Below, piece by piece: positions 1-64,000 of a stretch of DNA of 64,000 nucleotides. The stretch lies in contig NZ_CP125854.1 of NCBI RefSeq assembly GCF_030169785.1, forward strand, positions 1,798,001 through 1,862,000, given 5' to 3'. How positions within the stretch are numbered: position 1 is the stretch's first letter; every line of letters starts with the position of its first letter. The position numbers and the translations under genes are program-made. The notes under the pieces were generated by a model, which searched no databases, was not told where the DNA came from, and was given only the letters and a program-made list of their open reading frames with translations. Source of the DNA: Bdellovibrio sp. 22V (GTDB lineage: Bacteria; Bdellovibrionota; Bdellovibrionia; Bdellovibrionales; Bdellovibrionaceae).

Positions 1-4
1 GAAA

Positions 5-27
5 GAGCCTTCGCTTAAAGAAGGCTC
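5..27 (-). terminator. Possible weak terminator hairpin
   Basis: The arms GAGCCTTC and GAAGGCTC are perfectly complementary around a 7-base loop and include the stop codon of the minus-strand gene. Only a short T run (CTCTTTC) follows on the minus strand, and the window edge cuts off the rest, so termination is only plausible. Confidence 0.35.
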
Positions 28-620
28 AGAAGTTCGGCAAAGGATTTCTTTTCGCGTGCGATATCGACGGTGTGAATCTTAAGATTGATTTTGCGAACAA
101 GAAAAGCGTTGGATTCAGGGTGCTCTTCCAGCAAGTCACGATAGATCAATTCGTGAAGCAAGAGCGCCGCTTTTTGATCTTCATCAAGATTGTTCCAAAC
201 CACCGGGTTGATCCAGTATTTTTGCTCACCAAAACGTGTCTCGTTGATTTGCACGATGCCGATTCTTTCACGGCAATGTTTAAACGGAAGAACCACGGTG
301 CCCTTGTCGGCAGGACTGTAAAGATCCAGCTCCGGCATCCAAATGATCTGCGACTTCCACTCTTTCAGCCACGCCGTGTACTTTTGCGATTTTCCCGCAT
401 CGACAAGGCTGATACGCGAAATTAGATCCGCAGCCTTCGCCAGGTAAGAACGTTTTGAAGAGTAGTGGATCGCAAAGCCCTGCGCTTCACCTTCCATGAT
501 TTCCAAAGTTTTGGGACGGGCGTCGAGGCATTGCACCGTGTATCCGCCGTTTCTAACGACGTATTGGGCGAATGCTGGGAAACTGATAAACAGAACCAAT
601 ACAAATAAAGACGGTTTCAT
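15..620 (-). CDS. Secreted protein of unknown function
   Basis: I do not recognise this 201-residue protein. Residues 1-18 form a clear signal peptide ending in a PAFA cleavage site, so the mature protein is probably periplasmic or exported. Near residues 153-163 it has LLLHELIYRD, which resembles the first half of a zinc-protease HExxH helix but lacks the second His, so I assign no enzymatic role. Two cysteines (about 31 and 116) could form a disulfide. The start codon directly abuts the stop of the TIGR02147 regulator upstream (TAAATG), and an AAAGGA ribosome site lies inside that gene's end, so the two are almost certainly co-transcribed. A small hairpin (5-27) overlaps the stop codon. Confidence 0.8.
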   Translation of the reverse strand: MKPSLFVLVLFISFPAFAQYVVRNGGYTVQCLDARPKTLEIMEGEAQGFAIHYSSKRSYLAKAADLISRISLVDAGKSQKYTAWLKEWKSQIIWMPELDLYSPADKGTVVLPFKHCRERIGIVQINETRFGEQKYWINPVVWNNLDEDQKAALLLHELIYRDLLEEHPESNAFLVRKINLKIHTVDIAREKKSFAELLSLL

Positions 621-1379
621 TTATTTTTCCTTTCCGGTATGCGCGGGAACGAGTTGAATTCCCAGCGAATAAATCTCAGTTCTTTCCCCTTGAGAGAGCT
701 TCGTATAAACCTTTTTCCAGCACTTTTCGATTTCTTTTTTGGCTTGAGGAAGGTTTTTAGGGTTGATAGCCATGGTCATGTAAACCATCTCGCGCTTATT
801 CGTCGCGACCTCGGCGAAAACGCTCTTAGTGCGGTCTAAAGCGTCTTTATGGAATCTCTGGATGTCAAAGTTGGGAATTTCGCTTTCCGTGCTAAGACTG
901 CGCAGGCTCTTGTTAAGAGCACCGTCGTCGTTTTTCTCTAGAATTCCCATTTTCACGAATTTATTGATGACGTTTTCGATGTGCTCTTCGGAAAGTCCCG
1001 TTTTTTTTGCAACAGAAGCGATGTCGAGATTGTCGATAGAAAGATCCATGGCCGCGAGAACCAGAAAGAACTCAGTGCCGGAAATTTCCGCAAACTCATT
1101 TTTAGTAAGAACCTTTTCAATGGACTGAGTCGCCTTCTTGCGGGCTTTTTCAGAATCAAAATAGCGGTACGCCGTCGTCACGTCATCGGGCGCCAGGCGA
1201 AGAGCCGTGATGAGTTTTTCTAAATTCTTCACCGTAAGGCCGCGTTTACCCGTCAGGATCTCGGAAAGATGTCCTGGAGAGATATTGGATTTCTGCGCCA
1301 GAGCCCGGAGTGAGAAACGCGGGTTCGTCACTTTGATGGCGTTAAACTTGGATAGTAAAAATTGATTCAACGTTTTCAT
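621..1379 (-). CDS. TIGR02147 family transcriptional regulator
   Basis: This 252-residue protein has the layout of the TIGR02147 family, which is expanded in Bdellovibrio and Fibrobacter. An N-terminal helix-turn-helix (about residues 20-65, with SLRALAQKSNISPGHLSEIL and a following recognition helix) is joined to a C-terminal DUF4423-like region containing a second winged-helix-like stretch (LSEEHIENVINKFVKMGIL). No signal peptide is present, so it should act in the cytoplasm on DNA. The gene for a small secreted protein follows without any gap, suggesting that the regulator controls or senses the state of that partner. No clear Shine-Dalgarno sequence precedes the ATG. The target DNA site is unknown. 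Confidence 0.85.
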   Translation of the reverse strand: MKTLNQFLLSKFNAIKVTNPRFSLRALAQKSNISPGHLSEILTGKRGLTVKNLEKLITALRLAPDDVTTAYRYFDSEKARKKATQSIEKVLTKNEFAEISGTEFFLVLAAMDLSIDNLDIASVAKKTGLSEEHIENVINKFVKMGILEKNDDGALNKSLRSLSTESEIPNFDIQRFHKDALDRTKSVFAEVATNKREMVYMTMAINPKNLPQAKKEIEKCWKKVYTKLSQGERTEIYSLGIQLVPAHTGKEK

Positions 1380-1494
1380 ACAGTCGTTGCGAATGTATTA
1401 GAACGTAGCGCCTCTTTACAATGTTAAATTTCACATTCAACGATGTTGCAATGTTTCCGCCCGGGCAAAGTGTTCGATTTTTTCATGAGAACGG

Positions 1495-2325
1495 CTAGTT
1501 TTGGCTTAATTTCCTCGCCTCTTCACGAATCCAATCGATATGGAATTGTACGGTGATATAAGCGCCGCGATCGATACAAAGATTGCGCTCCTCTAAAGGA
1601 ACTTCCGGATTGAAAAAAGTTCGCGAAGCCACGCCAACGACATAGGATTTGTCCTCCATCACAAGAATGGCCGGGCCTCCAGAATCGCCTTGGCAGAAGC
1701 CTTTGCCTTGGTTCTGAGAAACAATAAAAGAAGGCGCCAAAGGATCATACGCAACCACATCTAAGTTCGTTGTGCGCAGAATGCCCGTATAGCCCTTATA
1801 AGCGGGACGACCGTCCATTCGGCCATAGCCGGCAGCTTGAACTTGCACAAGGTTTAAAGACGGCTCTTTCTCTGGCAGATTCAAAATCTCAATATTTTCT
1901 GGAAGAGGCTTCTCGAGAAGTACTAAAGCAAGGTCCGAGTTCTTATTGCCCGCTATATATTCAGGGTGAACGACAACCCGGATGGCGCGCAAACTGACTT
2001 TCGCGCCCTGGGCATCCATCACGTGAACCGTGTGCGCTTCTGTCGCCGCCGATGTGGCAATGCAGTGGCCCGCTGTCAAAAGAATAGTGGGCGCAATGGC
2101 GCTCGCCGTACATTGTGAGGTCACAGAACGCGGTGGAGCGTCTTTCTTTTCTACAGTGACGACAATTTTGAAGTCTAAAACTTGCTGATGAAGGCGGGAA
2201 GTTGCGGGAACGTCGAAGCCTCCGACGATTCCGTTTTGGCTCTCATCCCAGGATGTTGCTGAAGAATCGGCATTCTGTTGGCAGGCAAGCATCGTCAAAA
2301 CTAAAAAGCACAATAGAACTCTCAT
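1495..2325 (-). CDS. Trypsin-like serine protease, lipoprotein
   Basis: This 276-residue protein begins with a lipoprotein signal (lipobox LTMLAC, Cys15). A typical activation site IVGG lies at 33-36. The triad appears complete: His87 in TAGHC, Asp131 in SDLAL and Ser215 in GDSGGP. It is therefore predicted to be an active S1-family endopeptidase anchored at the outer membrane or exported. Secreted S1 proteases are numerous in Bdellovibrio and are usually linked to digestion of prey protein, which is an inference here. A GGAGA ribosome site lies six bases before the ATG. It contrasts with the trypsin-fold protein at 6035-6832, whose triad is lost. Confidence 0.9.
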   Translation of the reverse strand: MRVLLCFLVLTMLACQQNADSSATSWDESQNGIVGGFDVPATSRLHQQVLDFKIVVTVEKKDAPPRSVTSQCTASAIAPTILLTAGHCIATSAATEAHTVHVMDAQGAKVSLRAIRVVVHPEYIAGNKNSDLALVLLEKPLPENIEILNLPEKEPSLNLVQVQAAGYGRMDGRPAYKGYTGILRTTNLDVVAYDPLAPSFIVSQNQGKGFCQGDSGGPAILVMEDKSYVVGVASRTFFNPEVPLEERNLCIDRGAYITVQFHIDWIREEARKLSQN

Positions 2326-2539
2326 GTCGTATCTCCATTTGTCTTGCGGGTTCTAGATCCACTCTTGATCCCGTTTTGGATGTCCTTGCGGAAATGATGC
2401 CAAACCCGAGAGTGTTCGATGTTTCCGTGCGAGCATATTCAGAGGGAAAACGCGAGGGTCGTATTTGGGCACTTTGCCTGAATCTTTTACTGAAAAAGAG
2501 CCCGAACTTGCTTGGCATCGCCTTGCATCTGTCCAAGTT

Positions 2540-3286
2540 ATGAAGCGGATTTTATTAGGACTCTTATTCGGAATCAGTTTGCAGGCGGTGGCTGATCCGC
2601 GCGCCGTGGACTCATCCAGGGTTGAGTATCTGCAAAAAATTTCCTCCCTTTATCAATATGACGGTCCCAATTGTTTTGCGTCCGTGGCTTATGCCAGCGG
2701 TTTTTTAGACGAGGCTTCTTACCTCGACTCTAGTGTCTATGAGGCGGTCCTAAAAGCACCCGAGTGCGCTCAGTTATCATCAGAAAATGAGTTGCGGGAA
2801 GGGGATTTTATTCTCATTGGCGGTATGGAAACGCAAGATCAAGCGAAATGGGGGCACGCGATTTTGTATCTCGGGGCCGGACAGGTGTTTGCAAAAATGG
2901 GTTTTAGAAAAGAAGAGCCGACAAGCATCGTTTCTCTTCACGAAAACATCCGCTGGTATATCACCCAAGATACCTTCGTTCAGGGAAAACGTGCCGCTTA
3001 TCCGTCTTATTTTCGTTGCGACTGGCAGGGAATTAAAACGCGCGTGGCTTCTTCGTCTTTAGCCGCCGCGTGGAAAGAGCTTCAGGACATCCGCAAAAAA
3101 ATATTCGCCGAAACTTATATGCAAAAAAGCGACGACCACGAAAGTGAAAGCGCGCGTTTAGAAAAACTCGAAGAGGTCGTCAAAGGTTCTACGGAACCTG
3201 CCTTTATCAAAAATCTACTCTTAGCATTGATCAACAATACGCGCGATCAAATCCATCTCTTGGATGCGATAATCGTAGGCTCCTAA
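2540..3286 (+). CDS. Secreted NlpC/P60-like cysteine hydrolase
   Basis: The start at the ATG preceding KRILLGLLFG gives an 18-residue signal peptide; the longer upstream reading frame has no such signal. The mature protein has DGPNCF (Cys45) followed about 60 residues later by KWGHAILYLG (His106). This is the Cys-then-His spacing of papain-fold NlpC/P60 or CHAP-type peptidoglycan amidases. The family is usually involved in cutting peptide stems or bonds in cell walls. The C-terminal half is helical and charged and is not recognisable. The TCTCA-N3-TGAGA palindrome starts five bases after the stop. The function is inferred from two motifs only. Confidence 0.6.
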   Translation: MKRILLGLLFGISLQAVADPRAVDSSRVEYLQKISSLYQYDGPNCFASVAYASGFLDEASYLDSSVYEAVLKAPECAQLSSENELREGDFILIGGMETQDQAKWGHAILYLGAGQVFAKMGFRKEEPTSIVSLHENIRWYITQDTFVQGKRAAYPSYFRCDWQGIKTRVASSSLAAAWKELQDIRKKIFAETYMQKSDDHESESARLEKLEEVVKGSTEPAFIKNLLLALINNTRDQIHLLDAIIVGS

Positions 3287-3290
3287 CCAT

Positions 3291-3303
3291 TCTCAAACTG
3301 AGA
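3291..3303. promoter_or_regulatory. Palindrome TCTCA-N3-TGAGA, site 1
   Basis: This is an exact copy of the 13-bp palindrome, with spacer AAC. It lies between the NlpC/P60-like gene and the vWA lipoprotein gene, about 96 bp upstream of a FliA-like GCCGATAA box. It may be a regulator binding site. Confidence 0.5.
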
Positions 3304-3372
3304 TGAAGAGCTAATTTGCTACGTTTGCACGAAAATACCGAACGAATCATGTAAACACGAGTGTCCATCTTA

Positions 3373-3400
3373 TACAGACCCGCCATTCCCTAGCCGATAA
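3373..3400 (+). promoter_or_regulatory. FliA-like promoter of the vWA lipoprotein gene
   Basis: GCCGATAA at 3393-3400 is an exact sigma-28 -10 box. Sixteen bases upstream is TACA, which differs by one base from the TAAA -35 consensus. The ATG is 24 bases downstream. Sigma-28 drives attack-phase genes in Bdellovibrio, so expression in free-swimming cells is the inference. Confidence 0.55.
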
Positions 3401-3423
3401 GTTATTACTAGGGGGAATTGCGA

Positions 3424-5034
3424 ATGAAAAAGAGTCTTCTTTTTTATCTCATGATGTTTTTCTTAATGACGGTTTCCTTTCAGAACTGTGCGCCCAACGC
3501 TGGCGTGCAATTCGGGATTGATTCGCAGTCCGCCTACAGCGTTTACGGTGAGTTGCCGGATAACGCCAAAGTCGTAGAGCTTCAGCCCAAAGAATCCACG
3601 GAGTATCCTTCCACACAAGTGGTTCTTGTCATCGACAACTCGGCGACGATGAAACAATCTCAAGAAGAGTTGGCGGAAAGAATCGACAGCCTTTTGGCGA
3701 CGTTGTCGAATAAGAAAGTCACGTTGCACATGTTCTCGACTTCGCAATACCTCTACGCAAGTAAGAGCACTTTCGGGACGTTTAAAAACGGTGTCGAAAC
3801 TTACGTGAATTCAGCGGCAGATCTAAGTCCCACTGAAACTGATGCAATTATGAAGTCGGAGTTTGGTCCTAACACTCTTCCTTTCGTTTTGAATCCGACG
3901 GATTCAGCATCGGTGAGACAAGCGGCTATTAATAGAATTAAACAGTCGATCCTCGTTATGGGTATCAGCGGAGATGACAATGAATCAGGGCTGTGTGGCG
4001 TTCTGCAGATGGCGAACCGCAAACCTCTTTTTGTAAATACCAACGAAAAAGTCGTGTTCTTTGTTTTGACCGACGAAGACAACTATAACGGCGCGACTCA
4101 TTGTAAGGCTGAACAAGTTTTCAATTGGGACAAAACTCAAATGATTACTTACAAGCAGACGCAAGTCAGCTATACGTTCACGGGTGTTGGTTATCGCGAT
4201 GGCGTTACAGCTGTTGAAGAAACTCGTCCGTTTGTAGGAGTCGGAGCGTCTGTTATCAATGGGGCCGCAAGCTTGGCCGGTCAGGAATGTCATAGCGAGG
4301 ACTGGAAGGTCGTTCAGTCACGCGTGAATGGTTATATTGGTAAAACACTCAATCTTACGGGCGTGAACTTCTATTTCAAAGATGCGACTGTGACGGGCTG
4401 TCAGTACAAAGAAGCGTCGGTGCTGCACACATTCTTAGAAAGCGAAGGCCTTATTGACTATTGCAACAACTCTTACAGAGGCTATTCAAACGTTTTGACA
4501 TATTTGGCGGCAACGAAAACGGGTGTCTCTGCCAGCCAGCCTTGTCTTTTAACTTCACAAAGTATGGCGCGTGGAGTGATTCGCACTAAGTACTTCTTAG
4601 AAAATCCGACAGACGTGGCTTCGACGTTTCTTTCTCAGATCAATACGGCTTTGCAGGATAAATATTTTGTCAGCGTCGTGATGAATAAAGAAGGCCAATC
4701 TTGTGGTTTGAAAAGCGGTCAGTCTTACGGCGCTATTTTCCAGCGCATGGCGGAGCTCAGTCCCTCTAAAGTGCAAACGTACTCTTTATGTCAGGGAGAC
4801 GACGGATATAAAGCCGCATTTAAAAAGATTGCAGAGTCTATTTCTTACGTGAGCCAGGATTTTGCTCTTGATGTACCTGCGGGAATGAAAATCCGCGACG
4901 TGCTTTTGTTTCCTCAAGGCAGCGGGTCAGCCTCCCTGCAGCTGACTCCTGATCAATACGAGTACCGCGACGGTCGAATTAAAATTAATGCGAAACTCTC
5001 GGGTACTGACAAATTAAAAGTTATCATCTTCTAA
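3424..5034 (+). CDS. vWA-domain lipoprotein
   Basis: I chose the ATG at 3424 because a GGGGGA ribosome site precedes it; a TTG six bases earlier is less likely. The first 22 residues are a lipoprotein signal with the lipobox SFQNC. A von Willebrand A-like domain begins near residue 65: VVLVIDNSAT carries a MIDAS-like D-x-S-x-T, and FVLTDEDNYN supplies a later acidic loop. vWA domains bind a divalent metal and protein ligands, so a role in surface adhesion or protein assembly is likely. The 536-residue protein has many cysteines in its second half, consistent with disulfides outside the cytoplasm. A FliA-like promoter precedes the gene and a strong hairpin terminator follows it. Confidence 0.8.
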   Translation: MKKSLLFYLMMFFLMTVSFQNCAPNAGVQFGIDSQSAYSVYGELPDNAKVVELQPKESTEYPSTQVVLVIDNSATMKQSQEELAERIDSLLATLSNKKVTLHMFSTSQYLYASKSTFGTFKNGVETYVNSAADLSPTETDAIMKSEFGPNTLPFVLNPTDSASVRQAAINRIKQSILVMGISGDDNESGLCGVLQMANRKPLFVNTNEKVVFFVLTDEDNYNGATHCKAEQVFNWDKTQMITYKQTQVSYTFTGVGYRDGVTAVEETRPFVGVGASVINGAASLAGQECHSEDWKVVQSRVNGYIGKTLNLTGVNFYFKDATVTGCQYKEASVLHTFLESEGLIDYCNNSYRGYSNVLTYLAATKTGVSASQPCLLTSQSMARGVIRTKYFLENPTDVASTFLSQINTALQDKYFVSVVMNKEGQSCGLKSGQSYGAIFQRMAELSPSKVQTYSLCQGDDGYKAAFKKIAESISYVSQDFALDVPAGMKIRDVLLFPQGSGSASLQLTPDQYEYRDGRIKINAKLSGTDKLKVIIF

Positions 5035-5045
5035 AGTAAGTTCAG

Positions 5046-5081
5046 GACAAACTCTTACATGTCGTAAGAGTTTGTCTTTTT
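5046..5081 (+). terminator. Rho-independent terminator between convergent genes
   Basis: Arms GACAAACTCTTAC and GTAAGAGTTTGTC pair perfectly over 13 bp around a 5-base loop and are followed by five T residues. It ends the vWA gene and overlaps the last codons of the opposing gene at 5055. Confidence 0.9.
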
Positions 5082-5846
5082 CACATCCATCGCCTGCAAA
5101 GCTTCAATCACATTTGCGTTGTTACTTGCCTGTCTTACATTCAATTTGCTTTCGTCATGGCAAGGAGTGTAAGCCAAGATCGCTTTGGAGATCTTAGGAA
5201 CACGTTGCGACTTCGCTTGGGGGCGTAGAACGTCCCAGTAAGATTTTCTGCTAAACAACTCGTCTTCGCGGCGGATCTGATCGTTGATCATGGAAAGCGC
5301 ACAGCGGAATGTTCCTTTTGTGGTTTGACCGTCGCCGTTGTCACAGCCTTTGGAGTAAACGCCTTCTCTTCCGTTATGAAGTTGCAGCAAACCGACAAGG
5401 CTTCCGTTCGGGCCTTTTGCTGTGACAGCTTTGTTGCAAGTGCTCTCATAGTGAGCCATCGCATTGAGAACCAGCACCCAGAAGTTGGCTTTGTCAGTAG
5501 GTTTCATTTCTTTATAGGTCGGGCAGAGGCGGTGGATATCTTTCGCGCCCTCATCAAGATTGCTAAAATCCGAACTCATATAGACGCTGCGAATTTCTTG
5601 CGCCCATTTGCCTAATGTCGATTCGTCTACGAAGTTTTCGCATTTCTGGCCCCAATCAAGCTTGTCGTTGATATTGCCCAGAGTCGTCGCGACATAACCC
5701 AAATTATTTTTCATACGAGGACCGTTGGCGGTTTGCACAAGGCACGTCTCACAATGAGACGCCTCTGTAGTTCGGCCCGATGCAAAGACTTGAATGGGAA
5801 TAAGCAAAGTCACACAGCTCTTAATGATGAAAGTCTTTAGGTTCAT
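5055..5846 (-). CDS. Secreted lysozyme-like (SLT-type) protein
   Basis: This 263-residue protein has a signal peptide (about residues 1-22). The segment AHYESTCN with Glu134, followed by GLLQLHNG, is the pattern of lysozyme-fold soluble lytic transglycosylases (catalytic Glu-Ser, then the GLxQ motif). Such enzymes cleave the glycan strands of peptidoglycan. The spacing is usual, but the rest of the protein is divergent and rich in cysteine (HCETC, RLCP, TPCHDE), which suggests an oxidised extracellular fold. It could act on its own or on prey cell wall. A strong GAGGAGGGA ribosome site precedes the ATG. The terminator hairpin of the neighbouring vWA gene overlaps its 3' end. Confidence 0.7.
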   Translation of the reverse strand: MNLKTFIIKSCVTLLIPIQVFASGRTTEASHCETCLVQTANGPRMKNNLGYVATTLGNINDKLDWGQKCENFVDESTLGKWAQEIRSVYMSSDFSNLDEGAKDIHRLCPTYKEMKPTDKANFWVLVLNAMAHYESTCNKAVTAKGPNGSLVGLLQLHNGREGVYSKGCDNGDGQTTKGTFRCALSMINDQIRREDELFSRKSYWDVLRPQAKSQRVPKISKAILAYTPCHDESKLNVRQASNNANVIEALQAMDVKKTNSYDM

Positions 5847-6034
5847 AAAATCCCTCCTCGTTTAACAAATCAACAGGTGAGTTCCGTTTTTTGTTTCTCT
5901 TGGTCCCAGCGCGAATTTATTTCAATCGCGCCAGACATTTTATGAACATTGCTGTTTTGATGCCAAAACGAGGGATTTCCGAGCGAAAGTGTTCGTGGGT
6001 TTCTTATCGAACGCTTCTGTCTTTTGATTTTAGA

Positions 6035-6832
6035 TTACTTTGCCAGGCAAGCCGCAATAGCGTCTCGAAATGACTTAGAGCCGAAAGCAGAGGTGCCTGA
6101 GTTTGTGTAGCGTGCGCCGGCCTTAACCACATACTTCGCTTGGCAGCCTCCGTGAGTGTTGATGCCTACGATCTCGTTTGTTCTTTCACTGATGATCGGA
6201 GCTCCCCAGCTTCCATAGGAAGTATCGGCATTGTGTTCGACGATTTCAGGAATCAAGAAGATACCAGCCTTCACCAAGAGCCCCCGAGACACTTGTTGCG
6301 CAAAGTTCATTGAGTCACCAAGAGTGTTCGGCAAGACATCTCCGCTGCGGACATAATCCGTATCATTCAACGCATAAGAGTAGCTAACAACACGAATGGG
6401 TTCGTTGTTATAATACTTTCTTTTCGCCACTTGATAGAAGCCTTGAACATCTCCGGGAAGTTTTTGAGTAATACGATTCGGTTCAAGCTCCATAACAGCC
6501 CATTGATTGCCGATGCCTTTTTGTCTGAAGACCGCAGATCCTCTCTTAACGTAATAAGTGTCTTCGGGAGTGGAAGCTTGCGGAATGCCCGCGATGGAAA
6601 CAGGGGCGTTGAACTCTACATAGTCACGGTCTTCGGCACACGCACCGACAGTAATCACGCAGCTGCGCCCGATCAAAGTCGCCGCACAACCTTGATGTTC
6701 ACCTTCGCGGGCTAAGCGGCCCACTTTGGGATCGAACGAAAGAGTGCGATCGTCAGTTTTTCCGCAGATATCCGCGAAAGCAGGGGAAGCAAAAACAAAA
6801 ATAGCCGTAAGTAAAAGCCAGTTTTTTTTCAT
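6035..6832 (-). CDS. Trypsin-fold protein lacking the catalytic triad
   Basis: A 20-residue signal peptide ending in SPAFA is followed by a sequence that reads like an S1/V8-type serine protease. GCAATLIGRSCVITVGAC stands where TAGHC would be, QWAVMELE where DWALLEL would be, and SYGSWGAPII with EIVGINTHGG where GNSGSP and the downstream strand would be. All three catalytic positions are changed: His to Ala64, Asp to Gln110 and Ser to Trp209. It should therefore be an inactive homologue, perhaps a binding protein, inhibitor decoy or adhesin. The fold and the substitutions are read directly; the role is unknown. An AAGGAAAA ribosome site precedes the ATG. Confidence 0.75.
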   Translation of the reverse strand: MKKNWLLLTAIFVFASPAFADICGKTDDRTLSFDPKVGRLAREGEHQGCAATLIGRSCVITVGACAEDRDYVEFNAPVSIAGIPQASTPEDTYYVKRGSAVFRQKGIGNQWAVMELEPNRITQKLPGDVQGFYQVAKRKYYNNEPIRVVSYSYALNDTDYVRSGDVLPNTLGDSMNFAQQVSRGLLVKAGIFLIPEIVEHNADTSYGSWGAPIISERTNEIVGINTHGGCQAKYVVKAGARYTNSGTSAFGSKSFRDAIAACLAK

Positions 6833-7007
6833 AAGTTTTCCTTTTGTTGAAGGAAGGGTTCATAACAACAAAAAAGAAGTAAGGGGATGCAGCAAATAGT
6901 TGCCAGCAGAGAATCCGTTCGCAGAAACAAGTAAAACGGGAAAAAGAATAACTACATTGCGCAATTGTAACCGGCAGAAATGAAATACCTGTTTTCTCCC
7001 GACGAAG

Positions 7008-7020
7008 TTTCAAAAAGAGA
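7008..7020. promoter_or_regulatory. Degenerate TCTCA palindrome, site 2
   Basis: TTTCAAAAAGAGA differs from the exact palindrome at two positions but is almost the same as site 3 (20408-20420). It lies 39 bp upstream of GCCGATAA. Confidence 0.35.
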
Positions 7021-7052
7021 CAGACAATTGAGTTCTTTGCGAGCGTACATCT

Positions 7053-7060
7053 GCCGATAA
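7053..7060 (+). promoter_or_regulatory. FliA-like -10 box of the tail-fibre-like gene
   Basis: GCCGATAA ends only seven bases before the ATG at 7068. No TAAA -35 is visible 15-16 bp upstream. If the box is used, transcription would begin at or very near the start codon. Confidence 0.4.
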
Positions 7061-7067
7061 GAAGGAT

Positions 7068-8711
7068 ATGAAACACCTGTTTTTATGGAACGTTGTCATT
7101 GTTTTTATGGGTGCTCATGGCGCATATGCCACGCCCGGAAGTTTAACTTACCAGGGGCGAATCATGCACTCCAACGGAACACCGTTTGAGTATGATAACG
7201 TCAGCTTTATCTTTGAGATTACAAACCCCAGTGGATCTTGTGTGCTCTATCGCGAACAGCGTGATGGTATCAGTATGGCGAATTCGGCAGGGGTTTTTGA
7301 TGTCCCTATTGGAGGCGGTACGAAGCTGTTTCCGGCAAGCGTGGGGTTGTTAGATGTGTTTAAGAATACGGGAACTTTCGATTGTGCGAATGCCAGTCAT
7401 GTGCCTTCGGGCGTGACTTACAGCCCGACCGCAAGTCATGAGCGTTTGTTAAGAGTTCAATTTCATGACGGATCTAGCTGGAATTTGATCAGCCCTGACA
7501 ACGTGATTAGAACGGTTCCTTTTGCGGCTCACGCGAACTCTGCTGGAAAGTTAGAGGATAAGACAGTGGCTGACTTTATGTTGGCGGATAAGTTTCCAGG
7601 CAGCGGTTGTGGCGCAGGGGAAGCTCTTACCTTCAACGGGACTCATTTTGTTTGTAGCAATATCAATGGGGCGACATGGCCCGCAACTTCAGGAACAAAC
7701 GGGCAGGTCTTAACAACAGACGGGGCAGGGCAGTTATCTTGGACCGATCAAAGTTTCGCTGTAGGCACGGCGGGTACGGCGCCAGGATTTAATTCCAGCG
7801 GCGGAGTTCACACGCTGAATATCCCGATGGCGTCCTCGGGGAGTGTGACGGCGGGATTGATCAGTAAAACGGATTTCGACAGCTTTAGCGCGAAATTTTC
7901 CGCGACGATTTCTTCTCCTTCGGCAAGACAGGTTATTCAATACAACGGCAGTAACTGGATTAATGCCGCCATCAATGCAGCGACGGATCTTTCGGGTATT
8001 CTGCCGGTTGCAAACGGAGGCACGGGCGCTTCGTCCTTAGGCTCTGGGAATATCTTAATCGGAGGCGGAACGGGAGCCGTGACCTCGTTGGCTTCAGGTT
8101 CTGCCGGAAACATCGTTTATGGAACTGGCATCGCGAGTTGGGCGAGTGGAACTCCGGATGTCGCAGGCATTGTTGATAAGTCTTCTACGCAGACGATCAG
8201 TGGAGCCAAAGCCTTTACGAACTATGTGCAAATGGCATCGGGCAATGAAATTCGTTTTGCCGATGCGGATTCTTCGAATTATGTGGCCGTGAGATCTCCG
8301 GCGAGTGTCGGTTCAAATCTCAGTATGACTTTGCCAGGCACTTCGGGTTCGTCAGGAGACGTCATGACGACTGACGGTGCGGGAAACTTGTCTTGGAGTT
8401 CTCCACATGCGCCGACAAATGTGGTCGCCTCAGGTGGAGCGGTAGATCTGCGTCTTAGTAATATTCATTATCTTAACAATGTTGGTGGCTCTACAATCAC
8501 TCTGTCAAATGCCGCGAACGGCGGTGTTTATACCATCGTTGTTGCGGATACGACGTCGCGCGAATACAGCTTTAGCGGATGCGATAGCTCTTACTTTAAC
8601 CCGGAAAGTGGGCCGACGACCGCGGGTTCTCAAACAATTTATGGAATCACGATGATCTATGTCGCGGCCTCGTGGAAATGTTATATCACTTGGTCTACGG
8701 ACTTTATGTAG
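7068..8711 (+). CDS. Secreted tail-fibre-like surface protein
   Basis: This 547-residue protein has a signal peptide (about 1-22). It reads as a chain of Gly/Ser/Thr-rich beta segments: TYQGRI at the mature N-terminus, two copies of a G-x-V-x-TTDGAG-x-LSW unit, and VANGGTGASSLGSGN-like stretches typical of phage tail fibres and bacterial surface adhesins. Such proteins normally form extended trimers that bind carbohydrate or protein. The RCC1-repeat gene follows after 10 bases and is probably in the same operon. No phage genes are nearby, so this is more likely a cellular adhesin than part of a prophage. GAAGGAT could serve as its ribosome site. Confidence 0.7.
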   Translation: MKHLFLWNVVIVFMGAHGAYATPGSLTYQGRIMHSNGTPFEYDNVSFIFEITNPSGSCVLYREQRDGISMANSAGVFDVPIGGGTKLFPASVGLLDVFKNTGTFDCANASHVPSGVTYSPTASHERLLRVQFHDGSSWNLISPDNVIRTVPFAAHANSAGKLEDKTVADFMLADKFPGSGCGAGEALTFNGTHFVCSNINGATWPATSGTNGQVLTTDGAGQLSWTDQSFAVGTAGTAPGFNSSGGVHTLNIPMASSGSVTAGLISKTDFDSFSAKFSATISSPSARQVIQYNGSNWINAAINAATDLSGILPVANGGTGASSLGSGNILIGGGTGAVTSLASGSAGNIVYGTGIASWASGTPDVAGIVDKSSTQTISGAKAFTNYVQMASGNEIRFADADSSNYVAVRSPASVGSNLSMTLPGTSGSSGDVMTTDGAGNLSWSSPHAPTNVVASGGAVDLRLSNIHYLNNVGGSTITLSNAANGGVYTIVVADTTSREYSFSGCDSSYFNPESGPTTAGSQTIYGITMIYVAASWKCYITWSTDFM

Positions 8712-8721
8712 AGGACGACCC

Positions 8722-11391
8722 ATGCAACTTGCACGTTTGTTAGGGATAAGCCTCATTGTGTTCGGCTCTTTCGCTGCTCACGCACGACCTCAACATCAAG
8801 GTTTCAATCAGATGTTGGGAAAGTGTAGTGCGGCGGACGTCAGCATTGCGCCCTCTTCCGCGCAACTTTTGACCGAAGGACAAGGTGTAGTGAATTTGAC
8901 GGTCAGCCTGTCAAAAAAAGCCTGTATCGATCTTCCGATTTTTTACAATTATTTTTCCACTGGCACGGAAGGCACGCATTTTTCTACCGGCGGCACGAAG
9001 TCGATTACTATTCCTAAAGGACAGACGAGCGCGCAGATCAGTATTGATATTCTTCAGAATGGACTGACCGAAGATGAAAAAAATCTTTACGTCTATCTGA
9101 AGGGAACAAATCAGAAAAAGCAAAAAATTAAATTAGGATTCGAACCATATCGGGCTTTCATGATCGTTGATGATGAATCGACGTATGTGAATTTAAATTC
9201 CGTGGCCACTTCTGCCGGTCACATATGTCTTTTGAACTCAGATTCAAAAATTAGATGTTGGGGTGTAAACGCTTATGGGCAAGTCGGAAACGGAACCTTC
9301 ACGACTGTCAAAGTCCCCACGGCCGTTGATTCTGCAACGACATACAAAGAAATTAAAATGAGTGCGAACTCTACTTGCGGAATTACTCAAGCAGGTGTTT
9401 TGAAATGTTGGGGTCACAACTCTTATGGACAAATTGGAGACGGCACTACGATAAATCGATCGTCTCCTACGGTTATTAATTCCGGCACGAACTATGACGT
9501 TGTCGGTATGGGATACACGCACACTTGCGCGGTCACAACGGGTGGAGTCGCTAAATGCTGGGGCGCGAATAACAAAGGTCAATTGGGTGACGGAACTTTG
9601 ACAGCGTCATCGTCTCCTGTTCTTGTCAGCGGAGGTGCTTTATACAGTGATATCTCAGCAGGTGGAAGCAACGACGGTGGAGGCGGCCATACTTGCGCCA
9701 TCACGCAAGCGGGTCAGTTGCAATGTTGGGGACGGAATGATTTCGGTCAATTGGGAATCGGAAGTTTAACGAATCAGTCGAGCCCACAAAATGTTGATGC
9801 CGGTGTTACTTACTCATCGGTCGTTATTGGTTACAATACGTCGTGTGCTATTACAACATCGGGCGCATTGAAGTGTTGGGGCGGTAACGCCAAGGGGCAG
9901 GTCGGCGATGGGACAGTCATGACACGAACAGCACCCGTTCTTATTGATTCCGGCGTTTCCTACGCGAAGGTGTCCGTTGCTCAGGATCACGTCTGCGCGC
10001 TGACAACGGGAAATAAAGTGAAATGTTGGGGCGACAACACTTCATTTCAATTGGGAAGAGAAACTCAAATAAAAGTACCAACGGAAATCGATGCTTCTGA
10101 AAACTATAAAAGCCTTTCCGTGGGCGGAGGAAGTTACAATGCCTCGGTTCCGGTCTCGTGCGGTGTGACTGTTGGAAATTATCTTAAATGCTGGGGTGTA
10201 AACCCCAACGGGATCTTTAATAACAGTGTAGTAGGTGTAGAAACGGTGAGCGTGCGTGACGTTGATATCGGTGCCATCTATTCGAAAATTTCGATGGGCG
10301 GACGCAGCGGTTGCGGAATCTCGGCGGATCAGGATTTATTGTGCTGGGGTGCTAACAATAACTTTCAAATTGGCGATAGAACGGACTGGAACCGCTACAC
10401 TCCGGTTTTCGCGGATGCTGGAAATAAATATTCCTTTGTATCAGTCGCTGCCGGCACTGTGACGTCGTCGCAAACGCCGCACACGTGCGCAATCACAACA
10501 ACAGGTGTGTTGAAATGCTGGGGTGATAACTCCTATGGAAAGATCGGTGACGGTACGACCGTTGATAAGACCATGCCTAAAGTTATTGACCCAGGTGTAA
10601 CCTACACGAAAGTCGCCGTGGCTGCTTGGAATACTTGTGCTGTGACGACGGCCGGGGTGTTGAAGTGTTGGGGGCGTAACAACAACGGGCAATTAGGCAT
10701 TGGCACTACCGTGGATAGCTTAACGCCGAAAGTAGTCGACGCGGGAGTGACCTACAGTGAAGTTGCCATCTCAGAAGATTATGACAATGGTAAAGTGCAT
10801 GCTTGCGCCATAACGACTGCGGGAATTCTCAAATGCTGGGGGAGCAACGCTCACGCGGCATTAGGTGACGGGACAACGACAAACTCAACATTGCCGAAAG
10901 TGATCGACTCCGTAACTTATACAAAAATAGCGGTCGGTGCTGCCTTCTTAGGTGGTTACAGTTGTGGAATTACGACATCTAATGAGTTGAAGTGTTGGGG
11001 CTATAATGGCCAGAAGAATCTAGGTGACGGAACCACGACACAAAGAACTTCACCGATTGTAATAGATGCGGGAACACAGTTTAAAGAAGTATCTTTAAAA
11101 GGCTCGCACTCCTGTGCAATCACTCTTGCTGGGGTATTAAAATGCTGGGGATATAACTTTTATTCCATGGTAGGGGATGGAACGACGGTCTCTCCGAATG
11201 CTCCCATCGTTATCGATAGCGGAACAAGTTACTCAAGTATTTCCGTGGGCCACGCGGCATGGACACGAAGTGCCAGCTGCGGAATCACGACAGCCGGCGG
11301 ACTGCGCTGTTGGGGGATCGACTACTTCGGAGAGATGGGGCTTCCAGTAGGAACTCATCTTCCGTCTTATGTTCCCGGGGCGCGGAAGTAG
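8722..11391 (+). CDS. RCC1-repeat secreted protein with Calx-beta domain
   Basis: The ATG at 8722 follows a GAGGACG site and begins a signal peptide (QLARLLGISLIVFGSFAAHA). Residues about 30-145 resemble a Calx-beta domain (acidic ends, TEGTHFSTGG, ITIPKGQTSAQISIDI). The remainder contains 14 copies of a roughly 50-residue RCC1 unit with the signature CWG-x-N-x-x-G-Q-x-G-x-GT, each with a second conserved Cys (C-A/G-I/V-T). Fourteen units would make two seven-bladed propellers. The cysteine pair in every blade suggests disulfide-stabilised folding outside the cell. A role in binding to surfaces or to prey is an inference. It forms an operon with the tail-fibre-like gene. Confidence 0.85.
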   Translation: MQLARLLGISLIVFGSFAAHARPQHQGFNQMLGKCSAADVSIAPSSAQLLTEGQGVVNLTVSLSKKACIDLPIFYNYFSTGTEGTHFSTGGTKSITIPKGQTSAQISIDILQNGLTEDEKNLYVYLKGTNQKKQKIKLGFEPYRAFMIVDDESTYVNLNSVATSAGHICLLNSDSKIRCWGVNAYGQVGNGTFTTVKVPTAVDSATTYKEIKMSANSTCGITQAGVLKCWGHNSYGQIGDGTTINRSSPTVINSGTNYDVVGMGYTHTCAVTTGGVAKCWGANNKGQLGDGTLTASSSPVLVSGGALYSDISAGGSNDGGGGHTCAITQAGQLQCWGRNDFGQLGIGSLTNQSSPQNVDAGVTYSSVVIGYNTSCAITTSGALKCWGGNAKGQVGDGTVMTRTAPVLIDSGVSYAKVSVAQDHVCALTTGNKVKCWGDNTSFQLGRETQIKVPTEIDASENYKSLSVGGGSYNASVPVSCGVTVGNYLKCWGVNPNGIFNNSVVGVETVSVRDVDIGAIYSKISMGGRSGCGISADQDLLCWGANNNFQIGDRTDWNRYTPVFADAGNKYSFVSVAAGTVTSSQTPHTCAITTTGVLKCWGDNSYGKIGDGTTVDKTMPKVIDPGVTYTKVAVAAWNTCAVTTAGVLKCWGRNNNGQLGIGTTVDSLTPKVVDAGVTYSEVAISEDYDNGKVHACAITTAGILKCWGSNAHAALGDGTTTNSTLPKVIDSVTYTKIAVGAAFLGGYSCGITTSNELKCWGYNGQKNLGDGTTTQRTSPIVIDAGTQFKEVSLKGSHSCAITLAGVLKCWGYNFYSMVGDGTTVSPNAPIVIDSGTSYSSISVGHAAWTRSASCGITTAGGLRCWGIDYFGEMGLPVGTHLPSYVPGARK

Positions 11392-11397
11392 TTCCTT

Positions 11398-11661
11398 CTA
11401 GGAAATGTACTTCGTGATTTCTTTGATCTCGTCAAGATCGATATCTCTGTGATTTCCATCCAGGCAGTGTTCGATATGATCGTGAATGTAAACACTCTTT
11501 GCCGCAGCAAGAGCTTTCACGACAGCGTGAAGCTGCCTGGCCACGTCCACACATTCTCGCTCGTCTTCAATCATAGCAATAACGGTTTCAAGATGCCCTT
11601 TGGCTCTTTTTAAGCGTTTCGAGACATCTTCATGACTTGCGTGTTGCTTTTTGTGTGACAT
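11398..11661 (-). CDS. CsoR/RcnR/FrmR-family metal-sensing repressor
   Basis: This 87-residue all-helical protein matches the DUF156 family of metal- or formaldehyde-responsive repressors: RLKRAKGHLETVIAMIEDERECVDVARQL followed by a second helix with HDHIEHC. Cys37, His62 and Cys66 fall at the classic C-H-C ligand positions used by CsoR-type copper sensors. His3 is also present, as in RcnR nickel/cobalt sensors, so the metal cannot be fixed from sequence. The gene is divergent from the ferroportin gene with only 50 bp between them, and that gap holds a G/C-tract palindrome of the type these repressors bind. It most likely controls itself and ferroportin. Confidence 0.88.
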   Translation of the reverse strand: MSHKKQHASHEDVSKRLKRAKGHLETVIAMIEDERECVDVARQLHAVVKALAAAKSVYIHDHIEHCLDGNHRDIDLDEIKEITKYIS

Positions 11662-11670
11662 GTTGGTAAG

Positions 11671-11690
11671 TATCCCCTCCCGGGGGATGG
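11671..11690. promoter_or_regulatory. Candidate operator for the CsoR/RcnR-type repressor
   Basis: ATCCCC (11672-11677) and GGGGAT (11683-11688) form a perfect inverted repeat with a C/G-rich centre. Known RcnR and CsoR sites are G/C tracts flanked by A/T half sites of this sort. It lies between the two divergent start codons. Confidence 0.6.
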
Positions 11691-11711
11691 GATGTCAATA
11701 GGGATGGAAAA

Positions 11712-13007
11712 ATGTTAAAGATTGAAACACAGCTGCTGGTTGGAAGGCTTTTGACGAGATCTGGAGACCAAGCTTGGGACTTTGTGATTCCCTTTGCTTT
11801 GCTTCATGTGTTTCCAGGAAAGCTGCAGATCGCAGCGTTCTATTATCTTCTCATAAAAATCGGTTCCTTTTTATTAACTCCCTGGGTGGGGAAGTGGATT
11901 GATTCCAATCAACGCAACCGCGTCGTAAAAAACGGCATCTGGATTCAGTTCTTCGCTGTTCTGGGGGGTGTCTTCTGTTTTTACTTCTTGGACGGAGCGG
12001 TTCATCGCCAATGGGCGTACTTTGAAGGAAACGGAGTGATTGTTTTTCTTTTTGCCCTGCTTGCGATTTTTGGCATCTTTGCTTCGTTAGGCTCGCTGAT
12101 CACGGATATCTCTGTGGGGAACGATCTGGCGCCCGCGTTGGTTTCTTCCGACAAATTGACAGAGTTCAATAGTTGGTTGCGACGGATTGATTTAGGGACG
12201 GAGGTTGCGGCTCCGATTGTCGCGGGGATTTTGTTCGCTTTAGATTCCGTGCATGTTCATCTCTTGGGTTTGTGGCTTGTAGCGCTTTGGAATCTTATTT
12301 CTTTTGTGCCCGAGTACATCCTTCTTCTAAATGTCATCAAAGTTTCAGGACTGCAGAGCAAAGAGATTGAGGCCCCTAAAACTTGGAAAGAGCTCTTTCA
12401 TTTCAATATCAAAGAGTCGGTTGCGAATCCCATTTTTTGGCTGATCTTCAGTTATGCGCTGTTGTGGCTATCCGTTTTAAGTCCGCATGGGGTTTTGCTC
12501 GCGGGATATTTGCAAGACGAGATGGCCTTGCCCGAGGCGCAAATAGGATTATTCAGAGGACTTGGTGCCGTCTTCGGTCTTATTTCAACGGTGACCTTTC
12601 CCTATTTTGTTCACAGATGGGGTTTGATCGGAAGCTCGAAGCTGCATTTAGGATTTCAAGGCGTGATGCTTGTGATGGGGATTGTCGCCTTCGCAGTGGG
12701 ATCAACAACGGGCATCTATATTTTTCTTGTTTGTATTCTGTTTTCGCGCATTGGTCTTTATGGGTTTTCAAACGGCGAGTTTGAATTAAGGCAGCGTCTT
12801 ATTCCCGAAAGAAAACGGGGAGAGTTGAATTCACTCAGCTATCTTACGACAACGATGGCCACTCTTGTGTTATTCGGCGCGGGCAGTCTTTTGCCCGGCA
12901 CTCAGGATTTTAAATATTTAGTGTATGGCTCGCTCGCGGCCGTTCTTATCGCAAATGTCGTTTTCCTAAGATGGGCTGACAAGAATAAGGCCGCCGCTCG
13001 CGATTAG
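11712..13007 (+). CDS. Bacterial ferroportin homologue (MFS metal exporter)
   Basis: This 431-residue protein is very close, over its whole length, to what I recall of BbFPN from Bdellovibrio bacteriovorus, the bacterial ferroportin of known structure. It has about 12 membrane helices. The first helix carries LLTRSGDQAWDFV, whose Asp19 aligns with the helix-1 metal ligand Asp24 of BbFPN. Other matching segments are LTEFNSWLRRIDLGTEV, SVLSPHGVLLAGYLQDEM and FSNGEFELRQRLIPE. The predicted role is export of Fe2+ or related divalent metals across the inner membrane. A divergent metal-sensing repressor and a palindromic operator lie directly upstream, suggesting metal-induced expression. Its stop overlaps the convergent gene by four bases. 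Confidence 0.92.
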   Translation: MLKIETQLLVGRLLTRSGDQAWDFVIPFALLHVFPGKLQIAAFYYLLIKIGSFLLTPWVGKWIDSNQRNRVVKNGIWIQFFAVLGGVFCFYFLDGAVHRQWAYFEGNGVIVFLFALLAIFGIFASLGSLITDISVGNDLAPALVSSDKLTEFNSWLRRIDLGTEVAAPIVAGILFALDSVHVHLLGLWLVALWNLISFVPEYILLLNVIKVSGLQSKEIEAPKTWKELFHFNIKESVANPIFWLIFSYALLWLSVLSPHGVLLAGYLQDEMALPEAQIGLFRGLGAVFGLISTVTFPYFVHRWGLIGSSKLHLGFQGVMLVMGIVAFAVGSTTGIYIFLVCILFSRIGLYGFSNGEFELRQRLIPERKRGELNSLSYLTTTMATLVLFGAGSLLPGTQDFKYLVYGSLAAVLIANVVFLRWADKNKAAARD

Positions 13008-13387
13008 TCGCGAGCAGTGCAGGTCAAAGTATTATAGCGGGGTTTTAAGCCGTCAAACGCAGGATCGAATTCAATCGTGAAAGGCTTGCGTGGAGTCCGA
13101 GTTAAAATGCTCTTGGGCAATTTGAACTTAATCAAATAGTCTTCGTTGCTCGTGACGAAAACCAAATCGCCTTTTCGGGATTCAACGGTATCAAGAAACA
13201 ATTCGTAAGTTTCGAGGCCTTTCGTGACATAGCCTTCTTTGTCTTCTAGATGCATGAGCGCATTTTGCGCGCGCTCATCGATTTCAATCACAGCGTGAGT
13301 GCGATAGTTTTTACATTCGAGAGTCAATTTCGCGTGACTGAGATTTGCGCTCAGTACAATTGCGGCAAAAACGTACAGTGATTTCAT
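13004..13387 (-). CDS. Small secreted protein of unknown function
   Basis: This 127-residue protein has a signal peptide (MKSLYVFAAIVLSANLSHA). The mature part looks like a small beta-barrel or beta-sandwich of about 108 residues with two cysteines, CKNYRTHAVIEID near the start and TLTCTARD at the very end, likely joined by a disulfide. I do not recognise a family. An AGGAGA ribosome site precedes the ATG. It converges on, and overlaps by four bases, the ferroportin gene. Confidence 0.75.
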   Translation of the reverse strand: MKSLYVFAAIVLSANLSHAKLTLECKNYRTHAVIEIDERAQNALMHLEDKEGYVTKGLETYELFLDTVESRKGDLVFVTSNEDYLIKFKLPKSILTRTPRKPFTIEFDPAFDGLKPRYNTLTCTARD

Positions 13388-13739
13388 AAAGTCTCCTATT
13401 TGGAGTCAGGGGTCATGCGATGTTTATGCCACGTTCTTTGATCCCGTTAGATTCGTTATGAAGGCAAAAAAAGTGTTTAAGGGTTTAGCAGCTTTGTAAG
13501 ACATTCCTTAGGGTTCAGAAGCCAAGCGTTGCGGCCCTGACTCTTGCGGTGGTCTTTCGATGCGCTCACTTTCAAGGATTTGACCTTACGGTTGTTTCGT
13601 AAATCTGTGCGAACAGAATCTTGCGTTTTTCAGCGGACTTTGCGTGAAAATAACAAAACAGGCACGGGGGCCTCTTGCCCCGTGCCTGTTTTCGCAATAC
13701 ATCTCCCGGTCATAAAATATTTTTCAAGTGAGGTTCAAG
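13388..13739. other. 350-bp intergenic region without a gene
   Basis: The left part has no coding signal. A 13-codon frame at 13458-13499 (MKAKKVFKGLAAL then stop) looks like the beginning of a signal peptide and could be the relic of a lost secreted protein. The right part holds the large hairpin at 13655-13692. I see no convincing promoter. Confidence 0.5.
13655..13692. repeat. Large intergenic palindrome (15-bp arms)
   Basis: AAAACAGGCACGGGG and CCCCGTGCCTGTTTT are perfect complements around an 8-base loop. A-rich and T-rich ends would allow it to act as a terminator in both directions, but no gene ends close by on the plus strand. It resembles the palindromes at 23737 and 43377 in form. 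Confidence 0.7.
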
Positions 13740-14342
13740 ATGAGAAGACGGTTTTTGGCGACACTAATGCTTGTGTTCCCATTATGCTCTTCAGTTTCTT
13801 TCGCGGAACTGCGTGCGTTGACGGATAATGAAATGAAACAGGTCGAAGGACGAATTATCTCGCCGGCATTGAACGAGCGTCAGGCCATCGTTCTTATGGA
13901 GCTTATCGCCAATAATCGCAACACGACAGAGTTGCTCACGGACAAAATAAATGAGCGCTTGCAGATCATGCACCTTGAACTTGTTGCGGAAGAAACCATT
14001 CGCAGAGAGATTCAACGTATGAACAGCGTTGCGATGTCAGATGCTCGCTTGGCGCAAAGTTTGGATATGCTCAACCGTATGTTTATCAACAGACGTCTTT
14101 ACGAAGAAGCGCAACTTCGGGATGCGCAAAGAAGAGCCATCATGCAGGGATTTATCAATGCGGTGATGCATTCAAACTTCAAAAATAATCCGTCCTATGC
14201 GGGCGCTGTTCTTCTGCTTGAGCACCTAAATCCTTATAGCATCTTGGCGAAATATCCGAATCTTTTGCCGGGACCCAACGGAGAAGTGATCAGCAAGTAC
14301 GGACCCAACAGTCCTAGTCTCGATATTCACTTCTCGCGCTAA
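13740..14342 (+). CDS. Secreted protein with LTDNE-VxG motif
   Basis: I chose the ATG at 13740, preceded by a GAGG site, over a GTG 12 bases upstream. The 200-residue product has a signal peptide (about 1-22) directly followed by LTDNEMKQVEG at residues 27-37. The protein at 23182-23655 has LSDNELASVTG at the same place, so the two share a processing, sorting or folding element. The rest is helical and charged, with little to identify it. No function can be assigned. The stop is seven bases from the convergent metalloprotease gene. Confidence 0.75.
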   Translation: MRRRFLATLMLVFPLCSSVSFAELRALTDNEMKQVEGRIISPALNERQAIVLMELIANNRNTTELLTDKINERLQIMHLELVAEETIRREIQRMNSVAMSDARLAQSLDMLNRMFINRRLYEEAQLRDAQRRAIMQGFINAVMHSNFKNNPSYAGAVLLLEHLNPYSILAKYPNLLPGPNGEVISKYGPNSPSLDIHFSR

Positions 14343-14348
14343 AAAGAA

Positions 14349-15521
14349 TTAGTACACAAGTGGATGTCTTTTGAGAACTTCCGCTTGTGCCGGTGTCAGA
14401 TGAAAGTTGGCGTGACCGACGCTAGGGTACATCATGTTCTTGACGTCACAAGCGCTATTGAGCGGATCGCGCACTCCCATAGGGACATTGAAGGCCGGCG
14501 CTTCACAGACGTGATACAAGCCGAGGTAGTGCGCGATTTCATGAGCTGTCGTTAACGCGTAGTCGGGGATGGACAAGACCGAGTCCATGGCAGTGTAATC
14601 CATTTTATTCGGGTGATTTAACTCAGCTCGGGTCATCATCGTCTTCATTCGGATCATCACACCCGTCGAGTAGGGCGCTAAATAAGGGCCTGCCAATTGA
14701 TAGGCCACCGCAACGGTGCCTCGGCCGATCCAGTCGAAATTTGTTTTCGCAAAATAGATATTTACCGCGTCGTTTTTAGAGTGCTTCAACATATGTTGTA
14801 AGCCACCGGCCATATCCGTAAATACGGTGTCAGGCGTATCTTCCCTTGAAAGGACTTCCACCTCGATGTTGACGAGGGCGAAAATATCTTTAAGCACCTT
14901 CATGAAAAGTTTAAAGTCTTTGTTCTTCGCCGCGGAAGAAGCAGTCCACAAGCTCTTGCCCGGGAAATACAAGCGCAGAGGAAGGGTTGCCTTTTTTCCC
15001 GTGTTCGTATTTTTCTTAATGATAATTTGCACCAAGCCTTTAAGTTTTTTGCATTCGTCGTGTGGTGCCGAGCACGTGAATTTCAACCGCCATTTGCCGG
15101 GGATCAGACGTGTATCAAGGTTATTGCCCACCAAAGCCGTCGCCATTCCGGTAATTGAGGAGGGCGCAGAGGGATTTTCCCATTCCAGATAAGGGACTTC
15201 ATTTTTTAAAGACTCGTTGATGTAGTTAAACTGACGGACTCGCTTTCCCATAACAAAATGACCGTTGGGATCAGACAGGGATTCAAAATCGATATCCGCA
15301 TAATCACTGTCAGCCGTGTATTGCACCAGAAAGCTTTTTATATTTGCCGGCACATCAAAAACGATTTCGTCGCTTTTACCCGCACTGTTGAAATCGACTT
15401 CTTTAAAGCTCAAAACCTGGATATCGCTTCTTTCAGTCAACGCTTTTCCCGAGCTTGAAAGGGGAGAGAACAACAATGACATTGCTGAAATGAAAATAAG
15501 GCATAATGGTCTTTTGTGCAT
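14349..15521 (-). CDS. Secreted matrixin-like metalloprotease
   Basis: This 390-residue protein has a signal peptide (about 1-26). Residues 327-337 read HEIAHYLGLYH, the complete HExxHxxGxxH zinc site of metzincins, and NMMYPS about 36 residues on gives the Met-turn. It is therefore predicted to be an active zinc endopeptidase of the matrixin/metzincin type. The first 170 residues form a beta-rich domain (DVPANIKSFLVQYTADSDYADI) resembling a pre-peptidase or carbohydrate-binding fold. Two cysteines lie just after the zinc site (HVCE, SACD). A likely role is digestion of prey proteins, an inference from lifestyle. A GGGAG ribosome site precedes the ATG. Confidence 0.85.
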   Translation of the reverse strand: MHKRPLCLIFISAMSLLFSPLSSSGKALTERSDIQVLSFKEVDFNSAGKSDEIVFDVPANIKSFLVQYTADSDYADIDFESLSDPNGHFVMGKRVRQFNYINESLKNEVPYLEWENPSAPSSITGMATALVGNNLDTRLIPGKWRLKFTCSAPHDECKKLKGLVQIIIKKNTNTGKKATLPLRLYFPGKSLWTASSAAKNKDFKLFMKVLKDIFALVNIEVEVLSREDTPDTVFTDMAGGLQHMLKHSKNDAVNIYFAKTNFDWIGRGTVAVAYQLAGPYLAPYSTGVMIRMKTMMTRAELNHPNKMDYTAMDSVLSIPDYALTTAHEIAHYLGLYHVCEAPAFNVPMGVRDPLNSACDVKNMMYPSVGHANFHLTPAQAEVLKRHPLVY

Positions 15522-15691
15522 CGCCGGCTCCCACTGTTTCGGAGGGGGAATCCTCGAAACGTGTCTAAGTATTTTGCAAAGTGACTTCCGATGTTACAGA
15601 CGCCTGTTCGATCGAACATGGCTCGGTATTCATTCAGAAATCACGGATTCATTATGGGATTTTGCAATAAGGATACTAGCGAAGCGGGACC

Positions 15692-15707
15692 GGCGGAGAG
15701 TTCCGCC
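15692..15707 (-). terminator. Possible hairpin after the gene at 15713
   Basis: GGCGGA and TCCGCC pair around GAGT just beyond the stop codon of the minus-strand gene. No T run follows, so termination is uncertain. Confidence 0.3.
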
Positions 15708-15712
15708 CTCCC

Positions 15713-16921
15713 TTACAGCACCATCTGCCGTTGTTCCAGCATCTGGAGACCCTTCATAATCATCTTCATTTGATCGCTGAAGACCGTAGAAGGGGATTCA
15801 CTCAGGGTTTGAGTTTTACACGAGGCCAGGCCGAAAGCGGACTTGAGATTGCTGCATTTGACAACCGTCTGACAACGGATGTTGTTGCAAGCAATCGCTT
15901 CACCGTTAAAAAAATTAAGCGTGGGATTTGTTTGAAAGGCTCCGCTGTCAATGGCCCGCGAGCAGGCTTCGCGACGCTGGCTGCTTTTATCGTTAGGACA
16001 CATCCAGTCTTTAACAACCGTAAGAAACTCTTTTCGCGAGGACTGCATTGAGAGGGGTGTGACCGACGGAAATAATAAAGTGTAGTGAATGAGGGCCGCA
16101 GGAATTTTATCAGTATTTGTTGAAAAGACTTTATAGAAACCCAAGCCTCTTCCGAATTTCCCCACGGCTCCACGATAAAGCGTATTGGAAGGTTTCATGC
16201 GCAGACATTCAAGCTTTGAGCACTTGATTCGCTCACGCACGATACTGGTGGTAGAACCAATGCGTGAAAGGTTCTCAGGAAAAAATCCTTCGTCGTGAAA
16301 GTACCATTTCCCATCTGACATCATTTCTTGAAAGTCGTCAGAGGTGAAACTTCCAAACGCCGGGCGATTCCATATTTTTGCCGCAGCCGGGGCCATGACC
16401 CAAGCAGAATTGCAGGAATGGAAAACGGCTATGGCATTCGGAGCAAGGAACTGCTTGAGCTTTGTAAATTCTGCGTCTTCGGGAGCAAGGCGTGAAGAGC
16501 CCTCGAGCTGCATGCCGACACGAGGGTTTGAGTGAGCAAAGAATTGCAAAGAAGAGATAGAGACTTGATAACGGTTTAACAAAGCCAAAAGATTTTCTTT
16601 ATTGAGTTTTTCTTTATCAGCCTTGCGCAGATGCAATCCAGCTTCGGTCAGAAAGGCGCTTTCGTGATAAACGGAATCGTCTACGGCGCTGATAATGAGT
16701 CTTTGTCTTTGCGGGAAACGGTCTCGGGAAACTTTCGCTCCTAAGATCGCAGCTTTAATAAAAAGATCCCCAAGGTCGCCGCCTTCTCCCGCGACAAATA
16801 CATCGGTTGGAATTCCGGCCTGCAATTGTGCGGGCTCGTTCGCCACCAAAAAAGCGTGACTGGATTCCGTGATCGTGACACCTGTCACGAGTAACGCAGA
16901 CAAAAACATTTTTAAGTTCAT
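15713..16921 (-). CDS. Secreted protein, possibly clan-CD cysteine peptidase-like
   Basis: This 402-residue protein has a signal peptide (about 1-23). After strands VFVAGEGGDL and RLIISAVDDS there is SISSLQFFAHSNPRVG (His130) and, 40 residues later, AIAVFHSCNSAW (Cys170). A hydrophobic strand ending in His-Gly-type turns, followed by a strand ending in Cys, is the arrangement of caspase, gingipain and C80 peptidases (clan CD). The match is topological and by motif only; a protein of another alpha/beta fold is quite possible. The C-terminal third has several cysteine pairs (CSKLEC, CPNDKSSQRREAC, CNNIRC). An AGGAAATAG ribosome site precedes the ATG. The target is unknown. Confidence 0.6.
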   Translation of the reverse strand: MNLKMFLSALLVTGVTITESSHAFLVANEPAQLQAGIPTDVFVAGEGGDLGDLFIKAAILGAKVSRDRFPQRQRLIISAVDDSVYHESAFLTEAGLHLRKADKEKLNKENLLALLNRYQVSISSLQFFAHSNPRVGMQLEGSSRLAPEDAEFTKLKQFLAPNAIAVFHSCNSAWVMAPAAAKIWNRPAFGSFTSDDFQEMMSDGKWYFHDEGFFPENLSRIGSTTSIVRERIKCSKLECLRMKPSNTLYRGAVGKFGRGLGFYKVFSTNTDKIPAALIHYTLLFPSVTPLSMQSSRKEFLTVVKDWMCPNDKSSQRREACSRAIDSGAFQTNPTLNFFNGEAIACNNIRCQTVVKCSNLKSAFGLASCKTQTLSESPSTVFSDQMKMIMKGLQMLEQRQMVL

Positions 16922-17063
16922 AATCTATTTCCTGTTTGTCGAGTGCATATACAGAAATAAGGAAAACTCGGAAAGAAGCCTTTCGAGGTTTGTAAAAATT
17001 CACTGCGGTTGTAGGGAATAAAGGTGATGCGGTTATTCGATGAAAGAAATCGAACAGATGATT

Positions 17064-20000
17064 CTACGGATCGAAGACTTGCTCCCAGAAAGGGAGAACA
17101 CCAAAGGTTGAATTGTCACCGCCATAGACCATGAGATGGCCATTAGATAAAAGCGTCGCCGTATGAAGCGCACGTGCTTCTTTTAACGGTGTTGCCAACG
17201 CCCATTGATTTGTCTCTGGATTATAAACTCGTACATTAGCGTCGCTGCTAGTGTCGCTTCTCGTACCTCCCGTAACGACAATCTCCCCAGAGGGCAGAAG
17301 ATTCGCGATTACATATTGAATGGGCGTATCAAGAGGGGGTCCCGCGGTCCAGGTGTTGGTGTCTGGATCATAAATTTCTGTGCTGGCAAGAGTTTGACCA
17401 TCCAAAACGTTGACTCCTCCGATCACCATAACTTTGCCAGAGAGTAGGCGTATCGCCGCATGGTAAGCGCGTTGAGCTGTCATGGAGACGACTGCAGTCC
17501 AAGTGTCGGTCGAAGGCTGATACGTCACGTTTCCGTAAGCGCCGATGAATAAATATTTATCGGAATTCAACGGTATGACAGCGTCATAAAGCCCGTTAGG
17601 TCGGTCCGCCGAAGCTGTGCACGTTCCCGTAACGGGATCGCAAATTTCATTTTTCGTCGTAATATCTGTCGTATTGATCCCACCAGAAAGCAGAACTTTT
17701 CCATTGGGCAATGCGATTGCACTATGAGCAGCACGCTCCATAAGCAATGGCATCGTGGTGATCGTATTTGTGCTTGGATCGAAGATATCGGCGGTCTGAT
17801 TATAACCTAAACCACCTCCGGCACCTGAGCCACCAGCGATAAATACTTTTCCGGAAGCTAAAAGTGTCGCGGTATGATTTTGTCGTGGGGTTGAAAGATC
17901 GGGACCTTTCTGCCACTGATTTGTCGCAGGGTTGTAAATCGCGGTGCTGCCAATAATTTTTGTGCCCTCATTTCCGCCAGTAACTAAAATTCTGCCGTCT
18001 TTAAGAAGAGTCGCGATATGCGCGCCTCTTCCGGGTAAAAGTGGAGGCACTTGCCATTCTTCCGCAGCGGCAACGCCTGCACGGTACGACTCCACACTCG
18101 TCATGGCATTGTAGGGATCGGCACCGCCGATGATCAGGATGCGTTGATCTTCCAGCGTAACAACAGAAGGCAGGCCGCGAGCGTTGTTTAAAAGTCGGGT
18201 GTCAGTACTCCAAGTGTTAGTGACAGGATTATAGATTTCAGATGTGGCGTAAACGTTAGCCGTTGTAGCCTGTCCGCCAAACACGATGATTTTTCCGTCG
18301 GGCAAAGTGGCTGCTCCGGCAGAGTTGCGCGCCGTCGTCATTGCGGGGCCCGGCTGCCACGTATCCGTTGCGACATCATAAATCTCGACGGAGCTTAAAG
18401 CGCTGCTTGAGTTATATCCGGCAGCGACGAAAATTTTTCCGCCCATGCGAACCGCGGCGTGGGCGACTCGGCCTGTAGTCATTGAAGCGCCAATGGTCCA
18501 CGTGTTTGTAGCAACGTCATAAATTTGTGCCGCTGTAAGATAGGTGGCGGTTTGGCCGCCGATGACGACGACTTTTCCTCCGGCCCCTCCCGGGACGAGT
18601 GTTGCTGAAGGATAATAACAAGGTGTTGGCATGTTGGCGCCAAGGCTCCACGTGTTGGTGTCTGGATCATAGATCTCAACTTCAGCGGGCCGTATGCTGC
18701 CGCCGAAGTCTCCAGTTCCACCTAAGACAAGAACTTTTCCATTCGGTAAGAGAGTTGCCGTGTGCCCGGAGCGAGCCTTAGTTAACAAAGGCCCTGCAGT
18801 CCACGTGTTTGAATCGGGATCATAGATGTCTGTCGTATTTAAAATATTCGCCGAGTCCTGACCGCCAACGACAAGCACTTTTCCGTTCTGTAAAACAGTG
18901 GCGGTGGCACGGGCTCGTGGGGCCGTAGAGTCCGCGCCTGTACTCCACGTGTTGGTCACAGGATCAAAGATTTCAGTCGTTACGGGATAACCCAAGCTTG
19001 GTGATGTATAAACACCGCCAGCCACCAGCACTTTGCCATTTTTTAAAAGGGCCGCAGTAGGAATAAAACGTGCGATGGACAAGCTGGCTTCGGATTTCCA
19101 GAGGAACCCCGATATATCCAGTTTTTCCGGCGTCGTCACAGGAGAGTTGTAGTTCGTTCCTGGAAGTCCGCCAAGAATAACCAAATATTTGCCTGCGATG
19201 TTCGCCGTATGCAGATAACGAGTGCTGCTTTTAAGACTCGCGAAGGTTTCCCACTGATTTGCAGCGGGATCGTAAATCATCGTGTCTTGATAAGTACTTG
19301 TGTCGGAACCACCACCGACAACAAAAACCCTGTTGCCAACCAGAGTCGCCGTATGAAGTTTACGGACAGCTGGCATGGCGGGACCATTTGAAAACGAACC
19401 GACGGCTCCAGCCGTGGGATCGTACACAGTGGTATCTGCAAGTAACGTCAGATTGTCCATTCCACCAATGATAACGACTTTACCATCAGGGAGCAGAGTG
19501 GTCGTGTGATCTTTTCTGGATTTTGTCAGTGAAGGACCTGCAGCCCATGTATTCGAGGACGGAGTATAAAGGGCTGTCGTTACAAGCGTTGAAGTGTTTC
19601 TCCCGCCTACGATGAAGACCTTACCGCTCTTAAGTACGATTGCGCTATGGTTTGCTCGTTGTGCTGTCATGCTCGCAGCGGAGGCCCACGTGTTGGTTGT
19701 AGGATTATAGATTTCAACACTGCTGATATAATTTGCCGTTACGAGAGATATAGAATTCTCCGTTCTGCCGCCAGCGACCATCACACGTCCATCCGGAAGA
19801 AGTGTGGCTGTGTGAAAACAACGGCCCGTTGTCAAAGAAGCAGCCGAACTCCACGTGTCGGTACTTGGGTCATAAAGAGACGCGGTAGCAAGGCACGCAG
19901 TGGTGATGACATTGTTAATGGCTCCGCCGATGAACAAAACTTTTCCATTCTGAAGCAAGGTCGCCGTGTGACTAAGTCGTTCTTGGGGAAGAGACGCTGC

Positions 20001-20318
20001 TTGCGACCAAACACCTGTCTCTGGATCATAAATTTCCGCACTGGAAAGAGCGAGGTTGGTTGGTGTGGTACTCCTATTGAGGGCTCCGCCCGCCACAAGA
20101 ATTTTTCCGTTTGGAAGAGTCGTCGAGGTATTCAGAACGCGAGCGATTTGCGGATATTGAACTCTGAGGAGCTTTGAAGAGTTGAGGGTGTTATCAAGGC
20201 TTGGAAGGTCGGTGATTTCCTCGGAAGCATCTATGGCCACTTCCAAAGTACAGCCGTTCAGCAACGGCATAGTAATAAATAATATAGTCCAAAGGACTGA
20301 ACCGATTACGTTCCTCAT
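17064..20318 (-). CDS. Kelch-repeat lipoprotein, 21 repeats
   Basis: This 1084-residue protein has a lipobox (PLLNGC, Cys23). Nearly all the rest is a regular array of about 48-residue kelch units with the pattern ATLLxxGKVLVxGG, then Y(D/N)PxTNTWxxxxxM and a final R/H-A/T turn. I count 21 glycine-pair strands, which would make three seven-bladed propellers. Such lipoproteins usually present binding surfaces on the outer membrane; the ligand is unknown. The lipobox context (CTLEVAIDAS) resembles that of the small lipoprotein at 21403. A FliA-like promoter lies just upstream with almost no leader, and no Shine-Dalgarno sequence is visible. Confidence 0.9.
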   Translation of the reverse strand: MRNVIGSVLWTILFITMPLLNGCTLEVAIDASEEITDLPSLDNTLNSSKLLRVQYPQIARVLNTSTTLPNGKILVAGGALNRSTTPTNLALSSAEIYDPETGVWSQAASLPQERLSHTATLLQNGKVLFIGGAINNVITTACLATASLYDPSTDTWSSAASLTTGRCFHTATLLPDGRVMVAGGRTENSISLVTANYISSVEIYNPTTNTWASAASMTAQRANHSAIVLKSGKVFIVGGRNTSTLVTTALYTPSSNTWAAGPSLTKSRKDHTTTLLPDGKVVIIGGMDNLTLLADTTVYDPTAGAVGSFSNGPAMPAVRKLHTATLVGNRVFVVGGGSDTSTYQDTMIYDPAANQWETFASLKSSTRYLHTANIAGKYLVILGGLPGTNYNSPVTTPEKLDISGFLWKSEASLSIARFIPTAALLKNGKVLVAGGVYTSPSLGYPVTTEIFDPVTNTWSTGADSTAPRARATATVLQNGKVLVVGGQDSANILNTTDIYDPDSNTWTAGPLLTKARSGHTATLLPNGKVLVLGGTGDFGGSIRPAEVEIYDPDTNTWSLGANMPTPCYYPSATLVPGGAGGKVVVIGGQTATYLTAAQIYDVATNTWTIGASMTTGRVAHAAVRMGGKIFVAAGYNSSSALSSVEIYDVATDTWQPGPAMTTARNSAGAATLPDGKIIVFGGQATTANVYATSEIYNPVTNTWSTDTRLLNNARGLPSVVTLEDQRILIIGGADPYNAMTSVESYRAGVAAAEEWQVPPLLPGRGAHIATLLKDGRILVTGGNEGTKIIGSTAIYNPATNQWQKGPDLSTPRQNHTATLLASGKVFIAGGSGAGGGLGYNQTADIFDPSTNTITTMPLLMERAAHSAIALPNGKVLLSGGINTTDITTKNEICDPVTGTCTASADRPNGLYDAVIPLNSDKYLFIGAYGNVTYQPSTDTWTAVVSMTAQRAYHAAIRLLSGKVMVIGGVNVLDGQTLASTEIYDPDTNTWTAGPPLDTPIQYVIANLLPSGEIVVTGGTRSDTSSDANVRVYNPETNQWALATPLKEARALHTATLLSNGHLMVYGGDNSTFGVLPFWEQVFDP

Positions 20319-20332
20319 ATTGATTAGATAAC

Positions 20333-20359
20333 TTATCGGGAAATTTGCGACAGTCTTTT
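20333..20359 (-). promoter_or_regulatory. FliA-like promoter of the kelch gene
   Basis: Read on the minus strand, CTAAAA precedes CCCGATAA (20340-20333) with the 15-16 bp spacing of sigma-28 promoters. The -10 box ends 15 bases before the ATG, so the leader would be only a few bases long. Confidence 0.6.
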
Positions 20360-20407
20360 AGCAATACAAAGCGCTTCAGAAATATTTTTTGTTCAGTACT
20401 TGATAAG

Positions 20408-20420
20408 TCTCAAAAAGAGA
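20408..20420. promoter_or_regulatory. TCTCA palindrome, site 3
   Basis: TCTCAAAAAGAGA is one base off the TCTCA-N3-TGAGA consensus and is itself a perfect GTCTC-N5-GAGAC palindrome. It lies 74 bp upstream of the FliA-like -10 box of the kelch gene. Confidence 0.45.
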
Positions 20421-20455
20421 CGGAAAAATGCTTCCGGCGCCTTTGCTGGAACAGT

Positions 20456-21262
20456 TTAGCGAAGTGGATCTTTGTTTTTCGCTGAAATTTCGTTGAGTTC
20501 TGCGGGAGACATGCCGAGGAGATCGCCCCACTGATCGAGGATCTTTTCGTACTTGCCCGAAGTCAGCATCTTCTTCATTCCCTCGTCAAATTCTTGCGCG
20601 TACTTCGCGCCCTGACGATGTTTTTTGCTGAACATTACGTACAACCCGCCGGAGCCGATGGGACCAGAAATTTTCAATGCATCTCGAGTTTTGGGATCCG
20701 TCTGTTTTGCGTGATAGTAGTACGCCAAAATATTGATAACTCCGTAAGTCGCTCTTTTATTGGCAACGATCTTCAAAACATTGGCATCTGAGTTGGCAAA
20801 GTGCTTGTCAATTTTTGTGTCGTAATCAAAGGGACCGTAAGAGTAACCCGTTGTTAGAACAACTTTCTGTCCATGCAAGTCGGAAATTTGGCGCACCTTC
20901 GGTCCTAACGTGTTATCTCGATGAGTGATGGCCACAGCGCTGATCACGACAAGCGGAGATTTCGGAAATATCAGCACGTTGGTCATCTTCTCGTCATAAG
21001 TGGAATTGAAACACGCCAGTTCCGAAGCATTCTGCGTTTTTGTCAAACAGCGCGAGTAAGGAACGCCTTCAAAAGTGACATCAATGTTTTGTTCTTTGAA
21101 TGCGGCACGTATGATGTCGACAGACAACCCCTTTAGAGTGCCCTTTTCCATATAGCTGTAAGGCGGGAAATCATCTTCGGAAAGAATTTTTATCGTCTCT
21201 GCAAAGGATAGAGCCGGGATTGTATTTGATAAAAATAAACAACAAAGAAGGAATGCTCTCAA
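20456..21262 (-). CDS. Family 3 periplasmic solute-binding protein
   Basis: I place the start at a TTG (21262) because GGAG lies six bases upstream and the first residues then form a signal peptide (RAFLLCCLFLSNTIPALSFA). A longer frame back to 21370 adds a charged, unlikely leader. The mature 248 residues match the SBP_bac_3 family: ILSEDDFPPYSYMEKGTLKGLSVDIIRAAF, then VPYSRCLTK, and a C-terminal YEKILDQWGDL. Such proteins bind amino acids or similar small molecules in the periplasm. No ABC permease is adjacent, so it may serve a distant transporter or act as a sensor. Absence of the usual ligand-carboxylate Arg/Asp pair cannot be judged by eye. Confidence 0.85.
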   Translation of the reverse strand: MRAFLLCCLFLSNTIPALSFAETIKILSEDDFPPYSYMEKGTLKGLSVDIIRAAFKEQNIDVTFEGVPYSRCLTKTQNASELACFNSTYDEKMTNVLIFPKSPLVVISAVAITHRDNTLGPKVRQISDLHGQKVVLTTGYSYGPFDYDTKIDKHFANSDANVLKIVANKRATYGVINILAYYYHAKQTDPKTRDALKISGPIGSGGLYVMFSKKHRQGAKYAQEFDEGMKKMLTSGKYEKILDQWGDLLGMSPAELNEISAKNKDPLR

Positions 21263-21402
21263 TACTTTCTCCAGACGAGGTATTTGACTTAGATTTTGAG
21301 TTTTTTTTTGCTCGATCGGCAAGTCTTTTGATGAATCTTTGGTTCGCCTTAACTCAGCGAACGCATCCAAGTGTGTAATGCCACAACGAGGACGGTTAGT
21401 TC

Positions 21403-22068
21403 TTATTGCGAGCAGTCCGCAGGAAAACTTGTGTGTCGTTGAAGATAAATATGAGTTGTTGGATTCGTAGAAGACACTTGGTTGAAATCAATTTGCAAAG
21501 CGGTTTGATAGCCGGTTTTTAAAGCGGCGTAGTCAATAACACCGTTATCTAGAATCACCCAAAGATTCGTGCTTGAGTCAGGCACAAGGCCGAACATCGT
21601 ATTTTTGGAAGTAGGACTTCCCCAAAAAGGTGTGAAGGCTCCGCCGGGATCATCAGCACCGAAAAAATACCCTTCGTAGGCACTGATGCTATTGTTAAGA
21701 CTTTCGCTCTCTGCTTTGAGTTCTTGCGAGTACCAGGTTAAGGCAATAGGTCCCGAGGGTGCGGGAGTGGGGCTTACTCGATCTTGACAATCTTGAAGAG
21801 AGGAGTAAGCGCACTGCAATCCTGAAATGTCGTTCGCGGTAATATTGTAAAACACTCGACTGAAAGTGCCGCCCATTAAAAAACAATCGGTTTGCCAGGC
21901 GCCGTAAACGTCAGAAAGTGTCCAAGCACCTGAAGGCGGAGGCGTCGCTGGAGTGTCAGGAGTTGAAGCTAAGTCGGATCTGCTTGCTTTAAGGTCCAAT
22001 TCCAAAGAACAAGAAGAAAGTAGCATCGCAAGGCCGATGGCGAGTGTGCCCCTGATAATCAACTTCAT
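21403..22068 (-). CDS. Lipoprotein of unknown function
   Basis: This 221-residue protein has a lipobox (LLSSC, Cys20) followed by SLELDLKASRSD, similar to the post-lipobox sequence of the kelch lipoprotein (TLEVAIDASEE). A Pro/Thr linker follows, then a compact domain of about 170 residues with GAWQTDCFLMGG and YLQRHTSFPADC containing paired cysteines. I do not recognise a family. An AGGGAGC ribosome site precedes the ATG. The exact palindrome at 22127 lies about 60 bp upstream. Confidence 0.75.
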   Translation of the reverse strand: MKLIIRGTLAIGLAMLLSSCSLELDLKASRSDLASTPDTPATPPPSGAWTLSDVYGAWQTDCFLMGGTFSRVFYNITANDISGLQCAYSSLQDCQDRVSPTPAPSGPIALTWYSQELKAESESLNNSISAYEGYFFGADDPGGAFTPFWGSPTSKNTMFGLVPDSSTNLWVILDNGVIDYAALKTGYQTALQIDFNQVSSTNPTTHIYLQRHTSFPADCSQ

Positions 22069-22092
22069 GAACGCTCCCTGTTGACACCAAGC

Positions 22093-22100
22093 TGATCGGT
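22093..22100 (-). promoter_or_regulatory. Possible FliA-like -10 box
   Basis: The minus strand reads ACCGATCA, two bases off GCCGATAA, 33 bp from the centre of the palindrome at 22127 and 24 bp before the lipoprotein ATG. No TAAA -35 is present, so this is weak. Confidence 0.3.
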
Positions 22101-22126
22101 TGTCCGTAGGGCTACTAAAGACTTAT

Positions 22127-22139
22127 TCTCAGTCTGAGA
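22127..22139. promoter_or_regulatory. Palindrome TCTCA-N3-TGAGA, site 4
   Basis: This is an exact copy with spacer GTC, extended on the right to TGAGACAG. It lies between the lipoprotein gene and the coiled-coil protein gene. Confidence 0.5.
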
Positions 22140-22223
22140 CAGTTTTGCGATGCGACCTCTCAAAAATGTGTTTGCTGTTCGCATCAATTTGCCAGTCCGC
22201 TCGATCAAATGCGGAAAGTATCT

Positions 22224-23084
22224 CTACTCAGACAAAATACTATTCGCAAAATCTATGGCGATGCGATCATTCTTTTTTTCCAGCATGTGAACGCTTTCCA
22301 CCAGAGTTGTCACGACGAGGTCGATGTGCGTGGAGACAGTGGTGATATGCTCGTCAATCTCGGCAAGACTCTTCAGTGTGAGGACCGAGTTGTAAGCTTT
22401 CGCCGCAGGATTATACGCAGGACTTTTATTGAGGGGTTCGACAGACTGTCGACCCTGTTGTGCTCCTTGATGAAGTTTCTCATAAAAAGCCGAAGCAAGT
22501 TTGAAGCTCTCTTGTGTTTTTGCGAAAGCGTCGCGGGAGGCTTTCGTGCCCATGGCGCTGTACACGGTGCCGCTTCTTCTTACGATGGCGTTGCTGACGA
22601 AACTCATCGTTTCTGCTGCCTGAGCGCTATCAATAGCGCTTCTGCTATCTTCCAAGGATTGGAGGGCGCGACGACCTTCTTCGATGTAGGGAACCAGGTT
22701 TTTCGCAACTAAAAGATTTTTTCGTGCCTCTTTGTCATAGGTGATAACGTGAGCTAAGGCATAGAGGTAAATACTGTTTTTATAGATTTCAACGGTCTGA
22801 TTTTCTTGCGTGATCAACTCGTCAAAACCGCGAGCGGTTTGTCGATGACGCCATTCTTGGAGCGATGGAAATATCTGCCATGGCTTTTCTCTTTGCTGAG
22901 CTAAGACGGCTTCTTGCTCGCGATACCATTTGGCGTAATAGGCTTCCTTTTGTTGGCGTTCTCTGATTTTGCGGATTTCTTTACTGATGGTGCGAATGCG
23001 CGCGGGGATATTCAATTCTTTCGCTTCGGCTGTGGCGCCATTGAGGAAAGAAAAGGTGAGGATAAAAAGAAGAAGCATTCTCAT
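22224..23084 (-). CDS. Secreted helical protein of unknown function
   Basis: This 286-residue protein has a signal peptide (about 1-21, ending ATAEA). The mature part is almost entirely helical and charged: residues 28-75 (RIRTISKEIRKIRERQQ and beyond) should form a coiled coil, and the rest contains long amphipathic helices. There are no cysteines and no recognisable motif. A role in periplasmic structure is possible but unsupported. A TGGAGAA ribosome site precedes the ATG, and a terminator of the upstream gene lies about 65 bp before it, so it has its own promoter. Confidence 0.75.
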   Translation of the reverse strand: MRMLLLFILTFSFLNGATAEAKELNIPARIRTISKEIRKIRERQQKEAYYAKWYREQEAVLAQQREKPWQIFPSLQEWRHRQTARGFDELITQENQTVEIYKNSIYLYALAHVITYDKEARKNLLVAKNLVPYIEEGRRALQSLEDSRSAIDSAQAAETMSFVSNAIVRRSGTVYSAMGTKASRDAFAKTQESFKLASAFYEKLHQGAQQGRQSVEPLNKSPAYNPAAKAYNSVLTLKSLAEIDEHITTVSTHIDLVVTTLVESVHMLEKKNDRIAIDFANSILSE

Positions 23085-23149
23085 AAGTTCTCCAGGAAAA
23101 AATCAGCTTTTTTAAAGCAAGAAATATTCCCGCAGTATGTCGGTAAAAA

Positions 23150-23172
23150 GAAACGCCCGATGTGGGCGTTTC
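23150..23172 (-). terminator. Rho-independent terminator of the gene at 23182
   Basis: GAAACGCCC and GGGCGTTTC pair over nine bases. On the minus strand they are followed by CTTTTT, which ends transcription of the small secreted protein gene. Confidence 0.8.
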
Positions 23173-23181
23173 TCAGATAAG

Positions 23182-23655
23182 TTACTTATGAAATGACACT
23201 TGAACATGAACGTTATGCAGATTCAAACCAACGATTTCAACCATGCCGATCGAAGGGCCACCGCCTAAACGAACGGCTCCGATTTGAATGCTCTTAAAAT
23301 AAGAAGGAATAGCGACTGTGGTTTTTACGCCATTTGCATCCAATGTCATGGTGCCGTTGTACTGAACACCATCGACCACGATATTGTCTAAGCTAATACC
23401 CATAGCGCCAAAAATGAGCTGCGTTTGGCCAATAAATGTTTCTGCGCTGATTCTTCCGTCACCGTCGTTAGCGTCGGCAACGAGCTTTGCTTGAAGGTCG
23501 GCAAAGTCCTGAAGAAGGCGTTCCTTATTAAAGCCCTCTCTCCCAGTCACCGACGCAAGCTCGTTATCAGAGAGAGGTTCCATTGCATAACCGGGTTGAA
23601 GGGCCATGACACAGCCAAGGACAAGAAGACCGTTGAGTAAATTTATCATCTTCAT
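23182..23655 (-). CDS. Secreted protein with LSDNEL-VTG motif
   Basis: The ATG at 23655 follows an AGGAG site, so the longer frame reaching 23790 is not needed. The 157-residue product has a signal peptide (about 1-24), then LSDNELASVTGREG at residues 28-41, the same element at the same place as in the protein at 13740. The remainder is a beta-rich domain with Asp/Gly-rich DANDGDGRIS, which could bind calcium, and ends in HNVHVQVSFHK. No known function. The motif recalls conserved N-terminal elements seen in some secreted or filament-associated proteins, but I cannot name a family with confidence. Confidence 0.75.
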   Translation of the reverse strand: MKMINLLNGLLVLGCVMALQPGYAMEPLSDNELASVTGREGFNKERLLQDFADLQAKLVADANDGDGRISAETFIGQTQLIFGAMGISLDNIVVDGVQYNGTMTLDANGVKTTVAIPSYFKSIQIGAVRLGGGPSIGMVEIVGLNLHNVHVQVSFHK

Positions 23656-23736
23656 AAAATGAACTCCTTTGATTGGAGTCCCATCGGTTGCAAGGCTCAC
23701 ACCAACAGTGTTCGCACGCAAAGACGCGAACAAGAA

Positions 23737-23793
23737 AAGGTGCCAGGCCCTGTTTCTGGAAGCGCCGTTCCCAGAAACAGGGCCTGGCACCTT
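23737..23793. repeat. Large intergenic palindrome (23-bp arms)
   Basis: The two 23-base arms (23737-23759 and 23771-23793) are perfect complements around an 11-base loop; the outer part reads AAGGTGCCAGG and CCTGGCACCTT. It lies between two minus-strand genes. The outer part resembles the GGTACC palindrome at 43377, so both may belong to one family of mobile-like or terminator hairpins. Confidence 0.8.
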
Positions 23794-23799
23794 ACGGGA

Positions 23800-24507
23800 C
23801 TATTTTACTCGCTGAGCAAGGGCTTTTTCAGAACCGAAATAAAGGTAAGAGCCTTGCTTTGTTGTAATACCTAATTCATAGCTGATGTTCTTGTTGCCTG
23901 AAGATTGCAATGCAGATTCGAAAGGAGCACCTGGAGCTAGTACTTGGAGCGTGTTTTCCTTCGTCCCAGCTAACAGTTCATATTGCGCGAGAAAAGCCTC
24001 TGCGATCGGATTCATTCTGAGTTTCACCGAAGAGAAGCGGGCGTCCTTGATAGGCAGTTCAAGAGTGACGTCAGGCAAGTGAATGCTATAAGCGGCAACT
24101 CCTTCAAAGTCTTTTGTGTTGATTCGGCAGCTCTGCGTGCTTTCACCACGAGGGAAAGACTGCGAAGAACCGAAAGTGGCGTAAACATCTGTTGTTGTTT
24201 CAGATTCCCAGTGAGTGGTGAGGCTTCTTACTTTCAAAGTGAATTGGCCCACTTTAAATTGCCCCGTCACGTTGCAGACGTATTCGTTGTCGTCTGAGAA
24301 AGCTTGCTTGGAGAGCGCGATATTTTCTTCACTCTTAGCCGGCGAAGATTCAACTGATACCTCCACAGAGTAAAGACCGGCATTGATTTCAGTCGGGATG
24401 CGCGCGTGATTGGACGCATTTCGCAGATCAATGGTTCCTTGATAAACCGTTGCAGCTTGCGCCTGAGCCGCGAGAGCCAGGATTAGAGAAGAAATAAACA
24501 CTTTCAT
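23800..24507 (-). CDS. Secreted protein of unknown function
   Basis: The ATG at 24507 gives a signal peptide (MKVFISSLILALAAQAQA); a GGAG site precedes it. The 235-residue product looks like an all-beta protein, with alternating hydrophobic strands (YSVEVSVES, QFTLKVRSLTTHW, VTLELPIKDARFSSVKLRM) and two cysteines (CNV, CRI). It could be a beta-sandwich exported to the periplasm. No motif or family is recognised. The 23-bp-arm palindrome lies directly after its stop codon and may terminate it. Confidence 0.7.
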   Translation of the reverse strand: MKVFISSLILALAAQAQAATVYQGTIDLRNASNHARIPTEINAGLYSVEVSVESSPAKSEENIALSKQAFSDDNEYVCNVTGQFKVGQFTLKVRSLTTHWESETTTDVYATFGSSQSFPRGESTQSCRINTKDFEGVAAYSIHLPDVTLELPIKDARFSSVKLRMNPIAEAFLAQYELLAGTKENTLQVLAPGAPFESALQSSGNKNISYELGITTKQGSYLYFGSEKALAQRVK

Positions 24508-24649
24508 AAGAGGTCTCCTTTGGGCGACCACTTAATGAAAATCGGTTCGTTATGTAAAGTTAGGTTTTGGTTAAGAGCAAAGACCTTTAAGATCTTGAAT
24601 TAAACAAGAAAGGAACCGAGTATTAGATGAGGAAGGCCGGATCGACTTT

Positions 24650-25054
24650 ATGACTTCAACGAAAATAGTAGATAAAAACGAAAAATTGGAAAAGGCGATT
24701 GCTCTTGGTCGAAGCCGAATCACATATCCGTCGATGTTTGCGGCGTTTTTCCCATGGCTATTATTTATTGTTCTTAGCAACTACGGATTGGTTGAATCTG
24801 TAGGAACAAAGGGGTTCTTGTGGTTTGCCTTTTTCTTCGGAGGAGGCTTTGTGCTTGGTTGGCTTGTTTGGTCAGTGCAAGTACCTAAATGGAGGCTGCA
24901 AGCATATTCCATTGTCGAAAATATTGAAGAGTTAAAAGAGGCAGCGATTGCAGCTTCTTTAATATGGCCTGACAAAAGTATTTTTACGAAGACAGAAATC
25001 GCGTCGAAGGAATTAAGAGAAAAAATACGTCTTCTTGAATCAAAGAAATCGTAA
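24650..25054 (+). CDS. Small membrane protein of unknown function
   Basis: This 134-residue protein has two adjacent membrane segments, about residues 28-45 (SMFAAFFPWLLFIVLSNYG) and 55-75 (GFLWFAFFFGGGFVLGWLVW), between a basic N-terminal stretch and a helical, charged C-terminal tail (residues 85-134). No family is recognised. The GAGGAAGG sequence is rather far from the ATG, so initiation is uncertain. It stands alone among minus-strand genes. Confidence 0.6.
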   Translation: MTSTKIVDKNEKLEKAIALGRSRITYPSMFAAFFPWLLFIVLSNYGLVESVGTKGFLWFAFFFGGGFVLGWLVWSVQVPKWRLQAYSIVENIEELKEAAIAASLIWPDKSIFTKTEIASKELREKIRLLESKKS

Positions 25055-25193
25055 TCGGGTAACAAGGAGTAAGGCTCGGTCTTCTCAGGCCATCCGGGCC
25101 TGCCGCTTTTCGAGTCATGCTACCCCAAAGACGTAGTTCGGCCTTTAGCAGATACTTTGGTTTCTATGTTGTTCTTTGATTTTTTAGAAAAAA

Positions 25194-25269
25194 TGGATGG
25201 GGTAGCAGGACTCGAACCTGCGAATGACAGAATCAAAATCTGTTGACTTACCAACTTGTCGATACCCCA
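25194..25269 (-). tRNA. tRNA-Gln (anticodon TTG)
   Basis: On the minus strand the sequence folds as a standard cloverleaf: acceptor TGGGGTA pairs with TACCCCA, the T arm contains GGTTCGAGTCC, and the anticodon stem ACAGA/TCTGT holds the loop TTTTGAT with anticodon TTG. The CCA end is encoded. It reads CAA codons and wobble CAG. A short A/T hairpin follows. Confidence 0.95.
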
Positions 25270-25345
25270 ACAAGATGACTTACGAACCGCTAAATTACGG
25301 ATTCTGGGGCCGAAAAGCAATAAATGACGCGTTGGCTAACTAAAA

Positions 25346-25370
25346 AAGCCCGTCGGGATGCGACGGGCTT
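25346..25370 (-). terminator. Terminator of spoVG
   Basis: AAGCCCGTCG and CGACGGGCTT pair over ten bases. On the minus strand a TTTTT run follows. It is nearly identical to the terminator at 26013. Confidence 0.85.
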
Positions 25371-25458
25371 AAAAGGACCATGGGACTTTTGTTGAAGCCG
25401 CCTCCCTTGTCTTCTCCACACCAGAAGGCAAGTCGGCGAGTGAGCAGGGAACTTCAGA

Positions 25459-25782
25459 CTAGTAATCGTCGCCGTAGTCGCTGTTAGGCGCCTTTTGGCG
25501 TTTGAGATTTACTAGCGTTTCGCCCATGGATTTCAATTCTTTTTCATATGCTTCAAAAATCAGATCCTCGATCATTGTGCGCGTCTCTTGGTTTAGAGGA
25601 TGCGCGATATCGCGGAACTGACCGTCTTTCCGTTTCTTACTCGGCATTGCCACAAACAAGCCGCTAGTGCCTTGAATCACCTTCAAGTCGCGAACGACGA
25701 AACAATTGTCGAGAGTGATTGAGACGTAGGCTTTGAGCCGGTCCTCATTGACGGGGAATACTTTGACCTCGGTGACTTTCAT
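25459..25782 (-). CDS. spoVG: SpoVG-family RNA/DNA-binding regulator
   Basis: The ATG at 25782 is preceded by AAGGGA and starts the standard SpoVG sequence: MKVTEVKVFPVNEDRLKAYV, then VVRDLKVIQGTSGLFVAMPS and RKDGQFRDIAHPLNQETR. All the usual conserved blocks are present, followed by a helical C-terminal tail. SpoVG proteins bind nucleic acid and affect cell division and gene expression in bacteria with and without sporulation. The gene is monocistronic, with its own terminator. A degenerate copy of the TCTCA palindrome lies about 140 bp upstream. Confidence 0.95.
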   Translation of the reverse strand: MKVTEVKVFPVNEDRLKAYVSITLDNCFVVRDLKVIQGTSGLFVAMPSKKRKDGQFRDIAHPLNQETRTMIEDLIFEAYEKELKSMGETLVNLKRQKAPNSDYGDDY

Positions 25783-25920
25783 AGAGTCCCTTTCCTGTTG
25801 CCGTTCTTGTTGCACACCTTGGAGCCAAACTATGGTCCGTATTTCTTCTCGGCGACGCCTTAAAAAACTAAAGACCTAGGTCGAGGAATTTTTTAATTTC
25901 CGTATTAAATCGCCTCATCG

Positions 25921-25933
25921 TCTCAGATTGAGC
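25921..25933. promoter_or_regulatory. TCTCA palindrome, site 5 (one mismatch)
   Basis: TCTCAGATTGAGC differs from the exact palindrome in the last base. It lies upstream of spoVG in a 290-bp gap between spoVG and the DegP-like gene. Confidence 0.4.
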
Positions 25934-26012
25934 CGACAGTTGCTTGTTTATATAGCACGAAACTCGGAGATGCCTACTCGCAGATAGGTAATGAAGCGGT
26001 GCTCGCTAAAAT

Positions 26013-26040
26013 AAAAAGCCCGTCGGAATGACGGGCTTTG
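26013..26040 (-). terminator. Terminator of the DegP-like protease gene
   Basis: On the minus strand AAGCCCGTC and GACGGGCTT pair around a 5-base loop and are followed by TTTATTTT. Confidence 0.85.
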
Positions 26041-26076
26041 ACGCTTTGTAGACGTAAAAATCACCGGACACCTTTT

Positions 26077-27507
26077 TTAAGGGGTTTGGAGGGTGATGAT
26101 TTGGATGCGGGTGTTGCGGGCGATGCGGAGAGTGTTTTGGCCCTTTTTGAGGTTTTTGAGAACGTCTTTTGTGTTTTCGACAGCCACTTTGTTAACGTCA
26201 AGAATGACGTCACCGACACGCAGGCCATTGCGGCTTGCAAGAGACGCGCGCTCTGTTTCGATCACCACAGGTTGTTTCATATCTTCAGGGAGGCCCCACT
26301 CTTTGCGCAAATCCGGAGTGGGATCAGTCACTGAGAAGCCCAGGTTAAAGGGAGCTTTTTGCCCTTGATAAGTTTTTACGAGAGCTCTCGTTGGACGTTT
26401 TTCTTCCGCACGCTCTGCAACGCTGACGTTCAGGGTGATTGTCTTTCCATTGCGGATGACTTTGGCCTTAGCCGATTTGCCGATCGGAGCGTCAGCAACA
26501 GCGTCGATCAAATCCAAGGAGCTGTTGATGGTTTTGCCGTTGAACTCTGTGATGATGTCATAGATTTTCATTCCAGCTTTCATCGCCGGACCGCGCGGAT
26601 CCATATTTGTGATAACAGCACCGCGAACGTCACCAAGACCAAGATACTCAGCCGCTTCAGGATCAAGATCGCCAAGAGCAGCGCCAATGTAACCGCGAGC
26701 AATACGGCCTTTCGTTTCTAGAATCGCGATAACCGCTTTCACTTCGTCGATAGGAATCGCAAAGCCAATGCCTTGCGCGCGCGCATCAATCGCCGAGTTC
26801 ACGCCGACAACTTGACCTTTTGTATTCACAAGAGGACCGCCTGAGTTCCCTGGGTTGATGGAAGCATCTGTTTGAATCAAAGGAATCTTATTGATCTCTG
26901 TGATGTCGCGGCCTTTAGAGGAAACAATCCCTTTTGTCATCGAGTGACCGTGGCCGAAAGGATTCCCGAAGGCAGCAACCCATTCTCCGACTTCAAGATC
27001 TTTCGAAGTTCCAAGAACTGCGACTGGCAATTTTTCTTTCGGAGTGATTTTTATAAGAGCGATATCTGTTCTTTCGTCACTGCCGATCAAAGTCGCTTCA
27101 TAAACGTCTTTGGATTTCTCACTGAGCTGAACGTTGATCACATCCGCACCGGCGATCACGTGATTGTTCGTCACAATCAAACCGTCTTCACGAATGATAA
27201 AGCCTGTGCCCAAACCCATTTGTTGCGGGCGTTGCTGCTGCGGCTGTTGCATGCGGAAACCATAAAGCTGTTCCAACATGTCGAGCATAGGATCGCGGCG
27301 GCCCGGCATGTTTTTAGGGAGAGCCGTTGTAGAAATATTCACAACCGCAGGGTTGATCGCCTTTGCCAATTCGACAAAAAGATTTCCCGGAAGCGGATCG
27401 TTGAGTTTCAATTTCGGCGCTTCCTTCGGAAGAGGAAGAGTCGTCTGCGCCTGAGCCAACGGCGCCATCATCGTCATAGCAAGAATCACTACCAACAGCT
27501 TCTTCAT
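26077..27507 (-). CDS. DegP/DegQ-family periplasmic serine protease
   Basis: This 476-residue HtrA protein has a signal peptide (about 1-20), a trypsin-like domain and two PDZ domains (about 270-360 and 380-470). The triad is complete: His in TNNHVIAGAD, Asp in ERTDIALIKI and Ser in GNSGGPLVNT. Such proteases act as periplasmic quality-control enzymes and chaperones, degrading misfolded outer-membrane proteins. The length is typical of DegP/DegQ. A Gln/Pro-rich loop (MQQPQQQRPQQ) replaces the LA loop, as in many homologues. An AAAGGAG site precedes the ATG. A DUF1844 gene lies upstream in the same direction. Confidence 0.95.
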   Translation of the reverse strand: MKKLLVVILAMTMMAPLAQAQTTLPLPKEAPKLKLNDPLPGNLFVELAKAINPAVVNISTTALPKNMPGRRDPMLDMLEQLYGFRMQQPQQQRPQQMGLGTGFIIREDGLIVTNNHVIAGADVINVQLSEKSKDVYEATLIGSDERTDIALIKITPKEKLPVAVLGTSKDLEVGEWVAAFGNPFGHGHSMTKGIVSSKGRDITEINKIPLIQTDASINPGNSGGPLVNTKGQVVGVNSAIDARAQGIGFAIPIDEVKAVIAILETKGRIARGYIGAALGDLDPEAAEYLGLGDVRGAVITNMDPRGPAMKAGMKIYDIITEFNGKTINSSLDLIDAVADAPIGKSAKAKVIRNGKTITLNVSVAERAEEKRPTRALVKTYQGQKAPFNLGFSVTDPTPDLRKEWGLPEDMKQPVVIETERASLASRNGLRVGDVILDVNKVAVENTKDVLKNLKKGQNTLRIARNTRIQIITLQTP

Positions 27508-27529
27508 ACAAGTCTCCTTTAACAGAACC

Positions 27530-27778
27530 CTATACGGACACGTATTTCATTTGTAGATCACTGATTAAGTTTTCCAAAAATTTAGCTTCGTCGCTACTGA
27601 GATTTCCCTGAGTCTTTTTTTGTAAAACCAGCAAAAGGTCGATATTAAACCGAGCCATATTCTTATCTTTGCTGGTTTCTCCCGTTTGGGGATGAGGCGC
27701 CAACCCCATCGCCATAATGGCGGAGGAAGCGATAGACATAACTAGGACTGAAAAAGAGGCTTCTAGGTTTTCATTCAT
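27530..27778 (-). CDS. DUF1844 family protein
   Basis: This 82-residue protein fits DUF1844: FSVLVMSIASSAIMAMGLAP, then PQTGETSKDKNMARFNIDLLLVLQKKTQGNLSSDEAKFLENLISDLQMKYV. The family is widespread in proteobacteria of the delta group and has no defined function. The hydrophobic N-terminal segment is only about 18 residues and may be a buried or membrane-associated helix. A GAGG site lies six bases before the ATG. It is 22 bases upstream of the DegP-like gene and probably co-transcribed. Confidence 0.85.
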   Translation of the reverse strand: MNENLEASFSVLVMSIASSAIMAMGLAPHPQTGETSKDKNMARFNIDLLLVLQKKTQGNLSSDEAKFLENLISDLQMKYVSV

Positions 27779-27836
27779 ATACGACCTCGTTATTTAAAAA
27801 CGTGAGTTGAAAAATCCTTCTGTCAAGCCGCCGCAA

Positions 27837-28649
27837 TTAGATCGGATAATATCCCATCAGTTTTTGCAGTCTCACTTCGATAGGAGGGTGAGATTTTAAA
27901 AATAAATTCTTTTGTTCAAAACCCTCTGGATTCACCATGAACAAGTGACTTGTGCAAGGCGGAACTTCCAGAGGATGTGTTTGCGCAAGGCCTTCCATGC
28001 GCCACAAAACTTCGCCAAGACGGTTGCGGTTTTCAAGAAGCTCCGACGCCATGAGGTCGTTTTCGAAAAAAGTTTTCTCGACAACAACGCCTTTGATGAT
28101 CAGCCAGCCGATCGGAGACAAAAGCGGCATAAAAAATTGCAACTTGTAAGGCAAGAAAGAATCCAAAAATTGGCCAAGGCCCACGACGGAATTCGCAAGT
28201 GTACTGCTCACGCTAAAGGCGAAAGTATCAAGACGGCGGATGTGACAGATTTGATGGGCAACGACCGCTTCGAGTTCGCGCTCGTCTAATTTCTGCAAAA
28301 GCCCCGCAGTGAAACCCAAGGAGCCGCGCTTCCAAGAGTGACCCACGCAGAACGCATTCGCGGAAGAGTGTGGTGTAACATAAATCGCCGGCGTCGGCAT
28401 GCGCAGTTGCGCGGCCATTTTTTCAACTTTGTCAATGAGGCCCCAGGCATCTTGACCGCGCACACGTTTCGCATTGAGTTTTGCAAGCACGCGGCTCTCG
28501 CCGTAAAAGAAAACGAAAAAGTTAAGAAAGAGAGCGAAAAGAAAACCGATCAGCAACCCCAGTCGTTCGCCTAACTGGTACCCCAAAACAAGAAGGGCTA
28601 AGGAGCTAACAAGAATGAATATCCAGACTTTTGTATTGTTGTTGATCAT
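27837..28649 (-). CDS. HtpX-like M48 membrane protein with altered active site
   Basis: This 270-residue protein follows the HtpX layout: two N-terminal membrane segments (about 8-50), PTPAIYVTPHSSANAFCVGHSW, GSLGFTAGLLQKLDERELEAVVAHQICHIRRLD, a third membrane pair and a final SHPPIEVRLQKL. In the zinc motif the catalytic Glu is Gln: HQICH (codon CAA on the minus strand) instead of HExxH. The two His ligands and the downstream Glu of ENDLMASE appear kept, so it may bind zinc yet not cleave peptide bonds. It may act as a pseudoprotease in membrane protein quality control. HtpX proteins are usually about 290 residues, so the length is near normal. Confidence 0.8.
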   Translation of the reverse strand: MINNNTKVWIFILVSSLALLVLGYQLGERLGLLIGFLFALFLNFFVFFYGESRVLAKLNAKRVRGQDAWGLIDKVEKMAAQLRMPTPAIYVTPHSSANAFCVGHSWKRGSLGFTAGLLQKLDERELEAVVAHQICHIRRLDTFAFSVSSTLANSVVGLGQFLDSFLPYKLQFFMPLLSPIGWLIIKGVVVEKTFFENDLMASELLENRNRLGEVLWRMEGLAQTHPLEVPPCTSHLFMVNPEGFEQKNLFLKSHPPIEVRLQKLMGYYPI

Positions 28650-28778
28650 AATATTTTTGTCCCATTTTATTCGGGCCTTGGCAAGGGTAGAGGAAGCACT
28701 GTTCTAGAAACTCTAAGCTTGCGAAGTCTCAGGGAAAACTGTGAAATAAATAAGTTAATCTCTTAGGAGGAATGCAGC

Positions 28779-29771
28779 GTGAGTGAAGTCGATATCATGG
28801 CCCTGAATGCCGCCATTAAGCAAGAAAGCCAATTCATCGAAAAAATGATGGCTGAAATCAACAAAGTTGTCGTGGGGCAAAAAGAAATGGTGGAGGGCAT
28901 TATGATGGGCCTTCTCACCGGTGGACACATTCTTTTGGAAGGTGTGCCTGGCTTGGCGAAGACGCTGACGATTGCCACGGTTTCAAAATCCATTTCTTTG
29001 GATTTTCAACGCATCCAATTCACGCCCGATCTTTTGCCGACGGATCTTATCGGGACGATGATTTTCAATCCGAAATCAGGGGAGTTCGCTCCCCGTAAGG
29101 GACCGATCTTCACGAACATCGTTTTGGCTGACGAGATCAATCGTGCGCCGGCAAAAGTTCAATCCGCTCTACTTGAAGCGATGGCGGAAAAACAAGTGAC
29201 TATCGGCGACGTCTCTTACAAACTCGAAGCGCCATTCTTGGTTCTTGCAACGCAAAACCCGCTGGAGCAAGAGGGAACTTATCCACTGCCAGAAGCGCAG
29301 ATGGACCGTTTCATGTTCAAGATCAATGTGGTTTACCCAGGCAAAGGTGAGGAACTTGAGATCCTCAACCGCATGGGAACAAACGACAAGCCGGTGGTAA
29401 ACTCTGTGATCTCGAAAGAGGATTTGTTGCGCGCGTCTCAACGTGCCGACCAAATCTATGTCGATAACAAAATCAAAAACTACATCGTTGAAATCATCAT
29501 GGCTTCACGTAAGCCGGGTGAGTACGGTCTTAGCCGTATCGCGAATTTGATCAACGTGGGCGGCTCACCGCGTGCGACGATCAGTCTGTATCGTGCAGCA
29601 AAAGCGCATGCGTTTATTCGCGGTCGTGGTTATGTGACGGCAGAGGACGTAAAGGCGATTGCTTATCACGTGATGAGACATCGTTTGATCCTCACTTACG
29701 AAGCCGAAGCGGAAAACATTAAAACCGACGATATCATCAAAGAAATTCTTAGCCAGGTTGAGGTTCCCTAG
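28779..29771 (+). CDS. MoxR-family AAA+ ATPase
   Basis: The GTG start has AGGAGG eight bases upstream. The 330-residue product is a MoxR ATPase (AAA_3): Walker A EGVPGLAKT, Walker B LADEINRAP, sensor 1 ATQNP and a C-terminal lid. MoxR proteins act as chaperones for vWA-domain complexes, including those of the Bat operon. The next genes are DUF58, a membrane protein and batA, overlapping by one or four bases, so all form one operon. The vWA partners would be BatA and BatB; here batA is broken. Confidence 0.95.
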   Translation: MSEVDIMALNAAIKQESQFIEKMMAEINKVVVGQKEMVEGIMMGLLTGGHILLEGVPGLAKTLTIATVSKSISLDFQRIQFTPDLLPTDLIGTMIFNPKSGEFAPRKGPIFTNIVLADEINRAPAKVQSALLEAMAEKQVTIGDVSYKLEAPFLVLATQNPLEQEGTYPLPEAQMDRFMFKINVVYPGKGEELEILNRMGTNDKPVVNSVISKEDLLRASQRADQIYVDNKIKNYIVEIIMASRKPGEYGLSRIANLINVGGSPRATISLYRAAKAHAFIRGRGYVTAEDVKAIAYHVMRHRLILTYEAEAENIKTDDIIKEILSQVEVP

Positions 29772-30640
29772 TGAGTTTACCTCCTGAGGTCTTAAAGAAA
29801 GTTAAACTCTTAGAGATCAACACAAGAAAACTTGTGAACAATCTCTTTGCCGGTGAATACCATACGGCCTTTAAAGGTCAGGGTATGACTTTCGCAGACT
29901 TCCGCGAGTATGTTCCGGGCGATGACGTGCGCAGCATCTCATGGCCTCTGACGGCTAGAACCGGCAAACCGTATATCAAAACTTTTGAAGAAGAACGTGA
30001 ATTGACGTTGATTCTTGCCGTCGACGTCAGTGGTTCCAGCGATTTCGGAACCGGGCCTTATTTCAAAGGGGAAGTCATGACTCACATGGCGGCTCTTTTG
30101 GCGTTCTCGGCTGTGAAAAATAATGACCAAGTGGGTTTGTTATTGTTCAGCGATCAAGTGGAACATTTTGTTCCTCCGAAAAAAGGCCGCGGTCACGTGC
30201 ATCGTCTGCTTCGGGATTTGTTTTATTATAAACCCAAAAGCCATCGCACTAAGTTGTCTTCAGCCTTTACTTATTTGCAGGGGATTTTGAAGAAGCGTGC
30301 GACTGTTTTTGTGTTCAGTGATTTTATGGATGAAAACTTTGATCAAAGTTTACGCCTTTTGGGAAGAAAGCATGATGTCGTTGCGTGCGTTGTGAACGAT
30401 GCGGCGGAGTACTCTCTTCCGAAAATGGGCGTGATCGAAGTGCAAGATGCAGAGACCGGAGAAATTCTCACTGTCGATACATCTTCACCCTCATTCCGCG
30501 CTCAATATGAAGAGGCGGTGATGAAACGAAAAGATCAACGCGATCGTTCGCTGCGCCTTTCTCAGGTAGAGCGCATCGACGTAAGATCCAGCGAAGATTA
30601 CGTAAATCCGCTGGTGGCTTTTTTTAAGAAGAGAAAATAA
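29771..30640 (+). CDS. DUF58 domain protein of the Bat operon
   Basis: This 289-residue protein has the DUF58 signature (FREYVPGDDVRSISWPLTARTGKPYIKTFEEERELTLILAVDVSGSS), which contains a vWA-like fold with D-V-S-G-S-S. It starts at a GTG overlapping the moxR stop by one base. DUF58 proteins occur nearly always with MoxR and vWA proteins and are thought to act in an envelope complex needed for oxidative or envelope stress. Nothing is missing in the domain by eye. Confidence 0.9.
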   Translation: MSLPPEVLKKVKLLEINTRKLVNNLFAGEYHTAFKGQGMTFADFREYVPGDDVRSISWPLTARTGKPYIKTFEEERELTLILAVDVSGSSDFGTGPYFKGEVMTHMAALLAFSAVKNNDQVGLLLFSDQVEHFVPPKKGRGHVHRLLRDLFYYKPKSHRTKLSSAFTYLQGILKKRATVFVFSDFMDENFDQSLRLLGRKHDVVACVVNDAAEYSLPKMGVIEVQDAETGEILTVDTSSPSFRAQYEEAVMKRKDQRDRSLRLSQVERIDVRSSEDYVNPLVAFFKKRK

Positions 30641-31530
30641 TGGCAGCTGTGCAGTGCAAAGTAGAAACGCCCTCTGTTCAAGGGCTCAATGACAACCAAC
30701 TCACGGTGGGTCGTGAGTTCTTGTTGGTTTGCGACGGTGAATTTCCGAAAGATCTCGCGCAGGAAAAATTGCACTTTATCCTCAAGCCTGAAGAAAAATA
30801 TCAAATTCATTTGCTGGGTTTTGAATTCCGCTCGCCAACGACGGCGGATCTCAAAGTCACCGCTTATAAGGCGGGAAATTTTCAATATCCAGATTTGCAG
30901 CTTAGCGATGGGACAACGACGCTCGCTTTGGGGCCAGTGCAGTACCAAGTGCAAAGCGTTTTGCCGCCACCGAATCCGGGGGAGCCGCCAACGAAGCAAG
31001 AGCCTTTTGGACCGATCGGTCCCGCCGAGATCGGTGTCCCGATGTTGTATTGGGCGATACTTGCTGGGGTCATAGGGTTGTTTGTTCTTCTCTGCGTTTC
31101 TAAAATTTATCGAATCGTACAAAGAAGAAATATGCTGGAACGCTTGAAAGAGCATGACTCGGCATTGACGCCTCTGAATCAATTCCATCAAAGTCTGCGC
31201 CGATTGCAACGTCAGAACAAAGTTTTCTTTGGAGTTCCGGCCGCACAAGAAGAAGTGCAGGAAGTTTTGCAGGAAACAAATAAGATGCTTCGTCTGTATC
31301 TGACGCGCAAATATCGTTTGCCGGCAATGGAGTGGAGCGATCGACTTATCTTGAAAGATATTAAGAAATATCATCACAGCGTTTATGTCGAGTACGGCGA
31401 TGAGCTGCGGAAGCTTCTTAACGAGTATCACCGCGGCTTTCAAGATAAAGACCAAGTCAAAGAACAAGACGTTCTGAATTTAACGAAGCACTGCCGGATC
31501 TTGCTTGAGAAGATGGAGAGAATGTCATGA
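30640..31530 (+). CDS. Bat-operon membrane protein
   Basis: This 296-residue protein has a beta-rich N-terminal domain (about 1-110), a Pro-rich linker (LPPPNPGEPP), one membrane helix (about 142-163) and a helical cytoplasmic C-terminal domain with basic and acidic residues. It has no evident signal peptide. It occupies the position between DUF58 and batA used in other Bat operons by a DUF4381-like protein, and it overlaps its neighbours by one and four bases. Function: structural partner of the MoxR/vWA complex, inferred from position. Confidence 0.8.
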   Translation: MAAVQCKVETPSVQGLNDNQLTVGREFLLVCDGEFPKDLAQEKLHFILKPEEKYQIHLLGFEFRSPTTADLKVTAYKAGNFQYPDLQLSDGTTTLALGPVQYQVQSVLPPPNPGEPPTKQEPFGPIGPAEIGVPMLYWAILAGVIGLFVLLCVSKIYRIVQRRNMLERLKEHDSALTPLNQFHQSLRRLQRQNKVFFGVPAAQEEVQEVLQETNKMLRLYLTRKYRLPAMEWSDRLILKDIKKYHHSVYVEYGDELRKLLNEYHRGFQDKDQVKEQDVLNLTKHCRILLEKMERMS

Positions 31531-31706
31531 CTTATCATTCTCTTTGGGCTTTTTGGTTTTTAGTTCCTCTGGTTTTGGTGCTGGCGTGGATTTTCTGGAA
31601 TAGAAAAAAGAAAACGCCGACGCTGCAGTTTGGTGATCTTACCGCTCACAGTCGTTTTGATTTGATCTTTAAACATCAAAACCAATGCAACGACGACAAC
31701 CAATAA
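31527..31706 (+). pseudogene. batA: batA 5' fragment, truncated
   Basis: The ATG overlaps the preceding stop (ATGA). The first residues, MTYHSLWAFWFLVPLVLVL, then AWIFWNRKKKTPTLQFG, are the typical start of BatA: one membrane helix, a basic patch and the LQF strand that leads to the vWA domain. After about codon 38 the sequence is the antisense of a Flp pilin gene, and the frame ends at residue 59. The vWA domain, the second membrane helix, and batB, batC and batD are missing from the window. This fragment cannot supply BatA function. A batE-like gene lies 2.4 kb away on the other strand. Confidence 0.75.
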
Positions 31707-31781
31707 TAGGATGTATTCAGTCGCACCTTGACCGGATTTGTTTTTCAATAGCTTCTTAGAAAAGTTCTTGAACTTCTTCAT
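31560..31781 (-). CDS. Flp-type pilin with altered C-terminus
   Basis: Residues 1-52 are a standard Flp/Fap pilin: a short basic leader (KKFKNFSKKLLKNKSG), the G-x-G-A-T-E-Y motif (GQGATEY), then a hydrophobic helix (ILLLVVVVALVLMF) and a charged amphipathic end (KDQIKTTVSGKITKL). The last 22 residues (RRRFLFSIPENPRQHQNQRN and two before) are encoded by the antisense of batA codons, so the natural C-terminus is lost. The main helix and prepilin peptidase site are intact, and the pilin may still work. A strong AAGGGGGAA ribosome site and a FliA-like promoter precede it. Confidence 0.75.
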   Translation of the reverse strand: MKKFKNFSKKLLKNKSGQGATEYILLLVVVVALVLMFKDQIKTTVSGKITKLQRRRFLFSIPENPRQHQNQRN

Positions 31782-31802
31782 AGATGTTCCCCCTTAGACA
31801 CA

Positions 31803-31829
31803 ATATCGGATAATTTTGGGATTCTCTTT
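31803..31829 (-). promoter_or_regulatory. FliA-like promoter of the Flp pilin gene
   Basis: The minus strand reads CTAAAG, then a 15-16 bp spacer, then TCCGATAT (31810-31803), close to TAAA-N15-GCCGATAA. The ATG is 22 bases after the -10 box. Confidence 0.5.
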
Positions 31830-31864
31830 AGGGGACGGATTACAGAAACCGAAGTTTGAACGTG

Positions 31865-31877
31865 TCTCATTTTGAGA
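31865..31877. promoter_or_regulatory. Palindrome TCTCA-N3-TGAGA, site 6
   Basis: This is an exact copy with spacer TTT, extended to TGTCTCA. It lies 61 bp upstream of the FliA-like -10 box of the Flp pilin gene. Confidence 0.5.
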
Positions 31878-32028
31878 AATGGAAAGGGAGGCCCCTTAGA
31901 CCTTCTTCCTGTCGAAGAGTTTTACGATTTCAAACTGTTTGTACGCGAAGTTTTTGATAGACCTTGGTCAAGTGAGGATTGACGAAGGTCCTAAGAGTGC
32001 ATAGATTGGGGCTGAGGGAGTTCTCAGC

Positions 32029-32103
32029 ATGCCAAAACAACTTGTGTTTCTCTATGCGTTCTGTGTGGTTATTCTTTTTGTCGTGAACGTCGTCGTTTCT
32101 TAG
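32029..32103 (+). CDS. Possible 24-residue membrane peptide
   Basis: The short frame MPKQLVFLYAFCVVILFVVN plus VVS has a Lys near the N-terminus followed by a single hydrophobic helix. GAGGGAG lies eight bases before the ATG. It overlaps the 3' end of the hpt gene tail to tail. Its translation is not certain, since a hydrophobic 24-residue frame can arise by chance, but the ribosome site and helix make it worth noting. Confidence 0.4.
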   Translation: MPKQLVFLYAFCVVILFVVNVVVS

Positions 32104-32618
32104 TTCTTCAACGTATAGATATCTGGATAGTTTCTTCCGATTTCTTCGGAGTCCATGCCGTATCCAACTACATAGCGATCGTCGATCGTCTTGCCGATAT
32201 AATCCGCTTTGATTGGCAATTCACGGCGAGCCGGTTTATCCAACAAAGTTACGATTTTCAATGAAGCCGGTGCTGACGCAAATAAACGGCTTCTCAAGAA
32301 GCTCAATGTGCGGCCTGTATCGATGATTTCTTCAACGATCAAAACGTGTTTGCCGGCGATGTTTACAGAGATGTCTTTCACGATCTTGATCGCGCCGCCT
32401 TTTTCAACCGCTTGCACGTGAACAAAGTCCACTTGCTGAGGAAGATCTACTTTGCGCATAAGATCCGCGGTGAAATGAACGGAACCGCGAAGAGGGCAAA
32501 TAAAGACAACATCCTTTCCTTCATAATCGCTTTCGATTTGCATCGCTAGTGACTCGACAAGTTCAGCGATTTCGTCGCTCGTAAGGAAGGGAACCATTTG
32601 TTCTTTAAGTTGTGCCAT
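32100..32618 (-). CDS. hpt: Hypoxanthine phosphoribosyltransferase
   Basis: The ATG at 32618, preceded by GAGG, starts MAQLKEQMVPFLTSDEIAEL. The 172-residue product has the PRPP loop VLIVEEIIDTGRTLSFL (usually ED-x-IDTG; the second acidic residue is Glu here), the N-terminal LRGSVHFTADL loop and the C-terminal YVVGYGMDSEE. It transfers phosphoribose from PRPP to hypoxanthine or guanine in purine salvage, useful to a predator that takes up prey nucleotides. The TPR gene upstream lies eight bases away, suggesting one operon with bamD. Confidence 0.93.
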   Translation of the reverse strand: MAQLKEQMVPFLTSDEIAELVESLAMQIESDYEGKDVVFICPLRGSVHFTADLMRKVDLPQQVDFVHVQAVEKGGAIKIVKDISVNIAGKHVLIVEEIIDTGRTLSFLRSRLFASAPASLKIVTLLDKPARRELPIKADYIGKTIDDRYVVGYGMDSEEIGRNYPDIYTLKN

Positions 32619-32626
32619 TTTTGCCT

Positions 32627-33349
32627 CTACAAATCGATGGAAGTAATGCCAGCTGCTTGAGCCATTTTCAAATAGCGCAAAGCCTCGGGATGTTGTGGAT
32701 CCCGAATGAGAATATTCTCCCATTGTTCTGTGGCCTCGGCAATATTGTTTGAGTTGTAATAGATAGCCCCAAGCTTTAGGCGAGCTGGGATAAGGTGCGG
32801 GTACTCACGAATCAAAGCTTTCAGATCTTTAATTGCGCGCTCAGTTTGACCCAATTGCACATAAACCTCTGCAATTCGCAGAGTCACCTCGGCTTTGCGG
32901 CTTGAAAGTTTTTGTGCTTTAAGAAGTTGCTCTAAAGCTTCGTTGTAGCGTTTGTATTGGTAATACAAGTCCGCAAGCTCTTCATGCTTAGAAGCAAGTT
33001 TTTCATCGACGAAAGGATCTTGTTTGCCAGATTTTTTCTCGAGCTGTACTTGCGCATCGAGAAAAACTTGTTTGCCCTCATCGTATTTTCCAAGGTCGTT
33101 CAAAATAATCGAAAGACCGACGCTGGCATCCGTGTAAGTGGGATCAATTTCAAGAGCGCGTTTGAACGTTTTAATCGCTTTGCTGAACTGACCTTTGTCG
33201 TAAAAGATCGTCGCGAGCATCTGATAAACTTCAGGATTGCGCGTGTTCTGCAAAAGCATTTGATTCAAAATCGGCTCGGCCATTTTATAATTGCCGTTGA
33301 TGAAATAACCGCGGGCCTCGGAAAGCATATCGTCATGAAGAGCGTTCAT
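32627..33349 (-). CDS. TPR-repeat protein
   Basis: This 240-residue protein has no signal peptide and is made of about five or six tetratricopeptide repeats, e.g. NPEVYQMLATIFYDKGQFSK, then AIKTFKRALEIDP, and ARLKLGAIYYNSNNIAEATEQWENILIRDP. TPR proteins mediate protein-protein contacts. Its ATG overlaps the bamD stop by one base, so it is translated with bamD and probably hpt. The partner is unknown; it could act near the cell-envelope assembly machinery by association. Confidence 0.85.
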   Translation of the reverse strand: MNALHDDMLSEARGYFINGNYKMAEPILNQMLLQNTRNPEVYQMLATIFYDKGQFSKAIKTFKRALEIDPTYTDASVGLSIILNDLGKYDEGKQVFLDAQVQLEKKSGKQDPFVDEKLASKHEELADLYYQYKRYNEALEQLLKAQKLSSRKAEVTLRIAEVYVQLGQTERAIKDLKALIREYPHLIPARLKLGAIYYNSNNIAEATEQWENILIRDPQHPEALRYLKMAQAAGITSIDL

Positions 33350-34089
33350 TATTCGATCTCCTTCTCAGCATCGCGAAGTTCTTTACTTCCAGGGAAGTCA
33401 CGAGCCAAAAGTTCTTGGTATTTTTTTGCTTTTGAAGAGTCGCCGATTTTCTGTGCGCAAATCGCTGCACGAGACAAGGCTTTCGCGTCAAAACCCAAAC
33501 CGCGATAGTTGGAGTACAGGCCTTCATAGCGGTTCAAAGCGCTTTCAAAAATCTTACGCTTAAAATAGAAATCTGCGATGTATTCTTCTTTCTCTGCCAG
33601 CATTTTGATCGCGGCACTGCGCTTTTCTTTGGCTTCCGCTGCATACTGAGAGTTCGGATATTTCTTAATAAGTTCAGTAAGATTGAGGATTGTGTCGTTC
33701 GCAAGAGATAAATCTCTATCAATCGTCGAAGGCAACTGGTTGTAGTAACTCATGCCGATGCGAAATTGGACGTAATCGGCGTTAGGCACTGTCGGATGCA
33801 ACTCTTTGAACATTTGATAAGAGACTTGCGCCTCTGCGTAGGACTCTTGCTTGAAATAAACATCGGCGATCGCCAATTCCGCTTTTGTCGCGAAGTTGCT
33901 GTACGGGAATTTATTTTTTACTTCGGTATAACGACGAATCGCTTCTTCGTAACGCTCACCTTGATCGTACTCTTCAGCGATAGCGAAAGCGCCCTCAGGA
34001 GTGTTGGCGTTTTTTTCGATTGAGGAACAGCCAGAGACCAAAAGACCTAGGGCCGCGACGATAGTTATGACTCGGAGCGTTTTTAGCAT
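33349..34089 (-). CDS. bamD: Outer membrane assembly lipoprotein BamD
   Basis: This 246-residue protein has the lipobox LVSGC (Cys21) followed by a series of TPR-like helix pairs as in BamD (YfiO/ComL): EEYDQGERYEEAIRRYTEVKNKFP, then ATKAELAIADVYFKQESYAEAQVSYQMFKELHPT, and so on. BamD is an essential lipoprotein of the BAM complex that inserts beta-barrel proteins into the outer membrane. The length matches the family. It lies downstream of the batE-like gene, separated by 34 bp. Confidence 0.92.
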   Translation of the reverse strand: MLKTLRVITIVAALGLLVSGCSSIEKNANTPEGAFAIAEEYDQGERYEEAIRRYTEVKNKFPYSNFATKAELAIADVYFKQESYAEAQVSYQMFKELHPTVPNADYVQFRIGMSYYNQLPSTIDRDLSLANDTILNLTELIKKYPNSQYAAEAKEKRSAAIKMLAEKEEYIADFYFKRKIFESALNRYEGLYSNYRGLGFDAKALSRAAICAQKIGDSSKAKKYQELLARDFPGSKELRDAEKEIE

Positions 34090-34123
34090 AGAAACAAATC
34101 ATATTAAGGTCCAGGACCTGCTG

Positions 34124-34921
34124 TCAACGCGTCATCAACAGAGCGGATTTTTTAATCCATCCCGTGAGTGATCCTGGATAGGTAACTTGCACCCATTCGC
34201 CCTGAGTTTCATGCGCAATCACTTCCATTCCGGCATAAAGATCAAGAATAGACACTTGATTGTCCCCAGGAGCTGTTTGCAAAGAGACTTTTTCTTCCGT
34301 GATAGTTCCTCGTAAAATCGTGGAATCATAGAGTTTCAGAGCCAAAAGCCCTGTAAATATCACAAATGCGACACTCAAAACCGCGCCGATAACGGGAAAT
34401 CCAGGGAGTGATTTTTCTTGTTCCAAAGCCTGTTTTCGACGCCCACCATAAGAGATCAAAATCCAACCCGCCGCAAAAAGACAGAGCGCGGAAAGAACAA
34501 AGTAAGCGGCCAAAGGAACAGGTTGAATGAGCTTGGTGCGAACGGATTCATAAGTTTGAATCTGGTGGGGCACTTCTTTAACGGGCGCTTGCGACAAAAC
34601 AAATTTCAAAGCACTTTGCGCCGTTGAATTTTCAGGGTCCGAAGTGAGAGCCTTGCGCAGAAGGCCAATTGCAACCGCATGTTTTCCCAACTGAAATTGC
34701 GTCAGGGCGAGGTTCGTCAATGTCGTCGCGTTATGTGGATCTTTGTCCAGGGATTGCGTGAAAAGATCGCGCGCTTTTTCGTAGTCTTTTGCAAGGTAGA
34801 GTTGCGTTCCTTTGGCAAATAAATCCGCAGGGGAAGAAGTTTGCGTTTGCGCCACAAGCAGAGTGGGCAAAAGAAGAGACATAAAGAACACACAGAGTAA
34901 TTTTAGCTTCGACATAGCCAC
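34124..34921 (-). CDS. BatE-like TPR/SH3 membrane protein
   Basis: This 265-residue protein has a signal peptide, two or three TPR units (about residues 30-105), two membrane helices (about 138-160 and 172-195) and a C-terminal SH3b-like domain (VSLQTAPGDNQVSILDLYAGMEVIAHETQGEWVQV ending in GWIKKSALL). This order is that of BatE, normally the last gene of the Bat operon. Here it is on the opposite strand and 2.4 kb from the truncated batA, with batB, batC and batD absent. The start may be a GTG at 34921 or an ATG six bases on. Confidence 0.75.
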   Translation of the reverse strand: MAMSKLKLLCVFFMSLLLPTLLVAQTQTSSPADLFAKGTQLYLAKDYEKARDLFTQSLDKDPHNATTLTNLALTQFQLGKHAVAIGLLRKALTSDPENSTAQSALKFVLSQAPVKEVPHQIQTYESVRTKLIQPVPLAAYFVLSALCLFAAGWILISYGGRRKQALEQEKSLPGFPVIGAVLSVAFVIFTGLLALKLYDSTILRGTITEEKVSLQTAPGDNQVSILDLYAGMEVIAHETQGEWVQVTYPGSLTGWIKKSALLMTR

Positions 34922-35014
34922 TTAAGTTTACAGATAAAAGTCTTTCCGTGTCTACCACGTGTCTTGTCTTAGTCGGGGCCCAGGAGTAAACTAGACGGGC
35001 ATTTCATATAACAA

Positions 35015-35050
35015 TGGGTCCATGGAAATCAGACGTATGAGGGACCCGCG
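35015..35050 (+). promoter_or_regulatory. Leader hairpin before the aminotransferase gene
   Basis: GGGTCC and GGACCC can pair in the 5' leader, closing a loop of about 20 bases just ahead of the GAAAGG ribosome site. It could hide or expose the start region; no known riboswitch pattern is visible. Confidence 0.25.
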
Positions 35051-35059
35051 AAAGGTATT

Positions 35060-36436
35060 ATGGGTTCTCTTGTAGGTCATCAAATACAGCAATCCGAAAA
35101 AATTAAATCGCTCGTCGAATCTCTGGTTGGAGAAGTGACGAACATCAACTCGCAAATCTCTGGAATTCGCGCGCCTCTTGATGAGTTCAAAGACGCTGGC
35201 AAACAAAAAATCGATCTTGCGGGTCAGTTTCGTGGCCGTCCTCTTCACTATCCTTACATGGGCACGGGCGCAGGTCGCGGACCTTACGTAGAACTTGAAG
35301 ACGGTTCTATTAAATTGGATTTGATCAACGGTATCGGTATTCATTTGATGGGTCACTCTCACCCACGTGTGATTGCAGCTGCTGTGCGCGGATCTCTTGC
35401 TGATATTTTGACTCAAGGAAATCTTCAGCCAAATAACGAATATCGTTTGTTCACAGAAAAAATCGTCAAACTTGCAAGCAAGAAGAGCCGTATGAAATAC
35501 GCGTGGATCGCGACGTGCGGAACAATGGCGAATGAAAATGCTTTGAAACTTTCTCGTCAAAAAAATTCTCCTGCAAGATTTGTGATGGGTTTCAAAGACG
35601 CTTTTGCGGGTCGTTCAACGATGATGGCGGAAGTGACTGACAATCCGGCTTACAAACAAGGTCTGCCAGAATATCACGAAGTTTTGCGCGTTCCTTTCTT
35701 TGACAAACGTGATCCTCGTTCTGGCGAAAAAGCTTTGACGGTGATGAAAGAGCACGTCGCAAAACACGAAGGCAATATTTCCGTCTTCGGTTTTGAGCCG
35801 ATGTTGGGTGAAGGCGGTTATCAAGCCGCTCCGCGCGAGTTCTTTGTTCCTCTTCTCGAGTTCTGTAAATCTAAAAACATCGCGGTGTGGGCGGATGAAG
35901 TGCAAACCTTCACTCGCACAGGCGAATACTTCGCGTTTGAGACCTTGGATATCGGTCAATACGTCGACATCTGCACGATCGCGAAGACAGCTCAAGTGGG
36001 CGCAACTCTTTACACGGAAGAATACAATCCAAAACCAGGTTTGATTGCGGGAACTTTCTCGGGTTCGACACCTTCTTTGACGGCGGGTATGGAAATGCTC
36101 GACATGTTGTCCGAAGGTTACTTGGGCGCCAACGGTCGCATCATGCAAATCCATAGACGTTTCATCGACGGCATCAACCGTTTGAATGAAACAACTTGCA
36201 AAGGTATCGCACAAGACGCGGGTGGTATGGGCTTAATGATTGCTTTCACTCCGCTTGATGGCAAAAAAGAGAGCGTGAATGCGTTCTTGAATAAACTTTT
36301 CCATAACGGCGTGATTGCATTCCCTTGCGGTAAAGATCCTGTGCGCGCACGCTTCTTGGTGCCGGCGATTATTCAAGACGCTGACATCGACATCGCTTTG
36401 AAAGCGATTGAAAAGACTTTGCTCGAAGGGGTTTAG
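35060..36436 (+). CDS. Class III PLP aminotransferase (AstC/ArgD-like)
   Basis: This 458-residue protein has the class III aminotransferase pattern: TCGTMANENALKLSRQK (PLP phosphate contact), VWADEVQTFTRTGEYFAFE (the Asp that binds the pyridine nitrogen) and the PLP lysine in CTIAKTAQVGATLY. The adjacent genes encode an M20 deacylase, AstA and AstD, so the natural reaction is probably transamination of N2-succinylornithine (or acetylornithine) to the semialdehyde. The unusually long N-terminus (about 60 residues) could also fit a lysine or other omega-amino acid transaminase. GAAAGG precedes the ATG. Confidence 0.88.
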   Translation: MGSLVGHQIQQSEKIKSLVESLVGEVTNINSQISGIRAPLDEFKDAGKQKIDLAGQFRGRPLHYPYMGTGAGRGPYVELEDGSIKLDLINGIGIHLMGHSHPRVIAAAVRGSLADILTQGNLQPNNEYRLFTEKIVKLASKKSRMKYAWIATCGTMANENALKLSRQKNSPARFVMGFKDAFAGRSTMMAEVTDNPAYKQGLPEYHEVLRVPFFDKRDPRSGEKALTVMKEHVAKHEGNISVFGFEPMLGEGGYQAAPREFFVPLLEFCKSKNIAVWADEVQTFTRTGEYFAFETLDIGQYVDICTIAKTAQVGATLYTEEYNPKPGLIAGTFSGSTPSLTAGMEMLDMLSEGYLGANGRIMQIHRRFIDGINRLNETTCKGIAQDAGGMGLMIAFTPLDGKKESVNAFLNKLFHNGVIAFPCGKDPVRARFLVPAIIQDADIDIALKAIEKTLLEGV

Positions 36437-37783
36437 TTGGATTTTGTCGAGGCCTGCCGCCAATTAATAGCGATTGATAGCACACCCACGAACGGTAATC
36501 GCGAGATTGCAAAGTGGGTGGCGGCCTTTTGCCGTCAAAAAGGTCTTTATGTAGAGGAACAGGAAGAAATCGTCGGTGATCTTGCGCAAGCAAACATCAT
36601 CGCGCGACCTACCGACGCAAGACCGACCGCAGAGTTGCTTTTGCAAACGCACCTCGACACCGTGGACCCCGGTCCGTTTTCTCTTTGGACGGAAACGGGA
36701 TCGAATCCGTTTGATGCGCATATCATCGACGGAAAGATTTATGGCCTGGGTGCCGCGGACGTAAAGTTGGATTTTCTTTGCAAGCTCGAAGCTTTGTCTT
36801 CTTTTGGCGACGGACGTGATTGGCGATTGCCGCCGGTTCTTGTCGGAACTTTCGGCGAAGAATCGGGAATGCAAGGAGCTTTGAAGCTGATTCGTAAAAA
36901 CAAAGTATCGGCGAAGATGGCTCTGATTGGTGAGCCTTCGGATTTACAAGTGATCAATGCGGCAAAAGGGTTCGCGAGCGTTGAGATTCGCGTGCCTTTC
37001 TCGGATGAAGAAATGCTGTATCGACAAGAACACAATCTGCGCGAGAGTACGTCCACGCAATCAAAACTCTTCCGCGGAAAAGCGGCTCATTCATCCACTC
37101 CGCATTTAGGGGAGAGCGCCGTTATTAAGATGCTCGAGTATTTGATGATGTTGCCGGATACGGTGAATATCATGGAGATGGATGGCGGTATTAATTTTAA
37201 CACCGTGCCGAGCAACGCCTTTTTAGAAATTGATATGGTGTCGATGATCGACAATCCGATTTCTAAGAAGATCGCTAATATTTATCGCGCGGTGAAAGCG
37301 TTGGAGTTGGATTTTTTGGATTTCAAAGACAACGACTTCTATCCCAGCACTCCGACTTTGAATATTGGTTTGGTAAGAACGAATGAAGATGACATTCAAA
37401 TTTCGGGAACATGCCGTATTCCTCCGGTTATTACGCACGAGATTTATGAAGGCTGGATGGATCGTCTGCGCCAGGTGTGCGAAGAAAACGGCGCAAGTTT
37501 CCGCGTGAACGATTACAAAAAACCTTTCCGCACGGAAATGAATTCGATCCTGGTGAAAGGTTGTTTGGATGAATTGCGTTCGATGGGCCTGAATGACAAG
37601 CCTATCACGCAAGCTTCCACGAACGAGGCGAGTATTTTTTCTCGCATCGGAGTTGAATGTGTGTGTTTCGGTCCCGGAAAAAGGGAAGGAAATGTACACA
37701 CTCCGCAAGAGCATGTGTCTTTGGCGGATTTAGAAAAAGCCATTGAGTTTTACAAAAGAATCATCGAAAGGTTTTGCTTATGA
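36437..37783 (+). CDS. M20-family metallopeptidase/deacylase
   Basis: The TTG start follows the aminotransferase stop directly and has AAGGGG seven bases upstream. The 448-residue product has the M20 zinc pattern: HLDTVDPG, GAADVKLD, GTFGEESG and NVHTPQEHVS. M20 enzymes include acetylornithine deacetylase, succinyl-diaminopimelate desuccinylase and carboxypeptidases. Given AstA and AstD next door, its substrate is likely N-succinylglutamate or a succinylated or acetylated amino acid, replacing the M14-type AstE of the standard pathway. This is inference from gene order. Confidence 0.88.
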   Translation: MDFVEACRQLIAIDSTPTNGNREIAKWVAAFCRQKGLYVEEQEEIVGDLAQANIIARPTDARPTAELLLQTHLDTVDPGPFSLWTETGSNPFDAHIIDGKIYGLGAADVKLDFLCKLEALSSFGDGRDWRLPPVLVGTFGEESGMQGALKLIRKNKVSAKMALIGEPSDLQVINAAKGFASVEIRVPFSDEEMLYRQEHNLRESTSTQSKLFRGKAAHSSTPHLGESAVIKMLEYLMMLPDTVNIMEMDGGINFNTVPSNAFLEIDMVSMIDNPISKKIANIYRAVKALELDFLDFKDNDFYPSTPTLNIGLVRTNEDDIQISGTCRIPPVITHEIYEGWMDRLRQVCEENGASFRVNDYKKPFRTEMNSILVKGCLDELRSMGLNDKPITQASTNEASIFSRIGVECVCFGPGKREGNVHTPQEHVSLADLEKAIEFYKRIIERFCL

Positions 37784-38808
37784 GTTTTATAGTACGCTCA
37801 GTTCAATACGATGATTTAGGTCAGTTGGTGGATCTCGCCAAGCAATTCAATCTTTTGAATTTGCCAGGCGATAAAAAAGTCATCGGCGAGAAAATCGAAC
37901 GCAGCGAAGCTTCGTTCGCCGGAAAACTACCTAAAGACAAAGCAGAGTATTTATTCGTTGTTGAAGATATCGAAGAAAAAATGGTTGTAGGAAGTTCCTT
38001 GGTGCTGGCTAAGCACGGCAACGAAGAAGTTCCTCACAGCTTTTTTAAAATCTTCAAGCGCGATCATTTCTCTGAAGATCTGGGAATCGGTTTTATTCAT
38101 CAAGTTTTGCGTTTCCAGTTGGATTTCGACGGACCGACAGAGATCGGCGGTCTTTTGGTTGATAAATCATATCGTCGGCGTCCGGAAAAATTGGGAAAAC
38201 AAATCAGCTTGTCGCGTTTTCTTTACATGGGTTTGTACCCAGAGAAGTTTGAAAACCGCGTGCTGTGTGAGCTGACTCCGCCATTGACCGATGAGGGCCG
38301 CTCGGAATTCTGGGAGGCCTTGGGCCGCCGCTTTACAGGATTGCCTTATCAGGAAGCGGATTTGCTCAGTCAATCGCACAAAGAATTTATCGAAAGCCTT
38401 TTCCCGCAGGATGATATTTATTTGTGCTTGTTGGATTCAAAGGCGCGCTTGGTTCTGGGCCGGGTTGGTGAGGCGACGAAGCCGGCGCAACATCTTTTAG
38501 AGAGCATTGGTTTTTCTTATTTAGATGAAGTAGATCCTTTCGATGGCGGACCTCATTACGGCGCCAATGTCGAAGACATCCTGCCAATTAAATACGGAAA
38601 ACGCTTGAAAGTTGTCGAGACAAAAGAAGCCTCTTTCAAAGAGCAGTTTCTTATCGCAACAACTGGCGAAGAATTTAAAGTGTCCTTGGGTGCAGCGGAT
38701 ATTCGCGGCACTGAGGTGGCGATTCCGGCAAAAGTTCGACAGCTTTTGGGCGTGGAAACCGGCGAAGAAGTTTATTTATCTCCATTTAATTACAACAGAG
38801 GGAAGTAA
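37780..38808 (+). CDS. Arginine/ornithine N-succinyltransferase (AstA-like)
   Basis: The ATG at 37780 overlaps the M20 stop (ATGA). The 342-residue protein is a GNAT-fold AstA homologue: SFIVRSVQYDDLGQLVDLAKQ, FVVEDIEEKMVVGSS, EIGGLLVDKSYRRRP, LCELTPPLTDEGRSEFWEALGRRF and FGYLDEVDPFDGGPHYGANV-like C-terminal segment. AstA transfers succinyl from succinyl-CoA to the alpha-amino group of arginine, and in some bacteria of ornithine. No AstB gene is in the operon, which favours ornithine as the substrate. Confidence 0.85.
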   Translation: MSFIVRSVQYDDLGQLVDLAKQFNLLNLPGDKKVIGEKIERSEASFAGKLPKDKAEYLFVVEDIEEKMVVGSSLVLAKHGNEEVPHSFFKIFKRDHFSEDLGIGFIHQVLRFQLDFDGPTEIGGLLVDKSYRRRPEKLGKQISLSRFLYMGLYPEKFENRVLCELTPPLTDEGRSEFWEALGRRFTGLPYQEADLLSQSHKEFIESLFPQDDIYLCLLDSKARLVLGRVGEATKPAQHLLESIGFSYLDEVDPFDGGPHYGANVEDILPIKYGKRLKVVETKEASFKEQFLIATTGEEFKVSLGAADIRGTEVAIPAKVRQLLGVETGEEVYLSPFNYNRGK

Positions 38809-38810
38809 GA

Positions 38811-40331
38811 ATGAGCACCACCCAAATTTTCGAAGTAAAATACAAAGGTGACTTTATCAACGGACGTTTTGTTCCCGTTTCCAAAGGAGATGGAGAATTT
38901 AAAGACATCAGTCCGTCGGATCTTAACGACGTGGTTATGACAGTGCCGTTTAAGCACGAGCATATCGACGAAGCTTGCGTCGCTGCAAAGAAAGCTTACC
39001 CTGCCTGGGCGATGCTTTCGATGGACGAACGCAAAAATTATTTGATGCGCCTGAAAGAACTTTTTGACGCGAATGCAGAGCAGATGGCGCAAATTATTTC
39101 TCGTGATACGGGAAAGCCTTCTTGGGAAGCGATGACTGAAGCGAAAGCTTTGGGCGCAAAAATCGATATCACTCTGAATCAGTCCATTAAACTGATTGCT
39201 GACGAAAGAATTCCAAATGCTCTTCCGCAAGTGGAAGGTGTGATTCGCCATCGTTCTCGCGGTGTTATGGCAGTTGTTGGACCTTTCAACTTCCCGGCGC
39301 ATCTTCCTAACGGACATATTATTCCAGCTTTGATTGCGGGTAATACGATTGTCTTCAAACCTTCTGAACAAACTCCCGCTGTCGGCCAATTTATGGCGGA
39401 GCTTTTTGAAAAAGCTCAATTCCCCCAAGGTGTTTTCAATCTTGTTCAAGGGGATGGAGCTGCAGGCGGTCGCTTGGTGGCCAATGAACACGTGGATGGA
39501 ATTCTCTTCACGGGTTCTTACGAAGTAGGTCTTAAAATCAAACAAGAGACACTCACGCACTACTGGAAAATTCTTGCACTTGAAATGGGTGGCAAGAACG
39601 CGACGGTGGTATGGCATGATGCGGATTTAGATAAAGCTGTTTACGAAAGTTTGGTGGGCGCGTACATGACTTCAGGTCAGCGCTGCTCGGGAACAAGCCG
39701 TATTATTCTTCATCCGAAAATTGCCGAGGAATTCACGGAAAGATTCTATCAAGCTGCGAAAAAACTCACGATCGGGCACTGGAGCGAGAATACTTTCATG
39801 GGTACGCTGATCAACGCGGCGGCTGTTGAAAAGTACATCCGCTTCCAAGAAATTGCGAATCGTGAGAATTGTGAAAGTTTGATGCGCGGTAAAGCTTTGG
39901 ATTTGAAGCACAAAGGTTACTACGTTACTCCTTCAATTCATTTGGTGAAAAAATTCGATCCAAACAGCGTTTATCAGAAATCCGAGATCTTCGGGCCTAA
40001 CGTCGCGATTTACCAAACCGACGATTGGGATCACGCCATGGAAATTGTAAACTCCACAGGATATGGACTGGTGATGGCGCTCTTTTCTAAAGACAAGGCT
40101 CTTTATGAAGATGCTTTGTTTAAGGCGCGCGTGGGTCTATTGAACTGGAACCGCACGACGAACGGAGCAAGCTCACGTTTGCCATTTGGTGGAATGGGTA
40201 AATCGGGTAATGATCGTCCGTCGGCGCACTTTGCAATTCAGTATTGCACGGTGCCTGTAGCGAGCTTGGAAGATCCAACACCTTTTGATCCGACAAAAAT
40301 TTTGCCGGGTATGAATTTGGATATGAAATAA
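38811..40331 (+). CDS. Succinylglutamate semialdehyde dehydrogenase (AstD-like)
   Basis: This 506-residue aldehyde dehydrogenase has the catalytic Cys in TSGQRCSGTSR, the catalytic Glu in LALEMGGKNATVVW, the NAD motif FTGSYEVG and the N-terminal YPAWAMLSMDERK. The family reading nearest is AstD, oxidising N-succinylglutamate 5-semialdehyde to N-succinylglutamate with NAD+. It follows AstA by two bases. The stop overlaps the mltG start (TAATG), joining mltG to the operon by translation. Confidence 0.88.
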   Translation: MSTTQIFEVKYKGDFINGRFVPVSKGDGEFKDISPSDLNDVVMTVPFKHEHIDEACVAAKKAYPAWAMLSMDERKNYLMRLKELFDANAEQMAQIISRDTGKPSWEAMTEAKALGAKIDITLNQSIKLIADERIPNALPQVEGVIRHRSRGVMAVVGPFNFPAHLPNGHIIPALIAGNTIVFKPSEQTPAVGQFMAELFEKAQFPQGVFNLVQGDGAAGGRLVANEHVDGILFTGSYEVGLKIKQETLTHYWKILALEMGGKNATVVWHDADLDKAVYESLVGAYMTSGQRCSGTSRIILHPKIAEEFTERFYQAAKKLTIGHWSENTFMGTLINAAAVEKYIRFQEIANRENCESLMRGKALDLKHKGYYVTPSIHLVKKFDPNSVYQKSEIFGPNVAIYQTDDWDHAMEIVNSTGYGLVMALFSKDKALYEDALFKARVGLLNWNRTTNGASSRLPFGGMGKSGNDRPSAHFAIQYCTVPVASLEDPTPFDPTKILPGMNLDMK

Positions 40332-41413
40332 TGAAAAAGACAGTTGTCGTTTTTGTTCTTGGAATTATTGCTTTGGGACTCGCTATCGGCGGAAGCATCG
40401 CTTTCGTGGGTTATGAGTTCTTGCATTCACGTCCTAGCGATGTGGCTCAGGATGTGATTTACGAGGTGACCCCAGGAAAAGGCTTTAATTCCATTGCCAC
40501 CGAGCTTGAGCAAAAGGGCTTGATCAAAAACGCCTTCTTTTTTTCCATGTATGCGCGTCTTAAAGGAGATCGCTCGAAATTAAAAGTCGGCGAATATCTT
40601 TTGCGCACGAACATGGTGCCAGCCGAGGTTCTTGACACAATCACTTCCGGAAAAAGTGTCGCTCGCAGCTTTACTGTGAGCGAAGGTCTTAGCACTTACG
40701 AGATCGCCGATCTTTACGAGAAACAAGGTTTTGGAACTGCGACGGAATTCATGCAATTGATTCGCGATCAGCAGTTGATTCAAACCCTTTTGGGTGAACC
40801 TCGCGAGACTCTGGAGGGTTATTTATTCCCAGAGACTTACATGCTGACGAAATTCACGGACACGAAAACTTTGATCTCTAATATGGTGAAAAGATTTTTG
40901 TACGTGTACAACGAGGTGAAACCCATGGGGGTCATCCAGGGTTTAGACCGCCATCAAGTTGTGACTTTGGCGAGCATCATTGAAAAAGAAACCGGCGCTC
41001 CTGAAGAAAGACCCTTGATTTCTTCAGTCTTCCACAATCGTTTGGCAAAAAGAATGCGACTTCAGACGGATCCGACAGTCATTTATGGAAAGGCTGAAAA
41101 ATCCGGAAAGATCGAAATTAATATCACAAGAAACGATTTGCTGACGCCGACTCGCTATAACACTTACGTGATTTACGGGCTTCCACCGGGACCTATTGCG
41201 AATCCGGGCCGCGAAGCGCTCTTGGCGGCGATGAAACCGCAAGAAAGCAGCTATCTGTTCTTTGTCAGTCAAAACGACGGTACTCACGTGTTTTCAGAAG
41301 ACTATCTGGGACATCAGAAAGCCGTAAAGAAGTTCCAGCTCGACAGCAAAGCTCGCGAAGGAAAGTCTTGGCGAGACCTTAAGAAGAAAGCTATCAGTCC
41401 GACTAAGAATTAA
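40331..41413 (+). CDS. mltG: Endolytic murein transglycosylase MltG
   Basis: This 360-residue protein has one N-terminal membrane helix, a LysM-like YceG dimerisation part (VTPGKGFNSIATELEQKGLI) and the YceG catalytic region: EGYLFPETY, LASIIEKETGAPEERP (catalytic Glu) and HNRLAKRMRLQTDPTVIYG. MltG cuts newly made glycan strands and helps set their length. It is the last gene of the succinyl-ornithine operon by position, starting inside the astD stop. The convergent neighbour overlaps its end by four bases. Confidence 0.93.
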   Translation: MKKTVVVFVLGIIALGLAIGGSIAFVGYEFLHSRPSDVAQDVIYEVTPGKGFNSIATELEQKGLIKNAFFFSMYARLKGDRSKLKVGEYLLRTNMVPAEVLDTITSGKSVARSFTVSEGLSTYEIADLYEKQGFGTATEFMQLIRDQQLIQTLLGEPRETLEGYLFPETYMLTKFTDTKTLISNMVKRFLYVYNEVKPMGVIQGLDRHQVVTLASIIEKETGAPEERPLISSVFHNRLAKRMRLQTDPTVIYGKAEKSGKIEINITRNDLLTPTRYNTYVIYGLPPGPIANPGREALLAAMKPQESSYLFFVSQNDGTHVFSEDYLGHQKAVKKFQLDSKAREGKSWRDLKKKAISPTKN

Positions 41414-41901
41414 GGCTCAAATCCTTCGGGAGCGGTGGCGCGATCGAAGGATTTTGTCGCGGGATTGTATCTGAAGATATTCAATCTCGGAACCATTTGC
41501 TCATCATAGGTGGGCGCGACGATTTCCAAAGTCCCATCCTTATCGACATCCGTTAACGCCAGATTTGTGGCATTTCCTTGAAGCAAAAAATAACCATCAC
41601 GAGTTTCAAAAAGCGGAAGTTTAGCGATTAAAGTCAGGCCGGTTTCGCCGTCACTGGAATAAACTTCCAAGCTGAGTGCCGCTTTTGATTTTATCTTAAG
41701 AACAGTGATTTGTGGGCCGTGGGGGCCAATATTCCCGTTTACTTTCGCAAGGATTTCACGATCAGAACTCCAGAAAACGTCTTTGATCTTCATACGCAGC
41801 GAAGGAACCACGGCCACTGTGACTAGAGCCATTGCTACTAGCGCTAGCACACCCATGAGGGCCAATTCCTTTTTCTTAAAAGTAGATTCTGTCGTTACCA
41901 T
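41410..41901 (-). CDS. Membrane-anchored protein with FG-GAP-like motif
   Basis: The ATG at 41901 starts MVTTESTFKKKELALMG; a TTG 18 bases earlier is possible, but no ribosome site supports either. The 163-residue product has one membrane helix (about 15-35) and a periplasmic domain with an FG-GAP/VCBS-like segment, LALTDVDKDGTLEIVAPTY, which could bind calcium. The family is otherwise unknown. It converges on mltG. Confidence 0.65.
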   Translation of the reverse strand: MVTTESTFKKKELALMGVLALVAMALVTVAVVPSLRMKIKDVFWSSDREILAKVNGNIGPHGPQITVLKIKSKAALSLEVYSSDGETGLTLIAKLPLFETRDGYFLLQGNATNLALTDVDKDGTLEIVAPTYDEQMVPRLNIFRYNPATKSFDRATAPEGFEP

Positions 41902-41990
41902 GTTCAAAGTCTGCCACAAAAGTCATTGAATGAAAAAGCAGAAAAGGCATAAGATCTCAGAGAAGTCAGGCCTTTGACCGAGGAGATTTT

Positions 41991-43373
41991 GTGTCTAAGT
42001 TGATCGTTTCGAAATTTGGTGGAACGTCCATGGGCGATGCTGAGTGCATGCTTCGCAGTGCTGAAGTGAGTTTTCGCCAAGGTTCCAGTCTCATTGCCGT
42101 GTCCGCGACGTCTGGAACGACGAATGATTTGATCTCTTTGGGTAAAACAGCAGAAGCACAAGCATGGCCTGAAGCCGAAAAGATCCTTGCGAAGATTCAT
42201 ACGAGGCATGTGAAGATTGCGGAGGATCTAAAAATTTCCTCGGAAGCGCAGACTCGTCTGGAAGTTCTTTTCGAAGAAATGAACTCTTTAGCAAAAGGTG
42301 TTCATCTTCTTAAGGATTGTTCTGTGAAAGCCATGGATACTCTGATGAGCCTCGGTGAAAGAATGTCTTCCGTTTTATTCACAGAAGCTATGACCCAGGT
42401 TTTGCGCAAGCACGGTTCGCAGAAAACAAGCGAGCTTTTCGATGTCAGAACGGTTCTTCGTACGGATGAATCCTTCGGGAAAGCAAAGCCTATCACTTCT
42501 GAAGTGGCGTCTTTGTGCGCAAAACACTTAGGTTTCTTGCGCGACGGAAAAAAAGTTGTAGTCACTCAAGGTTACATCGGGATGACCGAAGACGGTATGA
42601 CTACGACGTTGGGTCGCGGAGGAAGTGATTATTCTGCAGCCATTCTTGCAGAGGGAGTTTCCGCCGATATTCTTGAAATTTGGACGGATGTAGCGGGTAT
42701 TGCGACGACGGATCCTCGTTTATGTTCAAAAGCCAAACCCATTAGCGAAATTTCCTTTAAAGAAGCGTCAGAACTAGCAACGTTCGGCGCCAAGATTCTG
42801 CACCCGGCGACGTTGCTTCCTGCGATTCGCAAGAACATTCCGGTTTTTGTCGGCTCCAGTTTCGACCCTGAAGCCAAAGGCACATGGGTTCGTAAGGATG
42901 TTGAAGACCATCCGCTGATTCGCGCGATGGCCTTGCGTAAAAAACAAGTTCTCGTCACGCTCTCGACGCCCGAAATGTTGCACGCGCACGGTTTCTTGTT
43001 CCAGATTTTTAAAATTTTCAACGATCATAAAGTCAGTATTGATGCCATCACGACTTCTGAAATTTCGGTCAGCGTGACATTGGATGATTCGACACTTTTG
43101 AACAGGAAATTAATCGCGGATCTTTCGCAGATCGCCGATGTCCAAGTCGAAGAAAATCTTTCTTTGATTTCGCTGATCGGCAACAACATCAATCACACGC
43201 CGGGATTGGGGAAACAGATTTTCGAAGTCATCTCTGACATTAACGTGCGAATGATCTGTTTGGGTGCCAGCAAACACAATTTCTGCTTTCTTGTGAATGA
43301 AGATCACGGTGCAGAAGCGATTCGTCGCTTGCATGAAAGTTTCATCGAAGCCGGCCCCGCAGAAATGGGCTAA
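41991..43373 (+). CDS. lysC: Aspartate kinase
   Basis: The GTG start has GAGGAG nine bases upstream. The 460-residue protein has the aspartokinase signature KFGGTSMGD, the TTTLGRGGSDYSA site and the ITTSEISVSV and MICLGASKHNFCFLV ACT domains at the C-terminus. It phosphorylates aspartate as the first step to lysine, threonine, methionine and diaminopimelate. Length and pair of ACT domains fit a monofunctional, feedback-regulated enzyme. The intergenic palindrome at 43377 follows the stop. Confidence 0.95.
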   Translation: MSKLIVSKFGGTSMGDAECMLRSAEVSFRQGSSLIAVSATSGTTNDLISLGKTAEAQAWPEAEKILAKIHTRHVKIAEDLKISSEAQTRLEVLFEEMNSLAKGVHLLKDCSVKAMDTLMSLGERMSSVLFTEAMTQVLRKHGSQKTSELFDVRTVLRTDESFGKAKPITSEVASLCAKHLGFLRDGKKVVVTQGYIGMTEDGMTTTLGRGGSDYSAAILAEGVSADILEIWTDVAGIATTDPRLCSKAKPISEISFKEASELATFGAKILHPATLLPAIRKNIPVFVGSSFDPEAKGTWVRKDVEDHPLIRAMALRKKQVLVTLSTPEMLHAHGFLFQIFKIFNDHKVSIDAITTSEISVSVTLDDSTLLNRKLIADLSQIADVQVEENLSLISLIGNNINHTPGLGKQIFEVISDINVRMICLGASKHNFCFLVNEDHGAEAIRRLHESFIEAGPAEMG

Positions 43374-43376
43374 AAA

Positions 43377-43401
43377 GAAAAAGGTACCAGGTACCTTTTT
43401 C
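43377..43401. repeat. Intergenic palindrome with GGTACC core
   Basis: GAAAAAGGTACC and GGTACCTTTTTC are perfect 12-base arms with a single-base centre. The A-rich and T-rich ends would terminate transcription in both directions. A decayed copy of the right arm (GGTACCTTTTTT) occurs at 44090-44101. Confidence 0.75.
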
Positions 43402-43418
43402 CTACAGGAGTTCCAAAG

Positions 43419-44015
43419 ATGGAAAAAGAACAGTTTTATCAGCTCATCGAATCGCGCAAATCCATTCGTAAATACAAACCCGATGCTGTGCCGAAAGAAA
43501 TCATTGAAAAAATTCTTATGGCAGGAATGCACGCGCCTTCAGGCAAGAATCGTCAGAACTGGAGGTTCTTTGTCGTCACAGGAGCTAAGCGCGATGAGTA
43601 TCTGAAGTATTCGCAAAAATCGTGGCTGGGGATTAAAGATATCCTTTCGCAAAGATTGAAGCCTTCGTTGTACCAATTCACGGAAAGATTTTTTTATACT
43701 TTAGGCGATGCGCCTGTCATTATCTTCGCGTATTCGCACAATGATAATGAAGAGCGCTATCACACGAGCATCGGCTCGGTGTATATGGCTGTGGAAAACA
43801 TGAACCTCGCATGTCTTGTGGAAGGCTTAGGCTCTTGCACTATGGGAGCTCCGCTTGAGATCAAAGAAGAAGTCGATAAGTTTTTAGGTGTCGACAAACT
43901 TCCGGAATATCAAAGGGGCGAGCTCGAGCTTCTTTGTGCGATGGTGTGCGGTTATCCAGATCACAATCCGCCCAAAGCCCCTCGGCAAACAGAAGGCCGA
44001 GTGACCTGGCTCTAA
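43419..44015 (+). CDS. Nitroreductase family protein
   Basis: This 198-residue protein matches FMN-dependent nitroreductases: ESRKSIRKYKPDAVPKEIIEKIL, MHAPSGKNRQNWRF, MAVENMNLACLVEGLGSC and MVCGYPDHNPPKAPRQ. Such enzymes reduce nitro compounds, quinones or flavins with NAD(P)H; the natural substrate cannot be told from sequence. ACAGGAG precedes the ATG. It sits between two copies of the GGTACC palindrome. Confidence 0.9.
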   Translation: MEKEQFYQLIESRKSIRKYKPDAVPKEIIEKILMAGMHAPSGKNRQNWRFFVVTGAKRDEYLKYSQKSWLGIKDILSQRLKPSLYQFTERFFYTLGDAPVIIFAYSHNDNEERYHTSIGSVYMAVENMNLACLVEGLGSCTMGAPLEIKEEVDKFLGVDKLPEYQRGELELLCAMVCGYPDHNPPKAPRQTEGRVTWL

Positions 44016-44065
44016 GGCCGGGGCTCAGATCGAATACATTCGTTATAAGTACCTAAACCCATGAA

Positions 44066-44101
44066 AAAAGGGCCTTTTTAGCAAACAGGGGTACCTTTTT
44101 T
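44066..44101. repeat. Imperfect intergenic palindrome
   Basis: AAAAAAGG at the left and GGTACCTTTTTT at the right flank an unmatched centre. The right arm is the same as that of the element at 43377, suggesting a damaged copy. Confidence 0.4.
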
Positions 44102-44129
44102 ATTACGATTTTGTTATACCCGTTTGCCT

Positions 44130-45143
44130 ATGAATCCAGTTCAAGCCCTTAAGACAAATCCCTTTGTCCTTGCTCCTATGGCAGGGATTACGGATCACGC
44201 TTTTCGTACTTTCATGAAGAAGCTTGATACGAGTGTTGTCGTCACGGAACTTGTGAGTGCCAACGGTATTGAATACAAATCAGAACGTACGATGAAGTTG
44301 ATGAGTTTCGATGAGTCGCAACGACCTATCGGAATTCAACTTTTTGGTGAAGAGCCGGAAGTTGTCGCTCGCGCTGCACAAGTGGCTGAAGCGGAAGGCT
44401 GTGACTTTGTGGATCTGAACTTCGGTTGTCCCGTTCCAAAGGTTGTTAAAAAAGGCGCGGGTTCGGCGATTTTGAAAGATCCTGCGGCCGTGCAAAAAAT
44501 GGTTTCCACTGTGAAGGCGGCGATCAAAATTCCTCTGACAATCAAAATCCGCACGGGCTGGGACGCGAACACTCGCAACGCTGTTGAAATTTGCAACATA
44601 GCTTACAATGAAGGTGTGGAGTGGGTCGCGATCCATGGTCGTACTCGCGCACAAGGTTATTCAGGTCTTGCGGATTGGGATTTCATTGCCGATGTGAAGT
44701 CGAAAACCAAAATTCCTCTTTTAGGAAACGGAGACATTCTCACACCTCGCCAGGCCAACCTTCGACTAGAACAATCCGGCTGTGATGGCGTCATGATTGG
44801 TCGAGGTTGCCTTAAAAATCCGTTTATTTTTATGGATGCCTTGTCTTTGTGGCGTGGAGAATCCTTAAAAGACGTAAAACGGGACTATGTGAGTCTATTT
44901 AACAACTTGAAAACTGAGATTGTTGCGCATTGTGATGAGCACATCACGGGCATCCAACTCAGAAAGTTTGCAGCGTGGTTCTCGACAGGTTATGCTGGAG
45001 CGGCACAATTCAGAAAGAATCTTTTCCAATCCAAAAGCAACGAAGAGATTATGGCCCTCGCGAATGAATTCTTCGCAAGTATCGGCGATGTTGAGCAAGA
45101 AGACACCAGCCAAGAAGAATTCCTCATGGGTGGTCACGGGTAG
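44130..45143 (+). CDS. tRNA-dihydrouridine synthase (Dus family)
   Basis: The ATG at 44130 is used; a TTG six bases earlier is unlikely. The 337-residue protein has the Dus pattern: APMAGITDHAFRTFMKKL, IQLFGEEPEVVARAA, DLNFGCPVPKVVKKGAGSAIL with the catalytic Cys, and AIHGRTRAQGYSG, LLGNGDI, GVMIGRGCLKNPF. It reduces uridine to dihydrouridine in tRNA with FMN and NADPH. DusB is the nearest type. No ribosome site is visible, and a TTATAC-like -10 lies only about 15 bases upstream, so the mRNA may be leaderless. Confidence 0.9.
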   Translation: MNPVQALKTNPFVLAPMAGITDHAFRTFMKKLDTSVVVTELVSANGIEYKSERTMKLMSFDESQRPIGIQLFGEEPEVVARAAQVAEAEGCDFVDLNFGCPVPKVVKKGAGSAILKDPAAVQKMVSTVKAAIKIPLTIKIRTGWDANTRNAVEICNIAYNEGVEWVAIHGRTRAQGYSGLADWDFIADVKSKTKIPLLGNGDILTPRQANLRLEQSGCDGVMIGRGCLKNPFIFMDALSLWRGESLKDVKRDYVSLFNNLKTEIVAHCDEHITGIQLRKFAAWFSTGYAGAAQFRKNLFQSKSNEEIMALANEFFASIGDVEQEDTSQEEFLMGGHG

Positions 45144-45229
45144 CTGTGAGCCTAACGGAAACCTGTAGTGCGAAATTTGAAATTTAGATTTAGTGTTTTG
45201 AAGTTTTTGAAAAATAACGAAGGGTAAAT

Positions 45230-47044
45230 ATGATTCAAGATCCAAAGAAAATTAGAAATATTGCTATCATCGCACACGTCGACCACGGAAAGACGACGCT
45301 TGTTGACCACTTGATTAAGCAAGCAGGTACTTTCCGTGACAACGAACACGTCGAAGAACGTTTGATGGACTCCATGGATCTTGAAAAAGAACGCGGTATC
45401 ACGATCGCGGCGAAGAACGCTTCTTTCATGTACAAAGATATTAAAGTTAATATCGTAGATACTCCGGGCCATAGTGACTTCGGCGGTGAAGTTGAGCGTA
45501 TCTTGAACATGGTTGATGGTTGTATCCTTCTTTGTGACGCTTCCGAAGGTCCACTTCCTCAAACACGTTTCGTATTGAAGAAAGCTCTTGAGGGCGGCAA
45601 AAAAGTTATCGTTTGTATCAATAAAATCGACCGTTCAGATGCGCGTATTCAAGAAGTTCATAACGAACTTTTCGATTTGTTCATCGACCTTGATGCAACT
45701 GAAGAACAATGTGACTTCCACACTGTTTACGCGATTGCGCGTGAAGGTATGGCGACTTTGGATCCGAACGTAAACACAGGTTCTTTGGAAGTTCTTTACG
45801 ATGCTATCGTAAACTTGGTTCCTCCTCCGCAAATCGAAGAAAACCATCCGCTTCAAGTTATGGTTTCTAACATTTCATACAATGATTACGTAGGTCGTTT
45901 GGCGATCGGTCGTATGAAAGCCGGTACTATTAAAGTTGGTGACGAAGTTCTTTGCGTTCAAGCGAATGCTCAGAAAAAAGTAAAAGTATCAGCATTGTTC
46001 CAGTACAAAGTGAATTCACAAGTTCCTGCACAAGAAGTTGGTGCGGGTGACATCGTCGTTATCGCAGGTATGGAAGACTTCACTATCGGTGACACTATCA
46101 CTTCCGCTGTAGATCCTCGTCCTCTTCCACGTATCCGCGTTGAAGAGCCCACTGTGGGAATGGTGTTCTCTGTAAATAACGGACCGTTCGCAGGTTTGGA
46201 TGGTAAGAACGTAACTTCCCGTAAAATCATCGAGCGTCTTGAAAGAGAACTTTTGTACAACGTTGCGATCCGCGTAGAAAAAACTGAGAGCACTGATGCG
46301 TTCAAAGTTATCGGTCGTGGTGAGTTGCAGTTGGGCGTTTTGATCGAGCAAATGCGCCGTGAAAATTTCGAGCTTCTTGTTTCTAAACCGACGGTTGTCT
46401 TCAAAGAAGAAGACGGCAAAAAGAAAGAACCAATGGAGATCGCGGTTATCGATATCGAAGACCAATTCGTTGGTGCTGTGACTGAAAAACTTGGTAAACG
46501 TAAGGGTGTCATGACGAACATGGTTCAAAAAGGATCTGGTCGTACACGTCTTGAGTTCCGCATTCCTTCTCGCGGTTTGATCGGTTACCGTTCTGAATTC
46601 TTGACTGATACTCGCGGTACAGGTCTTTTGAATACGCAATTCGACGGCTGGGATGACTACCGTGGCGAGATCGAACACCGTATGAATGGTGCGATGATCT
46701 CTGACCGTAAAGGTATGGCAACAGCTTACGCTATCTGGAACTTGCAAGAGCGCGGGATCATGATGGTTGAGCACGGTGACGATGTGTACGAAGGTATGAT
46801 CGTGGGTGAACACGCTAAGGACAATGACCTTGAAGTGAACATCACTCGTGAGAAAAAATTGACGAACGTACGTGCTTCGGGTTCTGATGAAGCTATCCGT
46901 CTTGTTCCTGTGAAGAAGATGACGTTGGAAAGAGCGATGGAATGGATTAAGGATTCTGAGTTGATTGAAGTCACTCCGAAGACAATCCGTCTTCGCCTCC
47001 GTGAACTAGACCCGCATAAACGTGCGAGAGCAGCGAAGGAATAA
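45230..47044 (+). CDS. typA: Ribosome-associated GTPase TypA/BipA
   Basis: This 604-residue translational GTPase has the G motifs AHVDHGKTTLVDHL, RGITI, DTPGHSDFGGEVER and NKIDRSDAR, then EF-G-like domains and the BipA C-terminal region (GLIGYRSEFLTDTRGTG and beyond). TypA binds ribosomes and helps 50S assembly and growth under stress. GAAGGG precedes the ATG. Its stop overlaps the ABC transporter ATPase start by one base, an unusual operon partner. Confidence 0.96.
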   Translation: MIQDPKKIRNIAIIAHVDHGKTTLVDHLIKQAGTFRDNEHVEERLMDSMDLEKERGITIAAKNASFMYKDIKVNIVDTPGHSDFGGEVERILNMVDGCILLCDASEGPLPQTRFVLKKALEGGKKVIVCINKIDRSDARIQEVHNELFDLFIDLDATEEQCDFHTVYAIAREGMATLDPNVNTGSLEVLYDAIVNLVPPPQIEENHPLQVMVSNISYNDYVGRLAIGRMKAGTIKVGDEVLCVQANAQKKVKVSALFQYKVNSQVPAQEVGAGDIVVIAGMEDFTIGDTITSAVDPRPLPRIRVEEPTVGMVFSVNNGPFAGLDGKNVTSRKIIERLERELLYNVAIRVEKTESTDAFKVIGRGELQLGVLIEQMRRENFELLVSKPTVVFKEEDGKKKEPMEIAVIDIEDQFVGAVTEKLGKRKGVMTNMVQKGSGRTRLEFRIPSRGLIGYRSEFLTDTRGTGLLNTQFDGWDDYRGEIEHRMNGAMISDRKGMATAYAIWNLQERGIMMVEHGDDVYEGMIVGEHAKDNDLEVNITREKKLTNVRASGSDEAIRLVPVKKMTLERAMEWIKDSELIEVTPKTIRLRLRELDPHKRARAAKE

Positions 47045-47970
47045 TGAGTACGAATGTCGCCATTGAGATCAAAGATTTGACCAAAAAATACGACGATAAA
47101 GTCGCTGTCGATGGAATAAATCTGGAAATTTACAAAGGCGAATGTTTCGGACTTCTTGGTCCAAACGGGGCTGGCAAATCTACAACCATGAAAATGATGT
47201 ATTGCTCAGCCCTCGTCACAAGCGGGGAACTTTACGTTCTCGGCTTGAATGTTAAGAAAAATTACCGCGAGATTAAAACTCGCATAGGGGTCGTCCCGCA
47301 AGAGGACGGCCTTGATCCCGACTTCACCGTTCTTGAAAATCTTCTCGTCTATGCCAGCTTTCATAATATTCCAAAGGCCGAAGCCGATCTTCGCGCTCAA
47401 GCTCTTTTGCGCTTGATGAAGCTTGAAGAATACCAGGATCGCTCTGTGGAAACATTAAGCGGCGGCATGAAGCGCCGTTTAGCTATTGCGCGTGGACTGA
47501 TTAACTCTCCAGAGGTGATTTTCCTAGATGAGCCGACAACAGGTTTGGATCCTCAGGCGCGTATCTGGATCTGGGATTTCTTTAAGCATCTTAAATCTGA
47601 AAAAAGCACTCTTGTTCTGACAACTCACTATATGGAAGAAGCCGAACAGATGTGCGATCGGGTGGCGATTATCGATAATGGTCGCATTCTTACCGTCGGT
47701 AAACCGAAGGATCTCATTCGTGAGTTGATCGGCAAAGAAGTTGTGGAGTTTGATACGAATCCAGTGGATTTGAATTATTACCTGGGCCGTTTGCGCGCCG
47801 AAGGCTTTGCATATCAAGTTATTAAAGACACCGTGTCTGTTTTGGTTAAAGAAAATCAGGAAGGCCGTCGTGTTGTGGATCTTATTGCCAGCGATAAGAT
47901 TTTTATTCGTAAACCGACCTTGAACGATGTGTTCTTGAAATTGGCGGGACATCAATTGAGGGATGAGTAA
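47044..47970 (+). CDS. ABC transporter ATPase (ABC-2/NodI type)
   Basis: This 308-residue protein has Walker A GPNGAGKST, the signature LSGGMKRRL, Walker B VIFLDEPTTGLDP and the switch His in LTTHYMEEAEQ. The long C-terminal domain after 220 is typical of drug or polysaccharide exporters of the DrrA/NodI class. With the permease downstream it forms an export pump in the inner membrane; the substrate is unknown. Confidence 0.93.
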   Translation: MSTNVAIEIKDLTKKYDDKVAVDGINLEIYKGECFGLLGPNGAGKSTTMKMMYCSALVTSGELYVLGLNVKKNYREIKTRIGVVPQEDGLDPDFTVLENLLVYASFHNIPKAEADLRAQALLRLMKLEEYQDRSVETLSGGMKRRLAIARGLINSPEVIFLDEPTTGLDPQARIWIWDFFKHLKSEKSTLVLTTHYMEEAEQMCDRVAIIDNGRILTVGKPKDLIRELIGKEVVEFDTNPVDLNYYLGRLRAEGFAYQVIKDTVSVLVKENQEGRRVVDLIASDKIFIRKPTLNDVFLKLAGHQLRDE

Positions 47971-47971
47971 A

Positions 47972-48760
47972 ATGAAGTTCAAAGAATATTTCTCTGTCCC
48001 CAAAGTGAACAGCGGTGCGATGCAAGTATGGTCGCGAAATTTTCTATATTTCAAGAAGACGTGGCTGGTTTCTCTTTTCTGGATCGTGCTTGAACCGGTT
48101 ATTTATCTGGGTGCCATCGGTTTTGGATTAGGCGCCTTTGTAAATAACATGGGCGGAATGTCGTATATCGAGTTTTTCTTTCCGGCTCTTCTTTCTAGTA
48201 CTGCGATGATGGTGGCTTTTTTTGAAGGGACCTACGGAAACTATACGAAGCTGACACATCAAAAAACGTACGCCACAATCATGTTAACCCGAATCGGACC
48301 CGAAGAGATCGTCGGCGGCGAGCTTTTGTGGGCGGCGAGCAAAGGTTTCTTCGGTGTTATGGGTGTGACGGTCGTCGCCCTCTTCTTTGGTTTGATTGAT
48401 TCGTATAGAATTCTTTTGGCTTTGCCGATTCTGTTTTTATTGTCGGCCTTGTTTTCCTGCATCGGAATGATCTTTACATCTTTCGCAAGAAACTATGACT
48501 CGTTCATTTATTCAACGTCAGGCTTGATTGTTCCGATGAGTCTTTTGAGTGGAACTTATTTTCCCCTGGAGCAATTGCCTGCGGGTCTTCGTTACGTGGC
48601 GTATCTGTTTCCGCTCACTCACGCTGTCGCTGCGGTAAGAACTGTCTTGCACCATGGACCGACGTTGTGGGTGGCCTTACACGTTTTGGTTCTTTTAATT
48701 GCGACGTGGATTTGTATGAACGTGTCGTTCTATCGCATTCGAAAAAAACTTCTGAAATAA
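47972..48760 (+). CDS. ABC-2 type permease
   Basis: I prefer the ATG at 47972, nine bases after GAGGG, over one at 47963 that lies directly on this site. The 262-residue product has six membrane helices and the ABC-2 motif near the end (SGTYFPLEQLPAGLRYVAYLFPLTHAVAAVR), as in NodJ and related exporters. It pairs with the ATPase upstream, overlapping it closely. It ends next to the convergent DUF523 gene. Confidence 0.9.
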   Translation: MKFKEYFSVPKVNSGAMQVWSRNFLYFKKTWLVSLFWIVLEPVIYLGAIGFGLGAFVNNMGGMSYIEFFFPALLSSTAMMVAFFEGTYGNYTKLTHQKTYATIMLTRIGPEEIVGGELLWAASKGFFGVMGVTVVALFFGLIDSYRILLALPILFLLSALFSCIGMIFTSFARNYDSFIYSTSGLIVPMSLLSGTYFPLEQLPAGLRYVAYLFPLTHAVAAVRTVLHHGPTLWVALHVLVLLIATWICMNVSFYRIRKKLLK

Positions 48761-48761
48761 T

Positions 48762-49169
48762 TCAGTCGATAACGGTCACTTTGATGCCGTGTTTTTTGAG
48801 GAGTTCGGCAAAGATGCCATCGCCATCTTTCAGAGCTCCCGAAAATGTGCCGTCGTAGATTTTATCAGCTCCACACATGGGGGACTTTGACTTCAGCAAA
48901 GCTTCCGTAGCGCCGCAGAGCTTGGCGATCTTCAGGGCTTCCTCGGCACCTCGAAGATACTGCTCGGTTACATCAGCACCCGTTTTTGTTAAGACTTTAT
49001 CGCCAATTCTTTCTGCCGGAGGACGGGGAGTTGAAAGCCCACCCATTTGCTCGGGGCAAACAGGAATGGCTTCGCCTTTTTGAACCATCTCTTCAATAGG
49101 GGTTCGCGCTTGCGCTTTGCAGTCGTAACGACAATGAACTCCTGAAAGACATGCAGAGACGATCTTCAT
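48762..49169 (-). CDS. DUF523 (TudS-like) protein
   Basis: This 135-residue protein has the family's cysteines in order: SACLSGVHCRYD, PVCPEQMGGLSTPRPPAE and KSPMCGADKIYDGTFSG. Members with this pattern include the thiouracil desulfidase TudS, which carries an iron-sulfur cluster, so a role in desulfurisation of thio-modified bases is possible. Its ATG overlaps the mtgA stop by four bases. Confidence 0.88.
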   Translation of the reverse strand: MKIVSACLSGVHCRYDCKAQARTPIEEMVQKGEAIPVCPEQMGGLSTPRPPAERIGDKVLTKTGADVTEQYLRGAEEALKIAKLCGATEALLKSKSPMCGADKIYDGTFSGALKDGDGIFAELLKKHGIKVTVID

Positions 49170-49981
49170 TCTTCGCTTCCCTCAATCTCGGCCTGTTCTA
49201 AATCTTCCAAAGTCAAAGTCGGCTCATCCGGGGACGCAATCTCTTCTGGAGGAGGTTCTGGTTGGAAGAAATACGACACTTGAGAGCTCGCTGTTATGTA
49301 TTCATCTTCGGAAATGCGATGATAGCGATACATGTCTTCGACGATGCGGCTCATGCGTTTGGCAGCGAAAGGAGTCAGCTCTTTACGGTAATATGATTTA
49401 GAGTATTTAACAGGATTCGGAAGAACCATGGCTAGAAAAGCACTTTCGACAACATCGAGGTCCGCGGGAGATTTCTTAAAGTAATATTTCGCTGCTGCTT
49501 TAATACCGTAGATGTCTTTGCCGAACTCAACGACGTTCAGATAACGCTCTAGAATTTCTTTTTTCGTGAGAGTGTTTTCAATGCGATCGGTGATAATTGC
49601 TTCCAAGCCCTTGCGAATAAAGGTGCGATCCTTAGTAAGGAACATGTTCTTTGCAAGCTGTTGCGTGATCGTCGAGCCGCCGCGCTTAAAAACACCGGTT
49701 TCCCAGCCTTCGCGCGCGTTTTTTTCGATCGCGTCCCAATCAAAACCTTTGTGATTCCAGAAATTCGAATCCTCGGTCAGGATGATGGTCTTTTGCAGGT
49801 AAGGAGAGATCTGACGAAGCGGCACATAATCTTTGGAGGTAGGACAAAGGTGAACTTGATACATCTTTGTAACAAGACATCCTTTAATATCTTTTTGCGA
49901 AGGCAACCACGTCAAAACCGCAGAAGCGGCCAGTGCCATCAAAGTAAAAACGCCTAAAAAGAAAAATACAACGCTCTTCAT
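49166..49981 (-). CDS. mtgA: Monofunctional peptidoglycan glycosyltransferase
   Basis: This 271-residue GT51 protein has one N-terminal membrane helix and the catalytic region EDSNFWNHKGFDW, then RGGSTITQQLAKNMFLTKDR and RKGLEAIITDRIENTLTKKEILERYLN. It polymerises lipid II into glycan chains at the periplasmic face of the inner membrane. No transpeptidase domain is present. The C-terminal 40 residues are acidic and Pro-rich (PEPPPEEIASPDE), an extension not usual in the family. It lies in a tight operon with PAP2, epimerase and DUF523 genes. Confidence 0.93.
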   Translation of the reverse strand: MKSVVFFFLGVFTLMALAASAVLTWLPSQKDIKGCLVTKMYQVHLCPTSKDYVPLRQISPYLQKTIILTEDSNFWNHKGFDWDAIEKNAREGWETGVFKRGGSTITQQLAKNMFLTKDRTFIRKGLEAIITDRIENTLTKKEILERYLNVVEFGKDIYGIKAAAKYYFKKSPADLDVVESAFLAMVLPNPVKYSKSYYRKELTPFAAKRMSRIVEDMYRYHRISEDEYITASSQVSYFFQPEPPPEEIASPDEPTLTLEDLEQAEIEGSEE

Positions 49982-49987
49982 TCAGTC

Positions 49988-50974
49988 CTACGAAAGCAAG
50001 TGATGATCTTTCATCCACTGAACGCTGTTGTGAATAGCTTCACGCGCAGGCCGAGGTTTAAAGTCCAACTCTCTTTGCGCCTTACTAGAATCAAACCAAT
50101 GATACATAGTGGAGGTGTAAGCGTTCTCGCGGCTGATCGGACCTTTTAGTCCCATCTTATCCATCAAATCGCCTGTTGCACCTAGCAGGTGTAAAAAACT
50201 ATCTGGCAATTGATGTGAAGGAGCTTTTACTCCAGCTTCGGCGGCGATCATAGCGAAAAGGTCTTTGATGAGAATATTTTCACCCGCAAGGATGTAGCGT
50301 TCTCCCTTACGACCTTTCTTCCAGGCGCTCAAAATACCCTGAACAACGTCTTCAACGGCGACAACGTTAACCCCGCCGGAAGTATAAAATTTGAACTTTC
50401 CTTGCGCGACCTTCACCTGCATTTTGCGGCTGCCTTTTTTGGCGTCGCCAGCTCCGTAAATTGTAGAGGGATTCAAAATAACAGCGTCGATTTCGCCTTT
50501 ATCGCAGGCTTTTTTTACAAGAATCTCGGCTTCGTGTTTGGTTTCGAAGTAACCTAAGTTGAGATCAGAAATATTGTAAGGGGAGTCTTCGTTCATAACG
50601 TCTTGGGGGGTGTATCCCGCGCCGATAGCCACGACAGATGACAAATAAACAAGACGGCGGACTTTATGTTCCCGGCAAACAGAGACGACGTTCGCTGTCC
50701 CTTGAACGTTTACTTTATCCATAAGGGCCCGCTCTGATTTTTTGTAGGCGATGACTCCTGCCAAATGGAAAACGGTGTCTACACCTTTAAAAGCTTCTAA
50801 TAACGAATGAACGTCTGTCACATCGCCATGAACGTATTTGCAATTTACGCCGGAAAGTTCAGAGATATCGCTTTTAGGACGGACCAAGGCATAGACGTGA
50901 TGACCTTCATTAACAAGGGCGCGAGTAACCCAGCTTCCTAAAAAACCATTAGCGCCAGTAACGAGTATCTTCAT
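49988..50974 (-). CDS. NAD-dependent epimerase/dehydratase (extended SDR)
   Basis: The ATG at 50974 starts MKILVTGANGFLGSWVTRAL, with the Rossmann NAD motif GANGFLG; the longer frame upstream lies inside the PAP2 gene. The 328-residue product has FHLAGV, VYLSSV and the Tyr-x3-Lys dyad in LGYFETKHEAE. It is most like dihydroflavonol-4-reductase or hopanoid-associated sugar epimerases; the exact substrate is unclear. The start overlaps the PAP2 stop by four bases. Confidence 0.88.
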   Translation of the reverse strand: MKILVTGANGFLGSWVTRALVNEGHHVYALVRPKSDISELSGVNCKYVHGDVTDVHSLLEAFKGVDTVFHLAGVIAYKKSERALMDKVNVQGTANVVSVCREHKVRRLVYLSSVVAIGAGYTPQDVMNEDSPYNISDLNLGYFETKHEAEILVKKACDKGEIDAVILNPSTIYGAGDAKKGSRKMQVKVAQGKFKFYTSGGVNVVAVEDVVQGILSAWKKGRKGERYILAGENILIKDLFAMIAAEAGVKAPSHQLPDSFLHLLGATGDLMDKMGLKGPISRENAYTSTMYHWFDSSKAQRELDFKPRPAREAIHNSVQWMKDHHLLS

Positions 50975-51555
50975 GTTGTTGCTGTCCCTTCTGATTCCAT
51001 TTTTCGAATGAGTCGTTGGCAGAGCCGGGCAAAGAAGACTCCGACAATCAGGCCTAAGAGGCCTCCGCAAATAACGTCCGTCGGGAAATGCACCCCGTTG
51101 TAAACGCGGCTATAGGCGACAAGCGTCGCGAGAGTATAAAGGGGAACCGCCGCTGGCGGAAACATCGCGCTGGTGTAGCCCGCAAAACTGAACATATTGG
51201 TCGCGTGATTCGAGACAAAACTGTAGCCGCCAAAAGGCGCGCGAACTTGAACTGTGAGATTTGCAGTGTTGGCAGGCCTCGGCCGTTCAACTGTTTTTTT
51301 GAAAGCCCAGTTGCCAATACCGTCAGAGATTAAAACGGATAGGATGCAAAAAAAGAAAATCAGAAGTCCTTTTTTTAAGCCCCGGCGCCAAACGAAAAGA
51401 CCCAGCACCAAAGGAACGATAATAGCTTTGAAAAAAGGGGTCTTGTGTAAATCCGTAATAAACGGAAAAAACTGGTCGGCCCAAGGCGCAGTCCATTGAG
51501 AATTCACGAGGATAAAAAGGCTCTTGTCGAGACTAAGAATAAAATCGAGCATCAT
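50971..51555 (-). CDS. PAP2-family membrane phosphatase
   Basis: This 194-residue protein has five or six membrane helices and the three PAP2 motifs: KKTVERPRP, FVSNHATN (SNHA in place of the common PSGH, seen in one subgroup) and SRVYNGVHFPTDV. Members dephosphorylate lipid phosphates such as undecaprenyl pyrophosphate or phosphatidylglycerophosphate. Together with mtgA in the same operon, a role in recycling the lipid carrier for cell wall synthesis is a reasonable inference. Confidence 0.9.
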   Translation of the reverse strand: MMLDFILSLDKSLFILVNSQWTAPWADQFFPFITDLHKTPFFKAIIVPLVLGLFVWRRGLKKGLLIFFFCILSVLISDGIGNWAFKKTVERPRPANTANLTVQVRAPFGGYSFVSNHATNMFSFAGYTSAMFPPAAVPLYTLATLVAYSRVYNGVHFPTDVICGGLLGLIVGVFFARLCQRLIRKMESEGTATT

Positions 51556-51648
51556 CGGTACTTTACCTTAATTTTACGCTCGCAAAAAGTCTAGGTCTTC
51601 ATAAGGTCCAAGTGTCAGACGACTATTCGCTGTGGCATCATTTTGTTT

Positions 51649-52401
51649 ATGGATAAAGCAACAGTGTTAGGGCTCCTCGTGGGCTTTGGTGGAATTCTTC
51701 TTGGCAATCTTTTAGAAGGCGGCCATATGAGTTCCTTGATGCAGCTCACGGCGTTCATCATCGTAATGGCAGGAACAATCGGAGCCGTGATGGTTTCCAG
51801 TTCCGAAAAAGACTTAAAGACGGGTCTGCAGCTTGCGAAAAAAGCTTTTAAGAGCGAAAAAACTCCAATTAAAAATCAAATTCAAGAGATCGTCGATTGC
51901 GCGCGTATCGCGAAGAAAGAATCTCTTTTGTCTTTGGAACCAAGAATCAACCGCATCAACGACCCTCTTTTTAAGGGTGTCTTAAGAAACGTCGTAGATG
52001 GTGTTGAAGTTGAAACGATCCGCGATATTTTTGAAACACAGATTCAAACGGAAGAGGAAGAACTTCTTGCTGGTGCAAAAATTTGGACCGATGCGGGAGG
52101 CTTCGCACCCACTATTGGAATCATAGGTGCCGTGTTGGGTTTGATTCACGTAATGGGAAATTTGACGGACACAAGTAAACTGGGTGCGGGTATTGCCGTT
52201 GCGTTCGTTGCGACTGTTTATGGCGTAAGCTCGGCCAATCTTCTGTTCCTTCCTATGGGAAATAAGCTCAAGCGTTATGCGCAGTCTGTTTCTCGCGAAA
52301 AACAAATGATCTTGGAAGGCGGACTTCTTATTGCCAGCGGAATGAATCCTGTTGTTCTTGAACAAAAGCTGCATGCTTTTCTCGCCCCGGATCAAAAGTA
52401 G
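51649..52401 (+). CDS. motA: Flagellar motor stator MotA
   Basis: The 250-residue protein begins MDKATVLGLLVGFGGILLGN and shows four membrane helices with a cytoplasmic loop (residues about 70-140, including RINDPLFKGVLRNVVDGVE) and the PTIGIIGAVLGLIHVMGNL segment of MotA. With MotB it forms the ion channel that drives the flagellum. Bdellovibrio is known to have several motAB pairs. No ribosome site precedes the ATG at 51649. motB follows after 12 bases. Confidence 0.93.
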   Translation: MDKATVLGLLVGFGGILLGNLLEGGHMSSLMQLTAFIIVMAGTIGAVMVSSSEKDLKTGLQLAKKAFKSEKTPIKNQIQEIVDCARIAKKESLLSLEPRINRINDPLFKGVLRNVVDGVEVETIRDIFETQIQTEEEELLAGAKIWTDAGGFAPTIGIIGAVLGLIHVMGNLTDTSKLGAGIAVAFVATVYGVSSANLLFLPMGNKLKRYAQSVSREKQMILEGGLLIASGMNPVVLEQKLHAFLAPDQK

Positions 52402-52413
52402 GAACAACTCTTC

Positions 52414-53166
52414 ATGGCAAAGAAACACAAGAAACATGAGGAGCACGAAAATCATGAACGTTGGCTGGTATCTTATGCCGACTTCATTACGTTGCTCTTT
52501 GCATTCTTTGTCGTGATGTACGCGACCTCCACGGAAAACGAGGAAAAACAAAAAGAATTTGAAGACTCTATTAAACTGGAACTGCATCTGACAGGCAGAG
52601 GCCAGGGTTCAGGTGGCGAAACAAACGCTTTAGAAGATGCCATCATGGAATTGACGATGCCCGTAGGAAACTATCCAAAAAAGGGTGGACCACAAGAAGT
52701 TGAAGACTATGTGGAAAGATCCCTGGATAAGTCGATGGACGGAGAGCAAAAGAAAAAAGCAATTCAAGATATTTATCATGATGCTGTCGGAGTTCGCATC
52801 GCCTTAGCGGCGTCCACTTTTTTCCCGGAAGGCTCTGCCAAGCTGAAAATGTCGGCATTGGATTCTTTAGACAAGGTCGCAGAAGTTCTTAAGAGCAATA
52901 AAAAACGCATTATTATTGAAGGCCACACGGATGATATCCCCATTGCCGATCCGATGTTTCCAAGCAACTGGGAGCTTGCCGGCGGCAGGGCCACGGCGGT
53001 CGTTCGCTACTTTGTGAAGTATCACAAACTGGATCCGAAAAGATTTGTCGCTCTTTCTTACGGAGATCAAAAGCCGATTGTTCCTAACGATAATGAAGAT
53101 CATCGCGCGATGAATCGGCGGATAGAGATTTTTATAGTCACCGACGACAAGAAGGTTGAAATATAA
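52414..53166 (+). CDS. motB: Flagellar motor stator MotB
   Basis: This 250-residue protein has a basic, His-rich N-terminus (AKKHKKHEEHENHERW), one membrane helix carrying the ion-binding Asp (SYADFITLLFAFFVVMYA) and a C-terminal OmpA-like peptidoglycan-binding domain (IIIEGHTDDIPIADPMFPSN, then WELAGGRATAVVRYF). It anchors the stator to the wall. The gene ends with a terminator. Confidence 0.95.
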   Translation: MAKKHKKHEEHENHERWLVSYADFITLLFAFFVVMYATSTENEEKQKEFEDSIKLELHLTGRGQGSGGETNALEDAIMELTMPVGNYPKKGGPQEVEDYVERSLDKSMDGEQKKKAIQDIYHDAVGVRIALAASTFFPEGSAKLKMSALDSLDKVAEVLKSNKKRIIIEGHTDDIPIADPMFPSNWELAGGRATAVVRYFVKYHKLDPKRFVALSYGDQKPIVPNDNEDHRAMNRRIEIFIVTDDKKVEI

Positions 53167-53193
53167 AAAGCCGGGCGGAACCCGGCTTTTTTA
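53166..53193 (+). terminator. Terminator of motAB
   Basis: AAAAGCCGGG and CCCGGCTTTT pair around CGGAA and are followed by a T run. It separates motB from the convergent gene. Confidence 0.88.
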
Positions 53194-53223
53194 ATTTGGA
53201 GATTTAATTAGGAATCGATCGAA

Positions 53224-53898
53224 CTATACGCACTCTTTAAGTTTGCGTGCGATTTCCAAAGCTTTCGTGCGGTCTACTTTTTTCACTTCCATAATTGCTT
53301 GGACGAAGTTGTCTTCCGCAGACTTGCTTGAGCCAGATTGGTTCAATTGGTCGTATTTTTCGATAACTTGAGTATAAGAATCTCTTTCCGCTTTAGAGAA
53401 CTCCGTTAGAATTCTTGTTGGAAGAGCTTCTGCTTTCGTCAAAGCTTCGCCGACAAGAGAAGCTTCTTCTTTAGAAAGATCTTTACTTGCCTTCGCGCCG
53501 ACAGTGTCTGCGTTTGCGATCAATTTAACGCTCGCGTTTGCAGCGGATTCGATAGATTGGCCTTCGGCCGCGTCTTTCTTTCCGATTTCAACACTCATTT
53601 TTTTGGCAGCGATAATAGTAACGAGGCTGTCCATGCGCTCAGCGCCGGATTTACCGCTCAATGCCGGGCGGAGTTTGCCGGTCATAGCGGGCATTTCGAG
53701 ATGCTTTAAAAGCGTTTCTTTGGTGCTGTTAAGAGCCGAACCGTTCAAACCTTTTGCGGAGCCGGCAGTCCCGTAAACATGTTCTTTAGCTTGTTTCGTG
53801 TAATCAACAAGCAATTCACGAGGCGACTTTGCAACGCCTGCGGCAGAAGCAAAAGAAGCACTTAAAACAACCATTCCAACAACAAAGATCTTTTTCAT
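53224..53898 (-). CDS. Secreted Ala/Lys-rich protein of unknown function
   Basis: This 224-residue protein has a signal peptide (MKKIFVVGMVVLSASFASA). The mature part is nearly all helical, rich in Ala, Lys, Ser and Glu, with a single Cys in the last two residues (ECV). It has no recognisable domain. It could be an abundant periplasmic or secreted protein. AGGGAGA precedes the ATG. A degenerate TCTCA palindrome (54043-54055) lies about 145 bp upstream. Confidence 0.75.
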   Translation of the reverse strand: MKKIFVVGMVVLSASFASAAGVAKSPRELLVDYTKQAKEHVYGTAGSAKGLNGSALNSTKETLLKHLEMPAMTGKLRPALSGKSGAERMDSLVTIIAAKKMSVEIGKKDAAEGQSIESAANASVKLIANADTVGAKASKDLSKEEASLVGEALTKAEALPTRILTEFSKAERDSYTQVIEKYDQLNQSGSSKSAEDNFVQAIMEVKKVDRTKALEIARKLKECV

Positions 53899-54042
53899 AT
53901 AATCTCCCTAATTAATAAATCTCGACATAGACAAACAGAGCAAAGGCCTTACCAACTCCGGATTTAACTAATGCGTTTTTAGCCTCCGCATCTGTATAAG
54001 AACTGTTGAGAAGGCAAAAATTGTTAGCGCCTATAAGAGGTG

Positions 54043-54055
54043 TTTCACATTGAAA
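54043..54055. promoter_or_regulatory. Degenerate TCTCA palindrome, site 8
   Basis: TTTCACATTGAAA is a perfect palindrome but differs from TCTCA-N3-TGAGA at both second positions. It lies between two minus-strand genes. Confidence 0.25.
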
Positions 54056-54058
54056 CAT

Positions 54059-56884
54059 TTATTGTTTCCCCATGACGGAGAGACCTCTCATCGCAGCTAA
54101 TTTCGCTTGGATTTCGTTGTTAAACTTCTGCTCTTGCATACTGACCTGTTTCAAGTTGCGGATCTTTTCCCAGCTAACAGCGTTTGCCATACTTCCGTAC
54201 ATCATAACTTCCGAAGCCAAGGATTGAAGCTGTTCAAGAGCGGTTACAGCCAGGTCACGCTGTTGTTTGTTCAACTTCACAACGGCGCCTTCTTGAGCAT
54301 CGCCTACACCCAATGCCGTCGATACTTTTGTAAGCGCCGCCTGGATATTTTGCAGTTGCTCCTCAAGCTGATAGTTTTCAAGATCAGACTGAACAACATC
54401 GCGGCCTTCTACTTCTGTTACTTTGATTCGTTTCATCAAGCCATTAAGAATCGAAAATTGATTCTCAACTTCTTTCAAAATCGGAAGAGTCGGAGATTGT
54501 TCAAGAATCTTTGCCATATCGACTTTGAAATCTTTCGAAGGCTTCAAAAGTTCACCCAACAAGGCAAGGTAAACACGCTCTTCTTGGAAAGCGGAATTCA
54601 TGCCACCGTTGTAAATCGGACCGCCGTTGGCATAACGCTCACGCGCCTCAGAAGAGATGTAAAGTTTAATTGTCTTCCACGGGCTGTTTACGATAGGACG
54701 GCCGTTAAAGAAACTGCGGCCTGGATAGTAAACCGCTTTTACAAGCTTCGTGACGATCTCGTCATAACTTTTTGCGTATTCTGCAAAAGCCTTTTGCATT
54801 TGGGCTTCAGTTTTTGTTGTCCACCATTGTTGGAAATTCGAGTTGTCTGCGTTTCCAACCACAGAAGAGCGTGCTTCATTTACAAGATAAGTTACAAAGC
54901 CATTGTATTGTTTTTTGGTGGCTGTTTTTACCGGCCAGTTATAGAAACGATCTACAGTCGCCGCGGCAGTCACGCCATCACATTCGCTGAACTCGTCTTG
55001 GCCATTTTTGATTTGTGGTGGCAAGAATACAGACGGGAATCCCGAAGATTTTTTAACAACCTTTTCGCCGTTCTCCACGTCAGGTCCGCAGATCATTTGC
55101 AAGAGCAAGTAATCCGTGATTTTCGGAGTATAGAATAGACCTACTTTGCGGTAGTAGTTCACGCCGTTCAACGTCTCCGCATTTGACGGAGCTTTCGCAT
55201 AAGCATTCAGGAAGCCTTGTCCAGGACCCGCAGCCGGTTCTGGATTTCCCATGGCAGCGTGAATCTTGTTAAGAATTTGGAAGTAGTTGTGAGAGGAAGC
55301 CGGGCTCATGGCCGCTGTTTTCTTTGCAGCAATCAACTCACGGATGCCTTCACCGATTTTATTTTTATCGCCCGAGCGAATTTTACCTAAAATCTCTGCA
55401 ATTTTCTTCTTTTCAGGCGCATAAAGATATTTGCCGTCTCCCGCGATAAGCTGGTCGGCAAGTGCCATAGCATCATTCACTGTATCAATCTGCATGCTTT
55501 CCACAAACTGTGGCTGAGTGAAATAAAGGTCTTCTTTGCCCGGAGCCAAATCTTTTGCCTTGATGCCACTTAATGGATCTGTCGTAAGCAACGGGCTTGG
55601 TGTGGATTGTTCAAAGCGAGCATTGCGGATTTCGCCCACCATGAAGTCATAGAAGGAGTAGCTCGTATTAAACATACTTGTAAGCTGTTGCAAGGCCGTC
55701 GACCAATTTTGGTGAGCTTCGTAAACCTCGGACATATTCATCATACGCCATTCAGTCATTTTCTTTCTGAAGAGCTTCAGCTCGGCCTGTAAATCTTTGT
55801 CGTCAGCATTCCATTGAGCTTTCTTAAGCTTATTCATCTGCTCATTCAGACGGTCATTCAGATCATAAAACTCAGCGCCGTCATACATGTTTTTCCAGGC
55901 ATAGACGACATGACGGTTCAACCACATGTCAATTGCAACGAAAGCTGTGATTTGCAGACCTTTTACAAGAAGAAGACGGATGCCTTTCAAGTGCATCGTG
56001 CCTGGTACCAACCACAAGGCGATATCAACGCCTGTAACGCGCAATACTGTTTTTGTTACAACGGATTGTGCGACACCGGCCAAGCCTGATGAAATCAACA
56101 TTGAAACGATACCTGGCGCGAATTCCCAGATCTTCTTATGAAGAACAAGATATTCGTAAGCCTTTGAACAAGGATCTTCGTCGATGCCGGTGGCTTTGTC
56201 TTTTTCAGTGAGCTGTTTTCCGATCATTGTTTTTGCACACGCCATAACGTTCGGATCAGAAGCCACTTGCGAAAGATATGTTTGCAAGAACGCTCCCACC
56301 GTCATTCCAAGATATGGAATCATGTGGTGGAACTTCGGATTTTTCATGTACATGGCAAGAACGTTGGACGTTACGCCTTGAGAATACATGAAGGTGAAGA
56401 ATCCAAAAACTCCCAACGGAGAAAGGGAGTGATCGATGTGTTGTTGCATAGCGAGCGGGTTTTGCGAGTAGTTTGTGATCAACTGACCTGCGACCACGGC
56501 ACCCATGGCTACGAAAAAGATCGCTGATTCCGCGGGAAGATTTCTAACTGCGTGGGACCAGGAAGCTTTGTTCGCCGCTTTCACGCGCATCATTTCGTCC
56601 ATCATCATTTTATTCAATGATTTTGGAGAAAATTTTCTTAAAGTTGATTGTTCGGCGAAAGGGATTTCCATCGCCAGTTTGTTTGTGGCTTTATCGTAAA
56701 CCAGGGCTTTCTTGGAGTTTTCATCCAAAGTTAAACGATAGCCAAGAGGCTCAAGGTAATCGCGATACTGTGCAAGCTTCGCTTTCTCTTGCTCAGTCCA
56801 TTCCGCTGCCAAGACCGGCGAAACCACCATATTAAAGGTCGCAGTAAAGGCTAAAATAGTGCGAAAAAGCTTGAACCATTTCAT
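54059..56884 (-). CDS. Large membrane protein of unknown function
   Basis: The ATG at 56884, with GAGGAG eight bases upstream, gives a signal peptide (KWFKLFRTILAFTATFNMVVSPVLAA). The 941-residue product has several hydrophobic segments between about residues 120 and 310 (ESAIFFVAMGAVVAGQLI, GVFGFFTFMYSQGVTSNVLAMYM, GIVSMLISSGLAGVA and others), then a long helical, soluble part of about 600 residues without known motifs. No family is recognised. Size, export signal and position beside the L,D-transpeptidase-like gene suggest an envelope protein specific to Bdellovibrio relatives. An exact copy of the TCTCA palindrome lies 87 bp upstream of its ATG. Confidence 0.8.
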   Translation of the reverse strand: MKWFKLFRTILAFTATFNMVVSPVLAAEWTEQEKAKLAQYRDYLEPLGYRLTLDENSKKALVYDKATNKLAMEIPFAEQSTLRKFSPKSLNKMMMDEMMRVKAANKASWSHAVRNLPAESAIFFVAMGAVVAGQLITNYSQNPLAMQQHIDHSLSPLGVFGFFTFMYSQGVTSNVLAMYMKNPKFHHMIPYLGMTVGAFLQTYLSQVASDPNVMACAKTMIGKQLTEKDKATGIDEDPCSKAYEYLVLHKKIWEFAPGIVSMLISSGLAGVAQSVVTKTVLRVTGVDIALWLVPGTMHLKGIRLLLVKGLQITAFVAIDMWLNRHVVYAWKNMYDGAEFYDLNDRLNEQMNKLKKAQWNADDKDLQAELKLFRKKMTEWRMMNMSEVYEAHQNWSTALQQLTSMFNTSYSFYDFMVGEIRNARFEQSTPSPLLTTDPLSGIKAKDLAPGKEDLYFTQPQFVESMQIDTVNDAMALADQLIAGDGKYLYAPEKKKIAEILGKIRSGDKNKIGEGIRELIAAKKTAAMSPASSHNYFQILNKIHAAMGNPEPAAGPGQGFLNAYAKAPSNAETLNGVNYYRKVGLFYTPKITDYLLLQMICGPDVENGEKVVKKSSGFPSVFLPPQIKNGQDEFSECDGVTAAATVDRFYNWPVKTATKKQYNGFVTYLVNEARSSVVGNADNSNFQQWWTTKTEAQMQKAFAEYAKSYDEIVTKLVKAVYYPGRSFFNGRPIVNSPWKTIKLYISSEARERYANGGPIYNGGMNSAFQEERVYLALLGELLKPSKDFKVDMAKILEQSPTLPILKEVENQFSILNGLMKRIKVTEVEGRDVVQSDLENYQLEEQLQNIQAALTKVSTALGVGDAQEGAVVKLNKQQRDLAVTALEQLQSLASEVMMYGSMANAVSWEKIRNLKQVSMQEQKFNNEIQAKLAAMRGLSVMGKQ

Positions 56885-56970
56885 GGTTAACTCCTCAAGA
56901 CGACTTCGTCTCATGGTGAATAGAAGCAAGCTTTGGGCCCCTCAGGTCCAATTAACTGGACTGGTATGCA

Positions 56971-56983
56971 TCTCAGAATGAGA
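56971..56983. promoter_or_regulatory. Palindrome TCTCA-N3-TGAGA, site 7
   Basis: This is an exact copy with spacer GAA in the divergent region between the large membrane protein and the L,D-transpeptidase-like gene. It could act on either gene. Confidence 0.5.
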
Positions 56984-57091
56984 CAAAGACGTAGATGGTC
57001 ACCGCCCTGTCTAAAATAAAAGCGACTCCTGTAACTTAAGCGAACGAATTGTTCATCTTTCTCCGAAGAAATTTCCCAAAATGGTTTTGAA

Positions 57092-57099
57092 GCCGATAG
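57092..57099 (+). promoter_or_regulatory. FliA-like -10 box of the L,D-transpeptidase-like gene
   Basis: GCCGATAG is one base off the sigma-28 -10 consensus and ends 12 bases before the ATG. The -35 region (TTTCCC) does not match TAAA. The leader would be only about five bases, and no Shine-Dalgarno sequence is seen. Confidence 0.4.
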
Positions 57100-57111
57100 A
57101 CTTAAATAAAT

Positions 57112-57969
57112 ATGAAGAAACTAATCCTTATTCTATCGATCCTGATTGCAGGCGATGCGTTCGCCTTCACTCGAAGAGTTAAAACCATTGATGCAAACGA
57201 CGACTCAAACCAGGTCAAGATGGCCCAGGCGACATCCGTCCCTGCCACTCCTGTTTCGAGTTTCTTTCAGTTGGGAGCAGGGGATTGCGGTCCTTTGCCA
57301 AGCCAAGTGAAGAAAGCTTTTTCCGAAGCACAGCACTTTACGAATACCTGTGCGACGGCGCGCCTGGCGCCGGGAAAAAGAATCGCCATTAACGATTATT
57401 CTGGCGATGGCCCGCCAAGAATGTATGTCTTCAACCAAGAGGGAAAGTGCATTCGCGCAATGCCAATTTCTTGGGGTGTTGGCAGTGACCGCTCCGGCAG
57501 AATGGAAGCGTGTAGCACTGACAATTCCAAAAAGACGCCACCAGGTTTTCATATCACAGCTCGCCACCTTTACGGATCGAGATATAATGACAACAACTCG
57601 ATCGGACTTGCGGGCCTTTGCGGGCAAAACAGTCTAGGGGATCGTGGTATCCTGATTCATGGAGCTGCAAACCCAGGTACGGCGAGCTCATGGGGATGCA
57701 CAGGCGTTCCATTCAGTGAGTTCCAAGATCTCAAAGAACTTCTTGGCGTGGGCTCTCTTGTGTATAACTATTTCGGAGATACTCCGAGCCGCAATTGCAG
57801 TGACAACTCAGGTTTCGAACCTCGCTGTGATCCAGAACCGTTAGCGGTTAATGCGGCAGCACAAGCCAGCGGCGGTCGTGCTAAATACAACTACCGCACA
57901 AAAAGCGGTGGCGGCGGCAGTTACGGTGGCAGCGGTGGTAGTGAATCAGATAACAGAGGAAGCCGATAA
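57112..57969 (+). CDS. Secreted L,D-transpeptidase-like protein
   Basis: This 285-residue protein has a signal peptide (about 1-18). The segment RIAINDYSGDGPPRMYVFNQ leads to GDRGILIHGAANPGTASSWGCTGVPFSEFQDL, which is the catalytic His and S-x-G-C of the YkuD/L,D-transpeptidase fold (YkuD_2-type). Such enzymes make or cut 3-3 cross-links or attach proteins to peptidoglycan; in Bdellovibrio, L,D-transpeptidases modify prey and own wall. The C-terminus is a Gly/Ser-rich tail (KSGGGGSYGGSGGS) not needed for catalysis. The small secreted-protein gene follows, overlapping its stop by one base. Confidence 0.82.
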   Translation: MKKLILILSILIAGDAFAFTRRVKTIDANDDSNQVKMAQATSVPATPVSSFFQLGAGDCGPLPSQVKKAFSEAQHFTNTCATARLAPGKRIAINDYSGDGPPRMYVFNQEGKCIRAMPISWGVGSDRSGRMEACSTDNSKKTPPGFHITARHLYGSRYNDNNSIGLAGLCGQNSLGDRGILIHGAANPGTASSWGCTGVPFSEFQDLKELLGVGSLVYNYFGDTPSRNCSDNSGFEPRCDPEPLAVNAAAQASGGRAKYNYRTKSGGGGSYGGSGGSESDNRGSR

Positions 57970-58322
57970 TGAAATTCGCAATTATTCTTTCAGTTCTTTT
58001 GTCAGTGAATGCTTTCGCAGCCGAAAAAGCCGCGGATAAAAAACAAGCTGTCGATGAAAGCTTGAGCATTGCCAAAGATACAAAGATCGACGTCGATTTC
58101 TATGATGAAAGCTCTGACACTTTCGAAATAGTCATCATCAAAGAGCCTGGCGTAGGGCCGAATGTTGTGACTCCGGAGGCCCTGCACAAGGCGGCCGGCA
58201 TCAATCTCGACTTAAAGACGTTTAAAACTAAAAAACGTGATTACGTCGGCGCAGAGTTTACTCTTATCGAAAAGCTCCCTTTGCTAAGGGAAGAGGAAGT
58301 TGCTAAAAGAAGAGATAAGTAA
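57969..58322 (+). CDS. Small secreted protein of unknown function
   Basis: This 117-residue protein has a signal peptide (about 1-18). The mature part has many Lys and Asp residues and shows DVDFYDESSDTFEIVIIKEPGVGPNVVTPEALHKAAGI, with no known motif. It starts at the stop of the transpeptidase-like gene (one-base overlap), with GAGGAAG as ribosome site, so the two are translated together and may act together. Confidence 0.75.
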   Translation: MKFAIILSVLLSVNAFAAEKAADKKQAVDESLSIAKDTKIDVDFYDESSDTFEIVIIKEPGVGPNVVTPEALHKAAGINLDLKTFKTKKRDYVGAEFTLIEKLPLLREEEVAKRRDK

Positions 58323-58343
58323 ACTTCTGCAAGGAGACTCACC

Positions 58344-58697
58344 ATGGCTGTCATGGAAATGACCAAGGAAAATATCAAAGACACTGTCGAGAAAAACCAA
58401 TTGGTCATTATCGATTTCTGGGCTGAATGGTGCGGTCCTTGTAAACGTTTTGCGCCGATCTTCGATGCTGTTGCGAACAAGCATTCTGATGTAGTGTTTG
58501 CAAAAGTAGATACCGAAGCTCAGCAAGAACTTGCCGCGAATTTTGAAATTATGTCGATTCCGACTTTGATGGTCATTAAAGAGGGCCATATTATCTTCGC
58601 ACAGCCTGGAGCACTCCCAGAGGATGTTCTAGAAGAGATTGTGACGAAAGCCAAAGAAGTCGATATGGAACAAGTTCGACGCGAAAATCCAGAGTAA
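58344..58697 (+). CDS. trxA: Thioredoxin
   Basis: This 117-residue protein has the thioredoxin fold with the active site WAEWCGPCKRF, the cis-proline SIPTLMVIKEG and the usual length. It reduces disulfides in the cytoplasm. AAGGAG precedes the ATG. The gene lies 21 bases after the small secreted protein. Confidence 0.95.
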   Translation: MAVMEMTKENIKDTVEKNQLVIIDFWAEWCGPCKRFAPIFDAVANKHSDVVFAKVDTEAQQELAANFEIMSIPTLMVIKEGHIIFAQPGALPEDVLEEIVTKAKEVDMEQVRRENPE

Positions 58698-58755
58698 ATT
58701 CTTCTATTCTATTTTTCTGATTTCTCTTTCAGAAGAGATCGGTTAGACAGTCGGT

Positions 58756-59211
58756 ATGAAAACGACTGTCTTTCTTTTTTCAATATTTCTAGCTCTTTCG
58801 GCAAACGCCATTACTTGGAAAGTATACGGTCCCTGCGATGATAAACCGGTAGTGCAAGGTGAGGTTGCCATCGACCTCGCCAAATCCGTGGGTGACATCA
58901 CTGTGCAAATCCTTGAGGCGAATAAAATCCCTTATATCGGTTCAGCGGAAGGTTTTAATTCTATTATCAGCACTCCGACAGGAATTGATTCTGTAGAAGT
59001 TGTTTCTGATACGGAACTCAGAGCTTATGGCTGGTGTTATACAGTGAATGGAAAGCAACCTGCCGAGATGCCTCACAAAGTGAACTTCGGAAAGCAAACA
59101 GACGCATTGATTTGGTATTACGCATATTCAACGAACAAGAACAACGAGTGGTTGGATGATTACTGTTCCCCGGCGTATTGGATCAAGGCGGATCAGTTCT
59201 GTAAAAAATAA
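58756..59211 (+). CDS. Secreted protein with DUF4430-like domain
   Basis: This 151-residue protein has a signal peptide (about 1-18). Its second half, AYGWCYTVNGKQPAEMPHKV, then NFGKQTDALIWYYAYSTNK, resembles the DUF4430 domain found in cobalamin-binding and surface proteins. Paired cysteines (GPCDD, GWCY, DYCSP, QFCKK) suggest disulfides. The ligand is unknown. No ribosome site is visible. A bidirectional terminator follows. Confidence 0.7.
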   Translation: MKTTVFLFSIFLALSANAITWKVYGPCDDKPVVQGEVAIDLAKSVGDITVQILEANKIPYIGSAEGFNSIISTPTGIDSVEVVSDTELRAYGWCYTVNGKQPAEMPHKVNFGKQTDALIWYYAYSTNKNNEWLDDYCSPAYWIKADQFCKK

Positions 59212-59224
59212 GTTTTCGAAATAA

Positions 59225-59254
59225 AAAAAGCCCGCTGGAGACAGCGGGCTTTTT
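59225..59254. terminator. Bidirectional terminator
   Basis: AAAAAGCCCGCTG and CAGCGGGCTTTTT pair perfectly over 13 bases around GAGA, with A and T tracts on both sides. It ends the gene at 58756 and the convergent cyclophilin gene. Confidence 0.92.
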
Positions 59255-59276
59255 AGTTTTAAACTTGGACTAAAAA

Positions 59277-59909
59277 CTACTTCACGATTTTAACGTGTTT
59301 GATCACAACAGTTTCAGCTGGGCGATCCATAGGACCTGTTTTAGAATTCTCGATAGAGTGAACGACATCCATCCCCTCTACAACTTCACCGAAAACAGTG
59401 TGACGGCCATCCAACCAAGGAGTTGGAACAGTTGTAACAAAGAATTGAGATCCGTTAGTGTTTGGACCCGCATTCGCCATAGACAAGATGCCAGGCTTAG
59501 AATGTTTCGGAGCATTTGGAGCAAACTCGTCTTCGAAACGGAAACCAGGGCCGCCAGTACCATTTCCTAGTGGGCAACCACCTTGGATCATGAAATCTTT
59601 GATAACGCGGTGGAAAGTCAAACCGTCATAGAAAGGCTTCTTAACTTTTTGGCCAGTTTTTGGGTCTGTCCATTCTTTTGTACCTTCTGCAAGGCCTACG
59701 AAGTTTTCGACAGTTTTTGGAGCTGTCTCGTTGAAGAATTTAACTTTGAAATTGCCTTTTGAAGTTTCGAAAATTGCGAACATCTCTTTATTTCCCTTCT
59801 TAGTCGCTTTTGTTTCGGTCTTTGCATCTGCGCGGAAACTGAAAGCCGCTAACAAGAATGCAAAAAGGTAGATCCAAAATACCTTTTTAATATCGATATT
59901 CTTCGACAT
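59277..59909 (-). CDS. Cyclophilin-type peptidyl-prolyl isomerase
   Basis: The ATG at 59909 follows AGGAGA. The 210-residue product has a signal peptide or membrane anchor (about 8-29) and the cyclophilin fold: [43 protein letters not shown] and [12 protein letters not shown]. It catalyses cis-trans isomerisation of proline peptide bonds, here in the periplasm. The catalytic Arg of FHRVI and the Gln, Phe and His of the active site are present. Confidence 0.93.
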
Positions 59910-59943
59910 TTTTTCTCCTGACTTTTGTGCAACCCTTTCACTA

Positions 59944-62247
59944 TTAGTGAGGCTGCCTGCGAGGGTCAAGTTCCTTCAATAGAGTGATATTGGCCGCAAG
60001 AAGCTCGGCGACTTCATTTTGAAGAGCAGAAGGAGTCAAATGAAGCGCTAAGGCAAGCGCCTGAAAGGACTCATGTTTTAACTGCAGTTCGAGCAAGGAT
60101 TCTGACGCTACAAGTTGAAGCATCTGTTCAATCTGACGCAGACGTTCATAGTTGTGCTTTAAGGCAGAGGCTTTGTGCCCCAAACAATCAATAAGATCTC
60201 GCGTGGAAGACGATAACGGACGAACCTTATTGAAAAGCACAAAGGTTTGCGCCGCCAATTCGATATCCACTAATCCCCCTTCACTGAACTTTAAATTCAT
60301 CGCCGAAGAAGTCGAGATAAGTTGGAGACGGATTTTTTCCAACTCTTGAAGCTCTTCCGTTGAAAGTCCACGAGAGATAAAAGAATCCATCATCGGGTGC
60401 GAAGAGTTTCCGATCCAACGAGCTTTGAGGTAAGCCTGTCGTTCCCAAGCGCCGGCTTCAGTCGCTAAATACTCACGCAGATCTTTTTCAGAGATAACGA
60501 TGGGGCCTGCTTTTCCCGAAGGACGTAAGCGCATATCAATATTATAGATGTTACCGCCTCGATGCGCCTCCGTTAGCCGCGTAATAAATCGTTTGGAAAT
60601 CTTAAAATCATTTTCAGAGGGCTCGTCAGGAACGACAAAAATAAAATCCAGGTCAGAACGAAAACCCAGTTCCTGGCCGCCCCACTTGCCTAAAGCAAGA
60701 ATACGAATTTCAGACGGATAGTCTTTCTTCAGAGCGTTTAATAATGATTCGACAATAGCGTCGGCGGTGGAAGTTAGATTCGTTACAAGGGAAGATAAAT
60801 CTTTATCTTCCAAATAAGCACTACCGTTAATGACTTCAGAGAGAAGACGCTTTTCCGCAAGCTCTTCTAAAAGAGTGCCTAAATCTTCCGCCGGTTTGTC
60901 TTGAGCGCGATAGACAAAGCTATCAAGCAGCTCCGGGCGGTTGCAGAGTATGCGTGACAAATAAGGGGAGTGACCGAACAGCCATGCAAGTTCTTCAAGC
61001 AGAGCTTTTTCACGTAAAAGCAATGAAAAGAACGTCGCCTTCGCGCGTGTCCCACGAATAAAATCTTTGAGCAGCAAAAGACCACGGCGGATATCGCCTT
61101 TTTGTTCCTGCAAGGTTTCAAGAAAAGCCGAAAGAAAAGCTTTGCGAGCCGCTTCATCCCGTCCTTTATTCCGCGACAGAACTTGTTGATCTAAAATTTC
61201 TTGCCACAGTTCTTCTAAATCCGCTTCGGAAATTCCCGTTTTTTGCAGTTCCTCCTCAAGAGAAACCTCTTCTGGAGCTTCGCCTAACAAAGATTTGACG
61301 ATCTGATCGCAGCGATTCATTTCCGCATTTAACTTCGTCATCGCAGCCGTTACAAAGCCGGGATGCGAGTCTTGAGTTTTGAGCAGGTGTGTTTGTTCGT
61401 CATGCAAAGCTTGAACGTAGTTTTCCAGACGGCGCAGATTCCAATAGTGGTCTCTTAAAAATTGCGCTTCCTCAGAGGGAAGAATATTTTTACCTTCTAA
61501 AAGCAGCAGGGCTTCCGAAGTCCCATGAACTTGCAAAGACGAATCTTTGCCTCCGTGGATGACCTGTAAAGCGTGCGTGAAAAGTTCGACGTCGCGTATG
61601 CCGCCAATGCCAAGTTTAAGATCAACGACATCTTCTTGCGTGCGAGTCCAATAGTGATTCTGAATTTTTGAACGAAGGCTCTTAAGATCTTCTAGCAGAG
61701 TGAAATCAAGATGTTTGCGAAATGAAAATTTTTTCGCAAAAGAAACCACCTCGTTTTGAATCTTTGCATCGCCACAGAGCGGGCGGAGGCGAACGAAAGC
61801 AAGGCGCTCCCAAGTTTCCCCATAATTACCGTAATAATCTTTGAACTGATCCAGCGTCGGGATCAGAGGGCCTTGTTTGCCTCCGGGGCGTAAATCAAAG
61901 TCCACACGAAAAACAAAACCTTGCGCGGTTCTGTCGTTCAATATTTTTTGAAAACGACGAAGAGATGACAGCAAAGAAGTATTTTCGTTTTGGGAAACAA
62001 AGAGGAGGTCGACATCGGAGCTGAGATTTAATTCCTCAGAACCCAACTTTCCTAGGGCGAAAAGCGCGACGCCTTCTTGAGGAAAACACTGTTGAAAAGC
62101 CTTTTGTAAAAGGAGATCGGAAGAAGCGCTCCACTCTTTGCAAATCTGGTCAGGGGGGAGCGAATTGTTTTTTGCGGCAAGAGCGCAGCGAGACCAAATC
62201 TCGTTGCGCTCGTTTCTTACCTGTTCCTCGAAGGGAAGATTAGTCAA
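59944..62247 (-). CDS. glnE: Glutamine synthetase adenylyltransferase (GlnE-like)
   Basis: This 767-residue protein has two nucleotidyltransferase centres: [21 protein letters not shown] near residue 65 and [21 protein letters not shown] near 520, each with the G-x-L/W-G-x-EL and S-D-x-D motifs, followed by GlnD-PII-uridylyltransferase-like helical domains. GlnE adds or removes AMP on glutamine synthetase in response to nitrogen. It is clearly shorter than the usual 900-950 residues, since it lacks much of the N-terminal helical domain before the first centre. Its start overlaps the tolB stop. Confidence 0.92.
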
Positions 62248-63622
62248 GGTTGGCAGACCATTTTGGTTTGAAGTAGTTGTGGTTGTCGTTAGTCACACGA
62301 CGCTCTTCCGTGCCATCCACAGTTGAAATATAAATCTGATTTTTTCCAGTGCGATTGCTTGTGTACATCACGAAGCGTCCGTCAGGCGAGAATGAAGGGT
62401 CTTCGTTACTAGCCCAGCGCCCGTTCGGCTTTTTCGCAGAAGTGAGGCGAATCATTCCTGTGCCGTCGGCATTCATCACGAAGATGTCGAAATGATCTTC
62501 GCTTTGTCCAGCAAAAGCGATCTTCTTGCCATCAGGAGACCAGGAAGGAGACGAGTTGAAGACTCCCGCGAAAGTGATACGTTTCACGTTCGAGCCGTCT
62601 GCATTCGCCGTATAAATCATCGGGCGGCCCGCACGGTCGGAAGAGAACGTCAGCTTTCCGTCTTGCGACATGTTTGGCTCTACGTTCATAGCTCCGGCAG
62701 GTCCATTCGTGATTTTGCCGACAAGATTTCCATCCAAAGTCATTTTGTAAATATCAGGGCTGTTACCTTGAGAGATCGTCAAATAAATATGACGGCCATC
62801 CGGTGAAAACGAAGCACCTGAATTAATACCTTGGCGATAAGAGACAAGCGAGCGACGGCCTGTTGCCAAGTCTAACAAAAGCATATCGGCATTTCTAAAT
62901 TTCGCGCCCACACGTTTTACGTAAGACGTATATGCGATTTTCTTTCCGTCAGGAGACCAAGCTGGAGAAATCGAGATACTACGGTGGCTGGAAACCTGTT
63001 CCATATTCGCGCTATCCCAGTCCATAACAAAAATTTCTTTGGAAACGCCACCCGAACGATCGCTCGAAACAACGATGCGCGAAAGGAAGGGTCCTTCTTT
63101 GCCGGTCAATGCTTTCATCACGTCATTGGTGAATGTATGAGCGATACGACGAGCGCTGGAAAGAGGGCCTTTATATTTCTTGCCGAGAATCAAATTCGCG
63201 CGTGGCACGTGATACGTGTAAGTTTCCAAAGTCACTTCATTGCCCACGATCGAGTATCCAGCACGGATCAAGAAGTCCGTTCCGATCGCAGACCAGCTTT
63301 GAAACTTAAATCCGTTCGGAGCGCCTGGTGCCGGCATCAAACCGGTTTTTGCCGTGTCTTCAAGAAAAGCACTTTGACTGATGAACTGAAAATAGGAAGA
63401 AACCGTTAAGTCATTTGTGATTGTATTAAAAAGCTCAACGCCGACAGACTGATATTTCGAAGCCGTTGAGGGAGAACCAAAATATTGCAAGGGTGGAAAC
63501 GCCAACATACTTTTTTTCGTGCGCGCTTCACCAAGCTTAATATAGATACCGTTTTCTTGCGCTTGAGCAAAAAGCGGGGAAAGGCCAAGGACGAGGAGCA
63601 AGGCCATTAAATGCTTCATCAT
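62240..63622 (-). CDS. tolB: Tol-Pal system protein TolB
   Basis: This 460-residue periplasmic protein has a signal peptide (about 1-21), an N-terminal TolB domain ([20 protein letters not shown] and beyond) and a six-bladed propeller of PD40 repeats ([51 protein letters not shown]). TolB links Pal to the Tol complex and helps outer-membrane constriction. AAGGAGG precedes the ATG pair at 63622 and 63619. A TonB/TolA-type gene lies directly upstream, as in typical tol operons. Confidence 0.95.
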
Positions 63623-63633
63623 GATGTCCTCCT

Positions 63634-64000
63634 TATTCTGGGAACCCGATTAGAATTCCATCGACAGATACAATCGCCAAGAACTTTTCCGGAGGTGCCG
63701 GATAAGGAGCGGCGCGATCAATTGTCGCTAGAACTTCTTCATCGTAACTGGGGTTACCACTGGATTTAACAATTTTTCTGCCAAGGATATTACCACGGGA
63801 ATCAATAAACACTTTCGCTTGGGCTTTGAAGTCTCTTTTCGCGAGCCACTCAGGTAAAGCCCAGGATTGTTTGATATGGCGATCTAAATCAGCAGCGTAG
63901 CTGTCGTGCTGAAGTTTCGTCAGGCCGGTCAGCGAGGTTCCGGGAGAAAGGACATTTCCCTTTACGACTTGTCCGCCATTTGCGGATTTACCGTTACCGG
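63634..64000 (-). CDS. TonB/TolA C-terminal domain protein (partial)
   Basis: Only the last 122 codons are in the window; the N-terminus lies beyond the right edge. The visible part has a Gly-rich linker ([15 protein letters not shown]), then [40 protein letters not shown] and [20 protein letters not shown], which is the TonB_C fold. Such proteins span the periplasm and pass energy from the inner to the outer membrane. The place just upstream of tolB suggests the TolA role, though TonB cannot be excluded. Confidence 0.88.

Follow-up and report, generated by a model that had tools for sequence, protein, structure and literature searches.

A DUF156 repressor and a divergent ferroportin gene in Bdellovibrio sp. 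22V as a putative metal efflux switch, most likely for cobalt or nickel

The stretch of Bdellovibrio sp. 22V DNA analyzed here (64,000 nucleotides; the window) carries a ferroportin gene divergent from a csoR-like gene, and the two probably form a one-repressor, one-exporter metal switch, most likely for Co/Ni, a reading to which we give a probability of roughly 0.6. In the proposed mechanism, the apo form of the DUF156 repressor would occupy a palindrome between the genes and block both csoR and ferroportin. A transition metal rising in the cytoplasm would then bind C37, H62, and C66, probably together with an N-terminal histidine (H7 or H10), the metal-bound repressor would release the DNA, and ferroportin would export the metal, with Co(II)/Ni(II) the most likely effector and cargo. 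Judged from sequence, local control of ferroportin by the DUF156 repressor is very probable, and Co/Ni is slightly favored as the main effector; DNA binding, metal release, the direction of transport, and the identity of the metal are what we infer from the arrangement. The features of the locus are as follows.

11398-11661, minus strand: csoR-like gene encoding an 87-amino-acid DUF156 repressor (PF02583, 75.9 bits; cut-off, 22.8)
11712-13007, plus strand: complete ferroportin gene (SLC40 family), 431 amino acids (PF06963, 201.5 bits)
11672-11688, no strand: putative operator core ATCCCC-TCCCG-GGGGAT, type-2 layout with two G/C tracts, ATCCCCTCCCGGGGGAT
11669-11698, no strand: conserved block AGTATCCCCTCCCGGGGGATGGGATGTCAA, defined by the information content of alignment columns
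11669-11698, minus strand: candidate csoR promoter TTGACA-N18-GATACT (10/12 consensus matches) with the operator inside its spacer
11692-11718, plus strand: conserved ATGTCAA start, in the ferroportin frame elsewhere and out of frame in the window, where it reads MSIGMEKC and a stop

Open reading frames and Pfam profiles place the two divergent genes, the 50-bp gap between them, and the palindrome where a preliminary description of the window had located them, and the PF02583 score bears out its assignment of the repressor to the CsoR/RcnR family. A genome search found no second DUF156 protein in the genome of the window, and the ferroportin-linked protein is the sole member there. The ferroportin is an ortholog of the crystallized BbFPN (Bd2019) of B. 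bacteriovorus (5AYM), with residues 1 to 425 of 431 aligned at an E value of 6.6e-187. Its metal-site residues are T15, D19, N194, S197, F198, E201, H259, and R346, and residue comparison reveals that T20, D24, N196, S199, F200, H261, and R348 of BbFPN are all retained. In liposomes, BbFPN is reported to move Fe, Co, Mn, and Ni (PMC4633820), and it is reported to bind Ni-EDTA through H261 (PMC6079014); the physiological substrate of ferroportin in B. bacteriovorus was called unknown in 2025 (PMC11890741). The ferroportin of genome G003 is identical to BbFPN over residues 7 to 427 and lies beside the same csoR gene and operator, indicating that the crystallized protein comes from a locus of csoR-ferroportin design. 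A term search of the text of PMC4633820 returned no occurrence of CsoR, RcnR, repressor, or operon. On the other side of csoR, a 910-amino-acid protein with RCC1 repeats (PF13540 and PF00415; 8659-11391) is encoded facing csoR and ends six bases from its stop, and a 1,084-amino-acid protein with many Kelch-like repeats, as judged by eye from the translation, lies at 17064-20318.

In an alignment of 14 repressor sequences, the CsoR-type X-Y-Z ligands, which are C37, H62, and C66 in the window, are invariant, as are H7, S9, H10, H60, and H65; the window repressor has RLKR at residues 16 to 19. His3, which had been proposed as a further ligand, is not conserved, being replaced by Asn in G012, by Glu in G069, G070, and G079, and by another residue in G202, and the N-terminal histidines kept throughout are instead His7 and His10. 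The AlphaFold monomer model comprises the three DUF156 helices (mean pLDDT, 84.2), and DUF156 proteins make up all of its top 18 PDB matches, the nickel sensor InrS (5fmn) being the best and the only one with an E value under 0.001. The "A" position, as its meaning in the CsoR family is set out in PMC4235346, is E36 in the window repressor; a Tyr is found there in none of 25 ferroportin-linked DUF156 rows versus 25 of the 28 other rows compared (from 44 other matches). The RcnR/DmeR H-C-H-H ligand set is absent from the window repressor, as it has Cys66 at Z and a lysine (K5) aligned with W. The best NCBIfam match is RicR at 40.8 bits, far below the cut-off of 175. The cysteine/histidine pattern is described as no predictor of the metal in the CsoR family (PMC4235346).

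Among characterized systems, the nickel-responsive InrS-nrsD of Synechocystis shares with the window the C-H-C set accompanied by an N-terminal His, the missing "A" Tyr, and the best fold match. InrS is reported to sense Ni through C-H-C plus an N-terminal His (PMC7055735), the latter being described as not essential for Ni binding (PMC4235346). The two differ in that His21 of InrS aligns with K5, whereas the invariant histidines at positions 7 and 10 of the window repressor are out of register with it, and in that InrS controls a nickel exporter, ferroportin being another exporter family. The CsoR-copA systems of M. tuberculosis, B. subtilis, and S. lividans resemble the window in the DUF156 fold, the C-H-C ligands, the type-2 two-tract operator, and the RLxR motif, but the window repressor lacks the "A" Tyr, its operator ends in TAT/AT and not in TAC/GTA, and its partner is ferroportin rather than CopA/CopZ. 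The Co/Ni efflux systems DmeR-DmeF and RcnR-RcnA likewise consist of one DUF156 repressor beside one exporter and differ in combining H-C-H-H with a type-1 operator, while the window has C-H-C and type 2; in relatives, ferroportin lies downstream of a DmeR-like gene. Beside ferroportin, a small and degenerate DUF156 paralogue is encoded at L097:4810-5070, L100:3151-3552, L104:3544-3855, and L105:5002-5316; it retains C-H-C and, by eye, has lost the RLxR motif, and it is possibly a non-DNA-binding partner or a metal buffer.

The ATCCCC-N5-GGGGAT palindrome that had been put forward as the operator is present in the gap: ATCCCCTCCCGGGGGAT has one match in the window, with 0.00 expected from 100 shuffles, and across the 3.6-Mb genome no site other than 11672-11688 has the form ATCCCC-N3..6-GGGGAT. 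Of 24 genomes of the genus, the 11 with the divergent pair each have a single ATCCCYTCCCNGGGGAT among their listed matches and the 13 without it have none, counts that describe restriction to these sites and not an independent prediction, since the operator forms were set after the loci had been viewed. Two of these 13 genomes (G004 and G014) have ferroportin without csoR, with no ATCCCYTCCCNGGGGAT among the matches listed. The confinement of ATCCCYTCCCNGGGGAT to 11 of 11 genomes with the pair indicates a palindrome beyond chance. Outside the genus, the operator of the four divergent loci is recognizable with an altered center; the operator place of G069 and G079 falls outside even the loose search pattern. 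The palindrome block is recognizable across all 15 divergent loci described below, and the flanks drift on both sides.

ATGTCAA is the only string identical in 15 of 15 divergent loci, and in each of them its ATG, on the side of ferroportin, comes directly after the palindrome. At the 14 loci other than the window, ATGTCAA is in frame with ferroportin and lies 28 to 32 bp from the csoR start, so that the gap is shorter there and the operator is practically common to both genes. In the window, the ATG at 11692 is out of frame and is followed by a stop after 8 codons, which may be either real or a sequencing error. The candidate csoR promoter is supported by its conservation, with GATAAT-like forms on the minus strand at other divergent loci, and not by the promoter scan, which gave 3 promoter-like sites in the region versus 2.0 in shuffles. 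An mRNA from this candidate promoter would have almost no leader. The scan reported no ferroportin promoter at the gap; a ferroportin -10 element may lie beside the left tract. No Fur box stands out, as the best match is 11/19 in the window and 10 to 13 in the 15 loci, compared with a random mean of 10.9. A riboswitch upstream of ferroportin was sought with Rfam at gathering scores in 17 of 36 loci, yielding one tRNA only, and the window's gap showed ordinary RNA folding (z, 0.45).

Ferroportin was searched for in 368 genomes of the phylum Bdellovibrionota, 34 of which match the profile, 33 of them above the cut-off. After removal of the fragments G058:C21 and G212:C66, 35 ferroportin loci from 33 genomes were compared together with flanks of at most about 4 kb per side, the start being missing from locus G070a. 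A DUF156 gene lies near ferroportin in 22 of the 35 loci. The divergent pair of the window type accounts for 15 of them and recurs in three families (11 loci belong to the genus, one to a second family of the same order, and three to a third family), making the regulation of ferroportin by the adjacent repressor, as first suggested in the preliminary description, likely. Six further loci (G048, G058 twice, G062, G119, and G128) have a DmeR/RcnR-like gene on the strand of ferroportin, and G035 has one degenerate DUF156 copy downstream. No DUF156 gene was found in the stretch at the other 13 loci, some of which lie at contig edges. Within the family, 16 of 22 ferroportin windows contain a DUF156 gene versus about 0.05 genes expected by density, these genomes being related and not independent. 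In the midpoint-rooted ferroportin tree, csoR-divergent loci and DmeR/RND loci are split by a branch with support of 94/90. Spread of the pair on plasmids found no backing in PLSDB, which contained no match. An additional ferroportin gene from an uncultured bacterium, detected in a contig scan and outside the 35-locus count (L025), has 485 bases upstream without csoR and a half-operator-like AGGGGGATGTGTTGTCAAT at the ferroportin start (L025:300-530), perhaps a remnant left after repressor loss.

The second regulator type has its own operator. Sites of the TATA-CCCC-TATA type (type 1) number five in 297 kb of loci, and all five lie upstream of a DmeR-like gene; five of the six DmeR-like/ferroportin loci have such an operator, while the site in G058b deviates. 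Like ATCCCYTCCCNGGGGAT, this form and the TACCCC-N3-GGGGTA form given below were chosen with the loci in view, and their counts describe the same kind of restriction. These sites resemble the repeat ATAGGGTACCCCCCTATGCTATG reported for dmeRF of S. meliloti (PMC6044271). A phylum search with one DmeR-like regulator gave 63 matches in 54 of the 368 genomes, of which the 31 best scoring, apart from G042:C72, were read. Among these 31 of 63, 17 have a CDF protein as the neighboring co-directional exporter, 7 a NicO protein (by Pfam), 4 ferroportin alone, and 3 an unassigned one. The CDF proteins are 46 to 57% or fully identical to the DmeF of G119, except that of G034 at 23% (generic only), and of six NicO proteins compared with the Ni/Co efflux model, two score above and four below the cut-off. 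In the near-identical G119 and G128, the gene order is regulator, DmeF, and ferroportin; the G119 DmeF scores 350 bits against a cut-off of 250, and the regulator combines H3, C35, H60, and H64, the RcnR/DmeR H-C-H-H set, with a type-1 operator.

DmeR is reported to respond to Ni and Co (PMC7055735). S. meliloti dmeRF is reported to be induced by Cu as well as Ni/Co, although the dmeF mutant was not sensitive to copper (PMC6044271). That the second regulator type is partnered with DmeF and NicO favors Co/Ni, and as read from gene order and homology, ferroportin takes the place of Co/Ni exporters or shares it with them. Against Co/Ni, a DmeR-NicO pair coexists with a csoR-ferroportin pair in G069 and G070, an arrangement that would be redundant if both exported Ni/Co. 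A complementary distribution of ferroportin and DmeF/NicO was also considered and proved weak: ferroportin is absent from all seven genomes of the family that have NicO or a DmeF above the cut-off (chance P, 0.058), and DmeF and ferroportin occur together in 3 genomes of the phylum versus 5.3 expected (P, 0.19).

The Cys at the X position, reported as conserved in all characterized members (PMC5016687), is present in 27 of the 31 DmeR-like sequences and is missing exactly in the four with ferroportin as the sole co-directional exporter, where it is replaced by Glu in G048, Pro in G062 and G058b, and Ala in G058a. The four regulators are located as follows.

L102:3687-3956: Cys-less DmeR-like regulator, Glu at X
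L104:3204-3500: Cys-less DmeR-like regulator, Ala at X
L107:5219-5488: Cys-less DmeR-like regulator, Pro at X
L144:1501-1770: Cys-less DmeR-like regulator, Pro at X

In the regulator tree, built from short proteins and with many weak branches, G048 falls within the NicO-linked group (91/91) and the G058/G062 group lies apart (100/99), positions from which the Cys was likely lost twice. The absence of the Cys from these four regulators counts against a simple Co/Ni account, since the metal that acts as effector may differ there, with Fe(II) or Mn(II) a fair guess. On their other side, the Cys-less regulators are flanked by an RND operon in G058 (two loci) and G062 and by a GDT1 gene in G048, which may also be under their control. 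The gene for the GDT1 divalent cation antiporter is divergent from a DmeR-like gene at L102:2862-3458 (G048, with ferroportin) and at L148:1831-2451 (G042, with NicO).

The preliminary description had left the metal open among Cu, Ni, Co, and Fe; its view that the regulator hints at the metal holds, and the range can be narrowed, with Cu(I) disfavored and Co/Ni favored. For copper, the repressor would be a CsoR-type Cu(I) sensor and ferroportin part of copper efflux, a quite improbable arrangement in our estimate. C37-H62-C66 does match CsoR of M. tuberculosis, the best NCBIfam match is RicR despite its low score, and the sole DUF156 protein of the window's genome coexists with three heavy-metal P-type ATPases. 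However, a second CsoR adjoins a CopA-like ATPase at seven loci of the genus (L034, L039, and L041 to L045), six of which also have CusA-like pumps (ATPases and pumps named from translations), and the ferroportin pair is present as well in five of the seven genomes (G003, G006, G009, G010, and G023); the window's genome has no second CsoR, and the separation is not visible there. The second CsoR has a Tyr before its first Cys, and the operator TACCCC-N3-GGGGTA precedes 11 of the 12 other csoR genes examined in the genus. The ferroportin repressor has neither the Tyr nor this operator, which disfavors Cu(I): its TATCCCC...GGGGATG lacks the TAC-N9-GTA dyad, and a TAC/GTA operator dyad is reported to be required by CsoR of S. 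lividans (PMC3902906). In addition, the absence of any further operator-form site from the genome means that there is none at the P-type ATPases, and copper is not among the metals that the transport passages of PMC4633820 name as moved by BbFPN.

A serious rival to Co/Ni, although we consider it unlikely, is that the repressor senses Fe(II) or Mn(II) and that ferroportin, turned on when that metal is in excess, exports it, with DUF156 replacing control of the Fur/MntR type. The ferroportin-only DmeR-like regulators have shed the soft Cys, probably in two losses, and keep His3, His60, and His64, the DmeR-NicO system is separate in G069 and G070, and the gene divergent from the regulator in G048 is a cation antiporter; BbFPN moves both metals, and its crystals show bound Fe(II) (PMC4633820). 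However, the window sensor retains two Cys alongside one His, a ligand combination known from sensors of Cu(I) and Ni(II), DmeF lies within the ferroportin operon in G119 and G128, and GDT1 is divergent in G042 too, from a DmeR-NicO pair whose DmeR has kept its Cys. To our knowledge, there is no iron-sensing DUF156 member. The sensors of this family named in PMC5016687 are those for Co/Ni, Cu, persulfide, and formaldehyde. A Zn/Cd or broad divalent stress signal, with ferroportin helping CzcCBA-type pumps, is very unlikely. RND genes do lie in the stretch of 10 of 35 ferroportin loci (BLAST cluster), three of the ten are profiled as CusA/CzcA family (two above the cut-off and one cut piece below), and one outer-membrane channel is confirmed in G035, but the DmeF and NicO partners indicate Co/Ni, and similar RND genes flank the Cu-type CsoR too, so this class of pump names no metal; RND neighbors were ruled out as a metal clue because CusA/CzcA-like pumps are also found beside Cu-type CsoR. 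The notion that the repressor regulates itself only and that ferroportin is a mere neighbor draws on the overlap of the candidate csoR promoter with the operator and on the scan having given no ferroportin promoter at the gap; it appears highly improbable, because two repressor branches are repeatedly linked to ferroportin, in differing gene orders, and because the palindrome stands just before the ferroportin-side ATG at all 15 divergent loci.

Returning to Co/Ni, the bacterial ferroportin may be a pump made mainly for the expulsion of these metals. Such a role would agree with homologues in fungi and plants, as the fungal one is reported to confer Ni, Co, and Ga resistance with no role in iron homeostasis in the account of PMC11890741, which names plant homologues too, and would hint at what ferroportin did before becoming the animal iron exporter. 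A doubtful and tentative extension is that, in Bdellovibrionota, ferroportin has moved as an efflux pump into the DmeF/NicO slot under DUF156 control and that iron export came later. Where ferroportin became the sole co-directional output, the DmeR-like sensor would have shed its Cys on two occasions and turned into a thiolate-free DUF156 sensor of altered specificity, possibly the first of its group for Fe(II)/Mn(II). No report tying a bacterial ferroportin to a CsoR/RcnR repressor was found among the openly licensed PMC papers listed, and as far as the searches of that literature go, the module type is known and ferroportin as its output is new. The sensor and operator beside ferroportin make the substrate question testable by simple induction, and BbFPN, a structural model of human ferroportin, gains a biological context. 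As a further observation on csoR surroundings, in the operons at L108, L111, L113, and L114, whose csoR is divergent from ferroportin, csoR is followed by genes for a small protein, a HupE/UreJ_2 membrane protein, and a DUF6488 protein, identified by profile at L108 and by BLAST cluster at the other three.
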